Source: Herbaspirillum sp. WKF16 (lineage in GTDB: Bacteria > Pseudomonadota > Gammaproteobacteria > Burkholderiales > Burkholderiaceae_D). From it: a DNA stretch of 64,000 bases. This document shows positions 1-64,000 of the stretch, piece by piece. Below the pieces are notes generated by a model. The model had not been told where the DNA came from. It was given only the letters and a program-made list of their open reading frames with translations, and did no database searches. Where the stretch lies: assembly GCF_028993615.1 (NCBI RefSeq), contig NZ_CP118632.1, positions 3,038,001 to 3,102,000 on the forward strand, read 5' to 3'. Every line of letters starts with the position of its first letter. Positions within the stretch are counted from its first letter, which is position 1. Both the position numbers and the translations under genes were made by a program.

Positions 1-919
1 CGACATCGGCGGCATAGACGTAATCGTCATCCAGCGTCACGCCGACGTCGCTGGAGAAGTCCTTGATCCAGCGCACATTGCCGTTGGGCAAATCGAAGCA
101 ACCGATGCGGCCCTGGTAAGCCACGGCGCAGACATCGCGCGCGCCCACGGCCGGGACGCCCGAGACGTCGGAAATACGTTCCAGCTCGGTGATGCCGCGC
201 GGATCGCCGACCGGCGCTTCCCAGCGCGGACCGCCGTTGTTCAGCGCCAGCGCCGACAGGCGGCCGCCCGGCAACGCCACGAAGGCGGTCTGCGCGCCGA
301 TCACGATGCCGGGCGCATTGCGCAGCGTCAGCGACGGCACGTTGCGCTGGACCACCCAGCGCTGGCTGCCGTTGTCGGCGTCATAAGCGGTCACGCGGTT
401 GTCGATGCTGCGGATCACGACCAGGCCTTCGCCCACGGCCGGCGCCGACAGCACCTCGCTGGAGGCCTGCGCGCTCCAGGTCGGCTTGCCCGAACCGTCG
501 AACGCCTGGATCTTGCCCTTCTCGCCCACCACCACGACGGTGCTGCCGTCACTGCCGACGCCTGCGGTCAGCGACATGTCGGCGCGCACGCGCCAGACGG
601 TCTGGCCGTTCTGGGCGTTGATGCGGATCACGGTGCCATCATTGGCTGCGGCAAAGACGCTGCCGGCGGCATAGACGGGCGCGAACGTGAAGCTGCCGGC
701 CTTGCCGACCGACACCGACCAGGCGGTCTGCACGCGCAGCTTCTGGGCGAACTCGACCAGCGGCGCCGGCGGGTTCGGATCTTTCTTGCCGGAAAACCAT
801 GCACAACCCGACAGGGCCGCGACCGCGGCCACCGCCGCCACCTTCAGGGCGAGCTTGCCGGCGGCGCCGGATCGGACTAAGGATGTTGCCTTGGCAGCAG
901 TCGCTGTCGCACTACGCAT
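1..919 (-). CDS. bamB: Outer membrane assembly lipoprotein BamB (partial, 3' end outside window)
   Basis: BamB is the beta-propeller lipoprotein of the BAM complex, which folds outer-membrane proteins; it acts on the periplasmic face of the outer membrane. Reading leftward from the ATG at 919, the product has a basic start, a hydrophobic Ala/Val stretch and a lipobox LSGC with the lipidated Cys near residue 39. PQQ/WD-like blade repeats follow, such as FAAANDGTVIRINAQNGQTV and ADMSLTAGVGSDGSTVVVVG. About 306 codons are visible, so most of an approximately 380-residue protein is present; the C-terminus lies beyond base 1. The gene follows yfgM with a 155-bp gap, the usual hisS-yfgM-bamB order of beta- and gammaproteobacteria. 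The leader before the lipobox is slightly long, but no better start is seen. Confidence 0.93.
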   Translation of the reverse strand, partial: MRSATATAAKATSLVRSGAAGKLALKVAAVAAVAALSGCAWFSGKKDPNPPAPLVEFAQKLRVQTAWSVSVGKAGSFTFAPVYAAGSVFAAANDGTVIRINAQNGQTVWRVRADMSLTAGVGSDGSTVVVVGEKGKIQAFDGSGKPTWSAQASSEVLSAPAVGEGLVVIRSIDNRVTAYDADNGSQRWVVQRNVPSLTLRNAPGIVIGAQTAFVALPGGRLSALALNNGGPRWEAPVGDPRGITELERISDVSGVPAVGARDVCAVAYQGRIGCFDLPNGNVRWIKDFSSDVGVTLDDDYVYAADV

Positions 920-1034
920 ATTGTTCTTCCTCTAAGCGATGGATGGGTTCGCGGTGGGATTGCGGTTGTATCGCCCGGCCGCGCCGGCGGCCGCTGCATC
1001 GGGATGCATCCGCGCCTGCCTGCGGATTGCGGAT

Positions 1035-1064
1035 GCGCGCGTCCGGCCTGTGCCGGGCGCGCGC
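1035..1064 (-). other. Intercistronic hairpin between yfgM and bamB
   Basis: Two 13-nt arms with one mismatch (1035-1047 and 1052-1064) enclose a 4-nt loop, about 10 nt after the yfgM stop. No T-run follows on the minus strand, so it is more likely an mRNA-stability or attenuation hairpin than a factor-independent terminator. Confidence 0.5.
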
Positions 1065-1074
1065 ATTATTGTTC

Positions 1075-1719
1075 TCAGGCCTTGGGCGCTTCGCCGCCGA
1101 TGGCGTCCAGCTTGATCTGGATGAGCTGGCGGCCCGGATCCTTGGCTTCAGTCTTTTCCAGCGCCAGCTTGTAGGCGGCGCGGGCATCGTCGCGCTTTCC
1201 CTGCGCCAGCAGGACGTCGCCCTTGCGGTCGGCGACGGCGCCGGCGAATTGCGCCGGGAAATCGCCCGACAGCACCTTGAGCGCATCGTCGTAGGACTTG
1301 GCGTCCAGCAGCACGCCGGCCAGGCGCACCGCGGCGATCGCCTTGTACTCGGCGCCGCGGCCGTGGTCGATCACCCACTGCAACTGCTTCCTGGCAGTCT
1401 CGCCGTCGTTGGCGTCGAACGCCGACTTGGCCGCCACCAGCGCGCTCATCTCGGCGTAGGCGGTGCCGCTGAACTTGTCCTGGATGTCGGCCGCGGCGCG
1501 CTGCACCTTGGCGTTGTCCTTGCCTGCCAGCGACTTCTGCTGTTCTTCATACAGCACGGAAGCCTGGCCGGCCTGGCGCGCCTGGTAGGTGTTCCAGCCG
1601 GTCCAGCCGGCGTAGGCCGCCAATGCGATGATCACCAACCAGGTGACCAGGTTGCCGTACTTCGCCCACCACGCCTTGATGGAGTCGAGCTGTTCTTGTT
1701 CTTCGAGATCGTATGCCAT
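1075..1719 (-). CDS. yfgM: YfgM family tetratricopeptide protein, ancillary SecYEG/BAM partner
   Basis: This 214-residue protein has a short acidic cytoplasmic N-terminus, one transmembrane helix at about residues 24-43 (LVTWLVIIALAAYAGW) and a periplasmic domain of TPR-like helices. That is the YfgM (DUF2133) architecture. In E. coli YfgM associates with SecYEG and PpiD and helps hand proteins over to periplasmic chaperones; that role is known for the family and inferred here. The gene starts 23 bp after the hisS stop and is followed by bamB, which fits a shared hisS-yfgM-bamB transcript. The Shine-Dalgarno before the ATG is weak. Length is close to the family norm (about 205-215). Confidence 0.92.
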   Translation of the reverse strand: MAYDLEEQEQLDSIKAWWAKYGNLVTWLVIIALAAYAGWTGWNTYQARQAGQASVLYEEQQKSLAGKDNAKVQRAAADIQDKFSGTAYAEMSALVAAKSAFDANDGETARKQLQWVIDHGRGAEYKAIAAVRLAGVLLDAKSYDDALKVLSGDFPAQFAGAVADRKGDVLLAQGKRDDARAAYKLALEKTEAKDPGRQLIQIKLDAIGGEAPKA

Positions 1720-1742
1720 GTAACTCTGAAAAAACGTAACTG

Positions 1743-3098
1743 TTAGGGATGGTAGTGCACGTGATCATGGTCATGATCGTGGTCGCCCACGATCTGTTCC
1801 ACGATGTAGTCGACCACTGCGTCGAACGCCATGCTGCTCTGGTTGGCGCGGCCCTCTTCGGCATCGCCTTCGCGCATGTGCTTGACGGTGGCGGTGCCGG
1901 CCTTGACTTCGTCTTCGCCCAGGATCACCGCGAATGCGGCGCCGCTGCCGTCGGCGCGTTTCATCTGCGCCTTGAAGCTGCCGCCGCCGTTCGACGATGC
2001 GCAATGTAGCACAACATCGAGCCCGGCAGTCCGCAAACGCTCGGCCAATACGAAAGATTGCATCTGCGCATCTTCACCCTGGTGCACCATGTAGACGTCG
2101 CACTGGTTCGGCGCGTATTGCTCGCCGTTGGCCTTCATCAGCTCCAGCAGGCGCTCCACGCCCATGGCGAAGCCGCAGGCCGGCGTCGGCTTGCCGCCGA
2201 ACATCTCGATCAGGGGATCGTAGCGGCCGCCGCCGCAGACCGTGCCTTGCGAGCCGAGCTGGTCGGTCACCCATTCGAACACGGTGCGGTTGTAGTAGTC
2301 CATGCCGCGCACCAGGCGCGGGTTGATGGTGAACGGAATATTGTTGTGGCGCAGGATCTTCTGCACGCCCTCGAAGTGCGAGCGCGATTCCTCGCCCAGG
2401 TAGTCCAGCAGCTTGGGCGCGGCGTTGACCATTTCCTGCATCGTCGGATTCTTGGTATCGAGGATGCGCAGCGGATTGGCGTGCAGGCGACGCTGGGCAT
2501 CGGTGTCCAGCAGATCCTTGTGCTGCTCGAAGTAGGCGATCAGGTCGGCGCGGTGCTTGTTGCGCTCTTCGGCGTTGCCGATCGAGTTCAGCTCCAGGCG
2601 GATGTCGGACAGGCCCAGGTCATCCCACAGGCGCTGGCACATCATGATCAGTTCGGCATCGACGTCCGGGCCGGTGAAGCCGACCGCTTCTGCGCCGACC
2701 TGGTGGAACTGGCGATAGCGGCCGCGCTGCGGGCGCTCGTGGCGGAACATCGGGCCGACGTACCACAGGCGCTTGGGGCCGTCGTAGGTCAGGTTGTGCT
2801 CCAGCGCGGCGCGCACCACGCCGGCGGTGTTCTCCGGGCGCAGGGTCAGGTTGTCGCCGTTCATGGAATCGGTGAAGGAATACATTTCCTTCTCGACGAT
2901 GTCGGTGACCTCGCCCAGGCCGCGCGCGAACAGCGCCGTCGGCTCGACGATGGGCGTGCGGATCTGCTGGAAGCCGTAGCTCTTCAACACCGATTGCACG
3001 GTGTTCTCAAACAGTTCCCACAGCGGTGCATCGGCGGGCAGGATGTCGTTCATCCCTTTCACGCCGACAATCTTCTCGACCTTCTTTTGTTCTGACAT
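1743..3098 (-). CDS. hisS: Histidyl-tRNA synthetase with His/Asp-rich C-terminal tail
   Basis: HisRS is a class II enzyme that charges tRNA-His. Class II motif 2 is visible ([18 protein letters not shown]), as are the histidine-binding segments [15 protein letters not shown] and [15 protein letters not shown]-terminal anticodon-binding domain ([12 protein letters not shown] onward) follows. I chose the ATG at 3098 ([18 protein letters not shown]); an in-frame TTG at 3125 would add nine residues but has no better ribosome site. The chosen product is 451 residues, a little longer than typical. The excess is partly a C-terminal tail, [14 protein letters not shown], with six histidines alternating mostly with aspartate. 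Such a tail can bind divalent metals; its purpose here is unknown. The gene lies between ispG and yfgM. Confidence 0.97.
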
Positions 3099-3217
3099 AC
3101 CGATACCGGAGAGTGTTGTCTTCAATTCAAATGACGGGCCCGCCGCATGCGTTCAGCACGCGCGGCAGGCGCAAGTGTACTGCATGGCATCCGGCACAGC
3201 GCCGGATGATGATTGCC

Positions 3218-4471
3218 TCAGGCCTGGCCGTAGTGCGTCTGCACGTATTCCAGCACCACGTTCTGGAATTCCTCGGCGATGCGGTCGCCGCGCAGCGTCA
3301 TGCGCTTCTCGCCGTCGATGAACACCGGCGCCGCCGGCGATTCGCCGGTGCCCGGCAGGCTGATGCCGATGTTGGCGTGCTTGGATTCGCCGGGGCCGTT
3401 GACGATGCAGCCCATCACCGCCACGTTCATGCCTTCCACGCCGGGATACTTGCCCTTCCACACCGGCATCTGGTCGCGCAGGTAGGTCTGGATCTTGTCG
3501 GCCAGGTCCTGGAACACGGTCGAGGTGGTGCGTCCGCAGCCCGGGCAGGCGATCACCATCGGGGTGAATTTGCGCAGGCCCATGGTCTGCAGGATTTCCT
3601 GCCCGACCACCACTTCCTTGGTGCGGTCGCCGCCCGGTTCGGGGGTCAGCGAAATGCGGATGGTGTCGCCGATGCCCTCTTGCAGCAGCACCGACAGCGC
3701 CGCGGTGGAGGCGACGATGCCCTTGCTGCCCATGCCGGCCTCGGTCAGGCCCAGGTGCAGCGGATAGTTGCAACGGCGTCCCAGCTCGCGGTACACCGCG
3801 ATCAGGTCCTGCACGCCGGAGACCTTGCACGACAGGATGATCTTGTCGCCCGCCATGCCCAGTTCTTCCGCGCGCTGGGCGTTCTCGATGGCCGACGTGA
3901 CCAGCGCTTCGTACATCACGGCCTGCGCCGACCAGGGCTCGGCGCGCCCGGCGTTCTCATCCATGATGCGGGCCAGCAGCGCCTGGTCCAGGCTGCCCCA
4001 GTTGACGCCGATGCGCACCGGCTTGTCGTACTTGCAGGCAACCTCGATCATTTGCGCGAACTGCGAATCGCGCTTGGCGCCCTTGCCGACGTTGCCGGGG
4101 TTGATGCGGTACTTGGAAAGCGCCTGGGCGCATTCCGGATAATCGGTCAGCAGCGTGTGGCCGTTGTAGTGGAAGTCGCCCACCAACGGCACGTCCACGC
4201 CCATGCGGTCGAGCTGCTCGCGGATGGCCGGCACCGCCGCCGCCGCTTCCGGCGTGTTGACGGTCAGGCGCACCACTTCGGAGCCGGCGCGCGCCAGGTC
4301 CTTGATCTGGATCGCGGTGCCGATGGCGTCCGCGGTGTCGGTGTTGGTCATCGACTGCACCATCACCGGCGCGCCGCCGCCGACGACGATCTCGCGCGCG
4401 CCGTGGCTGATCACCACACGGCGGCTGTTGCGGCGGGCCAGCGGCCCGGAAGCGATCGGGGAAGAAGACAT
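3218..4471 (-). CDS. ispG: 4-hydroxy-3-methylbut-2-en-1-yl diphosphate synthase (flavodoxin)
   Basis: IspG (GcpE) is the penultimate enzyme of the MEP isoprenoid pathway. It reduces MEcPP to HMBPP with a [4Fe-4S] cluster. The cluster ligands are seen in VIACPGCGR (Cys309 and Cys312) and [11 protein letters not shown] (Cys355), followed by the conserved Glu. The N-terminal TIM-barrel part carries RNSRRVVI and [12 protein letters not shown] use the ATG at 4471 (417 residues). A TTG at 4504 that overlaps the rodZ stop as TTGA would add 11 residues and would couple translation to rodZ, so the start is uncertain. hisS follows downstream. The rodZ-ispG-hisS order is standard in this group. Confidence 0.96.
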
Positions 4472-4500
4472 GGCGTGCGCTTGAATGCTCGGTTCGATGC

Positions 4501-5574
4501 TCAATTCAGGTTCAGGCGGGCGACATTGCTGCCGCCGGTGGCTTTCAGGTCCAGCGATTGGCCCCGCAGCGTGGCGTCGACGCCGGAGGCGTTGCCGATC
4601 ACCAGCACGGTTGCGTCCGATACGTCAAAGGCCTCGGTGGTTCCCGCCTTGAGCAGGCGGGAAATGATCGTGGTCTTGTCGGCGCGGCGGATTTCCACCC
4701 AGGAATCCTCGCGGAAGGTCAGGCGCAGCAGGTCCTTGCTGTTGACGATGTTCAGGCCGCTGGGCGCGCTGGACGAGGCCGCCGGCGCGGCGACCGCGGC
4801 CGGCGCGGAAGCGCTTGCCGACGCGGCAGGCACCGCTGCAGTCGCCGCGACCGATGGCGACGGGGCAGGCGCCGGCGTGGGTGTCGGCGCTGCAGCCGCC
4901 GGCTCGGATGCGGCCGGACCGGCCGGCTTGGCCGCGTCGTCGGCAGCACTCGAGGTGATCGTGTCGACCCGCGCGTTCACCGGCGTATCGGACGAGGCGC
5001 CGGCGTCTCCGGCAGGCGCGGCGTCAGGCGTCGCCGGCGCGGCATCGTCCTTGTGCGCCTTGAGCCAACCCAGCTGCGGCAAGTTGTCGCCCAGGTCGGT
5101 CCAGCGCACGGCGGCCGCGCCGATCACCACGGCGAGCACCACCACCCCGGCGACCACCGCCACCGGAGAGCTGTTGCCGCGGGTGCTCATCATCATGGCC
5201 GGCAACGGTCCTTCCGAGAACGGCGTCGACAGCGAATGGTTAGGCACGATGTGGTCCCGCTGCGCCACCGCCGATTCCTGCGGCATGGCCGCGGTCAGCG
5301 CATTGGCGTCCAGGCCCACCGCCTTGGCATAGCTGCGCACGAAACCGCGCGCCACCGCCAGGCCCGGCAGGGCCGAATAATTGTCCGTCTCGATCGCCTG
5401 GATCTGGCGCGGCGAGAGCTTCACCAGGCTCGCCACCTGCTCGACCGACCAGCCCTTCTTCTGCCGCTGCGCCGCCAGCGCGGCGCCAGGCAGCGTCGCC
5501 ACGGGCGCCGGAACCGGCTGCCCGTCTTCTTGCGGTTGCGACGAAGGCACTTCGTTCATTTGTTGATCACTCAT
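4501..5574 (-). CDS. rodZ: Cytoskeleton/cell-shape protein RodZ
   Basis: This 357-residue protein has a Cro/CI-type helix-turn-helix at about residues 28-92 ([20 protein letters not shown] and [20 protein letters not shown]). One transmembrane helix follows at about 136-157, then an Ala/Pro-rich periplasmic linker and a C-terminal DUF4115 beta domain ([17 protein letters not shown]). This is the RodZ layout: the cytoplasmic HTH binds MreB and the protein anchors the rod-shape machinery in the inner membrane. The ATG at 5574 is preceded by GGAG at good spacing, so I prefer it to a GTG 12 bases upstream. In most relatives a pilW/pilF gene lies between rlmN and rodZ; here only an unrecognised 100-codon frame fills the gap. 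Confidence 0.93.
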
Positions 5575-5876
5575 CAAATGCTCCACATGGAAAGCTTTTT
5601 TTCAAACCGGACTGCGCCGGATTCTTCTGGAGCGTCCCGGCGCGGCTCGTTGCGCGCGCCCGGGAAATTCGACAACTTCAACAGCCGCCGCAGGACATCC
5701 CCGGCGACTGCACAACCCTCAACAAAAACACAAAAAGGACGCCCGGCGATGGCCGAGACGCATGCCGCCGGGGTCCTTCCAGATACTTCCTTGAGCGGAG
5801 CCGCCGGGATCGCCGCGCTTGCGGCGAGGACAGGCGCGGCACGGCCGGCAAAAGCGAACGAACAGCTTGCCGTCAC
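5574..5876 (-). CDS. Doubtful 100-codon frame filling the usual pilW position
   Basis: I do not recognise this product. The frame starts with GTG overlapping the rlmN stop (GTGA) and ends with TGA overlapping the rodZ start (TGATG), so it exactly tiles the rlmN-rodZ gap. The predicted 100-residue product begins with an Ala-rich, weakly signal-like stretch ([18 protein letters not shown]) and ends in a charged region. It has no TPR motif and does not look like PilW/PilF. Codon choice is mixed, with fewer GC-ending codons than its neighbours. It may be a chance open frame, or the eroded remains of a gene once in this slot. Tiling supports translation; composition argues against it. Confidence 0.25.
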
Positions 5877-7045
5877 CCGGAGATCTCCACGATGCGGCCG
5901 AAATCCTTGCCGAACTTGTTTTGGTATTCGGCCATCTTCTGCATGCGCTCCTGCACGCGCGTACGATCCTTCACCTCGCCGGCCAGCTGGCCGCAGGCGG
6001 CGTCGATATCGTCGCCGCGCGTCTTGCGGATGGTGGTGACGATGCCGGCATCCATCAGGATCTGCGCGAACGCCTTGATGCGCGGATTGTGCGAGCGCTT
6101 CAAACCCGATTCGGGGAAGGGGTTGAACGGGATCAGGTTGAACTTGCAGGGAATGGCGGTATCGCCCCGCGTCACCAGCTCGACCAGCTCGCGCGCGTTC
6201 TGATCGCTGTCGTTGACGCCGTCGAGCATGCAGTATTCAAAGGTCACGAAGTCGCGCGGCGCGAATTCGAGATAGCGCTGGCAAGCGGCCATCAGTTCGC
6301 GCAGCGGATGCTTGCGGTTCAGGGGAATGAGCGAATCGCGCAGCGCGTCGTTGGAGGCATGCAGCGACACCGCCAGCGCCACCGGGCATTCCTGCGACAG
6401 TTTGTCGATCATCGGCACCACGCCGCTGGTGGAAAGCGTCACGCGGCGGCGCGACAGGCCGTAGGCGTTGTCGTCCAGCATCAGGCGCAGGGCCGTGACG
6501 GTCGGCTCGAAGTTCAGCAGCGGCTCACCCATGCCCATCATCACCACGTTGGTGATCTGGCGCTCACCCTTTGGGCCGGGCTCGATGCCCTTGGTCTTGC
6601 GCAATTCGAATTCCGCCATCCACAGCTGGCCGATGATTTCGGCCACGGTGAGATTGCGGTTGAAGCCTTGCTTGCCGGTCGAACAGAAGCGGCAATTGAC
6701 GGCGCAGCCCGCCTGCGAGGAGATGCAAAGCGTGCCGCGGTTTTCTTCAGGAATGAACACGGTTTCGACCGCGTTGCCCTGGCCCACGTCGACCAGCCAC
6801 TTGCGTGTGCCGTCGGTGGAGGTGTGGTCGCTGATGATGGCCGGCGCACGCACTTCGGCGCGGGTTCTCAGCTTGTCGCGCAGCGATTTGGCCAGGTCGG
6901 TCATCTGATCGAAATCAGCGACGCCGAACTGGTGTATCCAACGCTGCAATTGTTTTGCGCGAAACGGCTTCTCACCCAACTCGCCGCAGTAAGCGACGAG
7001 TTGCGCGGGATCCATATCCAGCAGATTGGTGAGAGCTGTAGTCAT
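5873..7045 (-). CDS. rlmN: Dual-specificity 23S rRNA/tRNA adenine-C2 methyltransferase RlmN
   Basis: RlmN is a radical-SAM enzyme that makes 2-methyladenosine at A2503 of 23S rRNA and A37 of some tRNAs. The radical-SAM triad is clear at Cys114, Cys118 and Cys121 (GCAVNCRFC). The methyl-carrying cysteine near the C-terminus is Cys351 (DIDAACGQL). The SAM-binding GMGEPLLNF and the LSTSGVVP segment are intact. Its 390 residues match the family. The N-terminus [16 protein letters not shown] is typical and the ATG at 7045 is the only sensible start. It lies between ndk and rodZ, as in most Burkholderiales. Confidence 0.97.
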
Positions 7046-7139
7046 GACACTGTCGGATCAGGCCGGAGAACAAAGGCGCGGCAGGAATTGCCGCACCGGT
7101 TCGCGCCCCATCCTGAAAACCGATAAAAACAAATACAGA

Positions 7140-7565
7140 TTAACGCGAATAGACGTTCAGCGCCGGGAAGAAGTAGGCGATTTCGACGTTCGCAGTTTCA
7201 GCGGCGTCCGAACCGTGCACGGCGTTGGCGTCGATGGAATCGGCGAAGTCGGCGCGGATGGTGCCCTTCTCTGCCTTCTTCGGATCGGTGGCGCCCATCA
7301 GGTCGCGGTTCTTCAGGATCGCGCCTTCGCCTTCCAGCACTTGGATCACGACCGGGCCGGACACCATGAAGTCCACCAGGTCCTTGAAGAAAGGACGCTC
7401 GCGGTGCACGGCGTAGAAGCCTTCGGCTTCGGCGCGCGACAGTTGGGTCATGCGCGAAGCGATGATCTTCAGGCCGGCGTTTTCAAAACGGGTGTAGATC
7501 TGGCCGATCACGTTCTTTGCGACGGCGTCCGGTTTGATAATCGACAGGGTGCGTTCAATTGCCAT
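7140..7565 (-). CDS. ndk: Nucleoside diphosphate kinase
   Basis: Ndk transfers the gamma phosphate between nucleoside tri- and diphosphates and balances (d)NTP pools in the cytosol. The 141-residue product is full length. It carries the active-site block NAVHGSDA with the phospho-accepting His117, and the N-terminal [10 protein letters not shown]. The start ATG is preceded by GGAG at good spacing. The leader also contains a small GGCTT/AAGCC hairpin just upstream of the ribosome site. rlmN lies 94 bp downstream; the divergent BI-1 family gene lies upstream. Confidence 0.98.
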
Positions 7566-7800
7566 GAGAAAAACTCCAATAAAAATAATGGCTTAAAGCC
7601 AATAAATGATAATTCAATGAACCTTGTATTTTAGCATGAAACCATCAAATTACATGGCAATTCGAGGCGTACGGACAGGCTTTGGCATCGATATCACTCA
7701 TATTGCCTCCCAGCCTCGAACTTGAACGACCGGCGAGCTGTCTGAACAAGTGCCTGCCGTGCTATGCTGTCACTCGCATTTCAACGCAATCGGAGGACAA

Positions 7801-8493
7801 ATGAATCAACATCTGGACACGACTTTCGGCCACTCGAACGTGGGCACGGCCGCTCGCAACCGCGTGCTGCGCAACACCTACTGGCTGCTGGCGCTGTCGA
7901 TGATCCCGACCGTGCTGGGCGCCTGGCTGGGCGTGCAACTGCACTTCAGCCTGTTCGCGGGCAGCCCGATGATCGGCTTCGTGCTGTTCCTGGCGATCGC
8001 CTTCGGCTTCTTCTACGCGATCGAAAAAACCAAGAATTCCGGCCTCGGCGTGGCCGTGCTGCTGGGCTTCACCTTCTTCATGGGCCTGATGCTGTCGCGC
8101 CTGATCGAGTTCACGCTGGGCTTCTCCAACGGCGCCGGCCTGATCATGACGGCCTTCGGCGGCACTGCGATCATCTTCACCGGCATGGCAACCGTCGCGA
8201 CCGTCTCCAAGCGCGACTTCTCGGGCCTGGGCAAATGGCTGTTCGCCGGCGTGCTGGTGATCCTGGTGGCGTCGCTGGCTAACATCTTCCTGCACCTGCC
8301 GGCGCTGCAACTGGCGATCTCGGTGGTGGCCATCGCCATCTTCTCGGCCTACATCCTGTTCGACGTGCAGCAGGTGATCAACGGCGGCGAGACCAACTAC
8401 ATCTCCGCCACCCTGTCGATCTACCTGGACGTCTACAACGTCTTCGTGAACCTGCTGTCCATCCTGGGCATCGTCGGCGGCAACCGCGACTGA
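7801..8493 (+). CDS. Bax inhibitor-1/YccA family membrane protein
   Basis: The product is a 230-residue inner-membrane protein with about seven hydrophobic helices. It begins MNQHLDTTFGHSNVGTAARN and ends in a helix of the LLSILGIVGGNRD type, as in the YccA/YbhL (BI-1, UPF0005) family. E. coli YccA interacts with the FtsH protease; other members are proton-sensitive calcium leak channels. Which role applies here is unknown. The start at 7801 is fixed by GGAGG five bases upstream; an upstream in-frame start at 7750 lacks this. A possible -10 (TATGCT) lies at 7763-7768. The gene stands alone between ndk and rlmD and ends at a strong terminator. Confidence 0.9.
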   Translation: MNQHLDTTFGHSNVGTAARNRVLRNTYWLLALSMIPTVLGAWLGVQLHFSLFAGSPMIGFVLFLAIAFGFFYAIEKTKNSGLGVAVLLGFTFFMGLMLSRLIEFTLGFSNGAGLIMTAFGGTAIIFTGMATVATVSKRDFSGLGKWLFAGVLVILVASLANIFLHLPALQLAISVVAIAIFSAYILFDVQQVINGGETNYISATLSIYLDVYNVFVNLLSILGIVGGNRD

Positions 8494-8520
8494 CGCGACG
8501 GGCACTTTCACCGCAGCAAC

Positions 8521-8547
8521 AAAAAAGCCGGCGCAAGCCGGCTTTTT
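8521..8547. terminator. Bidirectional factor-independent terminator
   Basis: The stem GCCGGC/GCCGGC (8527-8532 and 8537-8542) has a GCAA tetraloop, with six A upstream and five T downstream. It sits between the convergent BI-1 family gene and rlmD and can serve both strands. Confidence 0.9.
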
Positions 8548-8568
8548 CATTTCCTGCGCGACAAGGCC

Positions 8569-9930
8569 TTATTCAGGCAGGTCGAATACGGCGATCGACT
8601 CGACGTGCGCGGTATGCGGGAACATGTTGACCACGCCCGCATGCTTGAGCACATAGCCGCCCAGGTGCACCAGCACGCCGGCATCGCGCGCCAGGGTTGC
8701 CGGATTGCACGAGACGTAGACGATGCGCCGGGGCTTCAAATGCTGCTGTTCCGGCGGCAACTCCACCAGGGCCTTGCACACCTCCATTGCGCCCTCGCGC
8801 GGCGGATCGATCAGCATACGGTCGAACTTGCCGAGCGCGACGAAATCCTCGGGCTTGGCTTCGAACAGGTTGCGGCAATAGAAGGAGGTCTTGCCGTCCA
8901 CGCCGTTGACCCTGGCATTCTCCAGCGCGCGCTCGGTCAGCGCGGTGCTGCCCTCGATGCCCACCACCTCGCGCGCCTGCGTGGCCAGCGGCAGCGTGAA
9001 GTTGCCCAGGCCGCAGAACAGGTCGGCGACGCGATCCTGCGGCTGCACGTCGAGCAGGCGCAGCGCGCGCGCCACCAGCACGCGGTTGATCTGGTGGTTG
9101 ACCTGGGTGAAGTCGGTCGGCTTGAACGGCATGCGGATGCCGAATTCCGGCAGCGTGTATTGCAGCCTCGACTGCGCCGGATAGTAAGGCGCGGCGGTGT
9201 CCGGACCCTTGGTCTGCAACCACCATTCGATCTGGTGCTGGTCGGCGAAGGCCTTGAGGATGATTTCGTCGGCCGGGGTCAGCGCCCCCATGATGCGCAG
9301 CACCAGCACCGTGATCTTGGCGCCGTCATCGCCCTCGCCCACGGCCAGCTCGATTTGCGGCATGCGGTCGCGGATCGACAGCCCGGCCACCAGCTCGCGC
9401 AGCGGCACCAGCATGGCGGAGACCTTCGGCGGCAGGATCTCGCAGGTCTTCATATCGGCGATGAAGGTCGAGCGCTTTTCGTGGAAGCCCACCAGCACTC
9501 CGCCCTTCTTGGCCACGTAACGCACCGAGATGCGGGCGCGATAGCGATAGCCCCAGGTCGGTCCGTAGATCGGGCGCAGCATGGTTTCGGCGCGGGTCTT
9601 GCCGAGGTGCCACAGGTTGTCTTCCAGCACCCGCTGCTTCATCGCCACCTGGGCCGAAGGCTCCAGGTGCTGCATGGCGCAGCCGCCGCAGACGCCGAAA
9701 TGCGGGCAGCGCGGCTTGATGCGCAACGAGGACTCGCGATGCAGCGCCGTCATCACGCCCGCTTCCCATTTGGGCTTCTTGCGGTAGGACTGGAAACTGA
9801 CGCGCTCGCCCGGCAGCGCGCCCTCGACGAAGATGACCTTGCCCGGCGAACCGTCCTCGTTGTCGAGGTGGCCGACGCCGCGGCCGTCCATGTCGAGCGA
9901 CTTGATTTCGATGATGTTGTCTTGTTGCAT
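8569..9930 (-). CDS. rlmD: 23S rRNA (uracil-C5)-methyltransferase RlmD
   Basis: RlmD (RumA) methylates U1939 of 23S rRNA using SAM. The product has an N-terminal TRAM domain ([20 protein letters not shown]), then an iron-sulphur motif [14 protein letters not shown] with a later Cys. The Rossmann SAM site [14 protein letters not shown] and the nucleophile loop [12 protein letters not shown] follow near the C-terminus. The start MQQDNI at 9930 gives 453 residues. A longer in-frame version beginning near 10047 adds a Pro/Ser-rich stretch not seen in the family, so I reject it. The gene is leftward, downstream of rpoS with a 180-bp gap. Confidence 0.94.
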
Positions 9931-10110
9931 GAGGGAAACCGCAGGGTGGGACTGCGGCGCGTGATGCACCGCCTGTCCGCTGCCGAAGAACGAAAGAAAG
10001 GCGGTATTGTCCGCGATCCGGCAGCCGGAGGGAAGCGCGTTGCGCATCCGCGCAACGCAAACGGAAAATCAGGGAGGCCACGCCGTAACGGCAGTCGTCG
10101 CCGGCCCGAC

Positions 10111-11130
10111 TCAGAACAGCGCGTCGCGCCCCACGCCGCGCGAGGTCAGCAAGCGCTTGAGCTTGACCAGCGCCTCCTGCTGGACCTGGCGCACGCGCTC
10201 GCGGGTGATGCCCATTTCGCTGGCCAACTGCTCCAGGGTGGAGGGGTCGTCGTTGTCGAGACCGAACCGGCGCGCCACCACCACCCGTTGTTTTTCGGAC
10301 AGGCTCTTCAACCATTCGCGGATCAGGATCGCCATCTCGTGGCTTTCGGCGCGGGTATCGGGGTGCTCTTCCACGGCGCTGGGCAACAGATCCATCAGGC
10401 TGGCCTGGGGATCGTTGTCCAGCGGGGTATCCAGCGAGGCCGCGTGCTCGGACAGCGCCAGCACGTCCTGCACCTCTTCCACCGGGCGCTCCACCAGATG
10501 CGCGATGTCTTCGGCAGTGGCGTCGCGGCCGTCGCGCTGCTGCGCCTCCAGGTGGTACTTGGCGCGCAGGATCTGGTTCAGTTCGCGCACCATGTGCACC
10601 GGCAGGCGCACCGTGCGCGCCTGGTTCATGATGGCGCGCTCGATGCTCTGGCGTATCCACCAGGTGGCGTAAGTGGAGAAGCGGAAGCCGCGCTCGGGTT
10701 CGAACTTGTCGATGGCGCGCATCAGGCCGAGGTTACCCTCTTCGATCAGGTCCAGCAGCGCGACCCCGCGATTGATGTAATGCTTGGCGATCGAGACCAC
10801 CAGCCGCAGGTTGTGCTCGATCATCTTCTGCCGCGCGTCGAACTCGCCCTGCTTGGCAAGCGTCGCGAAGTGCAGCTCCTCGGCCGCGGTCAGAAGCGGC
10901 TTGGCGCCGATCTTGTTGAGGTAGTGCTGGGTGGTGTCGGTGGAGAGCTCGGCGGCGAGCGCCTTCTTGATCTCGTCCACACCCGTTTCCGCCGCCGCAG
11001 GCTCCTGCTGCTCGGCGGCATCCGGATCGCCATCGATCACTTCCGGTTCATCGATCTCATCAATGGGATCGTCGGCATCCTCATGGCGAGGGTCCTGGTC
11101 CGGCAAGTGATCGTGGCGATTGCTTGTCAT
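10111..11130 (-). CDS. rpoS: RNA polymerase stationary-phase/general stress sigma factor RpoS
   Basis: This sigma-70 family factor of 339 residues has region 1.2 (TTQHYLNKIGAKPLLTAAEE), region 2 with the -10-recognition and core-binding helices (NLRLVVSIAKHYINRGVALL and FRFSTYATWWIRQSIERAI), region 3 and the region 4 HTH (LEQLASEMGITRERVRQVQQ). The acidic Asp/Glu-rich N-terminus and the lack of a region 1.1 insert are as in betaproteobacterial RpoS. The nlpD-rpoS order with only 27 bp between them is diagnostic. The ribosome site is poor, which is compatible with translational control. As in other bacteria, much rpoS transcription may start within nlpD; I could not confirm a promoter there. 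Confidence 0.96.
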   Translation of the reverse strand: MTSNRHDHLPDQDPRHEDADDPIDEIDEPEVIDGDPDAAEQQEPAAAETGVDEIKKALAAELSTDTTQHYLNKIGAKPLLTAAEELHFATLAKQGEFDARQKMIEHNLRLVVSIAKHYINRGVALLDLIEEGNLGLMRAIDKFEPERGFRFSTYATWWIRQSIERAIMNQARTVRLPVHMVRELNQILRAKYHLEAQQRDGRDATAEDIAHLVERPVEEVQDVLALSEHAASLDTPLDNDPQASLMDLLPSAVEEHPDTRAESHEMAILIREWLKSLSEKQRVVVARRFGLDNDDPSTLEQLASEMGITRERVRQVQQEALVKLKRLLTSRGVGRDALF

Positions 11131-11157
11131 AAGGGCATGTTATGAGTTATTTCATTT

Positions 11158-12129
11158 CTAGCGTGGCGGCAAGTATTTGGAAGGATCGACAGGCTTGCCT
11201 TGCTGACGGATTTCGAAGTGCAGCTTGACGCTGTCACTGTCGGAATTGCCCATTTCGGCGATCTTCTGCCCCTTGGTGACGCTCTGCCCTTCCTTCACCA
11301 GGATGGTCTTGTTGTGCGCATAGGCCGACAGCAGGTTGTTGGTGTGCTTGATGATCACCAGGTTGCCGTAGCCGCGGATGCCGCTGCCCGCATACATCAC
11401 CTTGCCGGCGCCGGCCGCCATCACAGGTTGGCCCGACTTGCCGGAGATGTCCAATCCCTTCTTGCCGCCGTCGAAGGTGCCCACGACCTTGCCTTCGGCC
11501 GGCCACATCCAGGACACGCCTTCATCGTCGCCCGGGGCGGCTGCGGCCGCGCTGGCTGCCGGCTTCTCGGCCGGATGCGCCACGTCGGCCTTGGCCGGCG
11601 CCTGCGCAGCTGCCGGGGCGGACGCCACATCGGGCTTCTCCAGCTCCGCCAGCGCGCTGTCGGAATAGGCGCGCTTGTCGCCGCGCGGACCGGTCTTGTT
11701 AGAGCCGGCAGCCGCAGCGGCCGGCGCTGCCGCACCCGGCGCGCCCAGCGACTTGACCTCGATGCCCGAAGCCGGCGCCGCAGCCACGGCGGCGGTTTGC
11801 GGCGCGGTGACCGCCCCCGGCGGCGCCACGCGCAGCACTTGGTCGACCTTGATGTCGTTGGGGTTGGTCAGGTTGTTCCAGGCCACGATATCGCGGTAGC
11901 TCTGCCCCACCTCCAGCGCGATGCGGTACAGGGTGTCGCCTTTCTTGACCGTGTAGTAGCCGCGCCCCGACGGCGCAGGCGCCGCCGCTGGAGCGGCCGC
12001 CGCCACATCAGCCGCCTTGCCGCCGCTGGAGGTGCGCTCCACGACCGGCGCCTGCTGATTTGGTGTCGAGCTGCAAGCAGCCAGGATACCGACTACGCTC
12101 CCCAACACAGCCAAACGAATTTTCTTCAT
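11158..12129 (-). CDS. nlpD: NlpD-like LysM/M23 lipoprotein (amidase activator)
   Basis: This 323-residue lipoprotein has the lipobox ILAAC with Cys19, a LysM peptidoglycan-binding domain at about residues 57-102 (YYTVKKGDTLYRIALEVGQ), a long Ala/Pro-rich linker and a C-terminal LytM/M23 fold. The zinc site of active M23 peptidases is degraded: GKKGLDIS lacks the first His, and KLHFEIR replaces the H-x-H motif. That is the pattern of NlpD and EnvC, which activate AmiA/B/C amidases during cell separation rather than cutting peptidoglycan themselves. It sits between pcm and rpoS in the classical surE-pcm-nlpD-rpoS order. Confidence 0.94.
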   Translation of the reverse strand: MKKIRLAVLGSVVGILAACSSTPNQQAPVVERTSSGGKAADVAAAAPAAAPAPSGRGYYTVKKGDTLYRIALEVGQSYRDIVAWNNLTNPNDIKVDQVLRVAPPGAVTAPQTAAVAAAPASGIEVKSLGAPGAAAPAAAAAGSNKTGPRGDKRAYSDSALAELEKPDVASAPAAAQAPAKADVAHPAEKPAASAAAAAPGDDEGVSWMWPAEGKVVGTFDGGKKGLDISGKSGQPVMAAGAGKVMYAGSGIRGYGNLVIIKHTNNLLSAYAHNKTILVKEGQSVTKGQKIAEMGNSDSDSVKLHFEIRQQGKPVDPSKYLPPR

Positions 12130-12356
12130 GCTCTTACATTAAATTTTGTACAACGCTAGTTGACCCGCAGCCAGCGTGAGAAGTTCATCAGGGAAACCCG
12201 GCGCCCTTGCCGGTCTGTCATTGCGCCATCGCCATGCGGCGGCGGCCTTTGCTGTTGTGCTTGCCGCCTGCTTCAGGTTTCGACAATTCGCCGCCGTTCT
12301 TGATACCTGCGCGATTCCGACCTATACCTATAACGAGCCGGAAGACGTCCCCGGCC

Positions 12357-13325
12357 TTACACCGTTCCCGGCCGCAACGGCACGAAATGGCACTGCTCCA
12401 TCGTCGTACGGCGCCATTCACGCTGGCTGACGCGTTCGATCAGCTCGAGCACCTGCTGGCGCCCGCCGACCGGCGCGACCAGCCGGCCACCCACGGCCAG
12501 TTGCTCCAGCAGCGCCTGCGGCACCTCCATTCCGGCGGCCGCCAGAATGATGCCGTCGAACGGCGCCACCTGAGGCAAGCCAAGCATACCATCTCCGTAA
12601 TGCAAGCGGATGTTTGCGACCCGCAGCGGACGCAGGTTGGTCTTGGCCAGTTCATGCAGCGGCCTGATGCGTTCGATCGAATACACCTCGCCCGCCACCC
12701 GCGACAGCACCGCCGCCTGGTAGCCGCAGCCGGTGCCGATCTCCAGCACCCGGTTCAGGACGCCGCCCTTGTTGTTCTGGCGCATGATTTCTATCATCCG
12801 CGCCACGATGTAGGGCTGGGAAATGGTCTGGTGGTGGCCGATCGGCAACGAAGCGTCGATGTAGGCCTGGCTGCCCAGCCCCGGCTCGACGAACATGTGG
12901 CGCGGCACCGCCTCCAGCGCCGCCAGCACCTTGGCGTCGGCCACGCCTTGCTTGGCCACGCGCGCCACCATGGCGCGGCGCACGGCTTCCGACGCCAGCG
13001 GCGAGGCATGGCTGGAGCTGTTGGTCTGGGTCACCGCCATCACATTCTTCACCGCGCTCTTCGGCGCCGGCGCGGCGCTCAAGAGCGGTTGCTGCGGCAA
13101 TGGCGCCCGGCCGGCGGCAGGCAACGCCGCAGGCTGCGCGCGCAGGGCCTGGGACAAGCCTTGCTGCACCGGTTTCAACGCGGTGCGCTGCAAGGATTGC
13201 GCCGCATTCTTGGCCGCCGTCTGTGTGGTCGCCTGCGCCCGTGCGCCGGCCGGCGCGGCGCTCTTGCCCTTCTTGTCGACCACCGAGGACAGGCTCAACG
13301 GAAAGCGGCTCGGCTTGTCGCTCAT
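12357..13325 (-). CDS. pcm: Protein-L-isoaspartate O-methyltransferase with N-terminal extension
   Basis: Pcm methylates abnormal isoaspartyl residues and so starts repair of aged proteins. The catalytic domain carries [20 protein letters not shown], the SAM motif [20 protein letters not shown] and the DGIILAAAG segment. The ATG at 13325 overlaps the surE stop (ATGA), fixing the start and implying translational coupling. The 322-residue product is longer than the approximately 210-residue enterobacterial enzyme. The first 100 or so residues are low-complexity Ala/Gln/Pro sequence without a recognisable fold, as also seen in other Burkholderiales members. It lies between surE and nlpD. Confidence 0.95.
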
Positions 13326-14059
13326 GCGAGCGCTTTCTTCAGGTTGTCCAGCTGCGCGTTGTGCGTCAGGTCGATCTGCAGCGGCGTGATCGATACATAG
13401 CCGTTGGCGGTGGCGTGGAAATCGGTGCCCTCCCCGCCATCCTTGGCCGCGCCGGCCGGGCCGATCCAGTACAGGTCGCGGCCGTGCGGGTCGGTCAGCT
13501 TGTGCACCGGCTCCGACATGTGGCGCTTGCCCAGGCGGGTGGCGACACAGCCCTTGAGCTCGGCATACGGGAGGTTGGGAATGTTGACATTGAGCAGGTA
13601 AGGCTTGGGCAGCGAATCGAACTGGCGCTCGACCACTTCCCGGGCGATGCGCGCCGCCGACTTCAGCTCGGCCCAGCCCTTGTGCATCTGCGAGAAGGCG
13701 ATCGAGGGAATGCCGAACAGGAAGCCTTCGGTAGCGGCCGCGACGGTGCCGGAATACAGCGTGTCGTCGCCCATGTTCTGCCCCTGGTTGATGCCCGAGA
13801 CGATCAGGTCCGGACGCTCCTTCATCAGCCCCGTGAGCGCCACGTGAACGCAATCGGACGGCGTGCCGTTCAGGTAGTGGAATCCATTGGCGGCCTGCTC
13901 AACCCACAGCGGGCGATCCAGCGTCAGTGAATTGGAGCTGCCGGAGCGGTTGCTGTCCGGGGCGACCACGGTGATGTCGGCGATCGGTGCGAGCGCCTCG
14001 GCCAGGGCGATGATGCCCGGCGCGAGGTAGCCGTCGTCGTTGCTGATCAGGATTTTCAT
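13322..14059 (-). CDS. surE: 5'/3'-nucleotidase SurE
   Basis: SurE is a metal-dependent nucleoside monophosphatase (also exopolyphosphatase) linked to stationary-phase survival. The signature [16 protein letters not shown] at the N-terminus carries the metal-binding Asp-Asp. The later blocks [14 protein letters not shown] and [20 protein letters not shown] are intact. The start at 14059 puts the conserved MKIL at residue 1; longer in-frame versions add unconserved residues. Length is 245 residues. It overlaps pcm by four bases and is the first gene of the surE-pcm-nlpD-rpoS group. Confidence 0.97.
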
Positions 14060-14155
14060 GGGCTGCATTTTAACCGAAGCCCGCGGCCAACAATCGGCCA
14101 TCCGGGAGACAAAATGCAGCTCGCCGCCGGCAGGCTGCCGGCACGGCTGCCCGGC

Positions 14156-15106
14156 CTACTCCTGTACGCTGGACTCCTGGTAGACGTAGGCCGACAGCAC
14201 CAGCTTGTCGCGCGTGGGCAGGCTGGCGAATTCCACCCCGTACTTGAAGAAATTCGGGTCCCCCAGGGACTCCACCGCGCGCAGCACCAGCGGCAGCTCC
14301 AGGCTCAGCTGCTGGTCGGCCACGGAGGCCACGAAACGCAAGGTGCCGGTGGCGCCCTTCTGCGCCTCGATCCTGCCCGGCAGCGGCGGCGCCACCAGCG
14401 AGGCGCCGCCCAGGCTCAGGTCGATCACGCTGGCCGGCAAGGGATTGGCGCCGCCCAGCGCGAGGAAACCCTCGGCGCCGACCGGCACGCGCGTATCCTG
14501 GCGGATCACCGTGCAGCGCACTTCGCGAGGAATCGACAGGTGCATGTAGATGAACGGCGTCTGCTGGTACTTGATGAGCTGCGCGCTGAACGCGTAGGCG
14601 CGCTTGCCGGCCAGCGCGCGCACCACAAAGGCCTGGCCTTCGCGCACGAACAGCTGCTTGCCCTCCCGCACCGGAGCCGTCACCAGGATGCTGCGGTTGG
14701 GCAGGCTGCCCACCAGGCTGACCGCGTAGCGCTGATTGGCATCGTCGGCGAACTGCAGCCACAGGGTGTCGCCGATCTGCCAGCGCACCTCGTCGATGGT
14801 GATCACGCTCTCCGTGCCGCGGGCGGCGGCGGAAGGCTTGAGCGGTTTGCGGTCGCCGCCGGCCTTCTTGCGCAGCACGTCGCGCGCCTTGGGCAAGGGC
14901 ACCGATTCGGTATCCGGTTCGCTGACCCAGTTGGCGTTGCGGTACAGGCCGTTCTCCACCAGCCCGTCCAGTTGATCCTGCGTATCGATGATGGTGCCGC
15001 GCGCCAGCAGCAGCTTGCCGGCCTCGTTGTAGATCGGCCAGGGCGCGGCCTTTCCCAGCATCAGTTCGGAAGCCCGTACCGGCACCAGTGAAGTCGAACT
15101 GGACAT
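14156..15106 (-). CDS. YcgR-like flagellar brake protein with PilZ domain
   Basis: The 316-residue product has an N-terminal YcgR-type beta-barrel region followed by a C-terminal PilZ domain. The c-di-GMP-binding motifs are visible: R-x-x-x-R in VIRQDTRVPV, and D-x-S-x-x-G in VIDLSLGGASL. YcgR proteins bind c-di-GMP and slow the flagellar motor or alter its direction bias. That function is inferred; motility genes lie about 25 kb away in this window. The first approximately 90 residues, with a DTQDQLDGLVENGLYRNANW segment, are extra to the E. coli protein. The gene is upstream of surE with a 96-bp gap. Confidence 0.85.
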   Translation of the reverse strand: MSSSTSLVPVRASELMLGKAAPWPIYNEAGKLLLARGTIIDTQDQLDGLVENGLYRNANWVSEPDTESVPLPKARDVLRKKAGGDRKPLKPSAAARGTESVITIDEVRWQIGDTLWLQFADDANQRYAVSLVGSLPNRSILVTAPVREGKQLFVREGQAFVVRALAGKRAYAFSAQLIKYQQTPFIYMHLSIPREVRCTVIRQDTRVPVGAEGFLALGGANPLPASVIDLSLGGASLVAPPLPGRIEAQKGATGTLRFVASVADQQLSLELPLVLRAVESLGDPNFFKYGVEFASLPTRDKLVLSAYVYQESSVQE

Positions 15107-15225
15107 GTCGTTTCCCGCGCGGCGGCCCTGCAGGCGCGCCGCGATCCCATTGTTATTGAAGTAATCACTACCTTAACCAAAAATCCGGTTTCACGCAGCA
15201 TTTGCATGAAGCCGATCGCGCGCGG

Positions 15226-17355
15226 TCAGGCCAGGTCGGGTTCAGCTTGCGCGGCGGGGGCGGGCGCCGCCGCAGCTGCTGCCGCAGCTTCGCGGCGCGC
15301 GTCCTGCTCGCGGAAAAACTCCTGCACCAGCGACAGCTCGCGGGTGCGCTTGAACGGCGGCAAGCTCTGCCAGATGCGGCGGCCGTAGTTCTTGGTGATG
15401 ATGCGCGGATCGCAGATCATCAGCACGCCGCGGTCGCCCTCGTCGCGAATCAGGCGGCCCGCGCCCTGCTTGAGGTTGATGATGGCCGAGGGCAGCTGGT
15501 GATGCACGAAGCCGTTCAGGCCCTGTTTCTCCATCTCGGAGATGCGCGCGGCCAGCACCGGGTCGTCCGGTGGCGAAAACGGCAGCTTGTCGATGATCAC
15601 CAGCGACAGCGCGTCGCCGCGCACGTCCACGCCTTCCCAGAAACTCTGGCTGCCGATCAGCACGCCGTTGCCGGCCGCGCGGAAGCGGTCGAGCAACTCG
15701 GTGCGTCCGGCCTCGCCCTGCACGAACAGCGGGAAGCCCAGGCCGCGCGCCTCGAACTCCGCGCGCAGGCGCTCGGCGGCGCGGTTGACCGCGCGCAGCG
15801 TGGTGCACAGGAAGAAGCAGCGCCCGCCGGCGGCCTCGATGGTCGGCAACGCGGCGTCGATGACGGCGTCGGTGTACTCGAAGGAATTGGGCTGCGGCAG
15901 GTTCTGCGGCACATACAGCAGCCCCTGTTCGGCGTAGTTGAACGGGCTCGGCCAGGAATGCGCCGGCGCGTTCCACAAGCCCATCTGCGCCGCGTAGTGA
16001 TTGAAGTCGCGCTTCACCGCCAACGTGGCCGAGGTAAAAATCCACGAGCGCGGCGTGCCTTCGCGCTGCTTGTTGAAGATGGGCGCGATCGACAGCGGCG
16101 TGCGGTGCAGCTGCAGCGAGGACGAGAACGCCTCGACCCACAGCACGTAGAAAGGCTTTTCTTCCGGCGCCGGATCCTGCCCGTCCTTCTCGGCCGCGAG
16201 CGCCTTGGCGGGCGGCTTCGCGGATTTCCCGGCGGGTGCTTCCGGCGCGTTCCAGGTTTCCAGCTGGCGCAGGATCTCATTGGCGCGGTCGCGGCATTGC
16301 TGGATACTCTCGGCGCGCTCGGCCTGCTTCTCCAGCACGGCGATCATGTCGTCCATGCAATCCTTGAGCGTATCGAGCGCCGGGAAGAAGGCGGCGGACG
16401 GGGCGATCTGGTTCAGCGCCAGGCGCACCGAGTCTTCCGGAAAGGCCAGCCGCAGGTCGCGCGCGGCGCGCTCCACCGGCGCCACCACACGCGGCCAGTC
16501 GGCGCCGTCGCGGGCATGAGACAGGCCCTCTGCCAGCACGTCGCGGCACAGTTCCAGCACCTGCGAGGTGGACACGGTCTCGCCGAAGAACAGCGTGGCG
16601 GTCTCGGGCAGCTGGTGCGCCTCGTCGAAGATCACCGTATTGGCCGACGGCAGCAGCTCGGCGATACCGGTGTCCTTCAACGCCACGTCGGCGAAGAACA
16701 GGTGATGGTTCACCACCACCACGTCGGCTTGCTGCGCCTCCTTGCGCGCCTTCATGACGAAGCAGTCCTGGTAGTACTGGCACTCGGAGCCGAAACAGGT
16801 GTCGCGGGTCGAGGTCACCAGGTTCCACACCGGCGCGGTTTCCGGCACCTTGGTCAGCTCGGCCTTGTCGCCCGAAGAAGTCGTCTTCACGAAGCGCGAG
16901 ATCTCGCGCAGGTAGCCGACGTCCTCGCGCGCAGTCAGGCGGCCATTCTGCAGCGTGCGCTCCAGGTGGAAATGGCAGACGTAGTTGCTGCGCCCCTTGA
17001 GCAGCGCCACCGACACCGGCGCGTGCAGCGCGCGACGCACGGTCGGGATGTCGCGGTTGTAGAGTTGGTCCTGCAGGGTCTTGGTGCCGGTCGAGACGAT
17101 CACCTTGCCGCCCCACAGCAGGGCCGGCACCAGATAGGCGAAAGTCTTGCCGGTGCCGGTGCCGGCCTCGGCGATCAGGGTGCCCTGGTTGGCGATGGCC
17201 GAGGCGATGGCCTTGGCCATGGCGGTCTGCGAATGGCGCGGCCGGTAGCTGCCCACGGCGCCGCCCAGCGGCCCGCCGGCGCCGAACATGGCGTCGATTT
17301 CGGCATCATGGATACCTGGTGTTTCCGGTACGGCGGTATCGTCGGGGGCACTCAC
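15226..17355 (-). CDS. dinG: ATP-dependent DNA helicase, DinG/YoaA (XPD-like) family
   Basis: This superfamily 2 helicase of 709 residues has Walker A in AEAGTGTGKTFAYL, the DEAH box in VIFDEAHQLPE, and an iron-sulphur domain with cysteines around SNYVCHFHLE and CFGSECQYYQDC. Helicase motifs V-VI occur in GSQSFWEGVDVRGD and QGAGRLIRDEGDRG. This matches DinG/YoaA 5'-3' helicases that unwind D-loops, R-loops and damaged replication intermediates. I cannot separate DinG from YoaA by eye; the length is closer to DinG. The C-terminus is Ala-rich. It lies 203 bp downstream of the DUF465 gene. Confidence 0.93.
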   Translation of the reverse strand: MSAPDDTAVPETPGIHDAEIDAMFGAGGPLGGAVGSYRPRHSQTAMAKAIASAIANQGTLIAEAGTGTGKTFAYLVPALLWGGKVIVSTGTKTLQDQLYNRDIPTVRRALHAPVSVALLKGRSNYVCHFHLERTLQNGRLTAREDVGYLREISRFVKTTSSGDKAELTKVPETAPVWNLVTSTRDTCFGSECQYYQDCFVMKARKEAQQADVVVVNHHLFFADVALKDTGIAELLPSANTVIFDEAHQLPETATLFFGETVSTSQVLELCRDVLAEGLSHARDGADWPRVVAPVERAARDLRLAFPEDSVRLALNQIAPSAAFFPALDTLKDCMDDMIAVLEKQAERAESIQQCRDRANEILRQLETWNAPEAPAGKSAKPPAKALAAEKDGQDPAPEEKPFYVLWVEAFSSSLQLHRTPLSIAPIFNKQREGTPRSWIFTSATLAVKRDFNHYAAQMGLWNAPAHSWPSPFNYAEQGLLYVPQNLPQPNSFEYTDAVIDAALPTIEAAGGRCFFLCTTLRAVNRAAERLRAEFEARGLGFPLFVQGEAGRTELLDRFRAAGNGVLIGSQSFWEGVDVRGDALSLVIIDKLPFSPPDDPVLAARISEMEKQGLNGFVHHQLPSAIINLKQGAGRLIRDEGDRGVLMICDPRIITKNYGRRIWQSLPPFKRTRELSLVQEFFREQDARREAAAAAAAAPAPAAQAEPDLA

Positions 17356-17558
17356 TGGGGCAAACCTGTAGGAATAGGAACTGGACGGCGGAACCGCCGC
17401 GGCGCGGCCGGTTCCGAAGAGGGCAAATCATCCGGGCAACCGGATAACCGGGACAAGGCGCTATTTTACGCGGACTCGCGGATGCAGGCGCTGCGGCCTG
17501 GGGCCAATGCGCCAATTGATGACGCAATCGCTGGCGCGGGACGGCAAGGCAGGCAATA

Positions 17559-17765
17559 TCAGGCGGGAATGTCGGGCACCAGCTGCATCTTCAGCAGCGA
17601 GATGTGGTCCTTCAATTGCAGCTTGCGCTTCTTCAGGCGGCGCAACTGCAGGTCTTCCGAGCGCGCATCGCGTATGAGCATGTCGATCACGTTGTCGAGG
17701 TCGCGGTGCTCCACCTCGAGTTCGATGATGCGGCGCTGGATGTCTTCGCGATGCGTGCTGGTCAT
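17559..17765 (-). CDS. YdcH family DUF465 protein
   Basis: This is a small 68-residue helical protein (REDIQRRIIELEVEHRDLDN and RLKKRKLQLKDHISLLKMQL). The heptad-like charged pattern and the LKKRKLQLKD segment are typical of the DUF465/YdcH family, whose function is unknown. The protein is probably cytosolic and helical-hairpin in shape. It follows the coiled-coil protein gene by 129 bp on the same strand and precedes dinG. Length is normal for the family. Confidence 0.87.
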   Translation of the reverse strand: MTSTHREDIQRRIIELEVEHRDLDNVIDMLIRDARSEDLQLRRLKKRKLQLKDHISLLKMQLVPDIPA

Positions 17766-17894
17766 GTTGAATGGGTCGTTGCTGGCTGGTTGCGGACCTG
17801 AAGCGACGGACTGTGGCTGCCTGCCTCTGGAGAATGGATGCTAGTGTAATCCAGCAGCCGCGGCGCGCCAACCGGCGCCGTCGGCCGCCGGGTC

Positions 17895-18779
17895 TTACTG
17901 GGCGGCCGGAGCCGTCGTGGCCGGCGGTTCCTGGCGCTTCTTGCGCTCGGCGCGTTCACGCTCGTTTTCGGCCTTCTTGCGCTCCACATCCAGGCGATGG
18001 GCTTCCGCGTCCTTGATGCGCTGCTCGCGCGCCGCCGCATTGGCCGCGCGCTCCGGCGCCTTGGCCGCATCCTCGGCCTGCTGCTGGCGCACCTTGGCTT
18101 CGTGCTCGCGGATGCGATAGTCGGGCGGCAAATCCTTGTTCTGGTCGATGCGCTGCTGGACCTCGCGGTTCTTGGCATTGCTCTCCTGCACCTTGCGTGC
18201 GGAGGCGGCCTCCTTGTCCTTCTGCTCCTGCAGGCGACGCGCGGAGTCCTGCTCATCCTTGGCGCGCTGCTCGGCCAGCGAACGGTCGCGTTCGTCGACA
18301 TTGGCCTGGCGCTGGTAGGTGTTGGCCTCCACTTCCACCTGCTTGATGCTCTTCTCGGCCGCGCGCCTGCGGTCCTTGGCCTCGTCCAGGCAAGCGTTGA
18401 CCATGAACTTGCGATAGCACGCGCGCTGGTCGATCACATAACGCACGTTGACGGCTTCGCGGTCTTCCTTGGCTTCATCCAGCGCCTTTTGCGCGACATC
18501 GCCGGAGTTGATGGAGCCGGCCGGATAGCGCTGGTTCAGCGGCGCGCGCGCGTCCAGCTCGGCAAAGCGCTCGGGCGCCATGGTCACCACGGGGCCCGCG
18601 GGCGCGGTGGCGACGCTCTTGTCGACCTCGGGCAGCGAGGGGCCGGAAATGGCGGCCGTCTGAGCGGCGCTCAACCCGGCCGCGCCTGCCAGCAGCAAGC
18701 CGCACAGGAGTCGGGAAGCGCCCTTGGCATCAGCGAAAAAGCCTTGCATGTAATTCTTGTCCATCTGGTTGTTGATCAT
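17895..18779 (-). CDS. Exported coiled-coil protein of unknown function
   Basis: I do not recognise a named family. The 294-residue product starts with an N-terminal signal-like region (SRLLCGLLLAGAAGLSAAQT). A segment with two cysteines follows (RACYRKFMVNACLDEAKDRR), then about 150 residues of highly charged Ala/Glu/Arg/Gln helix resembling TolA or other periplasmic coiled coils, ending in a Pro/Ala tail. Its ATG overlaps the zapE stop (ATGA), so translation is coupled to the cell-division ATPase gene upstream. An export signal plus long coiled coil suggests a periplasmic or envelope spacer protein. A role connected with ZapE is possible but only an inference from coupling. An alternative start at residue 6 or 11 would shorten the leader. 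Confidence 0.82.
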   Translation of the reverse strand: MINNQMDKNYMQGFFADAKGASRLLCGLLLAGAAGLSAAQTAAISGPSLPEVDKSVATAPAGPVVTMAPERFAELDARAPLNQRYPAGSINSGDVAQKALDEAKEDREAVNVRYVIDQRACYRKFMVNACLDEAKDRRRAAEKSIKQVEVEANTYQRQANVDERDRSLAEQRAKDEQDSARRLQEQKDKEAASARKVQESNAKNREVQQRIDQNKDLPPDYRIREHEAKVRQQQAEDAAKAPERAANAAAREQRIKDAEAHRLDVERKKAENERERAERKKRQEPPATTAPAAQ

Positions 18780-19873
18780 GACAGCCGGTCGGCGACGTTG
18801 CGGCGATCCGCCTCCAGGTATTCCTTCGACTGCATCTCAATGATACGTGAAACGGTGCGGTGGAACTCGTTGGAGAGGGTGCCGGCCGTGTAAAGTTCGT
18901 CCGGCTCGACCTCGGCCGACATGATCAGCTTGACCTTGTGGTCATAGAACACGTCGATCAGCCAGGTGAAGCGGCGCGCCTCCGACGACATGGCGGCCGA
19001 CATGCGCGGGATGCCCGACAGGATCACGGTCTGGAAGCGGCTGGCCAGCTCCAGGTAATCGTTCTGCGAGCGCGGCCCGCCGCACAGCGTGGCGAAATCG
19101 AACCAGATGGCGCTGCCGGCGCGGCGCAGGGCCCGGATCTCCCGCGCCTCGATATGCACGCGCGGATCTTCGTCGACCGCCTCGGCCACGGCGGCAAAAG
19201 CGGCGCGCAGCTCCTCGTCGGTCTTGGCGTTCAGGGGCGTGTGATAGACCTTGACCTGCTCCAGCACGCGCTTGCGGTAGTCGATGCCGGCGTCGATGTT
19301 CATCACGTCCAGCCGCTCCTTGAGCAGCGCGATGGTCGGCATCATGCGGTCGCGGTGCAGGCCGTCCGGATACAGCGTGGACGGCTCATAGTTGGACGTC
19401 ATGACGAAGGAGACGCCATTGTCGAACAAGCCCTTGAGCAGGTTGTAGAGGATCATCGCGTCGGCGATGTCGGAGACGTGGAACTCGTCGAAGCAGATCA
19501 GGCGGTACTTCTTGGCGATGCGCTTGGCGACTTCGTCGAGCGGATCGGCGATGCCCTTCAACTCGTCGAGCTGGCGATGCACATCGCGCATGAACTCGTG
19601 GAAGTGCAGGCGCGTCTTGCGCACCACCGGCACCACCGTGTAGAAGCTGTCCATCAGGAACGACTTGCCGCGCCCCACCCCGCCCCACATGTACACGCCG
19701 CGCGGCACCGCCGGTCGGCTGATGAGGCGCTTGAAGGCCGAGGCGCGCTGCGCCTTGTAGGCCACCCACTCCTCATAGGCGCGCTGCAGGCGATCGATGG
19801 CGCGCAGCTGCGCTTCATCGGATTGGTAGCCGCGCTCGCCCAGCGAGCGCTCGTAGAATTGACGGACATCCAT
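18776..19873 (-). CDS. zapE: Cell division ATPase ZapE (AFG1 family)
   Basis: ZapE is an AFG1-like P-loop ATPase that associates with the Z-ring in E. coli and is needed under low oxygen or heat. Walker A (WGGVGRGKSFLMDSF, about residues 63-75) and Walker B (LICFDEFHVSDIADAM) are intact, with a sensor segment FVMTSNYEPSTLYPDGL. The ATG at 19873 (MDVRQFYERSL) gives 365 residues, the family size. A longer frame to 20038 runs through a hairpin and the lpd terminator and is rejected. It is downstream of lpd, separated by a terminator, and starts a zapE / coiled-coil protein / DUF465 unit. Confidence 0.94.
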   Translation of the reverse strand: MDVRQFYERSLGERGYQSDEAQLRAIDRLQRAYEEWVAYKAQRASAFKRLISRPAVPRGVYMWGGVGRGKSFLMDSFYTVVPVVRKTRLHFHEFMRDVHRQLDELKGIADPLDEVAKRIAKKYRLICFDEFHVSDIADAMILYNLLKGLFDNGVSFVMTSNYEPSTLYPDGLHRDRMMPTIALLKERLDVMNIDAGIDYRKRVLEQVKVYHTPLNAKTDEELRAAFAAVAEAVDEDPRVHIEAREIRALRRAGSAIWFDFATLCGGPRSQNDYLELASRFQTVILSGIPRMSAAMSSEARRFTWLIDVFYDHKVKLIMSAEVEPDELYTAGTLSNEFHRTVSRIIEMQSKEYLEADRRNVADRLS

Positions 19874-19966
19874 GGTGTGGTCTTTGTTCTCGTTACGCGG
19901 CAGCGGGTTCTCCCCGGGCCTTGCGGCCGCTGCGCGCGCCCCCGAAGTCGGCGGGGACGGCATGTT

Positions 19967-20004
19967 CGGCGCGCGAACCTGCACATCCGCAGGTTCGCGC
20001 GCCG
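19967..20004. repeat. Perfect 16-bp inverted repeat upstream of zapE
   Basis: The arms CGGCGCGCGAACCTGC (19967-19982) and its exact complement (19989-20004) flank a 6-nt loop. It lies between the lpd terminator and the zapE start. There is no T-run on either side, so it is not a standard terminator. It could block read-through, stabilise the zapE mRNA 5' end or be a protein site. Confidence 0.75.
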
Positions 20005-20010
20005 CCAAAA

Positions 20011-20038
20011 CAAAAATGGGCGAGCCAGGCTCGCCCAT
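20011..20038 (-). terminator. Terminator after lpd
   Basis: The stem ATGGGCGAGCC/GGCTCGCCCAT (20016-20026 and 20028-20038) is followed on the minus strand by TTTTTGTTTTG. It lies 86 bp past the lpd stop and should end the odhA-odhB-lpd transcript. Confidence 0.88.
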
Positions 20039-20124
20039 CGGTAAAGCATCTCAATGCTCAATACGCGCGCTTGGATGGCGGCCGGGCCGCCATGGGCGAC
20101 GCGTATTGTCGCATTGATCGCGCA

Positions 20125-21552
20125 TCAGAAGTTCAGAGCGCGCTTGTCGACCGCCAGGGCAGCTTCCTTGGTCGCTTCGGACAGCGACGGGTGAGCGTGG
20201 CAGATGCGGGCGATGTCTTCCGACGAAGCGCGGAACTCCATCGCCACCACGGCTTCGGAGATCAGCTCGGAAGCCATCGGGCCGACAATGTGCACGCCCA
20301 GGATCTCATCGGTCTTGGCATCGGCCAGGAACTTGACCATGCCCGAGGTATCGCCCAGCGCGCGCGCACGGCCGTTGGCCAGGAACGGGAAGGTGCCGGC
20401 CTTGTATTGCACGCCGTCGGCCTTCAGTTGCTGCTCGGTCTTGCCGACCCAGGCGATTTCCGGGGAGGTGTAGATGACCCAGGGAATGGTGTTGAAGTTG
20501 ACGTGGCCATGCTGGCCGGCGATGCGCTCGGCAACCGCGACGCCCTCTTCTTCCGCCTTGTGCGCCAGCATCGGGCCGCGCACGACGTCGCCCACCGCCC
20601 ACACGTTGGGCAGGTTGGTCTTGCAGTCGCCGTCGACGGCGATGAAGCCGCGCTCATCGAGCTTCAGGCCCACGCCTTCGGCGTTCAGGCCGATGGTGTT
20701 GGGGGTGCGGCCGATGGAAACGATCAGCTTGTCGAATTCGCCCTTTTGCGCGTCGCCCTTGGCATCGGTGTACTCGACGGTGACGCTCTTCTTGCCGGCC
20801 TTGATCTCGCCGATCTTCACGCCCAGGCTCACGTTCAGGCCCTGCTTGGTCAGCAGCTTCTGCGCTTCCTTGGCGATCTGTTCGTCAACCGCGCCCAGGA
20901 AGGCGGGCAGCGCTTCCAGCACGGTCACTTCCGCGCCCAGGCGGCGCCACACCGAACCCATTTCCAGGCCGATCACGCCGGCGCCGATCACGCCCAGCTT
21001 CTTCGGCACTTCGGTGATGGCCAGCGCGCCGGTGTTGGACAGGATCAGTTGCTCGTCGAACGGCACGCCGGGCAGCGCACGGGCGTTGGAGCCGGTGGCC
21101 ACGATCACGTGCTTGGCGACGATGGTGTCTTCAGCCGCGCCGGCGACCTTGATCTCGTAGCCGTTGGCGTCGCCCTTGGCGAAGGAGCCGCGGCCGTGGA
21201 AGAAGGTGACCTTGTTCTTCTTGAACAGGTACAGGATGCCGTCGTTGTTCTGCTTGACCACGGTGTTCTTGCGGCCCAGCATCTTTTCCAGGTTCAGGCC
21301 CAGGCCCTTGACTTCGATGCCGTGCTCGGCGAAGCCGTGGCTGGCATGTTCATAGTGCTCGGACGATTGCAGCAGCGCCTTGGACGGGATGCAACCGACG
21401 TTGGTGCAGGTGCCGCCGGGAGCGGGACCGCCCTTCTCGTTCTTCCATTCGTCGATGCAGGCGGTGTTGAAACCCAGCTGCGCTGCGCGGATGGCGGCAA
21501 TGTAGCCGCCGGGGCCGCCGCCGATGACGACCACGTCGAAATTCTTGCTCAT
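20125..21552 (-). CDS. lpdA: Dihydrolipoyl dehydrogenase (E3) of the 2-oxoglutarate dehydrogenase complex
   Basis: E3 reoxidises the lipoyl groups of E2 and passes electrons to NAD. FAD-binding [20 protein letters not shown] is at the N-terminus and the redox-active disulphide is Cys49/Cys54 ([13 protein letters not shown]). The NAD-binding [20 protein letters not shown] follows, and the C-terminal catalytic His-Glu dyad sits in [11 protein letters not shown]. The segment [13 protein letters not shown] just before the disulphide is a short insertion usual in betaproteobacterial OGDH-type E3. Its 475 residues are full length. It is third in odhA-odhB-lpd, separated from odhB by a 212-bp space with its own terminator-like hairpin, so its level may be set separately. 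Confidence 0.97.
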
Positions 21553-21597
21553 GTCTTTTCCTAACTTTGTCTGTCGCGGACAAGCATCCGCGGATAC

Positions 21598-21631
21598 AAA
21601 AAAGCGCTGAACGAAACAAGCCGTTCAGCGC
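21598..21631 (-). terminator. Terminator or attenuator between odhB and lpd
   Basis: The stem GCGCTGAACG/CGTTCAGCGC (21604-21613 and 21622-21631) with an 8-nt loop is followed on the minus strand by TTTTTT. It lies inside the odhA-odhB-lpd unit, so it probably works as a partial terminator. I see no clear promoter between it and lpd. Confidence 0.75.
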
Positions 21632-21646
21632 GTAGCCGGCTCTGTG

Positions 21647-21763
21647 GCATGGCAGGCAAGCGTAGCGAGCGCCGCGAGGTCGCCGCGAGAAGCGCAGCCG
21701 TACGATTGTACGGCGAGCATCACAGCGGCGAGATCGGGTCGCGCAGTAGCTTGCCTGGCATGC
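21647..21763 (-). ncRNA. Nested structured element between odhB and lpd (candidate structured RNA or mosaic repeat)
   Basis: Three nested inverted pairs build one long hairpin. The outer arms are GCATGGCAGGCAAGC (21647-21661) and GCTTGCCTGGCATGC (21749-21763), with 14 of 15 bases pairing. The middle arms are TCGCCGC/GCGGCGA (21680-21686 and 21725-21731). The inner arms are GCCGTAC/GTACGGC around GATT (21697-21714). The outer arm abuts the odhB stop codon. No product is known; it could be a 3' stability element, a regulatory RNA or a dispersed repeat. Confidence 0.45.
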
Positions 21764-21764
21764 A

Positions 21765-23006
21765 TTACAAGTCGAGGAGGAGGCGTGCGGGATCTTCCAG
21801 CGCTTCCTTGATGGCCACCAGCGACAGGACGGCTTCGCGGCCGTCGATGATGCGGTGGTCATAGGACAGCGCGAAGTAGTTGATCGGACGCACGACGACC
21901 TGACCATTTTCCACCACAGCGCGCTCCTTGGTGGCGTGGATGCCCAGGATCGCCGATTGCGGCGGGTTGATGATCGGGGTCGACAGCATGGAACCGAAGG
22001 TGCCGCCGTTGGACACGGTGAAGGTGCCGCCCGACAGTTCTTCGATCGACAGCTTGCCGTCCTTGGCCTTCTGGCCGAACTCGACGATCTTCTTTTCGAT
22101 GTCGGCGATGGACATCTGGTCCGCATCGCGCAGGATGGGAACCACCAGGCCGCGCGGCGAACCGACGGCCACACCGATGTCGAAGTAGCCGTGGTAGACG
22201 ATGTCGTTACCGTCCACCGAAGCGTTCACGATCGGGTACTTCTTCAGGGCGTGCACGACGGCCTTGACGAAGAAGGACATGAAGCCCAGCTTGACGCCGT
22301 GTTCCTTCTCGAACTGGTCCTTGTACTTGTTGCGCAGGTCGATGACCGGCTTCATGTTGATTTCGTTGAAGGTCGACAGAATCGCGTTGGTCGACTGCGA
22401 TTGCACCAGGCGCTCGGCCACGCGGGCGCGCAGGCGGCTCATCGGCACGCGCTGTTCCGGACGGCTTTCCAGGCCGGCCTTGACCGGTGCGGCGACTTGC
22501 GCCAGTGCCGGCTTGGCGGCGGCAGCGGGTGCGGCGGCAGGCGCCGACAGCGCGCCCAGGACGTCGCCCTTGGTCACGCGGCCATCCTTGCCGGTGCCGG
22601 TGACTTGCGAGGTCGACAGGTTGTTGTCGGCCAGCAGCTTGGCGGCGGCAGGCATGGCGACGTCGCCCTTGTTGGCCAGCTCGGGAGCGGCAACCGGGGT
22701 CGGTTCGTTGCCGGTTTGCGGCGCCGGGGCGGCCTTGACTTCACCAGGCTCGACCTGGGCTGAAGCGTCGGTGTCGAGGATCGCGATCACTTGACCGGCG
22801 ACCACGGTGGCGCCGTCAGCGGCGATGATTTGCGTGATCACGCCGTCTGCCGGAGCCGGCAGTTCCAGCACGACCTTGTCGGTCTCGATGTCGATCAGGT
22901 TTTCGTCGCGAGTGACTTTCTCGCCGACTTTCTTGTGCCATTGCAGCAGGGTTGCTTCTGCAACGGATTCCGACAATTGCGGGACCACTACTTCGATTTG
23001 AGCCAT
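21765..23006 (-). CDS. odhB: 2-oxoglutarate dehydrogenase E2, dihydrolipoyl succinyltransferase
   Basis: E2 is the core of the 2-oxoglutarate dehydrogenase complex and transfers the succinyl group from lipoate to CoA. A single lipoyl domain carries the acceptor Lys44 ([13 protein letters not shown]). A Pro/Ala linker leads to the peripheral subunit-binding domain ([20 protein letters not shown]), then a second linker and the catalytic domain. The catalytic motif is [13 protein letters not shown] with His384 and Asp388. The 413-residue length is normal. It lies 80 bp after odhA and before lpd. The final residues LLLDL are typical of SucB. Confidence 0.97.
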
Positions 23007-23086
23007 TTATATTTCTCCGATTCGGGTAATTCGTTCAAACAAACGCGGGCGCGCCGCCCTCGCGGCGCGCCCGGTTCTCATCAGTG

Positions 23087-25951
23087 TTATTTGGTCAGCA
23101 CAAAGCCCTTGAGCTTGGCGAAGGCGGTTTCGATCAATGCCTTTTGCTGGGCGTAGTGCTTGTCGTAGTAGCCGACCGCCGGCGAGGCGCTGGCCGGACG
23201 ACCTGCATAGGCCAGCTTCTGACCTTCGGACAGGTTCTCGAAGATGTTGTGCTGGATCTGCAGCCATGCGCCCTGGTTCTGCGGCTCGTCCTGCGCCCAC
23301 ACCAGCTCGTTGAAGTTCGGGAACTGCTTCAAGGCAGCCGCGAAGGTCTTGTGCGGGAACGGGTACAGCTGCTCGACGCGGATGATGGCGGTGTCGGTCT
23401 GGCCGCGTTCCTTGCGGGCGTTGACCAGGTCGTAGTACACCTTGCCCGAGCAGGCGACGATGCGCTTGACCTTCTTGGCGTCGATGGTTTCGTCGACTTC
23501 CGGGATCACGGTCTGGAACGAACCCTTGGCCAGGTCGGACAGCGGCGAGCCGGCATCCTTGTTGCGCAGCAGGGACTTCGGCGTCAGGATGATCAGCGGC
23601 TTGCGGAACAGGCGGATCATCTGGCGACGCAGCACGTGGAAGATCTGTGCGGCGGTAGTCGGCTGCACCACTTGCATGTTGTTGTCGGCGCACAGCTGCA
23701 GGTAGCGTTCCAGGCGTGCCGACGAGTGCTCAGGACCCTGGCCTTCGTAGCCGTGCGGCAGCATCTGCACCAGGCCCGAGGCGCGGCCCCACTTGACTTC
23801 GCCGGAGCTGATGAACTGGTCCATCACCACTTGGGCGCCGTTGGCGAAGTCGCCGAACTGGGCTTCCCAGATGGTCAGGGTGTTCGGCTCGGCGGTCGAG
23901 TAGCCGTATTCGAAGCCCAGCACCGCTTCCTCGGAGAGCACGGAGTCGATCACGGTAAACACGGACTGGTTCTCGGCCACGTTCTGCAGCGGCACGTAGG
24001 TGCCGGCATCCCAGCGTTCGCGGTTCTGGTCGTGCAGCACCGCATGGCGGTGCACGAAGGTGCCGCGGCCCGCATCCTGGCCGGTCAGGCGCACGGCGTA
24101 GCCGGACGACACCAGCGAGGCGTAGGCCAGGTGTTCGCCCATGCCCCAGTCCAGGTTCATTTCACCGCGCGCCATGGCGGCGCGGTCGTTGATGACCTTC
24201 TCGACCAGCGAGTGGGCCTTGAAGCCTTCGGGGATGGTGGTGATCTTGGCGCCCAGGCGCTTCAGTTCAGCCAGCGGCACCGCGGTTTCGGCGGCGTCGG
24301 TCCACTTGCGGTTCAGGAACGGCAGCCAGTCGACCGCATACTTGCTCTTGAAGTTGGTCAGGACCGGATCGATGGTGTGCTTGCCGGCGTCCATCGCGGT
24401 GCGGAAGGCCTTGACCAGTTCCTCGCCGCCGTCGGCGGCGATGGTCTTCTGGGCCGACAGCTTGTCGGCATACAGCTTGCGGGTGCCGGGGTGCTGCGCG
24501 ATCTTCTTGTACATCAGCGGCTGGGTCAGAGCGGGAGTGTCCTGCTCGTTGTGACCCAGCTTGCGGAAGCAGATGATGTCGACCACGATGTCCTTCTTGA
24601 ACTTCATGCGGTAGTCGACAGCGATCTGGGTCGCGAACACGACGGCTTCCGGATCGTCGCCATTGACGTGCAGCACGGGCGCTTCGATCATCTTGACCAC
24701 GTCCGAGCAGTACAGCGTCGAACGGGAGTCGCGCGGGTCGGAGGTGGTGAAGCCGATCTGGTTGTTGATCACGATGTGAACCGTGCCGCCGGTGCCGTAG
24801 CCGCGGGTCTGCGCCAGGTTCAGGGTTTCCATCACGACGCCCTGGCCGGCAAAGGCGGCGTCGCCGTGGACCAGGATCGGCAGCACTTGCGAGCCGTCCT
24901 TGTCGCCGCGGCGATCCATGCGGGCCTTGACCGAGCCTTCGACCACCGGGTTGACGATTTCCAGGTGGGAGGGGTTGAACGCCAGCGACAGGTGAACCGG
25001 GCCGCCGGGGGTCGACACGTCCGACGAGAAGCCCTGGTGGTACTTGACGTCGCCGGCCGGCAGGTCGTCGGCGTGACGGCCTTCGAATTCGGAGAACAGT
25101 TCTTGCGGGGTCTTGCCCAGGATGTTGACCAGCACGTTCAGGCGGCCGCGGTGGGCCATGCCGATCACGATTTCCTGCACGCCGTTTTCGCCGGCGCGCT
25201 GGATGGTTTCATCCAGGGAGGCGATGAAGCTTTCGCCGCCTTCCAGCGAGAAGCGCTTCTGGCCGACGTACTTGGTGTGGAGGTAGCGTTCCAGGCCTTC
25301 GGCCGCGGTCAGGCGCTCCAGGATGTGCTTTTTCTTCTCGGCCGAGAAGCTGGGCGCGGCGCGGGTCGGCTCCAGGCGCTCTTCCAGCCAGCGCACTTCG
25401 GTCATGTCCGACACGTAGGTGAACTCTGCGCCGATGGTGCGCGTGTAGGTGTCGCGCAGCATCTGCAGCAGGTCGCGCAGCGATGCGGTTTCCGGGCCGA
25501 AGTAGGTGTTGTTGATGTTGAACACGATGTCCAGGTCGGCATCGGTGAAGCCGTAGAAGGCCGGATCGAGTTCGGGAATGCTGGGGCGTTCCTGGCGTTG
25601 CAGCGGGTCCAGGTTGGCGAAACGGGAACCGAGGTCACGGTAGCCGGCGATCAGCTGGGTAACAGCGACGCGCTTGCGGCCCATGTCGGAGTCGGCGGAA
25701 GCGATGACGGTGCGGATCGGGCCTTGCTTGGCGCGCTCGGCGAAGGAGGCGACGACAGGAGCGTGGGCGACGTCGGGACGGTTCGAGCCATCGGTGGCGG
25801 GAACGTGCTGAACCGCGTCGAAGTAGGCGCGCCAGTTGTCGGGGACGGATCCGGGATTGTTCAGATAGGCTTCGTACAGTTCTTCAATGTACGGAGCATT
25901 CCCACCGAAGAGGTAGGAGTTGATGTTGTATTGCTCGTAGAGCTTTGTCAT
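23087..25951 (-). CDS. odhA: 2-oxoglutarate dehydrogenase E1 component
   Basis: E1 is the thiamine diphosphate enzyme that decarboxylates 2-oxoglutarate and succinylates E2 lipoate. It has 954 residues, the family size. The N-terminus (MTKLYEQYNINSYLFGGNAP) matches the E2-docking segment. TDP-site residues are in ALAFNPSHLEIVNPVVEG and ILVHGDAAFAGQGVVMETLN. The C-terminal transketolase domain includes VLGFEYGYSTAEPNTLTIWE and the FRKPLIILTPKSLLRN block. It begins after the terminator of gltA, so it probably has its own promoter in the 380-bp space upstream. odhB and lpd follow in the same direction. Confidence 0.98.
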   Translation of the reverse strand: MTKLYEQYNINSYLFGGNAPYIEELYEAYLNNPGSVPDNWRAYFDAVQHVPATDGSNRPDVAHAPVVASFAERAKQGPIRTVIASADSDMGRKRVAVTQLIAGYRDLGSRFANLDPLQRQERPSIPELDPAFYGFTDADLDIVFNINNTYFGPETASLRDLLQMLRDTYTRTIGAEFTYVSDMTEVRWLEERLEPTRAAPSFSAEKKKHILERLTAAEGLERYLHTKYVGQKRFSLEGGESFIASLDETIQRAGENGVQEIVIGMAHRGRLNVLVNILGKTPQELFSEFEGRHADDLPAGDVKYHQGFSSDVSTPGGPVHLSLAFNPSHLEIVNPVVEGSVKARMDRRGDKDGSQVLPILVHGDAAFAGQGVVMETLNLAQTRGYGTGGTVHIVINNQIGFTTSDPRDSRSTLYCSDVVKMIEAPVLHVNGDDPEAVVFATQIAVDYRMKFKKDIVVDIICFRKLGHNEQDTPALTQPLMYKKIAQHPGTRKLYADKLSAQKTIAADGGEELVKAFRTAMDAGKHTIDPVLTNFKSKYAVDWLPFLNRKWTDAAETAVPLAELKRLGAKITTIPEGFKAHSLVEKVINDRAAMARGEMNLDWGMGEHLAYASLVSSGYAVRLTGQDAGRGTFVHRHAVLHDQNRERWDAGTYVPLQNVAENQSVFTVIDSVLSEEAVLGFEYGYSTAEPNTLTIWEAQFGDFANGAQVVMDQFISSGEVKWGRASGLVQMLPHGYEGQGPEHSSARLERYLQLCADNNMQVVQPTTAAQIFHVLRRQMIRLFRKPLIILTPKSLLRNKDAGSPLSDLAKGSFQTVIPEVDETIDAKKVKRIVACSGKVYYDLVNARKERGQTDTAIIRVEQLYPFPHKTFAAALKQFPNFNELVWAQDEPQNQGAWLQIQHNIFENLSEGQKLAYAGRPASASPAVGYYDKHYAQQKALIETAFAKLKGFVLTK

Positions 25952-26331
25952 TTGCTCACCTTTCTTCGCGTTTCGCGAGATTAGCGGGTTTCTACACCTT
26001 CCGCGACACGGCCTGACCGGTTAGCGGATTGCATCAAGTTGTGGGGAAGGACTTTTGTCTACCTGAACTTCTGTATTCTGTACGTCATCCAGTCAGCGCT
26101 CCGGAATTATATATCCTTCTCCCCAATAAAAAAGCGAATCCCGCAGGATTCGCTTTTTTATTTGTCGCCGCTCGCAGCTGGCGTCCCATACCACCAACAA
26201 CCCGCCGCAAAGCCGCGCCGCACGGGCCTCGCACCCTCCCCCAGCCACGCATGGCCAGACCGGGAAGAGGAGCGCACGAACGTGCTTTGTTGCCTGCCGA
26301 GAAACTCCGGCAGTCAGGCGCGCAATGCTGC
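25952..26331. promoter_or_regulatory. 380-bp space between gltA and odhA
   Basis: It holds the gltA terminator at 26128-26159 and, on its left side, the region that should contain the odhA promoter and leader. I do not see a convincing -35/-10 pair. Short open frames here have no ribosome site and are not supported as genes. Confidence 0.5.
26128..26159. terminator. Terminator after gltA
   Basis: The stem GCGAATCC/GGATTCGC (26134-26141 and 26146-26153) has a CGCA loop, six A before and six T after. It ends the leftward sdh-gltA transcript about 170 bp past gltA and can work on both strands. Confidence 0.9.
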
Positions 26332-27633
26332 TCAGCGCTTGTCGATGGCCGGCACGTCGCGACGTGCGGAACCGACGAACAGCTGACGGGGACGACCGAT
26401 CTTCTGTTCCGGATCGGAGATCATTTCGTTCCACTGGGCGATCCAGCCGACGGTGCGCGCCATGGCGAAGATGCAGGTGAACATCGAGGTCGGGATGCCC
26501 AGCGCGCGCTGGACGATGCCGGAGTAGAAGTCGACGTTCGGGTACAGCTTGCGCGAGACGAAGTAGTCGTCTTCCAGGGCGACCTTTTCCAGCTCCATGG
26601 CCAGCTTGAACAGCGGGTCGTCGTGCAGGCCCAGTTCGTTGAGCACTTCGTAGCAGGTTTCGCGCATCAGCTTGGCGCGCGGGTCGTGGTTCTTGTACAC
26701 GCGGTGACCGAAGCCCATCAGCTTGACGCCGGAGTTCTTGTCCTTCACTTGCTTGATGAACTCGGGGATCTTGTCGGCGGTGCCGATTTCTTCCAGCATG
26801 TTCAGGGCGGCCTCGTTGGCGCCGCCGTGAGCGGGGCCCCACAGGCAGGCGATGCCGGCGGCGATACATGCGAACGGGTTGGCGCCCGAGGAGCCGGCCA
26901 GGCGGACGGTCGAGGTCGATGCGTTCTGCTCGTGGTCGGCGTGCAGGATCAGGATGCGATCCAGCGCGCGCACCAGCACTTCATTGACCTTGTACTCTTC
27001 GCACGGGTTGGCGAACATCATGCGCATGAAGTTGGCGGTGTACGACAGGTCGTTGCGCGGGTACACGAACGGCTGGCCGATGCTGTACTTGTAGGCCATC
27101 GCGACCAGGGTCGGCAGCTTGGCGATCATGCGGATGGCCGAGACGTCGCGGTGGTTGGCGTTGGAGATGTCCAGCGAGTCGTGGTAGAAGGCCGACAGCG
27201 CGCCCACCGAACCGGTCAGCACCGCCATCGGGTGCGCGTCGCGACGGAAGCCGCGGAAGAAGAAGTTCATCTGCTCGTGCACCATGGTGTGCTTGGTCAC
27301 GGTGTCGGTGAACTCCAGCTTTTGCTCTGCAGTCGGCAGCTCGCCGTGCAGCAGCAGGTAGCAGGATTCCAGGAAGTCGCAGTTCACGGCCAGCTGCTCG
27401 ATCGGGTAGCCGCGGTACAGCAGCTCGCCCTTGTCGCCGTCGATGTAGGTGATCGAGGAGTTGCAGGCCGCGGTCGACATGAAGCCTGGGTCATAGGTGA
27501 ACTTGCCGGTGCCGGCATACAGCTTGCGGATGTCGATCACGTCAGGGCCGATGGTGCCCTTGTAGACAGGAAAATCTACGGATGGAGACCCGTCGGAGAA
27601 CGACAGGGTAGCTTTGATATCGGTATTGGACAT
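26332..27633 (-). CDS. gltA: Citrate synthase
   Basis: Citrate synthase condenses oxaloacetate and acetyl-CoA. This is the hexameric, NADH-sensitive Gram-negative type by length (433 residues) and by its N-terminal beta domain ([24 protein letters not shown] segment). The active-site blocks are [35 protein letters not shown] and the catalytic Asp region [20 protein letters not shown]. The ATG at 27633 ([12 protein letters not shown]) is preceded by AAGGAAAA; an upstream in-frame start at 27702 has no support. It is downstream of sdhE in the succinate dehydrogenase cluster. Confidence 0.97.
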
Positions 27634-27782
27634 AGCTTTTCCTTTTGCTGGGATGGTGAAACCGTTAATCAAAACCGCGACCGCACTGCCTGGCGACATC
27701 ATCGTTCCGATGCGCTGGGTGGCATGAAAAAAACAGGCCGCGTTCGAGCAAAATCCGTCTGGCTTGTGGCCAGGCGCAAAAA

Positions 27783-28064
27783 TCAGGCCGTACGCAGTTT
27801 CTGCAGCAACGCGTGCACCTGCGGCAGGTCGACTGCCGCCTCCGGCTCCTTGCGAGCCAGCAGCAAGTCCATCAGGTCGATGTCGGACAGGTCCATCAGC
27901 CGCGAAAACGCGTCGACCTCTTCGTCGCTCATCCCGGCCTCGTTGGCATCGAGATAGCGCGTCAGGATCAGGTCGTTCTCCAGCAGGCCGCGGCGTGCCC
28001 GCCAGCGCAGGCGCGCTCGTTTGGCCGGATCATCCTGGTGACGTTCAGTCATGAACTCGCTCAT
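27783..28064 (-). CDS. sdhE: Succinate dehydrogenase assembly factor SdhE (FAD assembly, YgfY/CptB family)
   Basis: SdhE promotes covalent flavin attachment to SdhA. The 93-residue product carries the family motif [11 protein letters not shown] (R-G-x-x-E) followed by ARYLD-like helices and [15 protein letters not shown]. Placement between sdhB and gltA on the same strand supports the call strongly. The start [12 protein letters not shown] is the usual one; a second Met at residue 5 is possible. It is separated from sdhB by 141 bp that contain a perfect 11-bp hairpin. Confidence 0.94.
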
Positions 28065-28149
28065 TTCTCTACTGATTGATTTCTGATACTAACCGGAGCG
28101 GCGGATTTCCGCCCGGCGCGGGAAGCCATGCCTTCGGCGCCCGCATCAT

Positions 28150-28184
28150 CGGGGCGCCGCAGCCCACAGGCCCGCGGCGCCCCG
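28150..28184 (-). other. Strong hairpin between sdhB and sdhE
   Basis: The arms CGGGGCGCCGC (28150-28160) and GCGGCGCCCCG (28174-28184) pair perfectly across a 13-nt loop, 22 bp past the sdhB stop. There is no T-run, so a 3' stability hairpin or partial attenuator is more likely than full termination. Confidence 0.6.
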
Positions 28185-28205
28185 CTTTCCAGCCGGTTGC
28201 GCAAC

Positions 28206-28916
28206 TTACACTGCGCGGCGAACCATCAGTTCCTTGATCTTGCCGATGGCCTTGTTGGGGTTCAATCCCTTCGGGCAGACATCGACGCAGTTCATGATCG
28301 AACGGCAGCGGAACAGGCGGTACGGGTCTTCCAGGTTGTCCAGGCGGGCGCCGGTGGCTTCGTCGCGGCTGTCGGCGATGAAGCGGTAGGCTTGCAGCAG
28401 GCCGGCGGGGCCGACGAACTTGTCCGGGTTCCACCAGAACGACGGGCAGGAAGTCGAGCAGCAGGCGCACAGGATGCACTCGTACACGCCGTCCAGCTCT
28501 TCGCGCTGCTCGGGCGATTGCAGGCGCTCCTTTTCAGGAGGAATGCTTTCGTTGATCAGGTAGGGCTTGATCGAGTCGTACTGCTTGAAGAAGTTGGTCA
28601 TGTCCACGATCAGGTCGCGGATGACCGGCAGGCCCGGCAGCGGCTTCAGAACGATGGGCTCGGTCAGCTCGTTGAGGTTGGTGATGCAGGCCAGGCCGTT
28701 CTTGCCGTTGATGTTCATGGCGTCCGAGCCGCACACGCCTTCGCGGCAGGAGCGGCGCAGCGACAGCGAATCGTCCACGTCGGCCTTGATGCGCTGCAGG
28801 GCGTCGAGCAGCATCTTGTCGGTCGGCTTCAGCTCGACCGTCAGATCCTGCATGTACGGCTTCTCGTCCTTGTCCGGATCGTAACGGTAGATTTTGAATT
28901 TCAGGGTGCGAGTCAT
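28206..28916 (-). CDS. sdhB: Succinate dehydrogenase iron-sulphur subunit
   Basis: SdhB carries the three Fe-S clusters that pass electrons from FAD to quinone. The [2Fe-2S] cysteines are in [20 protein letters not shown]. The C-terminal ferredoxin domain has [16 protein letters not shown] and [19 protein letters not shown] for the [4Fe-4S] and [3Fe-4S] clusters. Its 236 residues match the family. It lies 11 bp downstream of sdhA and is translated in the sdhCDAB order. The N-terminus [17 protein letters not shown] is typical. Confidence 0.98.
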
Positions 28917-28927
28917 GTTGCGACCTC

Positions 28928-30706
28928 TTAGAAAGTACGTGCTTTAGGTTTAAATGTCTCGACGGTCAGCGGCTGCATGTTGACCGGCTTGTAGTCGAGA
29001 CGATTCCCCTCGGAGAACCACAGCGTGTGCTTGAGCCAGTTGACGTCGTCGCGCTGCTCGTAGTCGCTGTGCGCGTGGGCGCCGCGCGACTCCTTGCGGG
29101 CGGCCGCCGACGTGATGGTGGCCTTGGCGGTTTCGATCAGGTTGTCCAGCTCCAGGGCTTCCTGGCGCGCGGTGTTGAAGACCTTGGACTTGTCCTTGAA
29201 CGAGACATGCTTGCGACGCTCGTCCAGCTCCATGATCTGCTTGTAGCCTTCCTGCAGCAGCGCATCGGTGCGGAACACGCCGCAGTACTTCTGCATGGTG
29301 GCGCGGATGGTGTTGGCCACGTCCTGCACGCGCTCGGAGCCGGTGCTGCTTTCGAGGCGCGCGATACGATCCAGCGACTTTTCCAGCGCGCCGGCCGGGA
29401 TCGGCTTGTGGCTCTGGTCCTGCAGCTTGCTGCCCACGATGTGGTTGCCGGCGGCGCGGCCGAACACCACCAGGTCCAGCAGCGAGTTGGTGCCCAGGCG
29501 GTTGGCGCCGTGCACCGACACGCAGGCGCATTCGCCGATGGCGTACATGCCCTGCACCACTTCCTTTTGCGAACCGCCCTTGGGCGCGACGACCTGGCCG
29601 TACACGTTGGTCGGGATACCGCCCATCTGGTAGTGGATGGTCGGCACGACCGGGATCGGTTCCTTGGTCGCGTCCACGTTGGCGAACTTGTGGGCGATTT
29701 CCAGAATCGACGGCAAGCGCTTCTTGATGGTGTCGGCGCCGATGTGGCGCAGGTCCAGCAGCACGTGATCCTGGTGCTGGCCGACGCCGCGGCCTTCCTT
29801 GATTTCCTGGTCCATCGAACGCGAGACGAAGTCGCGCGGCGCCAGGTCCTTCAGGGTCGGCGCATAGCGTTCCATGAAGCGTTCGCCGTTGCTGTTGATC
29901 AGGATGCCGCCTTCGCCGCGCACGCCTTCGGTGATCAGCACGCCCGCGCCGGCCACGCCGGTCGGGTGGAACTGCCAGAACTCCATATCCTGCAGCGGCA
30001 GGCCGGCGCGTGCGGCCATGCCCATGCCGTCGCCGGTGTTGATGAAGGCGTTGGTCGATGCGGCCCAGATGCGACCTGCGCCACCGGTGGCGAACAGGGT
30101 GGTCTTGGCGTGCAGCATCATGATTTCGCCGGTTTCCATTTCCAGCGCCAGCACGCCGAGGACGTCGCCCTCTTCGTTGCGGATGATGTCCAGCGCCATC
30201 CACTCGACGAAGAAGTGGGTCTTGGCGCGCACGTTGCGCTGGTACAGCGTGTGCAGCAGCGCATGGCCGGTGCGGTCGGCTGCGGCACAGGCGCGCTGCA
30301 CCGGCTTCTCGCCCAGGTTGGCGGTGTGGCCGCCGAACGGACGCTGGTAGATGGTGCCGTCGGGGTTGCGGTCGAACGGCATGCCGAAGTGTTCCAGCTC
30401 GTAGACCGCCTTGGGCGCTTCACGGCACATGAACTCGATGGCGTCCTGGTCGCCGAGGTAGTCGGAACCCTTGACGGTGTCGAACATGTGCCAGTACCAA
30501 TTGTCTTCCGACATGTTGCCCAGCGAAGCGCCGATGCCGCCCTGGGCGGCAACGGTGTGCGAGCGGGTCGGGAAGACCTTGGACAGGACGGCGACGTTCA
30601 GGCCGGCTTCAGCCAGCTGCAGCGACGCGCGCATGCCGGAACCGCCGGCGCCAACGATGACCGCGTCAAAGCGACGGGTAGTGATTGCGGATTTGATGGC
30701 AGCCAC
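28928..30706 (-). CDS. sdhA: Succinate dehydrogenase flavoprotein subunit
   Basis: SdhA oxidises succinate to fumarate with covalently bound FAD. The FAD site [20 protein letters not shown] is near the N-terminus and the flavinylated histidine is His50 in [12 protein letters not shown]. The substrate segment [20 protein letters not shown] and the C-terminal catalytic block [16 protein letters not shown] are intact. The 592 residues are full length. It is third in sdhCDAB, with three bases between the sdhD stop and its ATG. SdhE encoded downstream should assist flavinylation. Confidence 0.98.
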
Positions 30707-30709
30707 GAT

Positions 30710-31075
30710 TTAATTTCTCCACAGAATCTGCGCGGCATAGCCTGCGCAACCAACCAGCCACAGAATCGTGGCAACTTGCAAGACCAGGCGCACGGCCACC
30801 GACTTGACGTAATCCATCCAGATGTCGCGCACGCCGATCCAGGCGTGGAAGAACAGCGCCGCGAAGACCGCGAAGGTCGCGACCTTGAACCACTGATGCG
30901 CGAACAGCGCCGCCCAGCCCTGATAGCTGAAGCCGGTCGAGGTGAAGAAGACCACCAGCAGGATGACGGTGTAGAGCGCCATGACGACGGCGGTGGCGCG
31001 TTGCGCGAGCCAGTCGCGCAGACCGTAGTGGGCGCCGACGACGAGGCGCTTCGATCCGATATTGTTATCAGCCAT
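30710..31075 (-). CDS. sdhD: Succinate dehydrogenase membrane anchor subunit
   Basis: This 121-residue membrane protein has three hydrophobic helices, beginning after a basic N-terminus (LVVGAHYGLRDWLAQRATAV). The Arg and the haem/quinone-region histidine (FFHAWIGVRDIWMDYVK) fit SdhD, the small anchor that with SdhC holds haem b and the ubiquinone site in the inner membrane. It overlaps or abuts sdhC closely (two-base gap) and is followed by sdhA. Sequence in this family diverges fast, so the call rests on motif plus context. Confidence 0.95.
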   Translation of the reverse strand: MADNNIGSKRLVVGAHYGLRDWLAQRATAVVMALYTVILLVVFFTSTGFSYQGWAALFAHQWFKVATFAVFAALFFHAWIGVRDIWMDYVKSVAVRLVLQVATILWLVGCAGYAAQILWRN

Positions 31076-31077
31076 TT

Positions 31078-31488
31078 TCAGAATGCTCCGAACAGTTTCA
31101 ATGCGACCAGAACCATCAGCGCGATGCTGACGATGAGTACCGTAGCCGACGACTTGCGTGCGCTGTCCTTGTCCAGACCGACGTGGTTGTCCATGATCAG
31201 GTGGCGGATGCCGGCGCAGAAGTGGTGGAGGTAGGCCCAGGACAGGGCGAGGATGACCAGCTTGACGAACCAGTTGGAGGCGAAGCCTTTGAGGTGTTCG
31301 AAGGTGCCTTCGGAGAGCAGGCTGCTGTCCAGCAGGAACAGGATGAACGGCAGCATCAGGAACAGGAATAGCCCGCTGATACGGTGCATGATCGACACCA
31401 GGGCTGCCAGAGGCATGCGGTAACCAGCAATTTGGGTAAGGTGTATGTTACGAAATTGCGGCCGTGGTGGTTTAGCGGCTTCAGACAT
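31078..31488 (-). CDS. sdhC: Succinate dehydrogenase cytochrome b556 subunit
   Basis: The 136-residue membrane protein carries the SdhC signature RPQFRNIHLTQIAGYRMPLA and HRISGLFLFLMLPF, and the haem-ligand region HHFCAGIRHLIMDNH. Three transmembrane helices are visible. It anchors the complex and helps bind haem b and ubiquinone. The ATG at 31488 is preceded by a good site (GAGGAGAA). It is the first gene of sdhCDAB. The 153-bp space to gntR upstream holds the likely sdh promoter and a small palindrome, CGATTTTCCAAATCG, at 31530-31544. Confidence 0.97.
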   Translation of the reverse strand: MSEAAKPPRPQFRNIHLTQIAGYRMPLAALVSIMHRISGLFLFLMLPFILFLLDSSLLSEGTFEHLKGFASNWFVKLVILALSWAYLHHFCAGIRHLIMDNHVGLDKDSARKSSATVLIVSIALMVLVALKLFGAF

Positions 31489-31641
31489 ACAAGGTTCTCC
31501 TCAGATTAAAACAATCCTGCAATTTTCGCCGATTTTCCAAATCGTCATCAACAATTATTCCGCTTCGCAGCAAAGCCTAAGCACCGAACACGCGCCGCCT
31601 TCCCGCCCTTCAGGACGAAACGGCGCGTTCCCCGCCGGGCT

Positions 31642-32427
31642 TCAGCTCAACTCGCTCTGATAATGATGATTCGTGGTCAGATACAGCCCGCGCCGCATTT
31701 CCACCGGCTTGTCGCCGTAGGTAAACGATGCGCGTTCCACACTGAGCAACGGCGTTTGGGGCAACACCCCCAGAAACTCCGCGGACTCCGGATCTGCCCC
31801 CACGGCACGGATGCGCTCCTCGGCGCGAATCATGCGTGTTCCGAATTCCGACTCGAACAGGCCGTACAACGGGCCTCTGTATTCCACCAGGCGCTCGGCC
31901 GTCAGCCCCTTGAAGATGGCGCCGGGCAGCCAGATGTCTTCGAGGATGATGGGAACGCCATTGAATGATTTCACGCGCCGGATGAAGATGACCGAGTCGC
32001 CGGACTTCATGTCCAGCTGTCGCGCCACTTCGGCGGACGCGCGCACGCGCTTGACTTCGACGATCTTGTTTTCGGGACGCTGGGGCTCGTCGCTGTCGGC
32101 CATCAGCCGCAGGAAGCGGAACTGCGCCTGCGTTTCATGATGGGTGGCGACGAAGGTGCCCTTGCCCTGGCGGCGCACCACCAGGTTCTCGGCGGCCAGC
32201 TCGTCGATGGCCTTGCGCACCGTACCCTGGCTGACCTTGAAACGACCGCCCAGCTCGACTTCGCTGGGGATGAGTTCGCCCGGCTTCCACTCCCCTGCCT
32301 CAAGGCGCTGCATGATGAGCGCCTTGATCTGCTGGTACAGCGGACTGAAGGTGGGCGCCGGACTGGCGACACCCGCCCCTGCGCCTTGCGCGTCGACGCT
32401 GTTCTGATTGGGCTGGATCGAGCTCAT
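31642..32427 (-). CDS. GntR/HutC family transcriptional regulator (probable TCA-cycle regulator)
   Basis: The 261-residue protein has an N-terminal winged HTH of the GntR type (LYQQIKALIMQRLEAGEWKP and LGGRFKVSQGTVRKAIDELA) and a C-terminal UTRA ligand-binding domain (RVKSFNGVPIILEDIWLPGA and LLSVERASFTYGDKPVEMRR), placing it in the HutC subfamily. It lies just upstream of sdhC and divergent from mdh, so TCA genes are its likely targets and a carboxylic acid its likely ligand; both are inference. A perfect 20-bp palindrome 57 bp upstream of its start is the best operator candidate. The ATG at 32427 gives MSSIQPNQNS; an upstream start at 32445 adds six residues. Confidence 0.9.
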   Translation of the reverse strand: MSSIQPNQNSVDAQGAGAGVASPAPTFSPLYQQIKALIMQRLEAGEWKPGELIPSEVELGGRFKVSQGTVRKAIDELAAENLVVRRQGKGTFVATHHETQAQFRFLRLMADSDEPQRPENKIVEVKRVRASAEVARQLDMKSGDSVIFIRRVKSFNGVPIILEDIWLPGAIFKGLTAERLVEYRGPLYGLFESEFGTRMIRAEERIRAVGADPESAEFLGVLPQTPLLSVERASFTYGDKPVEMRRGLYLTTNHHYQSELS

Positions 32428-32483
32428 AACCCCGAATTTCAACACAAAACACCTTCCGGCGTCCAGAAAAAACTATGCAATAA

Positions 32484-32503
32484 TATGTCTTATATAAGAC
32501 ATA
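32484..32503. promoter_or_regulatory. Perfect 20-bp palindrome, candidate GntR operator
   Basis: TATGTCTTATATAAGACATA is fully symmetric and has the GT...AC spacing typical of GntR-family sites. It sits in the gntR-mdh divergent space, ending nine bases before the -35 box of the predicted mdh promoter. Confidence 0.7.
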
Positions 32504-32512
32504 AGATATTGA

Positions 32513-32541
32513 TTGACACGCGCCTTTCGCAGGCCTACACT
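32513..32541 (+). promoter_or_regulatory. Predicted sigma-70 promoter toward mdh
   Basis: TTGACA (32513-32518), a 17-base spacer and TACACT (32536-32541) match the consensus closely. Transcription would start near 32548 and give an approximately 345-nt leader before mdh. The palindrome at 32484-32503 lies immediately upstream of the -35 box. Confidence 0.7.
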
Positions 32542-32892
32542 CGCGAGCAACCTGAAAAGCCGCAACGCAGGCGTGACGCGAACTTCCGGCCGGTCAACGA
32601 TAACGAGAATCGATTGCATTTAGGCTCTTTGGATTTCGTGTTTTCATGTCGCCTGAACACAAGTGTGACAGGTTTTCGGGCTGCCGGCATGGCCGCGGAC
32701 AAAAGCAACTGACTCGCTGCGTTTTCGACGGTATCATGGCGGCCTAACAAGAATTCGAGGAAGTCGCGCAGCTATTTCGCGCAAACCAGAAGCAACCGCA
32801 GACGGCCCTGCCGCGCCATGCGCGACACGACCGCACGTGCGCTTCGATGCAGTCTGGAATGCTTTTTTTCATCACCTCTATTGGAGATTCAC
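32542..32892 (+). promoter_or_regulatory. Long mdh leader region
   Basis: About 350 bp separate the predicted promoter from the mdh start. I see no gene with a supported start here. A Fur-box-like stretch lies at 32599-32617 and a run of seven T just upstream of the mdh ribosome site. Confidence 0.4.
32599..32617. promoter_or_regulatory. Fur-box-like site in the mdh leader
   Basis: GATAACGAGAATCGATTGC matches the 19-bp Fur consensus at 13 positions by eye, strongest in the left half. It is downstream of the predicted mdh start point, where binding would repress. Iron control of TCA genes is known in other bacteria; here it is inference. Confidence 0.35.
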
Positions 32893-33882
32893 ATGGCTAA
32901 AGCCCCAAAGCGTGTTGCCGTCACCGGCGCCGCCGGTCAGATCGGTTACTCCCTGCTGTTCCGCATCGCCAACGGCGACCTGCTCGGCAAAGACCAGCCG
33001 GTCATCCTGCAACTGCTGGAAATCCCCGATGAGAAGGCCCAGAAGGCGCTGAAGGGCGTGATCATGGAGATCGACGACTGCGCGTTCCCGCTGCTGGCCG
33101 GCGTGACCGCCCACAGCGACCCCATGACCGCATTCAAGGACGCCGATATCGCCCTGCTGGTCGGTGCCCGCCCCCGCGGCCCCGGCATGGAGCGCAAGGA
33201 CCTGCTGGAAGCCAACGCCCAGATCTTCACCGTGCAGGGCCGTGCGCTGGACGCCGTGGCTTCGCGCGACGTCAAGGTGCTGGTGGTCGGCAACCCGGCC
33301 AACACCAACGCTTACATCGCCATGAAGTCGGCCCCGAACCTGCCGGCCAAGAACTTCACCGCCATGCTGCGCCTGGATCACAACCGCGCCCTGTCGCAAG
33401 TGGCCGCCAAGATCGGCAAGCCGGTCGGCGCCATCGAGAAGCTGTGCGTGTGGGGCAACCACTCGCCGACCATGTACGCCGACTACCGCTTCGCCACCGC
33501 CGATGGCGCTTCCGTCAAGGACGCCATCAACGACCAGGAATGGAACGCCAACGTGTTCCTGCCGACCGTCGGCAAGCGCGGCGCGGCCATCATCGAAGCC
33601 CGCGGCCTGTCCTCGGCGGCGTCGGCCGCCAACGCGGCGATCGACCACGTGCGTGACTGGGTGCTGGGCACCAACGGCAAGTGGACCACCATGGGCATCC
33701 CGTCCGACGGTTCCTACGGCATTCCCGAAGGCACCATGTTCGGCTTCCCGGTGACCACCGAGAACGGCGAGTACAAGATCGTCCAGGGCCTGGAGATCGA
33801 CGCGTTCTCGCAAGAGCGCATCAACATCACGCTCAAGGAATTGCTGGAAGAGCGCGAAGGCGTGAAGCACCTGGTCGGCTAA
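32893..33882 (+). CDS. mdh: Malate dehydrogenase
   Basis: Mdh interconverts malate and oxaloacetate with NAD in the TCA cycle. The Rossmann motif [20 protein letters not shown] is at the N-terminus. The substrate-binding arginines are in [15 protein letters not shown], with the catalytic His in [15 protein letters not shown]. This is the cytosolic-type dimeric enzyme (329 residues) common in Burkholderiales. The ATG at 32893 follows GGAG by seven bases. It is the first gene of a rightward group that continues with a CitE-like lyase, a small secreted protein and acnA. Confidence 0.98.
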
Positions 33883-33958
33883 TTGACCGATGCGCGGCGG
33901 CGGGCGACCGTCGCCGCGCAGTTCCAATCGAATCGATCCAATTACTCATTCAGCAGCA

Positions 33959-34960
33959 ATGCATCCCTCCCAGGTCTTGTTCCCAGGTGCACAGCAGCCG
34001 GCTTCGCTTCCGGTCTGCGATCACTACGCCGGCTCCGAAAAGCTGATGCGCAAGTCGATCGCCCTGCAGAAGGAACTCGGCCCGGTATTCGACATCACGC
34101 TCGATTGCGAAGATGGTGCCGCCGCCGGTAATGAAGCCGGCCATGCGCAACTGGCGGCCTCGCTGATCGCCGGCCCCGACAACCTCCACGGCCGCATCGG
34201 CGCGCGCGTGCACGACGTCGGCAGTCCCCATTTCGAGCAGGACGTCGCCATCATCTGTTCCGGCGCCGCGCGCGAGCTGGCCTTCGTCATGCTGCCCAAG
34301 CCGGAGGGCGTCAACGACGTGCTGCATGCGCTCGAATCGATCAACCGCGTTTGCCTTGCGGCCGGGCGCCCTGCGCTGCCGCTGCACGTGCTGATCGAGA
34401 CCCACGGCGCGCTGGCCGACGTCTGGAAGATCGCGGCGCTGCCGCAGGTGCAGTCCCTGTCTTTCGGCGTGATGGACTTCGTGTCGGCGCACTACGGCGC
34501 CATCCCGAGCGCCGCGATGCGATCCCCCGGGCAGTTCGACCACCCGCTGGTGCGCCGCGCCAAGCTGGAAATTTCCGCCGCCTGCCATGCGCACGGCAAG
34601 GTTGCGTCGCATAACGTGACGACCGACATCAAGAATCCCGCCGCGGTCGCCGACGATGCGCGCCGCGCGGCACAAGAGTTCGGCTACACCCGGATGTGGA
34701 GCATTCATCCGGACCAGATCAGGCCGATCGTGCAGTCGATGTCGCCTTCCACCGAGGAAGCCGGCCAGGCGGCACAAATTTTGCTCAAGGCTCAGGCAGT
34801 GCAATGGGGTCCGATCCAGCATCAGGGGAATCTGCACGACCGGGCCAGTTATCGCTATTTCTGGAGCATCCTGCAACGCGCCCATGCCACCGGCCTGGCG
34901 CTGCCGCAGGAGGCTGCCGCCTGGTTCGCCGCCGGCGAACCTTCTTCAACCTCTCAGTAA
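33959..34960 (+). CDS. HpcH/HpaI aldolase or citrate lyase beta-like (CitE-like) CoA-ester lyase
   Basis: The 333-residue product has the TIM-barrel fold features of the CitE/HpcH superfamily: a basic-acidic metal site in FDITLDCEDGAAAGNE, the second metal-binding Glu in LPLHVLIETHGALADVW, and a C-terminal IHPDQIRPIVQSM block typical of malyl-CoA/citramalyl-CoA lyases. It probably cleaves or forms a C-C bond next to a CoA thioester. The exact substrate cannot be read from sequence. The start MHPSQVLFPG at 33959 is 76 bp after mdh. Location between mdh and acnA suggests a role in C4/C5 acid metabolism. Confidence 0.85.
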   Translation: MHPSQVLFPGAQQPASLPVCDHYAGSEKLMRKSIALQKELGPVFDITLDCEDGAAAGNEAGHAQLAASLIAGPDNLHGRIGARVHDVGSPHFEQDVAIICSGAARELAFVMLPKPEGVNDVLHALESINRVCLAAGRPALPLHVLIETHGALADVWKIAALPQVQSLSFGVMDFVSAHYGAIPSAAMRSPGQFDHPLVRRAKLEISAACHAHGKVASHNVTTDIKNPAAVADDARRAAQEFGYTRMWSIHPDQIRPIVQSMSPSTEEAGQAAQILLKAQAVQWGPIQHQGNLHDRASYRYFWSILQRAHATGLALPQEAAAWFAAGEPSSTSQ

Positions 34961-34983
34961 CGTTACCGATCGACGCACCGTCC

Positions 34984-35517
34984 ATGAAAAAGCAACTGAC
35001 CGCAATCGCTCTGCTGGGCGCCCTGTTCGCCGCCGCCGGCATCTCCCAGGCTTTCGCCGAAACCGCCCCGGCCAAGCCGGCCGCCAAGAAGAAGGCTCCG
35101 GCCAAGAAGGCGCCCGCCAAGAAAGCGGCTGCAGCCGCCGCGGCGCCGGCCGCCAAGATGCCCTTCTCGTCCGACGCCGAGGACGATGACAGTGAACCCG
35201 AACTGGGCGGCACCCTCTCCGCGGACTACAACTGCGAACTTGGGAACAAGCTGACCATCTGGAAGAACGAGGCCGATGACAAGCACATCGCCATCCGCTG
35301 GAACAAGAAAATCAACCGCCTGACCCGCGTGGACACCACCACCGGCGCCCACCGCTTCGAGAACCGCAAGGTCGGCCTGGTGTGGATCGGCATCCCTGCC
35401 AAGGGCCTCCTGCTCGACTCCAAGAAGGGCCAACAGCTGGCCAACGAATGCAAGAACGCCGAGCAGCAACAGGCATCGGCGGCCGCACCGGTAGTGGCGG
35501 CGGCGCCGAAGAACTGA
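34984..35517 (+). CDS. Exported Lys/Ala-rich protein with possible MliC-like domain
   Basis: The 177-residue product has a clear signal peptide (MKKQLTAIALLGALFAAAGI, cleavage near AFAE). A histone-like linker rich in AKKAPAKK repeats, an acidic patch and then a small domain follow. That domain has a YNCELG start, a GAHRFENRKVGLVWIGI centre and a closing ANECKN. The paired cysteines and aromatic-glycine pattern resemble MliC-type lysozyme inhibitors, but the match is loose and I cannot confirm it. The basic linker could bind peptidoglycan, LPS or nucleic acid. It lies 23 bp after the lyase gene and before acnA, so it is likely co-transcribed. Confidence 0.8.
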   Translation: MKKQLTAIALLGALFAAAGISQAFAETAPAKPAAKKKAPAKKAPAKKAAAAAAAPAAKMPFSSDAEDDDSEPELGGTLSADYNCELGNKLTIWKNEADDKHIAIRWNKKINRLTRVDTTTGAHRFENRKVGLVWIGIPAKGLLLDSKKGQQLANECKNAEQQQASAAAPVVAAAPKN

Positions 35518-35541
35518 GCGGTTCCTCAAGGAATCGCGCAT

Positions 35542-35565
35542 CAGGACGTAACACAGGACGTACCA
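35542..35565 (+). repeat. Two tandem 12-bp repeats upstream of acnA
   Basis: CAGGACGTAACA and CAGGACGTACCA are adjacent and differ at one base. They lie about 93 bp before the acnA start in the only space where an acnA promoter could sit. Direct repeats of this size can be regulator sites; no factor is assigned. Confidence 0.5.
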
Positions 35566-35657
35566 CAGAATCAGGCAGCACCCAGCAGTTTGAACATTGC
35601 AACGCAAACCGGATTCGACTAGCTAACATCACTAATTGCCACTAAGGAGAAGAGGCC

Positions 35658-38369
<2,712 letters not shown>

Positions 38370-38412
38370 GCGGTTCGATGTCACGGCGCCGCCTTTGGGC
38401 GGCGCCGGCAAT

Positions 38413-38442
38413 AAAAAACGCCGGATCCGTCCGGCGTTTTTT
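38413..38442. terminator. Terminator after acnA
   Basis: The stem ACGCCGGA/TCCGGCGT (38418-38425 and 38430-38437) with a TCCG loop has A6 upstream and T6 downstream. It ends the mdh-acnA group. Confidence 0.92.
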
Positions 38443-38552
38443 ATTGGTCGCTTGCTGCCCGCCCCCTCGGCGAAAAGGTCATCGGCACGGCAGCCTGAGT
38501 TTGCGGTCAAATCATCTACAATACAAAGTTTCGTCCATACAGAACCCCATCC

Positions 38553-39797
38553 ATGCGTCGTCCCGCCAAACGTTCTTCTTCCAAGCTTTCCGCCGATAGC
38601 CAGCATCTGGTCACCTTCGCGCAGGCCATCGCGCAAGCCTCCAGCCGGCTCGAGGAGCGGGCCTGGCTCAAGCCGCTGGACGCCCTGCTCAACAAGCTGC
38701 TGCGCACCGGCCACCAACCCTTGATCGATGCTGCCCTGGATCACCTGTTCAAGGCCGACCTGGACGCCTATGACGTGCTGATCGAAGCGGTGGAGGCCGG
38801 CAGCGAATCCACCACGCTGGAGGTCGACGGCGCCGAGTACGATGTGCAGTTGCTGGTGCTGCCGGTGCTGGCCTGGACCCGTTTCGCCATCGGCTCGGGC
38901 AATATCGCCGCGGACATGCAGAACGCCGTCGCCGCCCACCTGCACGCGCACGTGCTGGCCAAGGATGCCAAACTGGCGCTGGCCCCCACCTTGTTCGCCA
39001 TCGAGCAGCTGCCGCGCTACCACACCGAGGTCTTCGCGCTGACGCGCCAGATGGGCCAGGCCGCGCTGAAGAACACCCCGGTGCAGTTGCGCGGGGAGCA
39101 GCAGCCCTCCGCGGCCTTCCTGGCCGACACCCGCTATGTGATCGCGGCGGTGGTCGTGCCGACCGGCACGGCCCTCTTCCACTGGCAGGAAAGCGAGCAG
39201 CAGGGCCACTTCTCGAGCAACAAGACGGCCGCATTCGATGCCTGGAAGCAGCAAGTCACGCCGCTCTTCACGCGCATGCTGCCCGGCTGCAGCGTCGAGC
39301 TGCTGTTGCCGCAGGCCTATTATTTCGGCTGCCGCGAGGCTGACAAGCGCATCCGCCCGGCCTCGATCCGCGCCGCCGATTACTTCCTCACGCAGACGCT
39401 GGACATTTCCTCGTCCGAGCTGCACGCCAGCATCGGCGGCTTCTCGGAAGATATCAACGGACAGGTCGACGAATACCGCATCGGTTTTTCCATCGGCGGC
39501 GATCCCACCGTCGTCTATGGCACGGTCTGGCCGCTCTATGAGCAGGAAAGCGGCGAAGACATGCCGCTGCTGCCGGCTGACGCCGGCCTGATGGAGTCCC
39601 TGCATCCCAGCCCGCTGCAAGAGATCCTGACCGTGCTGCGCGAATGCGGCATCGTGCATATCAAGCACCATGCCGAGCGCTTCACGATGGAGTTCTGCGA
39701 TGACTGCGGCGCGCCCCTGTTCCCGGATCGCGAGGGCGAACTGGTGCACGCCGAAATGCCGGAAGACACGCCTCCCGCGGCGGAGCATTTCCACTGA
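38553..39797 (+). CDS. DUF2863 family protein
   Basis: The 414-residue protein matches what I know of DUF2863, a betaproteobacterial family of unknown function. It has a basic start (MRRPAKRSSSKLSADSQHLV), a helical N-terminal third and conserved-looking segments such as FGCREADKRIRPASIRAADY and YRIGFSIGGDPTVVYGTVWP. Near the C-terminus CDDCGAPLFPDREGE contains a C-x-x-C that could bind a metal. No signal peptide or membrane helix is seen, so it is probably cytosolic. It stands alone between the acnA terminator and its own terminator. Confidence 0.85.
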   Translation: MRRPAKRSSSKLSADSQHLVTFAQAIAQASSRLEERAWLKPLDALLNKLLRTGHQPLIDAALDHLFKADLDAYDVLIEAVEAGSESTTLEVDGAEYDVQLLVLPVLAWTRFAIGSGNIAADMQNAVAAHLHAHVLAKDAKLALAPTLFAIEQLPRYHTEVFALTRQMGQAALKNTPVQLRGEQQPSAAFLADTRYVIAAVVVPTGTALFHWQESEQQGHFSSNKTAAFDAWKQQVTPLFTRMLPGCSVELLLPQAYYFGCREADKRIRPASIRAADYFLTQTLDISSSELHASIGGFSEDINGQVDEYRIGFSIGGDPTVVYGTVWPLYEQESGEDMPLLPADAGLMESLHPSPLQEILTVLRECGIVHIKHHAERFTMEFCDDCGAPLFPDREGELVHAEMPEDTPPAAEHFH

Positions 39798-39818
39798 GCG
39801 GGCCTGCGAACGGCCAAT

Positions 39819-39855
39819 AAAAAAGGCATCCGCCATGACGGCGGATGCCTTTTCC
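39819..39855. terminator. Bidirectional terminator between the DUF2863 gene and cheW
   Basis: The stem GGCATCCGCC/GGCGGATGCC (39825-39834 and 39840-39849) has an ATGAC loop, with six A upstream and TTTTCCTTTT downstream. It separates the convergent DUF2863 gene and cheW. Confidence 0.88.
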
Positions 39856-39973
39856 TTTTCTGTATCGGGCGCTTGGGCTCAAGCCCGCGCCCGTTTTTCC
39901 CGAATAAGGCTGTGACGCCCCACCCGGCCTTCGTCTCCTCCGAATCCGGAAGTGCCGGGGCCGGAAGCCCCTG

Positions 39974-40480
39974 TCAGGCCGCCAGCTTTTCGATCAGGCC
40001 CATTTCGGCGCTGGACATCAGCTTGTCGATGTCCACCAGGATCAGCATGCGCTGTTCCAGGGTGCCCAGGCCGATCAGGTAGTCGGAGTCGAACGTGGTG
40101 CCCATTTCCGGGGCCGGCTTGATCTGTTCCTGGGTCAGGGTGATCACGTCGGACACGCTGTCGACCACCATGCCGACCACACGGCCGCCGATGTTCAGGA
40201 TGATGACAACGGTGAACTGGTCGTAGGTCGGCTCGCCCAGCTGGAACTTGATGCGCATGTCGACGATGGGCACGATGATGCCGCGCAGGTTGACCACGCC
40301 CTTGATGAACTCAGGGGAATTCGCGATGCGCGTCACGGCTTCATAGCCGCGGATTTCCTGGACTTTCAGAATATCGATGCCGTATTCTTCCTTGCCCAGG
40401 GTGAAGGCAAGAAACTCGTTCCCGTTGCTGTCGGTCTTTTCGCCGAAGCCGGAAAGATTCTTGGATGCAGTGTCAGACAT
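39974..40480 (-). CDS. cheW: Chemotaxis coupling protein CheW
   Basis: CheW links chemoreceptors to CheA in the membrane arrays. The 168-residue protein has the SH3-like CheW fold: [36 protein letters not shown] and [13 protein letters not shown]. The N-terminal approximately 20 residues are an unstructured extension. It starts 18 bp after the cheA stop, so the two are co-transcribed and probably made in matched amounts. It is the last gene of the leftward mot-che group. Confidence 0.97.
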
Positions 40481-40498
40481 GTTGAGGCCCTTTAAAAA

Positions 40499-42658
40499 TC
40501 AGGAAAATACAGATTCGTCATTCAATTGGCGGCTGGAGCGCAGCAAGGCTGCCACATCAACAATCAAGGCGACGCCGCCGTCACCCAGAATGGTAGCACC
40601 TGAAATGCCGGCTACCTTGCGATAATTCGATTCGAGGTTTTTCACCACAATCTGTTGCTGGCCGATCAAGTCGTCCACGAACAGCGCCGCCTTCTTGCCA
40701 TCGGACTCCAGGATCACCACCAGCCCCTGCGAAGGGTCGGTGAACGAGGGAGTGATGTTGAAAATCTGATAAAGCGGTATCAACGGCAGGTATTCGCCAC
40801 GAACCCGCAGCACCTGGCCTTGGCCGCTGATTTCCTTGATATCTTGCGCCATCGGCTGCAAAGATTCAACCACATATCCCAGCGGCAATATATACACCTC
40901 TTCGCCGATGCGGATCGACATGCCGTCCAGGATGGCCAGCGTCAACGGCAGCGAGATCGAGATCGTGGTGCCGAAGCCCTTGCTGGAGCGGATATCCACC
41001 ACGCCGCCCATGGCCAGGATGTTGCGCTTGACCACATCCATGCCCACGCCGCGGCCCGACACGTCGGTCACCTGCTCGGCGGTGGAGAAGCCCGGTTCGA
41101 AGATCAGTTGCCAGACATCGGCGTCGCTGATGTTGTCCGACACCGGCATGCCCTGCAACTTGGCCTTGGCCAGGATCTTGTCGCGGTTCAAGCCGCCGCC
41201 GTCGTCGGTGACTTCGATGATGATGTTGCCGCCCTGGTGCTCGGCCGACAACGACAGCGTGCCGGCCTCGCTCTTGCCGGCCTCGCGCCGCGCGTCGGGC
41301 AGCTCGATGCCGTGGTCGATGCTGTTGCGCACCAGGTGGGTCAGCGGATCGACGATGCGCTCGATCAGGCCCTTGTCCAGCTCGGTGGCGGCGCCGTGGG
41401 TGACGAACTCGACCTGCTTGCCCAGCTTGTGCGCCAGGTCGCGCACCATGCGCGGGAAGCGCGAGAAGACGTAGTCCATCGGCATCATGCGGATCGACAT
41501 CACCGACTCTTGCAGGTCGCGCGTGTTGCGGCTCAGCTGGCTGACGCTGTTCAACAGGTGTTCGTGCATCATCGGGTCGAGCTTGCCGACCCGCTGCTCG
41601 ATCATGGCTTGCGTGATGACCAGCTCGCCGACCAGGTTGATCAGCTGGTCGACCTTCTCGACGCTGACGCGGATGGACGACGACTCATGGCCGGCTGCCG
41701 CGGCGGCAGCGCCCTTGGCGGCCTTCTTTTCTGCCGCGGCATGTTCGGTGACAGGCAGCGGCGCCTCATCGGGATGATGATGCTCCGTCTCGGACTCGGC
41801 CTTCTTGGCCTTGATGTCGAGCGGCACGAAGGGCGCGAAGAAGCCGTAGCCCTGCTCGCGCTCCTTGTCTTCGATCGTCGTGTGGTTATCGAGGAAGCCG
41901 TAACCCTGGATGCGCTCGCGCTGCTCCTGGGTCGTGAAATTGTCGAAGAAGCCGTAGCCCTGCTCCTCTTCCTTGGCGTGGACCGGTTCAACGGCTTGCG
42001 AAATCTTGAGATCGGCGACGTTGACGATGAAGGCGCAGATGGCGACCACGTCATCGATCGGTTCGGCGGTATCGAGGATGAACACCCAGCGCCCTTCGGG
42101 CGACTTGGACTTCTCGATCTTGCCCAGCATGGCCAGCTCGTCGGAGAGCGCCTCGGCATCCTTGTCGGTGATCTCCGGCATCTCGATGCGGTAACGCTGT
42201 ACTCCGCCGGGCGCCGCAGCCGGGGTCGCCGGGTGGGCAGCGGGCGAGGATTTCGCCGGAGCGGAGCTCTTGCCTTCGGACAGCGACTGCAGCAGCATGC
42301 GCACGTCGCCGACCGCATCCTGGTCGACTTCCGCGCCGTGCTTGTGGCCGTCCAGCATGGATTTGAGCACGTCCTTGGCCGCCAGGAAGGCGTCCACGTG
42401 CTCGGCGGTCAGCGCCATCTGGCCCTGGCGAATACGGTCCAGCAAGGACTCCAGCACGTGCGTGACGCCGGCGATGTCGCTCAGGCCGAACGTGGAGGAG
42501 CCGCCTTTGATCGAATGGGCGGCGCGGAAGATCGCGTTCAGATCCTCAGAATCCGGCGCGGCCACATTGACGGCCAACAACAGCTTTTCCATCTCGGCGA
42601 GCCCTTCCTCGGCCTCGTCGAAGAAGACCTGGAAAAACTGGCTCATATCAATGCTCAT
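40499..42658 (-). CDS. cheA: Chemotaxis histidine kinase CheA with repeated linker motif
   Basis: CheA autophosphorylates and passes phosphate to CheY. The P1 Hpt domain has His48 in FRAAHSIKGGSSTFGL. A P2-like domain covers about residues 153-225. The dimerisation helices begin at about 328 (SIRVSVEKVDQLINLVGELV). The HATPase (HLVRNSIDHGIELPDARREA and VTDDGGGLNRDKIL) and a CheW-like C-terminal domain follow. Its 719 residues exceed the E. coli protein, mainly in the linker after P2. There the motif QGYGFF/L occurs three times at an exact 18-residue period (233, 251, 269). The ATG at 42658 has GGAG at good distance. cheW follows directly. Confidence 0.97.
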   Translation of the reverse strand: MSIDMSQFFQVFFDEAEEGLAEMEKLLLAVNVAAPDSEDLNAIFRAAHSIKGGSSTFGLSDIAGVTHVLESLLDRIRQGQMALTAEHVDAFLAAKDVLKSMLDGHKHGAEVDQDAVGDVRMLLQSLSEGKSSAPAKSSPAAHPATPAAAPGGVQRYRIEMPEITDKDAEALSDELAMLGKIEKSKSPEGRWVFILDTAEPIDDVVAICAFIVNVADLKISQAVEPVHAKEEEQGYGFFDNFTTQEQRERIQGYGFLDNHTTIEDKEREQGYGFFAPFVPLDIKAKKAESETEHHHPDEAPLPVTEHAAAEKKAAKGAAAAAAGHESSSIRVSVEKVDQLINLVGELVITQAMIEQRVGKLDPMMHEHLLNSVSQLSRNTRDLQESVMSIRMMPMDYVFSRFPRMVRDLAHKLGKQVEFVTHGAATELDKGLIERIVDPLTHLVRNSIDHGIELPDARREAGKSEAGTLSLSAEHQGGNIIIEVTDDGGGLNRDKILAKAKLQGMPVSDNISDADVWQLIFEPGFSTAEQVTDVSGRGVGMDVVKRNILAMGGVVDIRSSKGFGTTISISLPLTLAILDGMSIRIGEEVYILPLGYVVESLQPMAQDIKEISGQGQVLRVRGEYLPLIPLYQIFNITPSFTDPSQGLVVILESDGKKAALFVDDLIGQQQIVVKNLESNYRKVAGISGATILGDGGVALIVDVAALLRSSRQLNDESVFS
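41837..41962 (-). repeat. 18-residue (54-bp) imperfect repeats within cheA
   Basis: Three copies start with QGYGF, each followed by F or L, at residues 233, 251 and 269. The first two continue as DNFTTQEQRERI and DNHTTIEDKERE; the third breaks off into APFVPL. Copies differ at the DNA level, so the repeat is old and kept at the protein level. Confidence 0.85.
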
Positions 42659-42713
42659 GCCTGGGCTCCGTCATGAATGCGGTACGTGTCGTCGTTGTCG
42701 TTGTTGTTGTGGA

Positions 42714-43079
42714 TCAGCCGATCACTTTTTTGACGACTTCGGTCAGGCGCTGCGGATCGAACGGCTTGACCAGCCAGCCGTTGGCGCCGGCCGCCTTGCC
42801 CTTGGCCTTCATCTCGTCGCTGAACTCGGTGGTCAGCATCAGGATGGGCACCCGCGCATAACTGGTCAACTCGCGCAGGGAGCGGATCAAGGTCAGGCCA
42901 TCCATGCGCGGCATGTTCTGGTCGGTCAACACCAGATCGAAGGTTTGCGACTTGGCCTTTTCCAGCGCATCCACGCCGTCGACCGCTTCCGTGACGTTGT
43001 AACCCGCAGCCTTCAGGCTAAAAACCACCATCTGACGCAGCGATCCGGAATCATCTACCGCGAGAATCGTTTTAGACAT
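42714..43079 (-). CDS. cheY: Chemotaxis response regulator CheY
   Basis: This single-domain receiver of 121 residues binds FliM when phosphorylated to change flagellar rotation. The acidic pocket is at AVDDSG (Asp9 and Asp10), the phospho-acceptor is Asp53 (LVLTDQNMPRMDG), the switch Thr is in PILMLTTEFS, and the conserved Lys sits in WLVKPFDPQ. The ATG at 43079 gives MSKTILAVDD; an upstream frame to 43166 has no support. It lies between the CheZ-like gene and cheA. Confidence 0.96.
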   Translation of the reverse strand: MSKTILAVDDSGSLRQMVVFSLKAAGYNVTEAVDGVDALEKAKSQTFDLVLTDQNMPRMDGLTLIRSLRELTSYARVPILMLTTEFSDEMKAKGKAAGANGWLVKPFDPQRLTEVVKKVIG

Positions 43080-43226
43080 TGTTACTCCCTGTTTCTTCAA
43101 TATGGCTGCAATCGCAAATACCGGATTATGCCGCACCAGCGCCTTCGGCCGCACTGTCCCGGGCATGCCGGAATGACCTAGTTCAATCTTGTTTCACTCT
43201 GCCGCCCTCCCGGCAGGCGCGCCCGG

Positions 43227-43781
43227 CTAGAACAACTCGATGTCGCCGCTTTCCATGCGGGTCTGGCGCACGGCTTTCCACAAGCCCGTGTCCAGCACGT
43301 TGAGGCGCTCCTCGATGGCGTGCACGGTGGCCGACAGCAGCTTTTCCAGTTCCTCGTCGCTCTGCCCCTGCTCGGGAACGATCTCGAAGCTGTTGGCGCT
43401 GAGCACGCCGAGCGCTTCGCGCAGGCCGATCACTCGACGCACGATACGCTCCAGCAGCTGGCTGGTCATGTCCTGGAATTGCAGGCCGGTCACGGCCGCA
43501 TTGACGTGCTGGCTGACTTCGCTCTGGGTGGCCTTGAGCTTTTCTATGCTCTCGACGTCCAGCGTGCCCTGGCCGTTCATCAGCGCCTCGAGGATCACCT
43601 GCTGCTCCTGCACCGACCGGTGCAGGTCCATGAAACTGTTGCCCAGCTTGCCGATAGCCTCGCCCAGCAGGATGTTGGTCTGGACCAGGTCCGACTCCAC
43701 TTCCGTCAATTGGCGGCTGCCGCCGCTTGCCGTGTCGAGCAGCAAGCGCTTGAGCTCATGCAGCATTGTCTTGGTCGGCAT
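43227..43781 (-). CDS. CheZ-like chemotaxis protein, probable CheY-P phosphatase
   Basis: The 184-residue protein is almost all helix. It contains GLQFQDMTSQLLERIVRRV, where Asp104 and Gln108 form the D-x-x-x-Q pair that in CheZ binds CheY and positions the attacking water. The C-terminus (MESGDIELF) is acidic then hydrophobic, like the CheY-binding tail of CheZ. It is shorter than E. coli CheZ (214 residues) and the remaining similarity is weak, so I call it CheZ-like rather than CheZ. It lies between motB and cheY on the same strand, which fits. The start at 43781 follows GGAAGAGAG; a TTG at 43805 is less likely. Confidence 0.78.
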   Translation of the reverse strand: MPTKTMLHELKRLLLDTASGGSRQLTEVESDLVQTNILLGEAIGKLGNSFMDLHRSVQEQQVILEALMNGQGTLDVESIEKLKATQSEVSQHVNAAVTGLQFQDMTSQLLERIVRRVIGLREALGVLSANSFEIVPEQGQSDEELEKLLSATVHAIEERLNVLDTGLWKAVRQTRMESGDIELF

Positions 43782-43822
43782 ATCCGGCTCTCTTCCCGTG
43801 ATCAATTAAAACAACGTCGGCG

Positions 43823-44761
43823 TCAATTCTTCGCCGGAGCGCTCAGGCCTTCCTGAACGTCGCCATCGCTGGCGTCGGTCGGAACGTTGAGCGAGCCGCT
43901 ATCCTTCTCCACCAGCTCCTCGGCCTTCTTGTTCATCACGATGATGCTGATGCGGCGATTGATGGGATTGAACGGATCTTCCTTGTCCAGCAGCACGGCG
44001 GACGACAGGCCCACCACGCGCAATACCTTGGATTCGTCCATGCCGCCCAGGATCAGCTCCCGGCGCGAGGCGTTGGCGCGATCGGCCGACAATTCCCAGT
44101 TGCTGTAACCGCGCTCGCCGCTCGAATACGGCGTGGCGTCGGTGTGGCCCGAGAGGCTGATCCGGTTGGGCACGTCGTTGAGCGTGCGGCCGATCTCATG
44201 CAGGATGTCCCGGGTGTAGGGCTGCAGCTGCGCGCTGGCCAGGGCGAACATCGGACGGTTCTTCTCGTCGACGATCTGGATGCGCAAGCCTTCGGAGGTG
44301 ATGTCGATAAGCAGCTGGTTCTTGAACTGCTTGAGCGTGGGATTGGAATCGATCGCCTTTTCCAGGCGCGACTTGAGGTCTTCCAGGCGGCTGCGCTCGG
44401 CGCGTTCAAGCTCTTGCTGCGCCTGCTTCAAGGTCTGCTTGCGAGTGACGGTATCGTTTTCGCCCTTGCGCAGCTGGCCGTCCTGGCGGGTAAGATCCTT
44501 GCCGCCGCCGGGAATCACGGTGTTGGCGTCGCCGCTGCCGGAGCCGCCGGCCATGGCGACCTTCAGCGGGGTCTTGAAGTATTCCGCGATGCCGTTGAGA
44601 TCGCCCTTGGCGGTCGAACCCAGCAGCCACATCAGCAGGAAGAACGCCATCATCGCGGTCACGAAGTCGGCGTACGCGATCTTCCAGGCGCCGCCGTGGT
44701 GACCGCCGCCGCCCTTCTTGATCCGTTTAACAATAATGGGACGTAGCCCTTCGTCGGCCAT
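43823..44761 (-). CDS. motB: Flagellar motor stator protein MotB
   Basis: MotB forms the proton-driven stator with MotA and anchors it to peptidoglycan. The single N-terminal helix holds the proton-carrying Asp32 in YADFVTAMMAFFLLMWLLGS. A plug/linker region follows, then an OmpA-like peptidoglycan-binding domain (ISLSGHTDATPYS and NRRISIIVMNKKAEELVE). Length is 312 residues. The His/Gly-rich KKGGGGHHGGAWK start is usual. It lies 65 bp after motA. Confidence 0.97.
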   Translation of the reverse strand: MADEGLRPIIVKRIKKGGGGHHGGAWKIAYADFVTAMMAFFLLMWLLGSTAKGDLNGIAEYFKTPLKVAMAGGSGSGDANTVIPGGGKDLTRQDGQLRKGENDTVTRKQTLKQAQQELERAERSRLEDLKSRLEKAIDSNPTLKQFKNQLLIDITSEGLRIQIVDEKNRPMFALASAQLQPYTRDILHEIGRTLNDVPNRISLSGHTDATPYSSGERGYSNWELSADRANASRRELILGGMDESKVLRVVGLSSAVLLDKEDPFNPINRRISIIVMNKKAEELVEKDSGSLNVPTDASDGDVQEGLSAPAKN

Positions 44762-44826
44762 GCCTCTACTCCTGCTTCAATACTCTGGTTGCTGTGGAAT
44801 CGATATGTACTTCGGGTCCGATCGCC

Positions 44827-45687
44827 TTATTTGCTCTTGGCCTGCTTCACGTGCTCTTCCAGTTCGAGGAAGGTCGGGCGTTCGGTCGAGAACAGGACCT
44901 TGCGGCCGAATTCGATCGACAGCGCCGGCGCATAGCCATTCAGGCTGGCCAACAGGGTAACCTTGACGCATTGGTAGATCTTGGTCGATTCGTGCAACTT
45001 CTGCTCCAGCAGGCTCGACAGCGGGCCCACGAAGCCGTACGCCAGCAGAATACCGAGGAAGGTACCGACCAGCGCGTGCGCGATCAGCATACCCAGTTCC
45101 GAAGGCGGGATGCCCACCGATTCCATGGTGTGCACCACGCCCATCACCGCCGCCACGATACCGAACGCCGGCATGCCGTCGCCCAGCTTGGCAATGCAGT
45201 GCACCGGAATCTCGCCCTCGTGGTGGTGCGTCTCGATTTCGTTGTCCATCAGGTTTTCGATCTGGAACGCATCCATGTTGCCCGACACCATCAGGCGCAG
45301 GTAGTCGGTCATGAATTCGATCAGGTGATGGTCGGCCAGCACGCCGGGGTACTTGCTGAAGATCGGGCTGTTCTCAGGCTCTTCGATGTCGCCTTCGATC
45401 GACATCAGGCCCTCTTTGCGCGACTTGGTCAGAATCTCGAACAACAGCGCCATCAGCTCCATGTACAGCGCCTTGGTGTACACCGAGCCCTTGAAGACGC
45501 TCGGCATGGCTTTCATGGTGGCCTTGATGGCCTTGTTGTTGTTGCCGACAAGGAAAGCGCCAAGCGCGGCGCCGCCGATCATCAGCAGTTCAAGTGGCTG
45601 AAACAGCGCCCCCAGGTGGCCGCCCGACATTGCGAATCCGCCGAAGACGGAGAAGCAGACCACGACATATCCAATTATGACTAACAA
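44827..45687 (-). CDS. motA: Flagellar motor stator protein MotA (TTG start)
   Basis: MotA has four membrane helices and makes the stator channel with MotB. The N-terminus MLVIIGYVVVCFSVFGGFAM aligns with MotA of E. coli from its first residue. The cytoplasmic loop carries the charged residues near EFMTDYLRLMVSGNMDAFQI, and the MAHALVGTFLGILLAYGFVG-type helices follow. The first codon at 45687 is TTG with GGGAG upstream; no in-frame ATG fits the conserved start, so a TTG start is well supported. A good sigma-28 promoter lies about 110 bp upstream. Confidence 0.96.
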   Translation of the reverse strand: MLVIIGYVVVCFSVFGGFAMSGGHLGALFQPLELLMIGGAALGAFLVGNNNKAIKATMKAMPSVFKGSVYTKALYMELMALLFEILTKSRKEGLMSIEGDIEEPENSPIFSKYPGVLADHHLIEFMTDYLRLMVSGNMDAFQIENLMDNEIETHHHEGEIPVHCIAKLGDGMPAFGIVAAVMGVVHTMESVGIPPSELGMLIAHALVGTFLGILLAYGFVGPLSSLLEQKLHESTKIYQCVKVTLLASLNGYAPALSIEFGRKVLFSTERPTFLELEEHVKQAKSK

Positions 45688-45741
45688 GTGCCTACTCCCG
45701 TCCCAGTGGCGTTGAGTGTATTTTCACGTTCGTCAGATTAC

Positions 45742-45774
45742 ATGTATTCCAATCAAGCAAATGGGGGAATACAT
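45742..45774. repeat. 9-bp inverted repeat in the motA leader
   Basis: ATGTATTCC (45742-45750) and GGAATACAT (45766-45774) pair perfectly across 15 bases. It lies between the predicted sigma-28 promoter and motA, so it could be an RNA hairpin or a dimeric regulator site. Confidence 0.6.
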
Positions 45775-45800
45775 ATCCGAAAAACGCCCTTCCTTTTCGA

Positions 45801-45826
45801 TTTACGGCTGAATTTGCGCAAACTTA
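45801..45826 (-). promoter_or_regulatory. Predicted sigma-28 (FliA) promoter of motA
   Basis: On the minus strand TAAGTTT (45826-45820), 11 spacer bases and GCCGTAAA (45808-45801) match the enterobacterial FliA consensus TAAAGTTT-N11-GCCGATAA closely. Start of transcription would be near 45795. This fits class-3 control of the motAB-che genes. Confidence 0.72.
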
Positions 45827-45856
45827 ATACGTAGCGTCTCGCCGTATCCACTTTCG

Positions 45857-46651
45857 CTACATGCGCCATCCATGCAGCACCGGGCCGCCCCCCTCGGGCT
45901 GGATCACGATGTCCGGAGGCGCCTCCGGGATATGGAACTCATAACTGAGCAGCAGTGAGCCGCCGCGCATCTCGGCCCTGGCCTTGCGCCACAGCGCCGC
46001 CATGGCGGCCGGGGACAGATAGGCGAACACCACGTCGTAGTCGGCAAAGTCCAGCAGCAGGTAGTCGCCGCGCACGAAGCGGCAGCGGTTGCCGTTCATG
46101 GCCGCCCTCACCCGGCTTACCAGCCAGGGCAGCGGCGCGATCTCGATGCCGATGAATTCACTCTCGGGCCGGCGGCGGGCCAGGTTGAGCACGGCGCCGC
46201 CCAGGCCGCTGCCGATATCCATGAAGCGGATCGGCCTCCCCTGCGGCAACAACCCGGCCACCGCATCCCAGGCCGGCTGGCCGGACGGGTAGAACGGCAC
46301 CTGGCTGCGGAAGGTGGACCAGAACAGCACCAGCAGGAACAGGAAGACGGCCAGGAACAGCCAGGAAGGCAGGTGCAACTGCCCCACGCCCAGGGCTGCC
46401 GCGGGAAACACCAGCAGGATGAACCACCACCACGCCGCCATGCGGCGCAGGCGCGCCAGCAGCGCGGCGATCACGCCGTGCAGCAGCGAAGTCTGGAACG
46501 GGGAAAAGGGAGACAGGCCTGCGCGCTGCGCCAAGACATCCAGCACGTTGGCGCCGACCAGGCCGATGAAGAAGAGGAACAGCGCCTGCACCGCAGGCGC
46601 CTGCAGCAGCGGCCTGCGGCGGGCGCCCGGATCATTCTGGTGTTCTGACAT
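45857..46651 (-). CDS. Membrane-bound class I SAM-dependent methyltransferase
   Basis: The 264-residue product has about four N-terminal hydrophobic helices (AVQALFLFFIGLVGANVLDV, AAWWWFILLVFPAAALGVG and neighbours) followed by a soluble Rossmann domain. The SAM motif is IRFMDIGSGLGGAVLNLARR and the acidic strand end is FIGIEIAPLPWLVSR. A FVRGDYLLLDFADYDVVFAY segment forms the motif II/III region. The substrate is unknown. It lies between flhC and motA on the same strand, which is an unusual neighbour; a role in motility, such as modifying flagellin or a membrane component, is only a guess. It ends just upstream of the motA sigma-28 promoter. Confidence 0.85.
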   Translation of the reverse strand: MSEHQNDPGARRRPLLQAPAVQALFLFFIGLVGANVLDVLAQRAGLSPFSPFQTSLLHGVIAALLARLRRMAAWWWFILLVFPAAALGVGQLHLPSWLFLAVFLFLLVLFWSTFRSQVPFYPSGQPAWDAVAGLLPQGRPIRFMDIGSGLGGAVLNLARRRPESEFIGIEIAPLPWLVSRVRAAMNGNRCRFVRGDYLLLDFADYDVVFAYLSPAAMAALWRKARAEMRGGSLLLSYEFHIPEAPPDIVIQPEGGGPVLHGWRM

Positions 46652-46711
46652 CTATGCGAGCGGCCCCATGCTGATGAATGCGTACGCCGCCGCAAAAAAA
46701 TGCGTCAATCC

Positions 46712-47311
46712 TCAGGCCACGGCGGCCAGCGGCGCCGAAACGGCCACCGGCATCAGCGCGGACTCGGACATGGCGACCACGACGGCATCCTTGGCCTTCT
46801 TGGTCTTGCCGGCGCGCGAGGGCATGTGGCACAGGCCGCACATGTAATCCTGGTGCAGGTCCAGGCGATGCACGACGTAATGGCCGTTGCACTTGCAGCA
46901 GGGCGTGGTCATCAGCATCTTGCTTTCGAAGAAGCGCACCAGGGTCCAGGCGCGGGTCAACGACAGCACCGGCTCACCCGAGTCCGAATGGCCAACCTGC
47001 TCGAGGTAGAGCTTGTAGGCCTTCATCACGGCTTCGATGCCGGAGATGCGGGCGTATTCCACCAGATACTTGTGGATATTGATGAACAGCGAAGAATGGA
47101 TGTTGGGCTGCCAGGTGATGAACCAGTCCGTGGAGAACGGCAGCATGCCCTTGGGCGGAGAAACGCCCTTCAATTCCTTGTAGAGCTTCAGCAGGCGCTC
47201 GCGCGACAGCGAAGTTTCCGATTCCAGCAGCTGGAGGCGCGCCCCCAGATTGATCAGCTCTATGGCCAACTGAATTTCCTGCGCCTCTGTGACAACGCTT
47301 TTCTTAGCCAT
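46712..47311 (-). CDS. flhC: Flagellar transcriptional activator FlhC
   Basis: FlhC binds DNA with FlhD (FlhD4C2) as the master activator of flagellar genes. The 199-residue protein has the FlhC zinc site: Cys138, Cys141, Cys158 and Cys161 (TPCCKCNGHYV and YMCGLCHMPSRAGK). The helical N-terminal part (IQLAIELINLGARLQLLESE) matches the family. The C-terminal 30 residues after the zinc site are Ala/Val-rich and may be flexible. It follows flhD by 176 bp. Confidence 0.97.
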   Translation of the reverse strand: MAKKSVVTEAQEIQLAIELINLGARLQLLESETSLSRERLLKLYKELKGVSPPKGMLPFSTDWFITWQPNIHSSLFINIHKYLVEYARISGIEAVMKAYKLYLEQVGHSDSGEPVLSLTRAWTLVRFFESKMLMTTPCCKCNGHYVVHRLDLHQDYMCGLCHMPSRAGKTKKAKDAVVVAMSESALMPVAVSAPLAAVA

Positions 47312-47487
47312 GTTACTACCCCCGATGATTTCGTAACGATTCTGCCTGACCCCATCCTCGCCACTTGTTTTCAGGGCGAGGCATCAGGCTTCAAACTTCC
47401 AAGACCAACTTATGTGCTACTCAACGTCTTCCCCACCGGCGCGTTGACTGACTAACGCGATGCGCCGGTCCTGCTCGTCTTGTTGTT

Positions 47488-47805
47488 TTACGAAATTTGT
47501 TCGCTGGGCTGACAAGCCATCAGGATGGCCGCATGCGACTGGGCCAGGCTTTTGTCCTTGTTGTAGTTCGTCAGCATGCCGAGAATGGCGCCATCGTCGA
47601 AGCGAAAGCGCGTCAGCATCATATTGGTGGCCGCCAACTTCATGATCTGCGCATTGGAGAGACCTTCGATCAGGTCCGCGATCTCGGCGCTGATGCCGAG
47701 CCGGAAAATCGCCGTCGGCTTGTCGGAGCGGATCATCTGCTGCGCCAGCATCAGATAGCTCAGATTGGCGTCTCGAATTTCCGCCATCATGTCGTTGGTA
47801 TTCAT
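47488..47805 (-). CDS. flhD: Flagellar transcriptional activator FlhD
   Basis: FlhD is the partner of FlhC. The 105-residue protein carries the family blocks IRDANLSYLMLAQQMIRSDK, AIFRLGISAEIADLIEGLS and MKLAATNMMLTRFRFDDGA. The ATG at 47805 gives MNTNDMMAEIRD, the usual FlhD start; a GTG two codons upstream is less likely. It is the first gene of the leftward flhDC-mot-che group, with about 580 bp of non-coding DNA upstream. Confidence 0.96.
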   Translation of the reverse strand: MNTNDMMAEIRDANLSYLMLAQQMIRSDKPTAIFRLGISAEIADLIEGLSNAQIMKLAATNMMLTRFRFDDGAILGMLTNYNKDKSLAQSHAAILMACQPSEQIS

Positions 47806-48384
47806 TTGCACCCCGCCTCAAAAGAGAACTGCTTACAGTCAGTTACATTTACTTGACTGCAAGCCAATTCTGAGGGGGGGGAGAAAGGCGGGAAATTAGA
47901 CTTGGTCGGTATTTTTCGTCAGAGACGCCACCGGGCCTCTTGTAGGTCTTTGTCTGACAAAAATCGGGGATTATTTCCTTATCGACAAGTATGCCGATAA
48001 GGAAGTCTGACTACAGAAGACTTTCGAGGCCGTAATCAAACTTCTAACAAAAAATATTTCCGCAACGAAATCGCGCCAGAAAATTGCAAAACACCCAATA
48101 AAAGCATATGTAAATTATTTGCATATGCCCGTCTTATGTTGCTTGCCAACGACTAGCTCATCAGCGCAGCCCATAAGCCTTTGTTGCCTGCAATGTAGTT
48201 TTGTTCTCGATGCGACGGCTGAAACTTGCATCTTTTTACAAAGGCTTACACTGTTTTCGCAACAGGATGATGACAAGCTTCATTGTAGAACTGCTGCGCT
48301 GGCAATAAAGCCGCAAACAGAAGGCAACATTTCCTTCAATTCAATTGCCGACAAGTAAATCGCGGAACATGTCGCCTTCCCGGC
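47806..48384 (-). promoter_or_regulatory. Long AT-richer flhDC upstream region
   Basis: About 580 bp without a supported gene. It is visibly poorer in GC than its surroundings. It contains a perfect inverted repeat TTCCTTATCG/CGATAAGGAA (47975-47984 and 47995-48004) with a 10-base spacer, the motif GTCTGAC twice nearby, and a paired GCATATG site (48103-48128). I do not see a convincing promoter hexamer pair. Integration of many signals at flhDC is known in other bacteria. A 79-codon rightward frame here has no ribosome site. Confidence 0.55.
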
Positions 48385-49554
48385 CTACATCCTGCCCATG
48401 GCTTGCTCGATGTCCCGAATCAGGTCTTCGGGCGACTCCAGGCCGATGTTGAAGCGCACCAGCTGCCCCTCCCTCATCCAGGCGCGCCGCATGCCGCGCA
48501 TACGGTACGGCACGCACAGGCTGTGCGCCCCACCCCAGCTGTAGCCGATCTTGAACAGGCGCAGGCTGTCGACGAAGCGGTCGGTCTGCTCTTCGCTGAA
48601 GCGCGGGTCGACGATCACGGAGAACAGGCCGCCGGCGCCGGTGAAGTCGCGCTTCCAGAATTCATGCCCGGGGCAATCCTCGAAGGCCGGGTGCAGCACG
48701 GCGACGATCTCCGGACGCTGCTTGAGCCATGCCGCCACCTGGCGCGCGGCGGCGTCATGCGCTTCGAAGCGCAGCTTCATGGAAGACAGGCTGCGCAACA
48801 CGAGATAGACGTCGTCCATACCCACGCCGAAGCCCAGCCGCATGTGCGCCAGTTCCAGCTTCTCGTTCAAGCCCTGGTCGCGCACGATCACCGCGCCCAT
48901 CAGCACGTCGGAGCCGCCCGACTGGTATTTGGTGACCGCCTGCATGACGATGTCCACGCCATGCTCGAAGGCCTTGAAGGCCAGCCCCGCGGCCCAGGTA
49001 TTGTCGATCGCCACCAGCACGCCCTTTTCATGCGCGGCGCGGCACAAGGCCGGAATATCAGGCACCTCCATCGACACGGACCCCGGCGCCTCAGTCCACA
49101 CCAGGCGCGTATTGGGCAGGATCAGGTCGGCGATGCCGGCCCCGATCATCGGGTCGTAGAAACGCGCGGTGATGTTGAAGTCGCGCTCCAGCCACTGGCC
49201 GAGATCCTTGCTGGGGCCGTAGACGTTATCCGGCAGCAGCACATCGTCGCCGGTCTTGAGGAAGGCGAAGTTGACCATGGCGATCGCCGCCAGGCCGCTG
49301 GGCGTCACGCGGCAATAATTGCCGCCCTCGATCTCGGCCAGCCGCGCCTCCAGCACGAAGCTGGTCGGCGTTCCGTGCAGGCCGTAGGTGTAGCCCAGCT
49401 TTTCGCGCCAGTCGCGCGAGCGCATCGCCTCGACGTTGGGGAACAGCACGGTGGAAGCATGGTGAATGCCGACCGGGAATGCCTCGAAGCCGTCAGGGGC
49501 ACGATATTGGCTGTGGATCAGGGAGGTCTGCGGGGTAGTGTTTTGTTCTGACAC
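48385..49554 (-). CDS. metC: Cystathionine beta-lyase (Cys/Met metabolism PLP enzyme)
   Basis: The 389-residue protein is a fold-type I PLP enzyme. The Schiff-base lysine is Lys209 in MQAVTKYQSGGSDVLMGAV. The cofactor Asp is in VLVAIDNTWAAGLAFKAFEH and the substrate Arg region is in PYSWGGAHSLCVPY-like sequence near the C-terminus. These fit cystathionine beta-lyase, which makes homocysteine from cystathionine. Cystathionine gamma-synthase/lyase relatives are hard to exclude by eye, though the GYSWGGAHSL block favours MetC. It lies downstream of the small exported protein gene and upstream of flhD, on the same strand. Confidence 0.9.
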   Translation of the reverse strand: MSEQNTTPQTSLIHSQYRAPDGFEAFPVGIHHASTVLFPNVEAMRSRDWREKLGYTYGLHGTPTSFVLEARLAEIEGGNYCRVTPSGLAAIAMVNFAFLKTGDDVLLPDNVYGPSKDLGQWLERDFNITARFYDPMIGAGIADLILPNTRLVWTEAPGSVSMEVPDIPALCRAAHEKGVLVAIDNTWAAGLAFKAFEHGVDIVMQAVTKYQSGGSDVLMGAVIVRDQGLNEKLELAHMRLGFGVGMDDVYLVLRSLSSMKLRFEAHDAAARQVAAWLKQRPEIVAVLHPAFEDCPGHEFWKRDFTGAGGLFSVIVDPRFSEEQTDRFVDSLRLFKIGYSWGGAHSLCVPYRMRGMRRAWMREGQLVRFNIGLESPEDLIRDIEQAMGRM

Positions 49555-49680
49555 GAATCTGCCTTTGGAAACTGGGACGCGCGGCGGCGAGGAGCGCTGA
49601 CCTCATGCGAAACTGCTTGCCGCAGAAAAACCTCACTATACGCAAAGAGCAAGCCGCGCGCAGCGTCCGGTCGCGCGATA

Positions 49681-49710
49681 AAAGTGAAAACGGCGGCCAA
49701 GCGGCCGCCG
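49681..49710 (-). terminator. Terminator after the rimO unit
   Basis: The stem CGGCGGCC/GGCCGCCG (49691-49698 and 49703-49710) is followed on the minus strand by TTTTCACTTT. It is 40 bp past the stop of the small exported protein gene. Confidence 0.7.
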
Positions 49711-49749
49711 GGGAATGCAGGAACATGCCGCCGCGGCGGCGTTCATGGA

Positions 49750-50142
49750 TCAGGGAATCTGCAACGAGAACGGCTTGTTCACCGAGCCATCGGCGTTGGA
49801 CCAGGTGCCGGTGATCGCATTGCCTTGGCGGCGCCCATCCCACTGGCCGGAAACGTCGCGGCCATTGACCGACTCTTCCATCAGCAGGCTGTCGCCTTCG
49901 ACCTCGCCGGCCACCATGATCTCCGGCGAACCGCCAAAAAAGAAATAGCGCCCCTCCAGCCCGTCTTCGTTCTTCTTGGGTTGCAGCGACAGCTGGATCG
50001 GCCGGCCATCGATTTCGCCACGCAGCACCATGGCGTGCGTCATGAGGTCCTGCTGCAGCGTGGCCGCGCCTGAGGCGCCCAGCAAGAACAGCAAGGGCGC
50101 GGCGACCAGAGCGCGCCGGATCAGCAGCATCGACGACGACAT
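49750..50142 (-). CDS. Small exported protein coupled to rimO
   Basis: I do not recognise a family. The 130-residue product has a signal peptide (MLLIRRALVAAPLLFLLGAS, cleavage near SGAA). A compact beta-rich part follows (MVLRGEIDGRPIQLSLQPKK, GLEGRYFFFGGSPEIMVAGE and GRDVSGQWDGRRQGNAITGT), which looks like a small periplasmic barrel or lipocalin-like fold. The ATG overlaps the last base of the rimO stop (TGATG), so translation is coupled. It is followed by a terminator. Coupling does not by itself imply a shared function. Confidence 0.82.
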   Translation of the reverse strand: MSSSMLLIRRALVAAPLLFLLGASGAATLQQDLMTHAMVLRGEIDGRPIQLSLQPKKNEDGLEGRYFFFGGSPEIMVAGEVEGDSLLMEESVNGRDVSGQWDGRRQGNAITGTWSNADGSVNKPFSLQIP

Positions 50143-51518
50143 CACTCGGCGGCGCCCCACAGGTCGTGGGCATCGGCCGCGGTGATGCGCACGTCGACGA
50201 ACTGGCCGACAGCCAGCTTGCGATGCGGCTCGAACGGCGGCTTGACGTAGACCACGCCGTCGATTTCCGGCGCATCCGAATAGGTGCGACCGATGCCGCC
50301 GCTGCGATCCACCTCGTCGATCAGCACACGCAGGGTCTTGCCGACCTTGGCCTGCAGGCGCTTCTTGGAGATCTCTTCCTGCAGCTGCATCACGCGTGCG
50401 CGGCGCTCCTCGCGCACTTCTTCCGGCACCGGGTTGGCGATCTCATTGGCGGTCGCCCCTTCCACCGGCGAGTAGGCGAAACAACCCAGGCGGTCGATCT
50501 CGGCTTCCTTCAGGAAGTCCAGCAGGTATTCGAACTCAGCCTCGGTCTCGCCCGGGAAGCCGGCGATGAAGGTCGAGCGGATCGTCAGGTCCGGGCACAT
50601 GGCGCGCCAGGCCTGGATGCGCTCGATGTTCTTCTCGCCGCTGGCCGGGCGCTTCATGCGCTTGAGCACATCCGGATGGGCGTGCTGGAGCGGCACGTCC
50701 AGGTAAGGCAGCACCAGGCCCTCGGCCATCATCGGGATGACCTGGTCCACGTGCGGGTACGGGTAGACGTAGTGCAGGCGCACCCAGGCGCCGTACTGCG
50801 CGGCCAGTTCGCCCAGCGCGCCCACCAGTTGGGTCATGTGGGTCTTGACCGGCTTGCCGTTCCAGAAGCCGGTGCGGAACTTGACGTCCACGCCATAGGC
50901 GCTGGTGTCCTGCGAAATCACCAGCAATTCCTTGACGCCGGCCTTGAACAGGTTCTCGGCCTCCAGCATGACGTCGGCGATCGGGCGCGACACCAGGTCG
51001 CCGCGCATCGACGGGATGATGCAGAAGCTGCAGCGATGGTTGCAGCCCTCGGAAATCTTCAGGTAGGCGAAATGCTTGGGCGTGAGCTTCACGCCCTGCG
51101 GCGGCAGCAGATCGAGGAACGGCGCGTGCGGCTTGGGCAGGTGCTTGTGCACCGCCTGCATCACCTCACCCACGGCGTGCGGGCCGGTCACTTCCAGCAC
51201 CTTGGGGTGGATCTTCTGGATGATGTCGTCGCCGTCGGCATCCTTTTTGGCGCCCAGGCAGCCGGTCACGATGACCTTGCCGTTTTCGTTGAGCGCCTCG
51301 CCGATGGCGTCCAGCGACTCCTGCACCGCGGCATCGATGAAGCCGCAGGTATTCACGATGACCAGGTCGGCGCCGTCATAGGACTTGGCGGTGTCGTAGC
51401 CCTCGGCGCGCAGTTGGGTCAGGATCTGCTCGGAATCGACCAGCGCCTTGGGGCAGCCGAGAGAGACGAAACCGACCTTGGGCAGGACCGGGGTGTTGGG
51501 AGCGGATGGATTGGACAT
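50142..51518 (-). CDS. rimO: Ribosomal protein S12 methylthiotransferase RimO
   Basis: RimO adds a methylthio group to Asp88 (E. coli numbering) of ribosomal protein S12. It has an N-terminal UPF0004 domain with Cys22, Cys58 and Cys87 binding one cluster, the radical-SAM triad Cys159, Cys163 and Cys166 ([16 protein letters not shown]), and a C-terminal TRAM domain. RimO rather than MiaB is indicated by [15 protein letters not shown] and [20 protein letters not shown]. Length is 458 residues. Confidence 0.97.
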
Positions 51519-51680
51519 GGGAGGCTGGCTAGGAAAACGGTGAAGAACGCTGGCGAAAGCGGAAAAATGCTTTAAAAATCAGGGCAGTATTGTACATCGT
51601 CCGGCATTGAAGCTGCCAATTTGCCGCCGCGACGTGTCTGCGATGCGCGACTGCGGCGCATCGGCGACGCCCGGCGCCAA

Positions 51681-51716
51681 AAACAAAATGCCGCCCGGCA
51701 AGTACCGGGCGGCATT
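51681..51716 (-). terminator. Terminator after phaR
   Basis: The stem AATGCCGCCCGG/CCGGGCGGCATT (51687-51698 and 51705-51716) is followed on the minus strand by TTTGTTTTTGG. It lies just past the phaR stop. Confidence 0.88.
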
Positions 51717-51737
51717 CGCATCAGTCGCGGGGACGGC

Positions 51738-52295
51738 TTACTTCTTCTGGTCCGGCGGATTGCCGAAAGGGAAAGTGCCGAACATGTTCTTGGTCTGGCT
51801 TTGCATCTGCTCCTGCATCTGGATGAACAGGTTCTTGCTCTGCTCGATGTAGTTGCTCATCATGCCCTGCATCATCGGCCCCTGGACGTTCATGAACTGG
51901 GTCCACATCTCAGGGCTGAACGGCTTGCCTTCGTAAAAGCCCTTGGAATTCTCTGCCAGCTTGTTCTGGATGTCGATGAAGGTCTGGATGTTCTTTTCCA
52001 GGTAGTTGCCCATCATGCCCTGCATCGCGTGACCGTAGTAGCGGATGATCTGCGACAGCGCCGCGCTGGAGAACATCGGCACGCCGTGCGACTCTTCCTC
52101 CAGGATGATTTGCAACAGGATGCTGCGGGTCAGGTCGTCGCCGCTCTTGGCGTCGACCACGGTGAATTCTTCATTGTCCAGCACCAGCTGCTTGACGTCG
52201 GTCAAGGTGATGTAGGAACTGGTCTGGGTATCGTAAAGACGGCGGTTGGGATACTTCTTGATCAAGCGCTCAGCCGAATTTTTTGCATTAGTCAT
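51738..52295 (-). CDS. phaR: Polyhydroxyalkanoate synthesis repressor PhaR
   Basis: PhaR represses phasin genes and itself and is released when it binds PHB granules. The N-terminal DNA-binding domain RLIKKYPNRRLYDTQTSSYI and the following accumulation-regulator domains (SGDDLTRSILLQIILEEESH and ALSQIIRYYGHAMQGMMGNY) are typical. The C-terminal half is Met/Gln-rich and probably binds the granule. Length is 185 residues. It is the last gene of phaC-phaB-phaR and has a predicted promoter of its own. Confidence 0.95.
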   Translation of the reverse strand: MTNAKNSAERLIKKYPNRRLYDTQTSSYITLTDVKQLVLDNEEFTVVDAKSGDDLTRSILLQIILEEESHGVPMFSSAALSQIIRYYGHAMQGMMGNYLEKNIQTFIDIQNKLAENSKGFYEGKPFSPEMWTQFMNVQGPMMQGMMSNYIEQSKNLFIQMQEQMQSQTKNMFGTFPFGNPPDQKK

Positions 52296-52665
52296 CTGAA
52301 GTCCAGTCTCTCTTTTCCAGCCGCTTTCGATGATGCGGCCATTGTTTGCAGCGATTGCGGGCCGCTTCAGTTACGGCTCCCAGCCCGCAGACGTCCGGGA
52401 CATTCTGCTGTCCTCTCACTTACCTCGTTTTTCTTTTACTTGCCTTGCCCTGCTCCGTGCCGGCCATTCCGGCACGCCGCCGCCCCTGGTTTTTGCAGGG
52501 CAGCATGCGGGACATTATAGGGGGGAAAGAGCGGCAGCGGGCAAGCCAATATTGCGATGCGAAGAACAAAGCTCCGCCAGCGATGCGGCAATCGGAAACA
52601 GCCATTCCGTTCGCCGCATTCCTTGCGCGAACGAAGCCTGGCGGCTTCGCCCGCCGCAAGCGCCG
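52296..52665 (-). promoter_or_regulatory. 370-bp phaB-phaR space with phaR promoter
   Basis: It contains the predicted phaR promoter (52514-52544), an 8-bp hairpin CGTGCCGG/CCGGCACG at 52456-52476 in the leader, and a 7-bp hairpin at 52632-52649 just past phaB. Several TTGC/TGC-rich stretches might be PhaR sites. No gene is supported here. Confidence 0.5.
52514..52544 (-). promoter_or_regulatory. Predicted phaR promoter
   Basis: On the minus strand TTGCCC (52544-52539), 19 bases and a perfect -10 TATAAT (52519-52514). The spacer is longer than ideal. The leader to phaR would be about 210 nt. Confidence 0.5.
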
Positions 52666-53406
52666 TCAGCCCATGTACAGGCCGCCGTTCAGCGAGAAGT
52701 CGGAACCGGTGGCGTAGCCGCCTTCGTCGGATGCGATCCAGGCGACGATGGAAGCGATTTCTTCCGGCTCGCCCAGGCGCTTGACCGGGATGCCCGAGAC
52801 GATCTTCTCCAGCACTTCCGGCCTGATCGCGCGCACCATGTCGGTACCGATATAGCCGGGCGAGACGGTGTTGACGGTCACGCCCTTGGTCGCCACTTCC
52901 TGCGCCAGCGCCATGGTGAAGCCGTGGATGCCGGCCTTGGCGGTGGAGTAGTTGGTCTGCCCGAACTGCCCCTTCTGGCCGTTGACCGACGAGATGTTGA
53001 CGATGCGCCCGAAGCCGCGCTCCACCATGCCGTCGATGACCTGCTTGGTGACGTTGAACAGCGAGTTCAGGTTGGTGTCGATGACGGCGTCCCAGTCGGC
53101 CTTGCTCATCTTGCGGAACTGGCCGTCGCGGGTGATGCCGGCGTTGTTGACCAGCACGTCGACCTCGCCGATCTCGGCGCGGACCTTCTCGAAGGCGGCC
53201 CTGGTCGATTCCCAGTCGGACACGTTGCCTTCGGAAGCGTGGATGTCGAAGCCCTGCTCGCGCATGGTCGCCAGCCACTTGTCCTTGCGCGAGGAATTCG
53301 GGCCGCAGCCCGCCACGACGGTGTAGCCATCCTTGCACAGACGCGTGCAAATACTGGTTCCGATGCCACCCATGCCGCCGGTCACATATGCGATACGCTT
53401 GCTCAT
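52666..53406 (-). CDS. phaB: Acetoacetyl-CoA reductase
   Basis: PhaB is an SDR enzyme that reduces acetoacetyl-CoA to (R)-3-hydroxybutyryl-CoA with NADPH for PHB synthesis. The cofactor motif is AYVTGGMGGIGTSICTRL, the NAG block is DVLVNNAGITRDGQF, the catalytic Ser and Y-x-x-x-K are in VNISSVNGQKGQFG and NYSTAKAGIHGF, and the C-terminus is DFSLNGGLYMG. Length is 246 residues. AGGAGG seven bases before the ATG is a strong ribosome site. It is 160 bp downstream of phaC. Confidence 0.96.
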   Translation of the reverse strand: MSKRIAYVTGGMGGIGTSICTRLCKDGYTVVAGCGPNSSRKDKWLATMREQGFDIHASEGNVSDWESTRAAFEKVRAEIGEVDVLVNNAGITRDGQFRKMSKADWDAVIDTNLNSLFNVTKQVIDGMVERGFGRIVNISSVNGQKGQFGQTNYSTAKAGIHGFTMALAQEVATKGVTVNTVSPGYIGTDMVRAIRPEVLEKIVSGIPVKRLGEPEEIASIVAWIASDEGGYATGSDFSLNGGLYMG

Positions 53407-53484
53407 TGTCCTGCCTCCTAGTGTGGATGGTTATTGGGGTACTGCATGTCTCCCCCTTCTCGCGTGTGCTTTGCGTTCGCATTT

Positions 53485-53544
53485 GCCGGCGCTTCCCGCC
53501 GGCCGCATCCCTCTTCGTTGTCGCTGCCGGATTCTTTGTCCGGC
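53485..53544 (-). other. Two hairpins between phaC and phaB
   Basis: GCCGGA/TCCGGC (53526-53544) and GCCGGC/GCCGGC (53485-53503) follow one another in the 160-bp space after phaC. Neither has a T-run. They could set the relative mRNA levels of phaC and phaB. Confidence 0.45.
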
Positions 53545-53566
53545 TTGATCGACCTGTTTTCCGAAA

Positions 53567-55360
53567 TCAGATGATCTTGTCGGCCTTGGCCTTGACGTAG
53601 CGGCCGGGCGCCGGCTCGATGTGCTTGTACCTGGATGAGCCGGCAGCCTTCGGCGCCGCCGCCTTGCGGCCGCCATGCTTGGCCAGGAAGGAGGCCCACT
53701 CGGTCCACCAGCTGCCGGGATGCTCCGTCGCCTTGGCGAACCAGGCGTCGGGGTCGGCTTCCAGCTTGTCGTTGGTCCAGTAGTTGCGCTTGTTCTTGGA
53801 TGCCGGATTGATGACCCCGGCAATGTGGCCCGATGCGCCCAGCACGAAACGGTTGTTGGAACGCTTGCCCGCGTTGATCAGCGCCACCGAGGCATAGGCC
53901 GACTTCCAGGGCACGATGTGATCCTCGCGCGAGGCGTAGATGAAGGCCGGTGCAGTGATCTTGCGCAGGTCGATCTTCTCGCCGGCCACGACGAGGCGCC
54001 CCGGATCCTTCAGCGCGTTCTCCAGGTACATGTGGCGCAGGTAATAGCAGAACATCGGCCCCGGCAAATTGGTGCTGTCGGCGTTCCAGTAGAGCAGGTC
54101 GAAAGCGGTCGGCGCCTCGCCCTTCAGGTAATTGGACTCGACGTAGTTCCACAGCAGGTCGTTGGGACGCAGGCTGGAGAAGGCGCTGGAAAAATCGCGC
54201 CCGGCCATCAGGCCGCGCTTGCCTATCATTTGCTCGCGCATGGCCAGCTGCATCTCGTCGATGTAGACGTCGATGGCGCCGGTGTCGACGAAGTCGAGGA
54301 AGGTGGTCAGCAGCGTCAGGCTGGAGACGGGATCCTCGCCGCGCGCGGCCAGCAGCGCCAGCGCGCAGGACAGGATGGTGCCGCCCACGCAGAAGCCCAG
54401 CGCATTGATCTGCGGCTGCTTGCTGACTTCCTGCACGATGTGGATGGCCTTGACCACGGCGTCGTCGACGTACTGGTCCCAGGTGGCGCCATCAACGGAG
54501 GCGTCGGCATTGCGCCAGGAGATCAGGAACACCGTATGCCCCTGCTCCACCGTGTAGCGCACCAGCGAATTCTGCGGCTGCAGGTCGAGGATGTAGAACT
54601 TGTTGATGCAAGGCGGCACGATCAGCAGCGGCACCGCATGCACGGTCTTGGTCAGCGGCGCGTACTGGATCAGCTGGAACAGCTCGTTCTCGTAGATCAC
54701 CGATCCTTCGCTGGCGCCGACATCGCGGCCCACCTCGAAGGCGCTTTCATCGGTCTGCGAAACGTGCCCCTTCTGCAGGTCGGCCAGCAGTTGCGCGATG
54801 CCCTTGGTCAGGCTCTCGCCGCGCGTCTCGATGATCTTCTGCTGCGCCACCGGATTGGTTGCCAGGAAGTTGGCGGGCGACATCGCATCGATCATTTGCT
54901 GCACCGCAAAACGCAACCGGTGACGCACCTTGTCGGTGCCTTGCACGGCGTCGGCCAGCGACAGCATGAAGCGGGAATTCAACTGATAGGCGGCCGCCTG
55001 AAACGCGAAGTAGGGATTTTCCTGCCAGGCCGGCGCCGACAGGCGGCGGTCGGTGATGGCCGGCGCCTTGGAGGCTGCCATCGATTGCCAGAGTTCGGAG
55101 AACTGCTGCGCGTAGTCCTGCTGGATGCGGCCCAGCTCGGCGGGATCCAGCGAGGCGCCCATCTCGCCCAGCTGCCGGGCCAGGGAGGACGGGTCGAACT
55201 GTCCGCCGCCGGGAGGCAAGCCCATGCCCGGGAAGCCCTGCAGCTGAGGTTGGAATTGTTGGAATTGGGACTGCAGTGAGGTCCAGAACTTCGGGTCGGA
55301 CATCTGCGCCAGCCATGCGGATACATCGGGAGAGGGTTGCTGCGGATTCTGCTTGTTCAT
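53567..55360 (-). CDS. phaC: Class I poly(3-hydroxyalkanoate) synthase
   Basis: PhaC polymerises (R)-3-hydroxyacyl-CoA at the PHB granule surface. The lipase-like box is LGFCVGGTILSCA with the nucleophile Cys324. The catalytic Asp is near YASREDHIVPWKSAY and the general-base His is in VLGASGHIAGVINP. The N-terminal approximately 100 residues are Gln/Pro-rich and variable, as usual. The 597-residue length and stand-alone form (no phaE or phaR subunit gene beside it) indicate class I. The C-terminal KADKII tail is intact. phaB and phaR follow. Confidence 0.97.
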   Translation of the reverse strand: MNKQNPQQPSPDVSAWLAQMSDPKFWTSLQSQFQQFQPQLQGFPGMGLPPGGGQFDPSSLARQLGEMGASLDPAELGRIQQDYAQQFSELWQSMAASKAPAITDRRLSAPAWQENPYFAFQAAAYQLNSRFMLSLADAVQGTDKVRHRLRFAVQQMIDAMSPANFLATNPVAQQKIIETRGESLTKGIAQLLADLQKGHVSQTDESAFEVGRDVGASEGSVIYENELFQLIQYAPLTKTVHAVPLLIVPPCINKFYILDLQPQNSLVRYTVEQGHTVFLISWRNADASVDGATWDQYVDDAVVKAIHIVQEVSKQPQINALGFCVGGTILSCALALLAARGEDPVSSLTLLTTFLDFVDTGAIDVYIDEMQLAMREQMIGKRGLMAGRDFSSAFSSLRPNDLLWNYVESNYLKGEAPTAFDLLYWNADSTNLPGPMFCYYLRHMYLENALKDPGRLVVAGEKIDLRKITAPAFIYASREDHIVPWKSAYASVALINAGKRSNNRFVLGASGHIAGVINPASKNKRNYWTNDKLEADPDAWFAKATEHPGSWWTEWASFLAKHGGRKAAAPKAAGSSRYKHIEPAPGRYVKAKADKII

Positions 55361-55418
55361 GCTCGGATCTGCAATTTTCGCGTATCGTTACGGTTTGTCT
55401 CGACGCTCCCGCATCACC

Positions 55419-55667
55419 ATGTACATCGTCGCTATCGCATGGCTCTACGTCGTCTTCATGATGTCGATCACCGAACAATCCGCAGTCGCCGGAGTGACTA
55501 CGTTCCTGCTGTACGGCGTATTTCCCTTGACCATTGTTTTATACCTGATGGGTACGCCGCAACGCAAGCGGAATCGACAAAAGCAGGAAAAAATGAAGGC
55601 CGCCCGCAAGGAAGAGCCGGCAACTGAAGGCTCGGCAAAACGCGAGCAGGACAGCAACGAATCCTGA
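55419..55667 (+). CDS. Small membrane protein of unknown function
   Basis: The 82-residue product has two membrane helices (MYIVAIAWLYVVFMMSI and VAGVTTFLLYGVFPLTIVLY) and a charged Lys/Arg/Glu-rich cytoplasmic tail (TPQRKRNRQKQEKMKAARKE). I do not recognise a named family, though small proteins of this shape are common in Burkholderiales. The start is unsure: the ATG at 55419 lacks a clear ribosome site, and an in-frame ATG at 55359 would overlap the divergent phaC start. It is transcribed away from phaC. Confidence 0.68.
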   Translation: MYIVAIAWLYVVFMMSITEQSAVAGVTTFLLYGVFPLTIVLYLMGTPQRKRNRQKQEKMKAARKEEPATEGSAKREQDSNES

Positions 55668-55791
55668 GCCGGACTTACCCGAAAGAGCGATGGCGACCAA
55701 CGCCGCCGATGCACCGCGAATGTGATTGCGCCGACCCGGCGCGGCCCGGGTTGCGCGGCGCACCAAACGCACCGGCGGCGAATGGTGATCT

Positions 55792-56037
55792 TCAGCGGGG
55801 TCGGATGCGCGCCACCTGGATGCGGCGATAGCGCCCCCTCAGGGCCGCCAGCATGTCGCGCAATACCGCGCTGCCGCGCCACGGCGGCGAGACATAAGCC
55901 ATGCGTAACTGCAGCGCGCCGCAACGTAACTCGCAGTCAAGCATGCCGATCATGCAACCATCCACATAGGCATAGACATGGACCTCGTTCTGCGGCTGCA
56001 GGCGAGGCCCTTCGATCTTCCATCCGCAGGCGTCCAT
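55792..56037 (-). CDS. Small protein of unknown function coupled to the TauE/SafE gene
   Basis: I do not recognise the 81-residue product. It is predicted soluble with beta-strand-like segments (EVHVYAYVDGCMIGMLDCEL and LQLRMAYVSPPWRGSAVLRD) and a basic C-terminus (LRGRYRRIQVARIRPR). The start is three bases after the permease stop on the same strand, which suggests co-translation. The composition is credible for a real protein, but there is no strong ribosome site. It could still be a chance frame. Confidence 0.5.
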   Translation of the reverse strand: MDACGWKIEGPRLQPQNEVHVYAYVDGCMIGMLDCELRCGALQLRMAYVSPPWRGSAVLRDMLAALRGRYRRIQVARIRPR

Positions 56038-56040
56038 CGC

Positions 56041-56808
56041 CTACCCCGCGATGTGCGACGCCAGGTGCAGGCCCAGCAGCAGCAACCCGGCGAAGAAACA
56101 GCGGCGGAAGGTCTGCGCCTTGACCCGGGCGCGCACCCAGGTGCCCACGCCCATGCCCAGCAGCGCCGGCAACAGCACTATCGCAGAGGCCCCGGCCACC
56201 TGGCCGCCGAAGGCGCCGCCCTGCCCCAGGTTGATCGCCAGCGCGGCGGTGGACACCGTGAACGACAGGCCCAGCGCCTGGATCAACTCATCGCGCTCCA
56301 GGTTCAAGGCCTGCAGGTAAGGCACGGCCGGAATCACGAACACGCCGGTGGCCGCCGTCACCAGGCCAGTCGCCAGGCCGACGACCGGCGACCACCACTT
56401 TTCCTGCCCCGCCGGCACCGAGAACTTGAACGATGCCAGGCCCGCCACGGCGTAGAGCACCAGCGCCACGCCCAGCGCGACGATGGCGCGCCGGCCGCCG
56501 TCGGCGCCCATGAAGCCGCTGCCGGCCAGCGTACCGACCACGATCCCGGCCAGCATGCCCGACAAGCGCCGCGCCAGCGCCAGGAACGCGCCGCCGGCCA
56601 GGAGCTGCCATACGTTCGTCACCATCGAAGGCACGATCAGCAACGCGGCCGCCTGCACCGGCGACATCACCAGGCTGAGCAGGCCTACGGCCACGGTCGG
56701 CAGGCCCAGGCCGATGACGCCCTTGACGAAGCCGGCCAGCAGGAACACCGCGAGACAAGCCGCCAGCACGGCGGCATTCATGTCCATGAATGAGAGCAAG
56801 GATTGCAT
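56041..56808 (-). CDS. TauE/SafE family sulfite/anion exporter-like permease
   Basis: The 255-residue inner-membrane protein has about eight helices in two halves. The first carries FVKGVIGLGLPTVAVGLLSL with the family G-x-G-G-x-x-x-P-like motif, and the second GLATGLVTAATGVFVIPAVP. TauE/SafE (DUF81) proteins export sulfite, sulfoacetate or other organosulphur anions; the substrate here is unknown. The gene is divergent from a LysR regulator, the usual sign that the regulator controls it. A second Met at residue 8 or 10 is a possible start. Confidence 0.9.
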   Translation of the reverse strand: MQSLLSFMDMNAAVLAACLAVFLLAGFVKGVIGLGLPTVAVGLLSLVMSPVQAAALLIVPSMVTNVWQLLAGGAFLALARRLSGMLAGIVVGTLAGSGFMGADGGRRAIVALGVALVLYAVAGLASFKFSVPAGQEKWWSPVVGLATGLVTAATGVFVIPAVPYLQALNLERDELIQALGLSFTVSTAALAINLGQGGAFGGQVAGASAIVLLPALLGMGVGTWVRARVKAQTFRRCFFAGLLLLGLHLASHIAG

Positions 56809-56947
56809 GATGGGAACCGGAGAGGCGGCCTGCGCCGAATTGAGAGTGTTCCCAGTCTGCCAGCGCTCGCCGCGCCTGAAAATGTGGAATACACTTACCC
56901 AGCCTTCGGCTTGAACGAAGGCTCAACCCTTCTGCGCCCTGCCCGAC

Positions 56948-57865
56948 ATGAGCAACCGATTCGAACTTTCCGACCTGCGCCTGTTCCTGCACATCGTGGA
57001 AACCGGCAGCATCACCGCCGGCGCCGCCCGTTCGCACATGGCGCTGGCCTCGGCCAGCGCGCGCATCCGCAATATGGAGGACGCGCTGGGCGCGGCGCTG
57101 CTGGAGCGCGGCCGGCGCGGCGTCCAGACTACAGACGCCGGCCGCGCGCTGGCGCACCATGCGCGCATGATGGCGCAGCAGATGGAGCAGCTGCGCGATG
57201 AGCTGGGCCAGTATGCGCAAGGCCTCAAGGGCCACATCCGGCTGCTGTGCAATACCTCGGCGATGACCGAGTTCCTGCCCGAGGTGCTGGCCAACTTCCT
57301 CGCGCGCCATCCGCACACAGATATCGAACTGGAAGAAAAACTAAGTTATGAGGTGGTGCAATCGGTGGTCGACGGCGTGGCCGACGTCGGCATCATCGCC
57401 GACTCCACCGATAGCGGGCCGCTGCAGACCTTCCCGTTCCGCCAGGACCACCTGGTGGCGGTGCTGGCCAGGCGCCATCCGCTGGCCAAGCGCAAATCGC
57501 TGGGCTTCGGCGAACTGCTGGGCGAGGACTTCATCGGTCTCTCCGGCGACAGCGCCTTGCAGCAACACCTGTCGGGCCACGCCACCCGCGCCGGCAAGCG
57601 GCTGCAGTACCGCGTGCGCCTGCGCAGCTTCGACGGCATCTGCCGCATGGTGGAGCGGCAGGTCGGCGTGGCCGTGATTCCGGAAACCGCGGCCCACACC
57701 TGCGCCGCCCACATGGAGATCCGCGCGGTGCCGCTGTCGGACGCCTGGAGCCGCCGCCAGCTGCTGATCTGCGTGCGCGGCCTGGACGGCATGCCTGGAC
57801 ATACGCGCGAACTGATCCAGGCCTTGCAGGCGCATCCCCGGCAACACCCCGTCACATCCGGATGA
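56948..57865 (+). CDS. LysR family transcriptional regulator
   Basis: The 305-residue protein has the N-terminal winged HTH of LysR regulators (LSDLRLFLHIVETGSITAGA and SASARIRNMEDALGAALLER) and a periplasmic-binding-protein-like effector domain (HIRLLCNTSAMTEFLPEVLA and VVDGVADVGIIADSTDSG). It is divergent from the TauE/SafE permease gene, with 139 bp between them, so the permease is the likely target. The effector is unknown. The start MSNRFELSDL is standard. The shared space holds GTGTTCC and GGAATACAC half-sites that might be the LysR box; this is uncertain. Confidence 0.94.
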   Translation: MSNRFELSDLRLFLHIVETGSITAGAARSHMALASASARIRNMEDALGAALLERGRRGVQTTDAGRALAHHARMMAQQMEQLRDELGQYAQGLKGHIRLLCNTSAMTEFLPEVLANFLARHPHTDIELEEKLSYEVVQSVVDGVADVGIIADSTDSGPLQTFPFRQDHLVAVLARRHPLAKRKSLGFGELLGEDFIGLSGDSALQQHLSGHATRAGKRLQYRVRLRSFDGICRMVERQVGVAVIPETAAHTCAAHMEIRAVPLSDAWSRRQLLICVRGLDGMPGHTRELIQALQAHPRQHPVTSG

Positions 57866-57878
57866 CGGACGGACAGGC

Positions 57879-57909
57879 AAAAAAAATGGCGGCCCCCGGG
57901 GCCGCCATT
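57879..57909 (-). terminator. Terminator after pgeF
   Basis: The stem AATGGCGGCCCC/GGGGCCGCCATT (57885-57896 and 57898-57909) is followed on the minus strand by a run of eight T. It lies between convergent lysR and pgeF. Confidence 0.88.
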
Positions 57910-57937
57910 CACGACTGGATCGGTAAGCCGCCGTCGG

Positions 57938-58684
57938 CTACTTGAGCCAGATCAGCGAAGCCATGCGCCCGGTCGTCTTGTCGCGCCGATAAGAGTAGAA
58001 GCGCGTATCGGCAACCGTGCACAAGCCGCCGCCGGCGACATCCTCGACACCGACGGCCGCCAGGCGCTGGCGCGCCAGCAGGTAGATGTCGGCCAGGAAT
58101 TTCCCTGGCCGGCCTTCGTAAGGCCGAAAGGCCGCAGCCGCCGCGTTTGCATGCTGCACGAAAGCCTCGCGCACCTCGCCTCCGACCTCGAAGCGCTCGG
58201 CGCCGATGGCCGGCCCCAGCCAGGCCATGATGTCCAGGGCTCCGCGCGCGCGCATGGCGGCCACGGTGTTCTCCAGCACGCCCGCCGCCAGGCCGCGCCA
58301 GCCGGCGTGAGCCGCGCCGACCACGGCGCCGGCGCGGTCGCAGAACAGCACCGGCAGGCAATCGGCGGTCATCATCACGCACACTGCGCCGGGGGTGCTG
58401 CTGATTGCGCCGTCGGCCTGCGCCTGCGCGGGCAAGGCAGCCGCATCCAGCACCGCGGTGCCGTGCACCTGCGTGAGCCAGCCCGGCTCCTGCGGCAGCA
58501 AGCGACGCAGCAGCGCGCGGTTGCCCGCCACCAGCGCCGGATCATCCTCCACATGGGCGCCCAGGTTCAGGCCCGGTCCGCCGCGGCCGTCGCCATACGG
58601 CGCCGGGCTCAAGCCGCCGGCGCGCAGCGTGGTCAACGCCCCGATGTTGGCCGGCGCACTCCATTGGGGAATCAGCAATTCCAT
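57938..58684 (-). CDS. pgeF: Peptidoglycan editing factor PgeF (YfiH/laccase-domain family)
   Basis: YfiH/PgeF proteins correct misincorporated amino acids in peptidoglycan precursors and in other members act as purine nucleoside phosphorylases or laccase-like enzymes. The metal ligands are in WLTQVHGT, MMTADCLPVLFCD and GAAHAGWRGLAAG, the His-Cys-His set of the family. Length is 248 residues. It is 15 bp downstream of rluD, the common rluD-yfiH pairing in proteobacteria. Confidence 0.94.
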   Translation of the reverse strand: MELLIPQWSAPANIGALTTLRAGGLSPAPYGDGRGGPGLNLGAHVEDDPALVAGNRALLRRLLPQEPGWLTQVHGTAVLDAAALPAQAQADGAISSTPGAVCVMMTADCLPVLFCDRAGAVVGAAHAGWRGLAAGVLENTVAAMRARGALDIMAWLGPAIGAERFEVGGEVREAFVQHANAAAAAFRPYEGRPGKFLADIYLLARQRLAAVGVEDVAGGGLCTVADTRFYSYRRDKTTGRMASLIWLK

Positions 58685-58699
58685 GGGTGACCCATCAAG

Positions 58700-59818
<1,119 letters not shown>

Positions 59819-59938
59819 CAGCTATAATCGCGGGATCGGGCGGGATTGTATTTCGGGGTAACCTTGCAGCCGGCTCGCAAAGGCGCTCGCGCCAGATATA
59901 GCAAAAACGGTAAGCATCCAGACAAGCACACGAAAGTC

Positions 59939-60739
59939 ATGCACAAAATCTTATTGAAGCTCATCACCCTCGGTTTTGCCCTGTCGCTGACGGCCTGCGG
60001 CCTGCTGCCGGAGCAGAAGGACGAGACCGTAGGCTGGTCTGCATCGAAATTATACTCGGAAGCCAAGGACGAACTGAACGCCGGCGGCTATGACAAGGCG
60101 ATCAAGTACTTCGAGAAGCTGGAATCGCGCTATCCGTTCGGCACTTATGCCCAGCAGGCGCAGATGGACATCGCCTACGCCTACTATCGCCAGAATGACC
60201 AGGCGCAGGGCCTGGCTGCGGTGGACCGCTTCATCAAGCTGCACCCGAACCACCAGAACGTCGACTACATGTACTACCTGCGCGGCCTGATCAACTTCAA
60301 CGACCGCACCAGCATCTTCGACACCTTCACCGACCAGGACAACACCGAACGCGACCCCAAGGCCATGCGCGACGCCTTCGATTCGTTCAAGCTGCTGGCC
60401 GAACGCTTCCCCGACAGCAAGTACACGCCCGACGCCATCGCCCGCATGAAGTACCTGGTCAACGCCATGTCGCAGTACGACGTGCACGTGGCCAGCTACT
60501 ACTTCCGCCGCGGCGCCTATGTCTCGGCCGCCAACCGCGCCCAGACCGCCATCAAGCAATACCCGGACGCACCGGCAAACGAAGAAGCGCTGTTCATCCT
60601 GATGCGTTCCTACGAAGCGCTGGGCCAGACCAAGCTGCGCGACGACACCGAACGCGTGATCCAGGCCACCTATCCGAACAGCACCTGGTATAACGGCGGC
60701 CCCAAGCAGAAAGCCAAGCCGTGGTGGAAGATCTGGTAA
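59939..60739 (+). CDS. bamD: Outer membrane assembly lipoprotein BamD
   Basis: BamD (ComL) is the essential TPR lipoprotein of the BAM complex. The lipobox is ALSLTAC with Cys20. TPR helices follow (YDKAIKYFEKLESRYPFGTY, AQQAQMDIAYAYYRQNDQAQ and GLINFNDRTSIFDTFTDQDN). The ATG at 59939 gives MHKILLKLITLGF, a normal lipoprotein signal; a longer version to 59846 is rejected. Length is 266 residues. It is divergent from rluD. A perfect TATAAT at 59823-59828 is a possible -10, but no -35 is evident. Confidence 0.97.
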   Translation: MHKILLKLITLGFALSLTACGLLPEQKDETVGWSASKLYSEAKDELNAGGYDKAIKYFEKLESRYPFGTYAQQAQMDIAYAYYRQNDQAQGLAAVDRFIKLHPNHQNVDYMYYLRGLINFNDRTSIFDTFTDQDNTERDPKAMRDAFDSFKLLAERFPDSKYTPDAIARMKYLVNAMSQYDVHVASYYFRRGAYVSAANRAQTAIKQYPDAPANEEALFILMRSYEALGQTKLRDDTERVIQATYPNSTWYNGGPKQKAKPWWKIW

Positions 60740-60765
60740 TCCACGCAGACTGCCCGCCAAGCAAT

Positions 60766-60794
60766 AAAAAAGCCTCGCAATGCGAGGCTTTTTT
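60766..60794. terminator. Bidirectional terminator between bamD and yaaA
   Basis: The stem AGCCTCGCA/TGCGAGGCT (60771-60779 and 60781-60789) has six A upstream and six T downstream. It separates the convergent genes. Confidence 0.9.
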
Positions 60795-60815
60795 ATTGCT
60801 TGCCGCCGTGAAGAC

Positions 60816-61592
60816 TCAGGCTTCCAGCTTGCGGCGGAACACCCAGCTGCTCTCGGTGGAGGCATCCTCGGCGAAGGCATAGCCGTCGAGGTCGAAGCCC
60901 TTGAGCTTCTCCGGCTGGCTGATGTTCTTCAGCGCCGCGTAGCGCGCCATCAGCCCGCGCGCGCGCTTGGCGTAGAACGAGATGATCTTGTACTTGCCGC
61001 CCTTCCAGTCTTCGAACACCGGCGAGATCACCTTGGCCTTGAGCAACTTCGGCCGGACGACCTTGAAGTACTCTTCCGAGGCCAGGTTCACCAGCACCGG
61101 CGCCTTCTGCGCGGCCAGCTCGGCATTGAGCGCCTCGGTCACCTCGTTGCCCCAGAAGGCGTACAGGTCCTTGCCATGCGGGTTGGCCAGCTTGGTGCCC
61201 ATTTCCAGGCGGTAAGGCTGCATCAGGTCCAGCGGGCGCAGCATGCCGTACAGGCCCGACAGGATACGCACGTGGTTCTGCACGAAATCGAGTTGCCTGG
61301 CGTTGAGCGAGGCGGCATCCAGCCCCTCGTACACATCGCCGTTGAAGGCCAGCACGGCCTGCTTGGCATTCTTCGCGCTGAACTTGCGCGACCATGCCGC
61401 GTAGCGATTCACGTTGAGCACCGCCAGTTGGTCGGAAATGCCCATCAGGCTGCCAACCTGGGCCGGCGACAATGTCTTGAGCACCTCGATCAGTTCGGCC
61501 GAGCGCGGGATGAAGCCGGGTGTGGTGTGGACGTCGGTGGTGGGCGCCGTATCGTAGTCGAGCGACTTGGCGGGAGACAAAACAATCAGCAT
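60816..61592 (-). CDS. yaaA: Peroxide stress protein YaaA
   Basis: YaaA (DUF328/UPF0246) lowers free intracellular iron and so limits Fenton damage under peroxide stress. The N-terminal [17 protein letters not shown], the middle [20 protein letters not shown] and the C-terminal [15 protein letters not shown] blocks are characteristic. Length is 258 residues, normal for the family. It is convergent with bamD and divergent from the chemoreceptor gene. Confidence 0.95.
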
Positions 61593-61824
61593 GGGATTTC
61601 ATCCAGTCAACAGGTTCGCGCAATGATACCGAAAGCTCGGCCATTGCGTGCGCCGCCGCGCCCGCGAGCCGCTGCGGTTCGCGAATTTGCCGCGCAAAGA
61701 CCGCGCTGTTGCGGCTTTTGTCGCGCCGGCCCCGCTCCTACACTGTGCCAGCATCTCCCGCAGGCAGGCCGCTTCCCGCCGCCCGCGTCACGTTCCGCAC
61801 TTCCACCACCGAAGGGAAACGACC

Positions 61825-63525
61825 ATGAACTGGTTCTACGACCTGCGCATCGCCCGCAAGCTGCTCATCACCTTCGCCGCGATCCAGCTGCTGACCGCCA
61901 TCCAGGGCGTGTTTTCCATCGTGCAACTGGCCAAGGTCAACCAGGCCTCGACCGATATCGCCACCGACTCCCTGCCCAGCGTGCGCTACCCGCTGGAGGC
62001 CAAGGTGGCGCTGGCGCGCATCCGCACGGTCCAGCTGCAGCACCTGCTGCCGGGCAACGAGGACAAGGTGGAGGACAACGAGAAACTGATCGCCACCCAG
62101 CTGCGCGTATTCAACGCCGCCATGGACAAGTACGCGCCGCTGACCGACACCCCGGCCGAGAAGACCAACTTCGCCGCCATCAAGGCCGACCTTGCCGCCT
62201 TCACCGCGCTGCATCAGAAGATCGCCGCCGGCGTGCGCGGGCAGAAGACCGACGAGGCGCGCGAGGTGTTGATCAAGGAAGTCACGCCGGTCTACCTGCG
62301 CCTGTTCGACACGCTCGACAAGGTGGTCGCGCTCAACGTCGAAGCCGCCGACGCCACCGACCGCGACGCCCAGGTGAACTACGAGACCGCGCGCACCATG
62401 ATCATCGCCATACTGGCCTGCTGCATCGCGCTGGGGCTGCTGCTGGCGACCTGGGTCGCTCGCATCGTCTCGCGGCCGCTGCAGGACGCCATGCATGTCG
62501 CCGAGCGCGTGGCCGAAGGCGACCTGACGGTGGACATCAAACCCGCCGGCCGCGATGAGACCGGACGCCTGATGCATTCGCTCAAGGCCATGAACGACAG
62601 CCTGCTGCGCATCGTCAGCCAGGTGCGCCAGGGCACCGACACCATCAGCACCGCCTCGCGCGAGATCGCCTCCGGCAACCTGGACCTGTCTTCCCGCACC
62701 GAGCAACAAGCCAGCTCGCTGGAAGAAACCGCCTCGGCCATGGAAGAGCTCACCTCCACCGTCAAGCAGAACGCCGACAACGCGCGCCAGGCCAACCAGC
62801 TGGCCAACTCGGCCTCCGACGTCGCGGTCCAGGGCGGCAGCGTGGTCGGACAGGTGGTCGACACCATGGGCGCCATCAACGCATCCTCGCGCAAGATCGT
62901 CGACATCATCAGCGTGATCGACGGCATCGCCTTCCAGACCAACATCCTGGCGCTCAATGCGGCGGTGGAAGCCGCGCGCGCCGGCGAGCAGGGCCGCGGC
63001 TTCGCGGTGGTCGCCTCCGAGGTGCGTTCGCTGGCGCAGCGCTCGGCCTCGGCCGCCAAGGAAATCAAGTCGCTCATCGACGACTCGGTCGCCAAGGTCG
63101 ACACCGGCAGCAAGCTGGTGGAGCAAGCCGGCCAGACCATGACCGAGGTGGTTTCCAGCGTGCGCCGCGTGACCGACATCGTGGGCGAGATCACCGCCGC
63201 CAGTTCCGAACAGAGCGACGGCATCGAGCAGGTCAATACGGCGATCGCGCAGATGGACGAAGTGACACAACAGAATGCGGCGCTGGTGGAAGAAGCGGCG
63301 GCCGCAGCCGGGTCGCTGCAAGACCAGGCCGAGAAATTGGCCGGTCTGGTCAGCGTCTTCAAGCTGGACCGCAGCCACGCGGCCGTCGCCGGCGCGGATG
63401 CAGCGCCGGCGCCGAGAGCGCCGGCCAGGCCGGCGGCCAAACCCGCTGCCGTCGCCAAGCCTGCGGCGCAGGCCATCCGGCACGCCCCCCGCCAAGGCGC
63501 CGGCGCTGCCGCCGAAAAAGAATGA
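61825..63525 (+). CDS. Methyl-accepting chemotaxis protein with apparent C-terminal frameshift
   Basis: The chemoreceptor has 566 residues as read. A cytoplasmic start is followed by TM1 at about 12-32, a four-helix-type periplasmic ligand domain, TM2 at about 190-212 ([20 protein letters not shown]), a HAMP domain ([20 protein letters not shown]) and a methyl-accepting signalling domain with the hairpin tip [20 protein letters not shown]. The reading frame ends in AAEKE. If the run of six C at 63485-63490 had five, it would continue to 63574 and end in DDGGSWEQF, the x-W-x-x-F CheR-docking pentapeptide of class I receptors. This may be a real frameshift, a phase-variable tract or a base error. 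The start at 61825 follows GAAGGGAAA. The ligand is unknown. Confidence 0.93.
63485..63490 (+). repeat. C6 tract at the chemoreceptor frameshift
   Basis: Six consecutive C within CACGCCCCCCGCC. Removing one C restores a frame ending in SWEQF at 63574; the frame as read stops at 63525. Confidence 0.8.
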
Positions 63526-63800
63526 ACCGAAATCCGCGCCGACCGACGACGGCGGTTCGTGGGAGCAATTCTGAGATTTTCCGCCTCTGCGCTTCCAGCC
63601 ATGTTCATGCGCCGGCTCAAGTGCGCGGCGCCGCTTGCCGTTAATCAATACAATAGCCCGATGCGGGCGCGGCGCGAAAGGTCGGCACTTGCAGCGCGCT
63701 TTGCGGTCAATGCCTGCAAGGACTACGGTGATATCGACAGCATGGGCAAAAACACAACTTCCGATCGCAGCAGCCGCGCCCCGCGGGCAAGGAGACCAAC

Positions 63801-64000
63801 ATGAAACGCGACAAGGCCCTGATGGGCGAAATCCTCAAGCAGCTCGCCTCCTTCGGCACCATCTACGGCGACGTCGAAAAGATCCAGACCGCCCTGCCCG
63901 GACACGTGGCGCCGGAGATCATCCTGCATCACCTGCGCCTGCTGCACGACCGCGGCCTGGCGGCGGTGGACATGCATAATTTCTGGCGCGTCACCGACCA
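63801..64000 (+). CDS. DUF2513-like protein (partial, 5' part only)
   Basis: The visible 66 codons begin MKRDKALMGEILKQLASFGT and continue with a helical LHHLRLLHDRGLAAVDMH segment. The MKRD...ILKQL start and the winged-helix-like pattern resemble DUF2513, small proteins of unknown function often linked with phage or mobile DNA but also found in core genomes. The call is tentative because the C-terminal half lies beyond the window. AAGGAG eight bases before the ATG fixes the start. A 275-bp space, without other supported features, separates it from the chemoreceptor. Confidence 0.7.
   Translation, partial: MKRDKALMGEILKQLASFGTIYGDVEKIQTALPGHVAPEIILHHLRLLHDRGLAAVDMHNFWRVTD

Follow-up and report, generated by a model that had tools for sequence, protein, structure and literature searches.

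A C6 frame break ahead of the CheR-docking pentapeptide in a Herbaspirillum chemoreceptor: a probable recent mutation or sequencing slip

The receptor gene and its C-terminal frames

The window discussed here is the whole stretch of DNA that was analysed, 64,000 nucleotides in length, and it includes a gene for a chemoreceptor whose features are collected in Table 1. The assignment as a chemoreceptor is based on the MCPsignal, HAMP and 4HB_MCP_1 domains, for all of which the Pfam matches are above the cut-offs, and there is also a weaker TarH match on the same product. The receptor frame starts with the ATG at 61825 and has its stop at 63525, and as read it ends in AAEKE with no C-terminal pentapeptide, although one is present in the orthologues. 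The run of six C residues in the linker is flanked by G at 63484 and G at 63491, and an ORF in the +1 frame, at 63275-63574, has the C-terminal end ...DDGGSWEQF. The earlier note had put the stop of the receptor frame at 63525 and had the +1 frame run on to SWEQF at 63574, and both proved to be exact to the base. It also spoke of class I receptors, which to our knowledge is not the usual name for those that bear a pentapeptide.

Searched against Pfam, the +1 ORF piece matched no family at E 0.001, which is to be expected if just its final 28 codons or so are former coding sequence. A scan for promoters and terminators was of no help.

Table 1. Features of the chemoreceptor gene, with positions in the window
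Feature	Position	Strand	Basis
Chemoreceptor (methyl-accepting chemotaxis protein), 566 aa as read, end ...AAEKE	61825..63525	+	ORF and Pfam
4HB_MCP_1 sensor domain, residues 6-186	61840..62382	+	Pfam, E 1.4e-24
HAMP domain, residues 210-260	62452..62604	+	Pfam, E 9.7e-14
MCP signalling domain (MCPsignal), residues 325-481, genome match L007	62797..63267	+	Pfam, E 1.7e-57
C6 tract in Ala/Pro-rich linker; one base off orthologue L113 in length (C3 there)	63485..63490	+	
Former tail in the +1 frame: end of linker, SWEQF, stop; conserved in orthologues	63491..63574	+	
Out-of-frame SWEQF codons, pentapeptide type xWxxF	63557..63571	+	Consensus in the available part of PMC7390727

The tail in relatives and the former coding of the +1 frame

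Orthologues were sought with the sensor domain as query in 34 genomes of the genus, this one included, and at a threshold of at least 65% identity there are matches in 13 genomes besides our own. In 11 of the 13 (L112-L122) the receptor frame ends in WEQF. Of the other two, L123 is cut by the end of a contig, and L124 has lost both tail and stop in a separate event, in which 63-77 nt were deleted by comparison with L120 and L121. The WEQF end is also present in six more distant relatives (L125-L130) at 46-50% identity. With regard to L124 (also L153, at G033:C1 near 3480700) we observe that after loss of the WEQF tail the frame continues into the downstream DNA.

The database proteins give the same picture. 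Among the matches listed 91 of 120 end in W[EQD]xF, with the window's own protein included in the count, and all 23 of the nearest (P0002-P0024, own protein excluded) end in WEQF. The nearest named relatives among these matches are Herbaspirillum proteins, the closest being that of H. robiniae. There is no second isolate of the species among the matches listed, and no other protein at above 90% identity.

These results bear on several claims of the earlier note. It had attributed to the receptor a C-terminal pentapeptide of the CheR-docking type, and the in-frame WEQF of the orthologues confirms this for the lineage. The alignment of relatives that it proposed as a check has their frame reaching WEQF, with none of the 23 nearest proteins ending in AAEKE, and the orthologue alignment upholds its claim that the tail is set out of frame by a one-base difference in the length of the C tract. 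That SWEQF arose by chance was considered and rejected, as the +1-frame tail is homologous residue by residue to the in-frame tails of the orthologues.

The +1 frame past the tract also has the marks of a former coding sequence. In the comparison with L113 there are 28 codons, of which 17 are identical, 8 differ synonymously and 3 non-synonymously (dN 0.10, dS 0.78), and if the same stretch is read in the receptor frame there are 0 synonymous and 11 non-synonymous changes. The numbers of synonymous and non-synonymous codons are 7 and 5 for the +1 frame against L114, and 4 and 9 against L112, and the excess of third-position differences is modest, with p = 0.03 against L113 and p = 0.19 against L112. 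As the codon differences from L113 are mostly synonymous, the +1 frame was coding until recently, and because it is undecayed the break must either be young or else not be in the cell.

The tract differs by one base in length from that of the relative G010. In 10 of the 11 aligned orthologues, the nearest (L113) included, the longest C run at the aligned place is 2 to 4, and the remaining one, L122, has C6 at that place but is in frame and has the WEQF end. In 274 kb of the genome there are 17 C or G runs of at least six, only 2 of which are inside frame-intact aligned coding sequence, and for runs of at least five the figure is 56 of 136. From these counts a run of C5 is nothing unusual in this genome, whereas C6 is seldom present in coding sequence, and the rarity of such runs in frame-intact coding makes this C6 as suspect for a miscalled length as for slippage. 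In the 64-kb window itself (1-64000) C or G runs of at least six are strongly depleted, with 4 found and about 33 expected under a first-order Markov model.

Other receptors, CheR and the quality of the assembly

There are 54 MCPsignal matches in the genome, 53 of them above the cut-off, and with the seven that have no canonical tip motif left out we have 47 canonical receptors. Eight of these end in frame in WxxF and 39 do not, and L008 makes a ninth if a looser aromatic pattern is used, as its end is EFEEF. The proportion of 8 in 47 is near to the 21% pentapeptide share for Burkholderiales in the available part of PMC7390727. Among the 47 there is no other case of an out-of-frame W[EQ]x[FYWL] plus stop near the stop of the receptor.

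In the case of L175 (G000:C1:4814750-4818220, minus strand) the end is GGGDRGEF, with R (codon CGG) at the place of the key W. Two relatives were matched in the 11 genomes searched, L231 and L232, with 69% and 58% identity in the sensor, and they end in GDWAEF and ADWEEF. Judged from these ends, a second pentapeptide of the genome has probably been spoiled, in this case by substitution.

L003 and L233-L243 have a recurrent acidic end without W (ELEEF, EMEEF, DLEEF) where others have xWxxF: EEF is the end of 9 of the 12 and LEQF that of one, and two are different. This end is possibly a variant docking end.

We also counted hidden tails in 180 distinct receptors, having left out those less than 300 nt from the end of the locus or with fewer than 90 residues after the tip. 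Of the 180, 94 have an end other than W..[FYWL], and in 2 a tail is hidden out of frame. One is the window receptor and the other is L052, on a draft contig of Herbaspirillum lusitanum P6-12, with an out-of-frame DDDWEQF, and here the break is in the conserved coiled coil and is probably an assembly error or the mark of a pseudogene.

CheR has five matches in the genome. For one of these, L202, the alignment to 1bc5 is free of gaps, and this includes the stretch in which 5y4r, which we take to be P. aeruginosa CheR1, is three residues short. A CheB match is about 1.2 kb from L202. The 1bc5 entry is that of CheR with NWETF (PMC7390727, available part), and at the level of sequence L202 is like the peptide-binding kind; CheR may bind the pentapeptide tails in this genome. 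At G000:C1:3109185-3115492, which is 7-14 kb past the end of the window, an MCP is close to CheB and to a CheR that by eye has a TPR-like tail, and the group, again by eye, looks like a chemosensory cluster of alternative function.

Single tails seem to be individually dispensable, as WxxF is present in only 8 of the 47 canonical receptors and L175 has R for W, and a real loss in the window receptor is thus plausible.

With regard to the assembly, the genome is a single contig of 4,986,464 bases with completeness 100 and contamination 0.05, and in none of its 54 MCPsignal matches is the matched region interrupted by a stop. For a more general estimate of frame breaks we compared the C-ends of genes in G000:C1:2838001-3112000 (274 kb) with those in the collinear stretch of G010, admitting gene pairs with at least 100 aa aligned and at least 82% identity. 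There are 142 such pairs, with about 170 kb of aligned coding, a few of the pairs being shadow ORFs. The C-ends are discordant in 7 of the 142, and sorting by eye gave a frame break in one, the window receptor, the other six being shadow ORFs or genes whose ends differ over a short stretch. The test may overlook a break that is within the first 100 codons. The frame break is thus isolated, which fits either a recent mutation or a lone homopolymer error.

For the estimate of frame breaks we rely on this test and not on three other screens. A greedy longest-ORF screen had 11 and 7, most of which were judged from identities to be shadow ORFs. By phase periodicity there were 5 sites with a matching shift, all between neighbouring genes or at the overlap of two genes, and this screen passed over 63490, probably because there is too little of the gene 3' of the tract. 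The tblastn screen yielded 14 candidates (10 and 4), of which most are 5' of likely starts and one is a repeat region with no gene, and it passed over the receptor too, probably owing to its gap limit.

Origin of the frame break and comparison with known systems

For the C6 frame break a mutation of recent date or a slip in sequencing is the most likely origin, and not an on-off switch. We prefer the first, and give a probability of about 0.5 to a real and recent one-base mutation in the C run that broke the tail of a receptor of known kind. The ancestral receptor ended in ...DDGxWEQF, a peptide on a tether to which the methyltransferase CheR would dock, and a recent one-base change in length of the C run in the flexible linker would, in the sequenced lineage, have put the last 28 codons or so out of frame. 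The product would retain the sensor, HAMP and signalling domains and have an unrelated end of 11 residues, with the docking peptide gone and with it the tether for CheR. As eight other canonical receptors end in WxxF, methylation would probably continue by way of CheR tethered to neighbouring receptors, which would then compensate for the lost tail. We infer that the change is present in the cell and not just in the assembly.

The alternative that has to be taken most seriously, although we hold it only tentatively, is the first option of the earlier note, namely that the deposited assembly has a homopolymer error and that the receptor in the cell is unbroken and ends in SWEQF like its relatives. 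The undecayed +1 frame is as an error would leave it, and the difference is of a single base within a C run, which is a typical type of sequencing error, whereas the single contig, the completeness and low contamination, and the lack of internal stops in the 54 MCPsignal matches speak against an error. Frame breaks are limited to just 1 of 142 gene pairs, yet that sole break coincides with the C6. Similarly the comparable hidden tail in the draft of another Herbaspirillum (L052), with its break in the conserved coiled coil, is probably an error, but L175 has lost its key W by substitution and not by an indel, and a related species has lost the orthologous tail by deletion (L124), which together indicate that real tail loss occurs.

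Phase variation, in which slippage in the C tract would toggle the receptor between forms that do and do not dock CheR, was the other proposal of the earlier note, and we consider it improbable. The C run is between the functional core and the tail, such that slippage would toggle the tail alone, and C6 is present at the aligned place in L122 also. However that is 1 of 11 aligned orthologues and in frame, and in the other 10 the run is 2 to 4 at most, so that the tract is mostly not kept in relatives. A published list of potentially phase-variable genes in another organism does include MCP genes that have long tracts, but in the available part of that paper (PMC3234257) the homopolymers counted were of at least 9, and six C is short. 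Further, the genome has mutS and mutL for mismatch repair, a hidden tail is present in just one among the 39 receptors that have no WxxF end, and a second state was not seen. The part of the proposal that stands is the frame break due to tract length; the switch between two forms is not supported, given the short and mostly unshared tract and the presence of mutS and mutL. Slighter still is the prospect that two heritable forms of the receptor, of which one tethers CheR and the other depends on neighbours, are set by C-tract length in a way that bet-hedges the speed of adaptation for one class of ligand. We found no report in an open-licence library of papers of a docking tail that is phase-variable or frameshifted.

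The least probable explanation is that ribosomes shift to the +1 frame at a low level on the in-frame CCC-C, which can act as a slippery site. In its codon context (GCC CCC CGC) the proline tRNA could slip by +1, and a small part of the receptor would then be made at full length, tail included. Against this, the receptor-frame stop is 11 codons past the site and too distant to stall the ribosome there, folding of the RNA 3' of the tract does not exceed that of its shuffles (z -0.30), and the C6 has no counterpart in 10 of 11 orthologues.

If the recent mutation that we prefer is real, then this is a natural case of a CheR tether that has just been lost while eight sister receptors keep theirs, joined by an independent loss in the orthologue of a relative and by a second receptor with R for the key W. 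With about 50 receptors in the set, it would then be possible to study under which conditions a receptor needs its tether. In the case of an error, what is gained is a corrected gene model.

Among known receptors the nearest in kind are those with a pentapeptide, such as Tar and Tsr of E. coli with NWETF, which likewise have HAMP, MCPsignal, a long flexible linker and a four-helix sensor, the last being common in such receptors (PMC7390727, in the part available). Their C-terminal xWxxF is matched by that of the orthologues, whereas in the window receptor it is out of frame and lacking as read. For a C run inside an MCP gene there is a parallel in Helicobacter bizzozeronii, in which a candidate phase-variable MCP gene has C9 in its 5' part (available part of PMC3234257); in contrast the window gene has C6, placed in the linker and towards the 3' end, and the tract is mostly absent from relatives and has no second state known. 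The product as read can also be compared with Trg of E. coli, which has no pentapeptide and is assisted by its neighbours, as it would likewise need CheR tethered elsewhere, and in vitro such tethered enzymes served five to seven neighbours (both from the accessible portion of PMC10561060). Unlike Trg, the window receptor lacks its pentapeptide only recently, and owing to a frame break.
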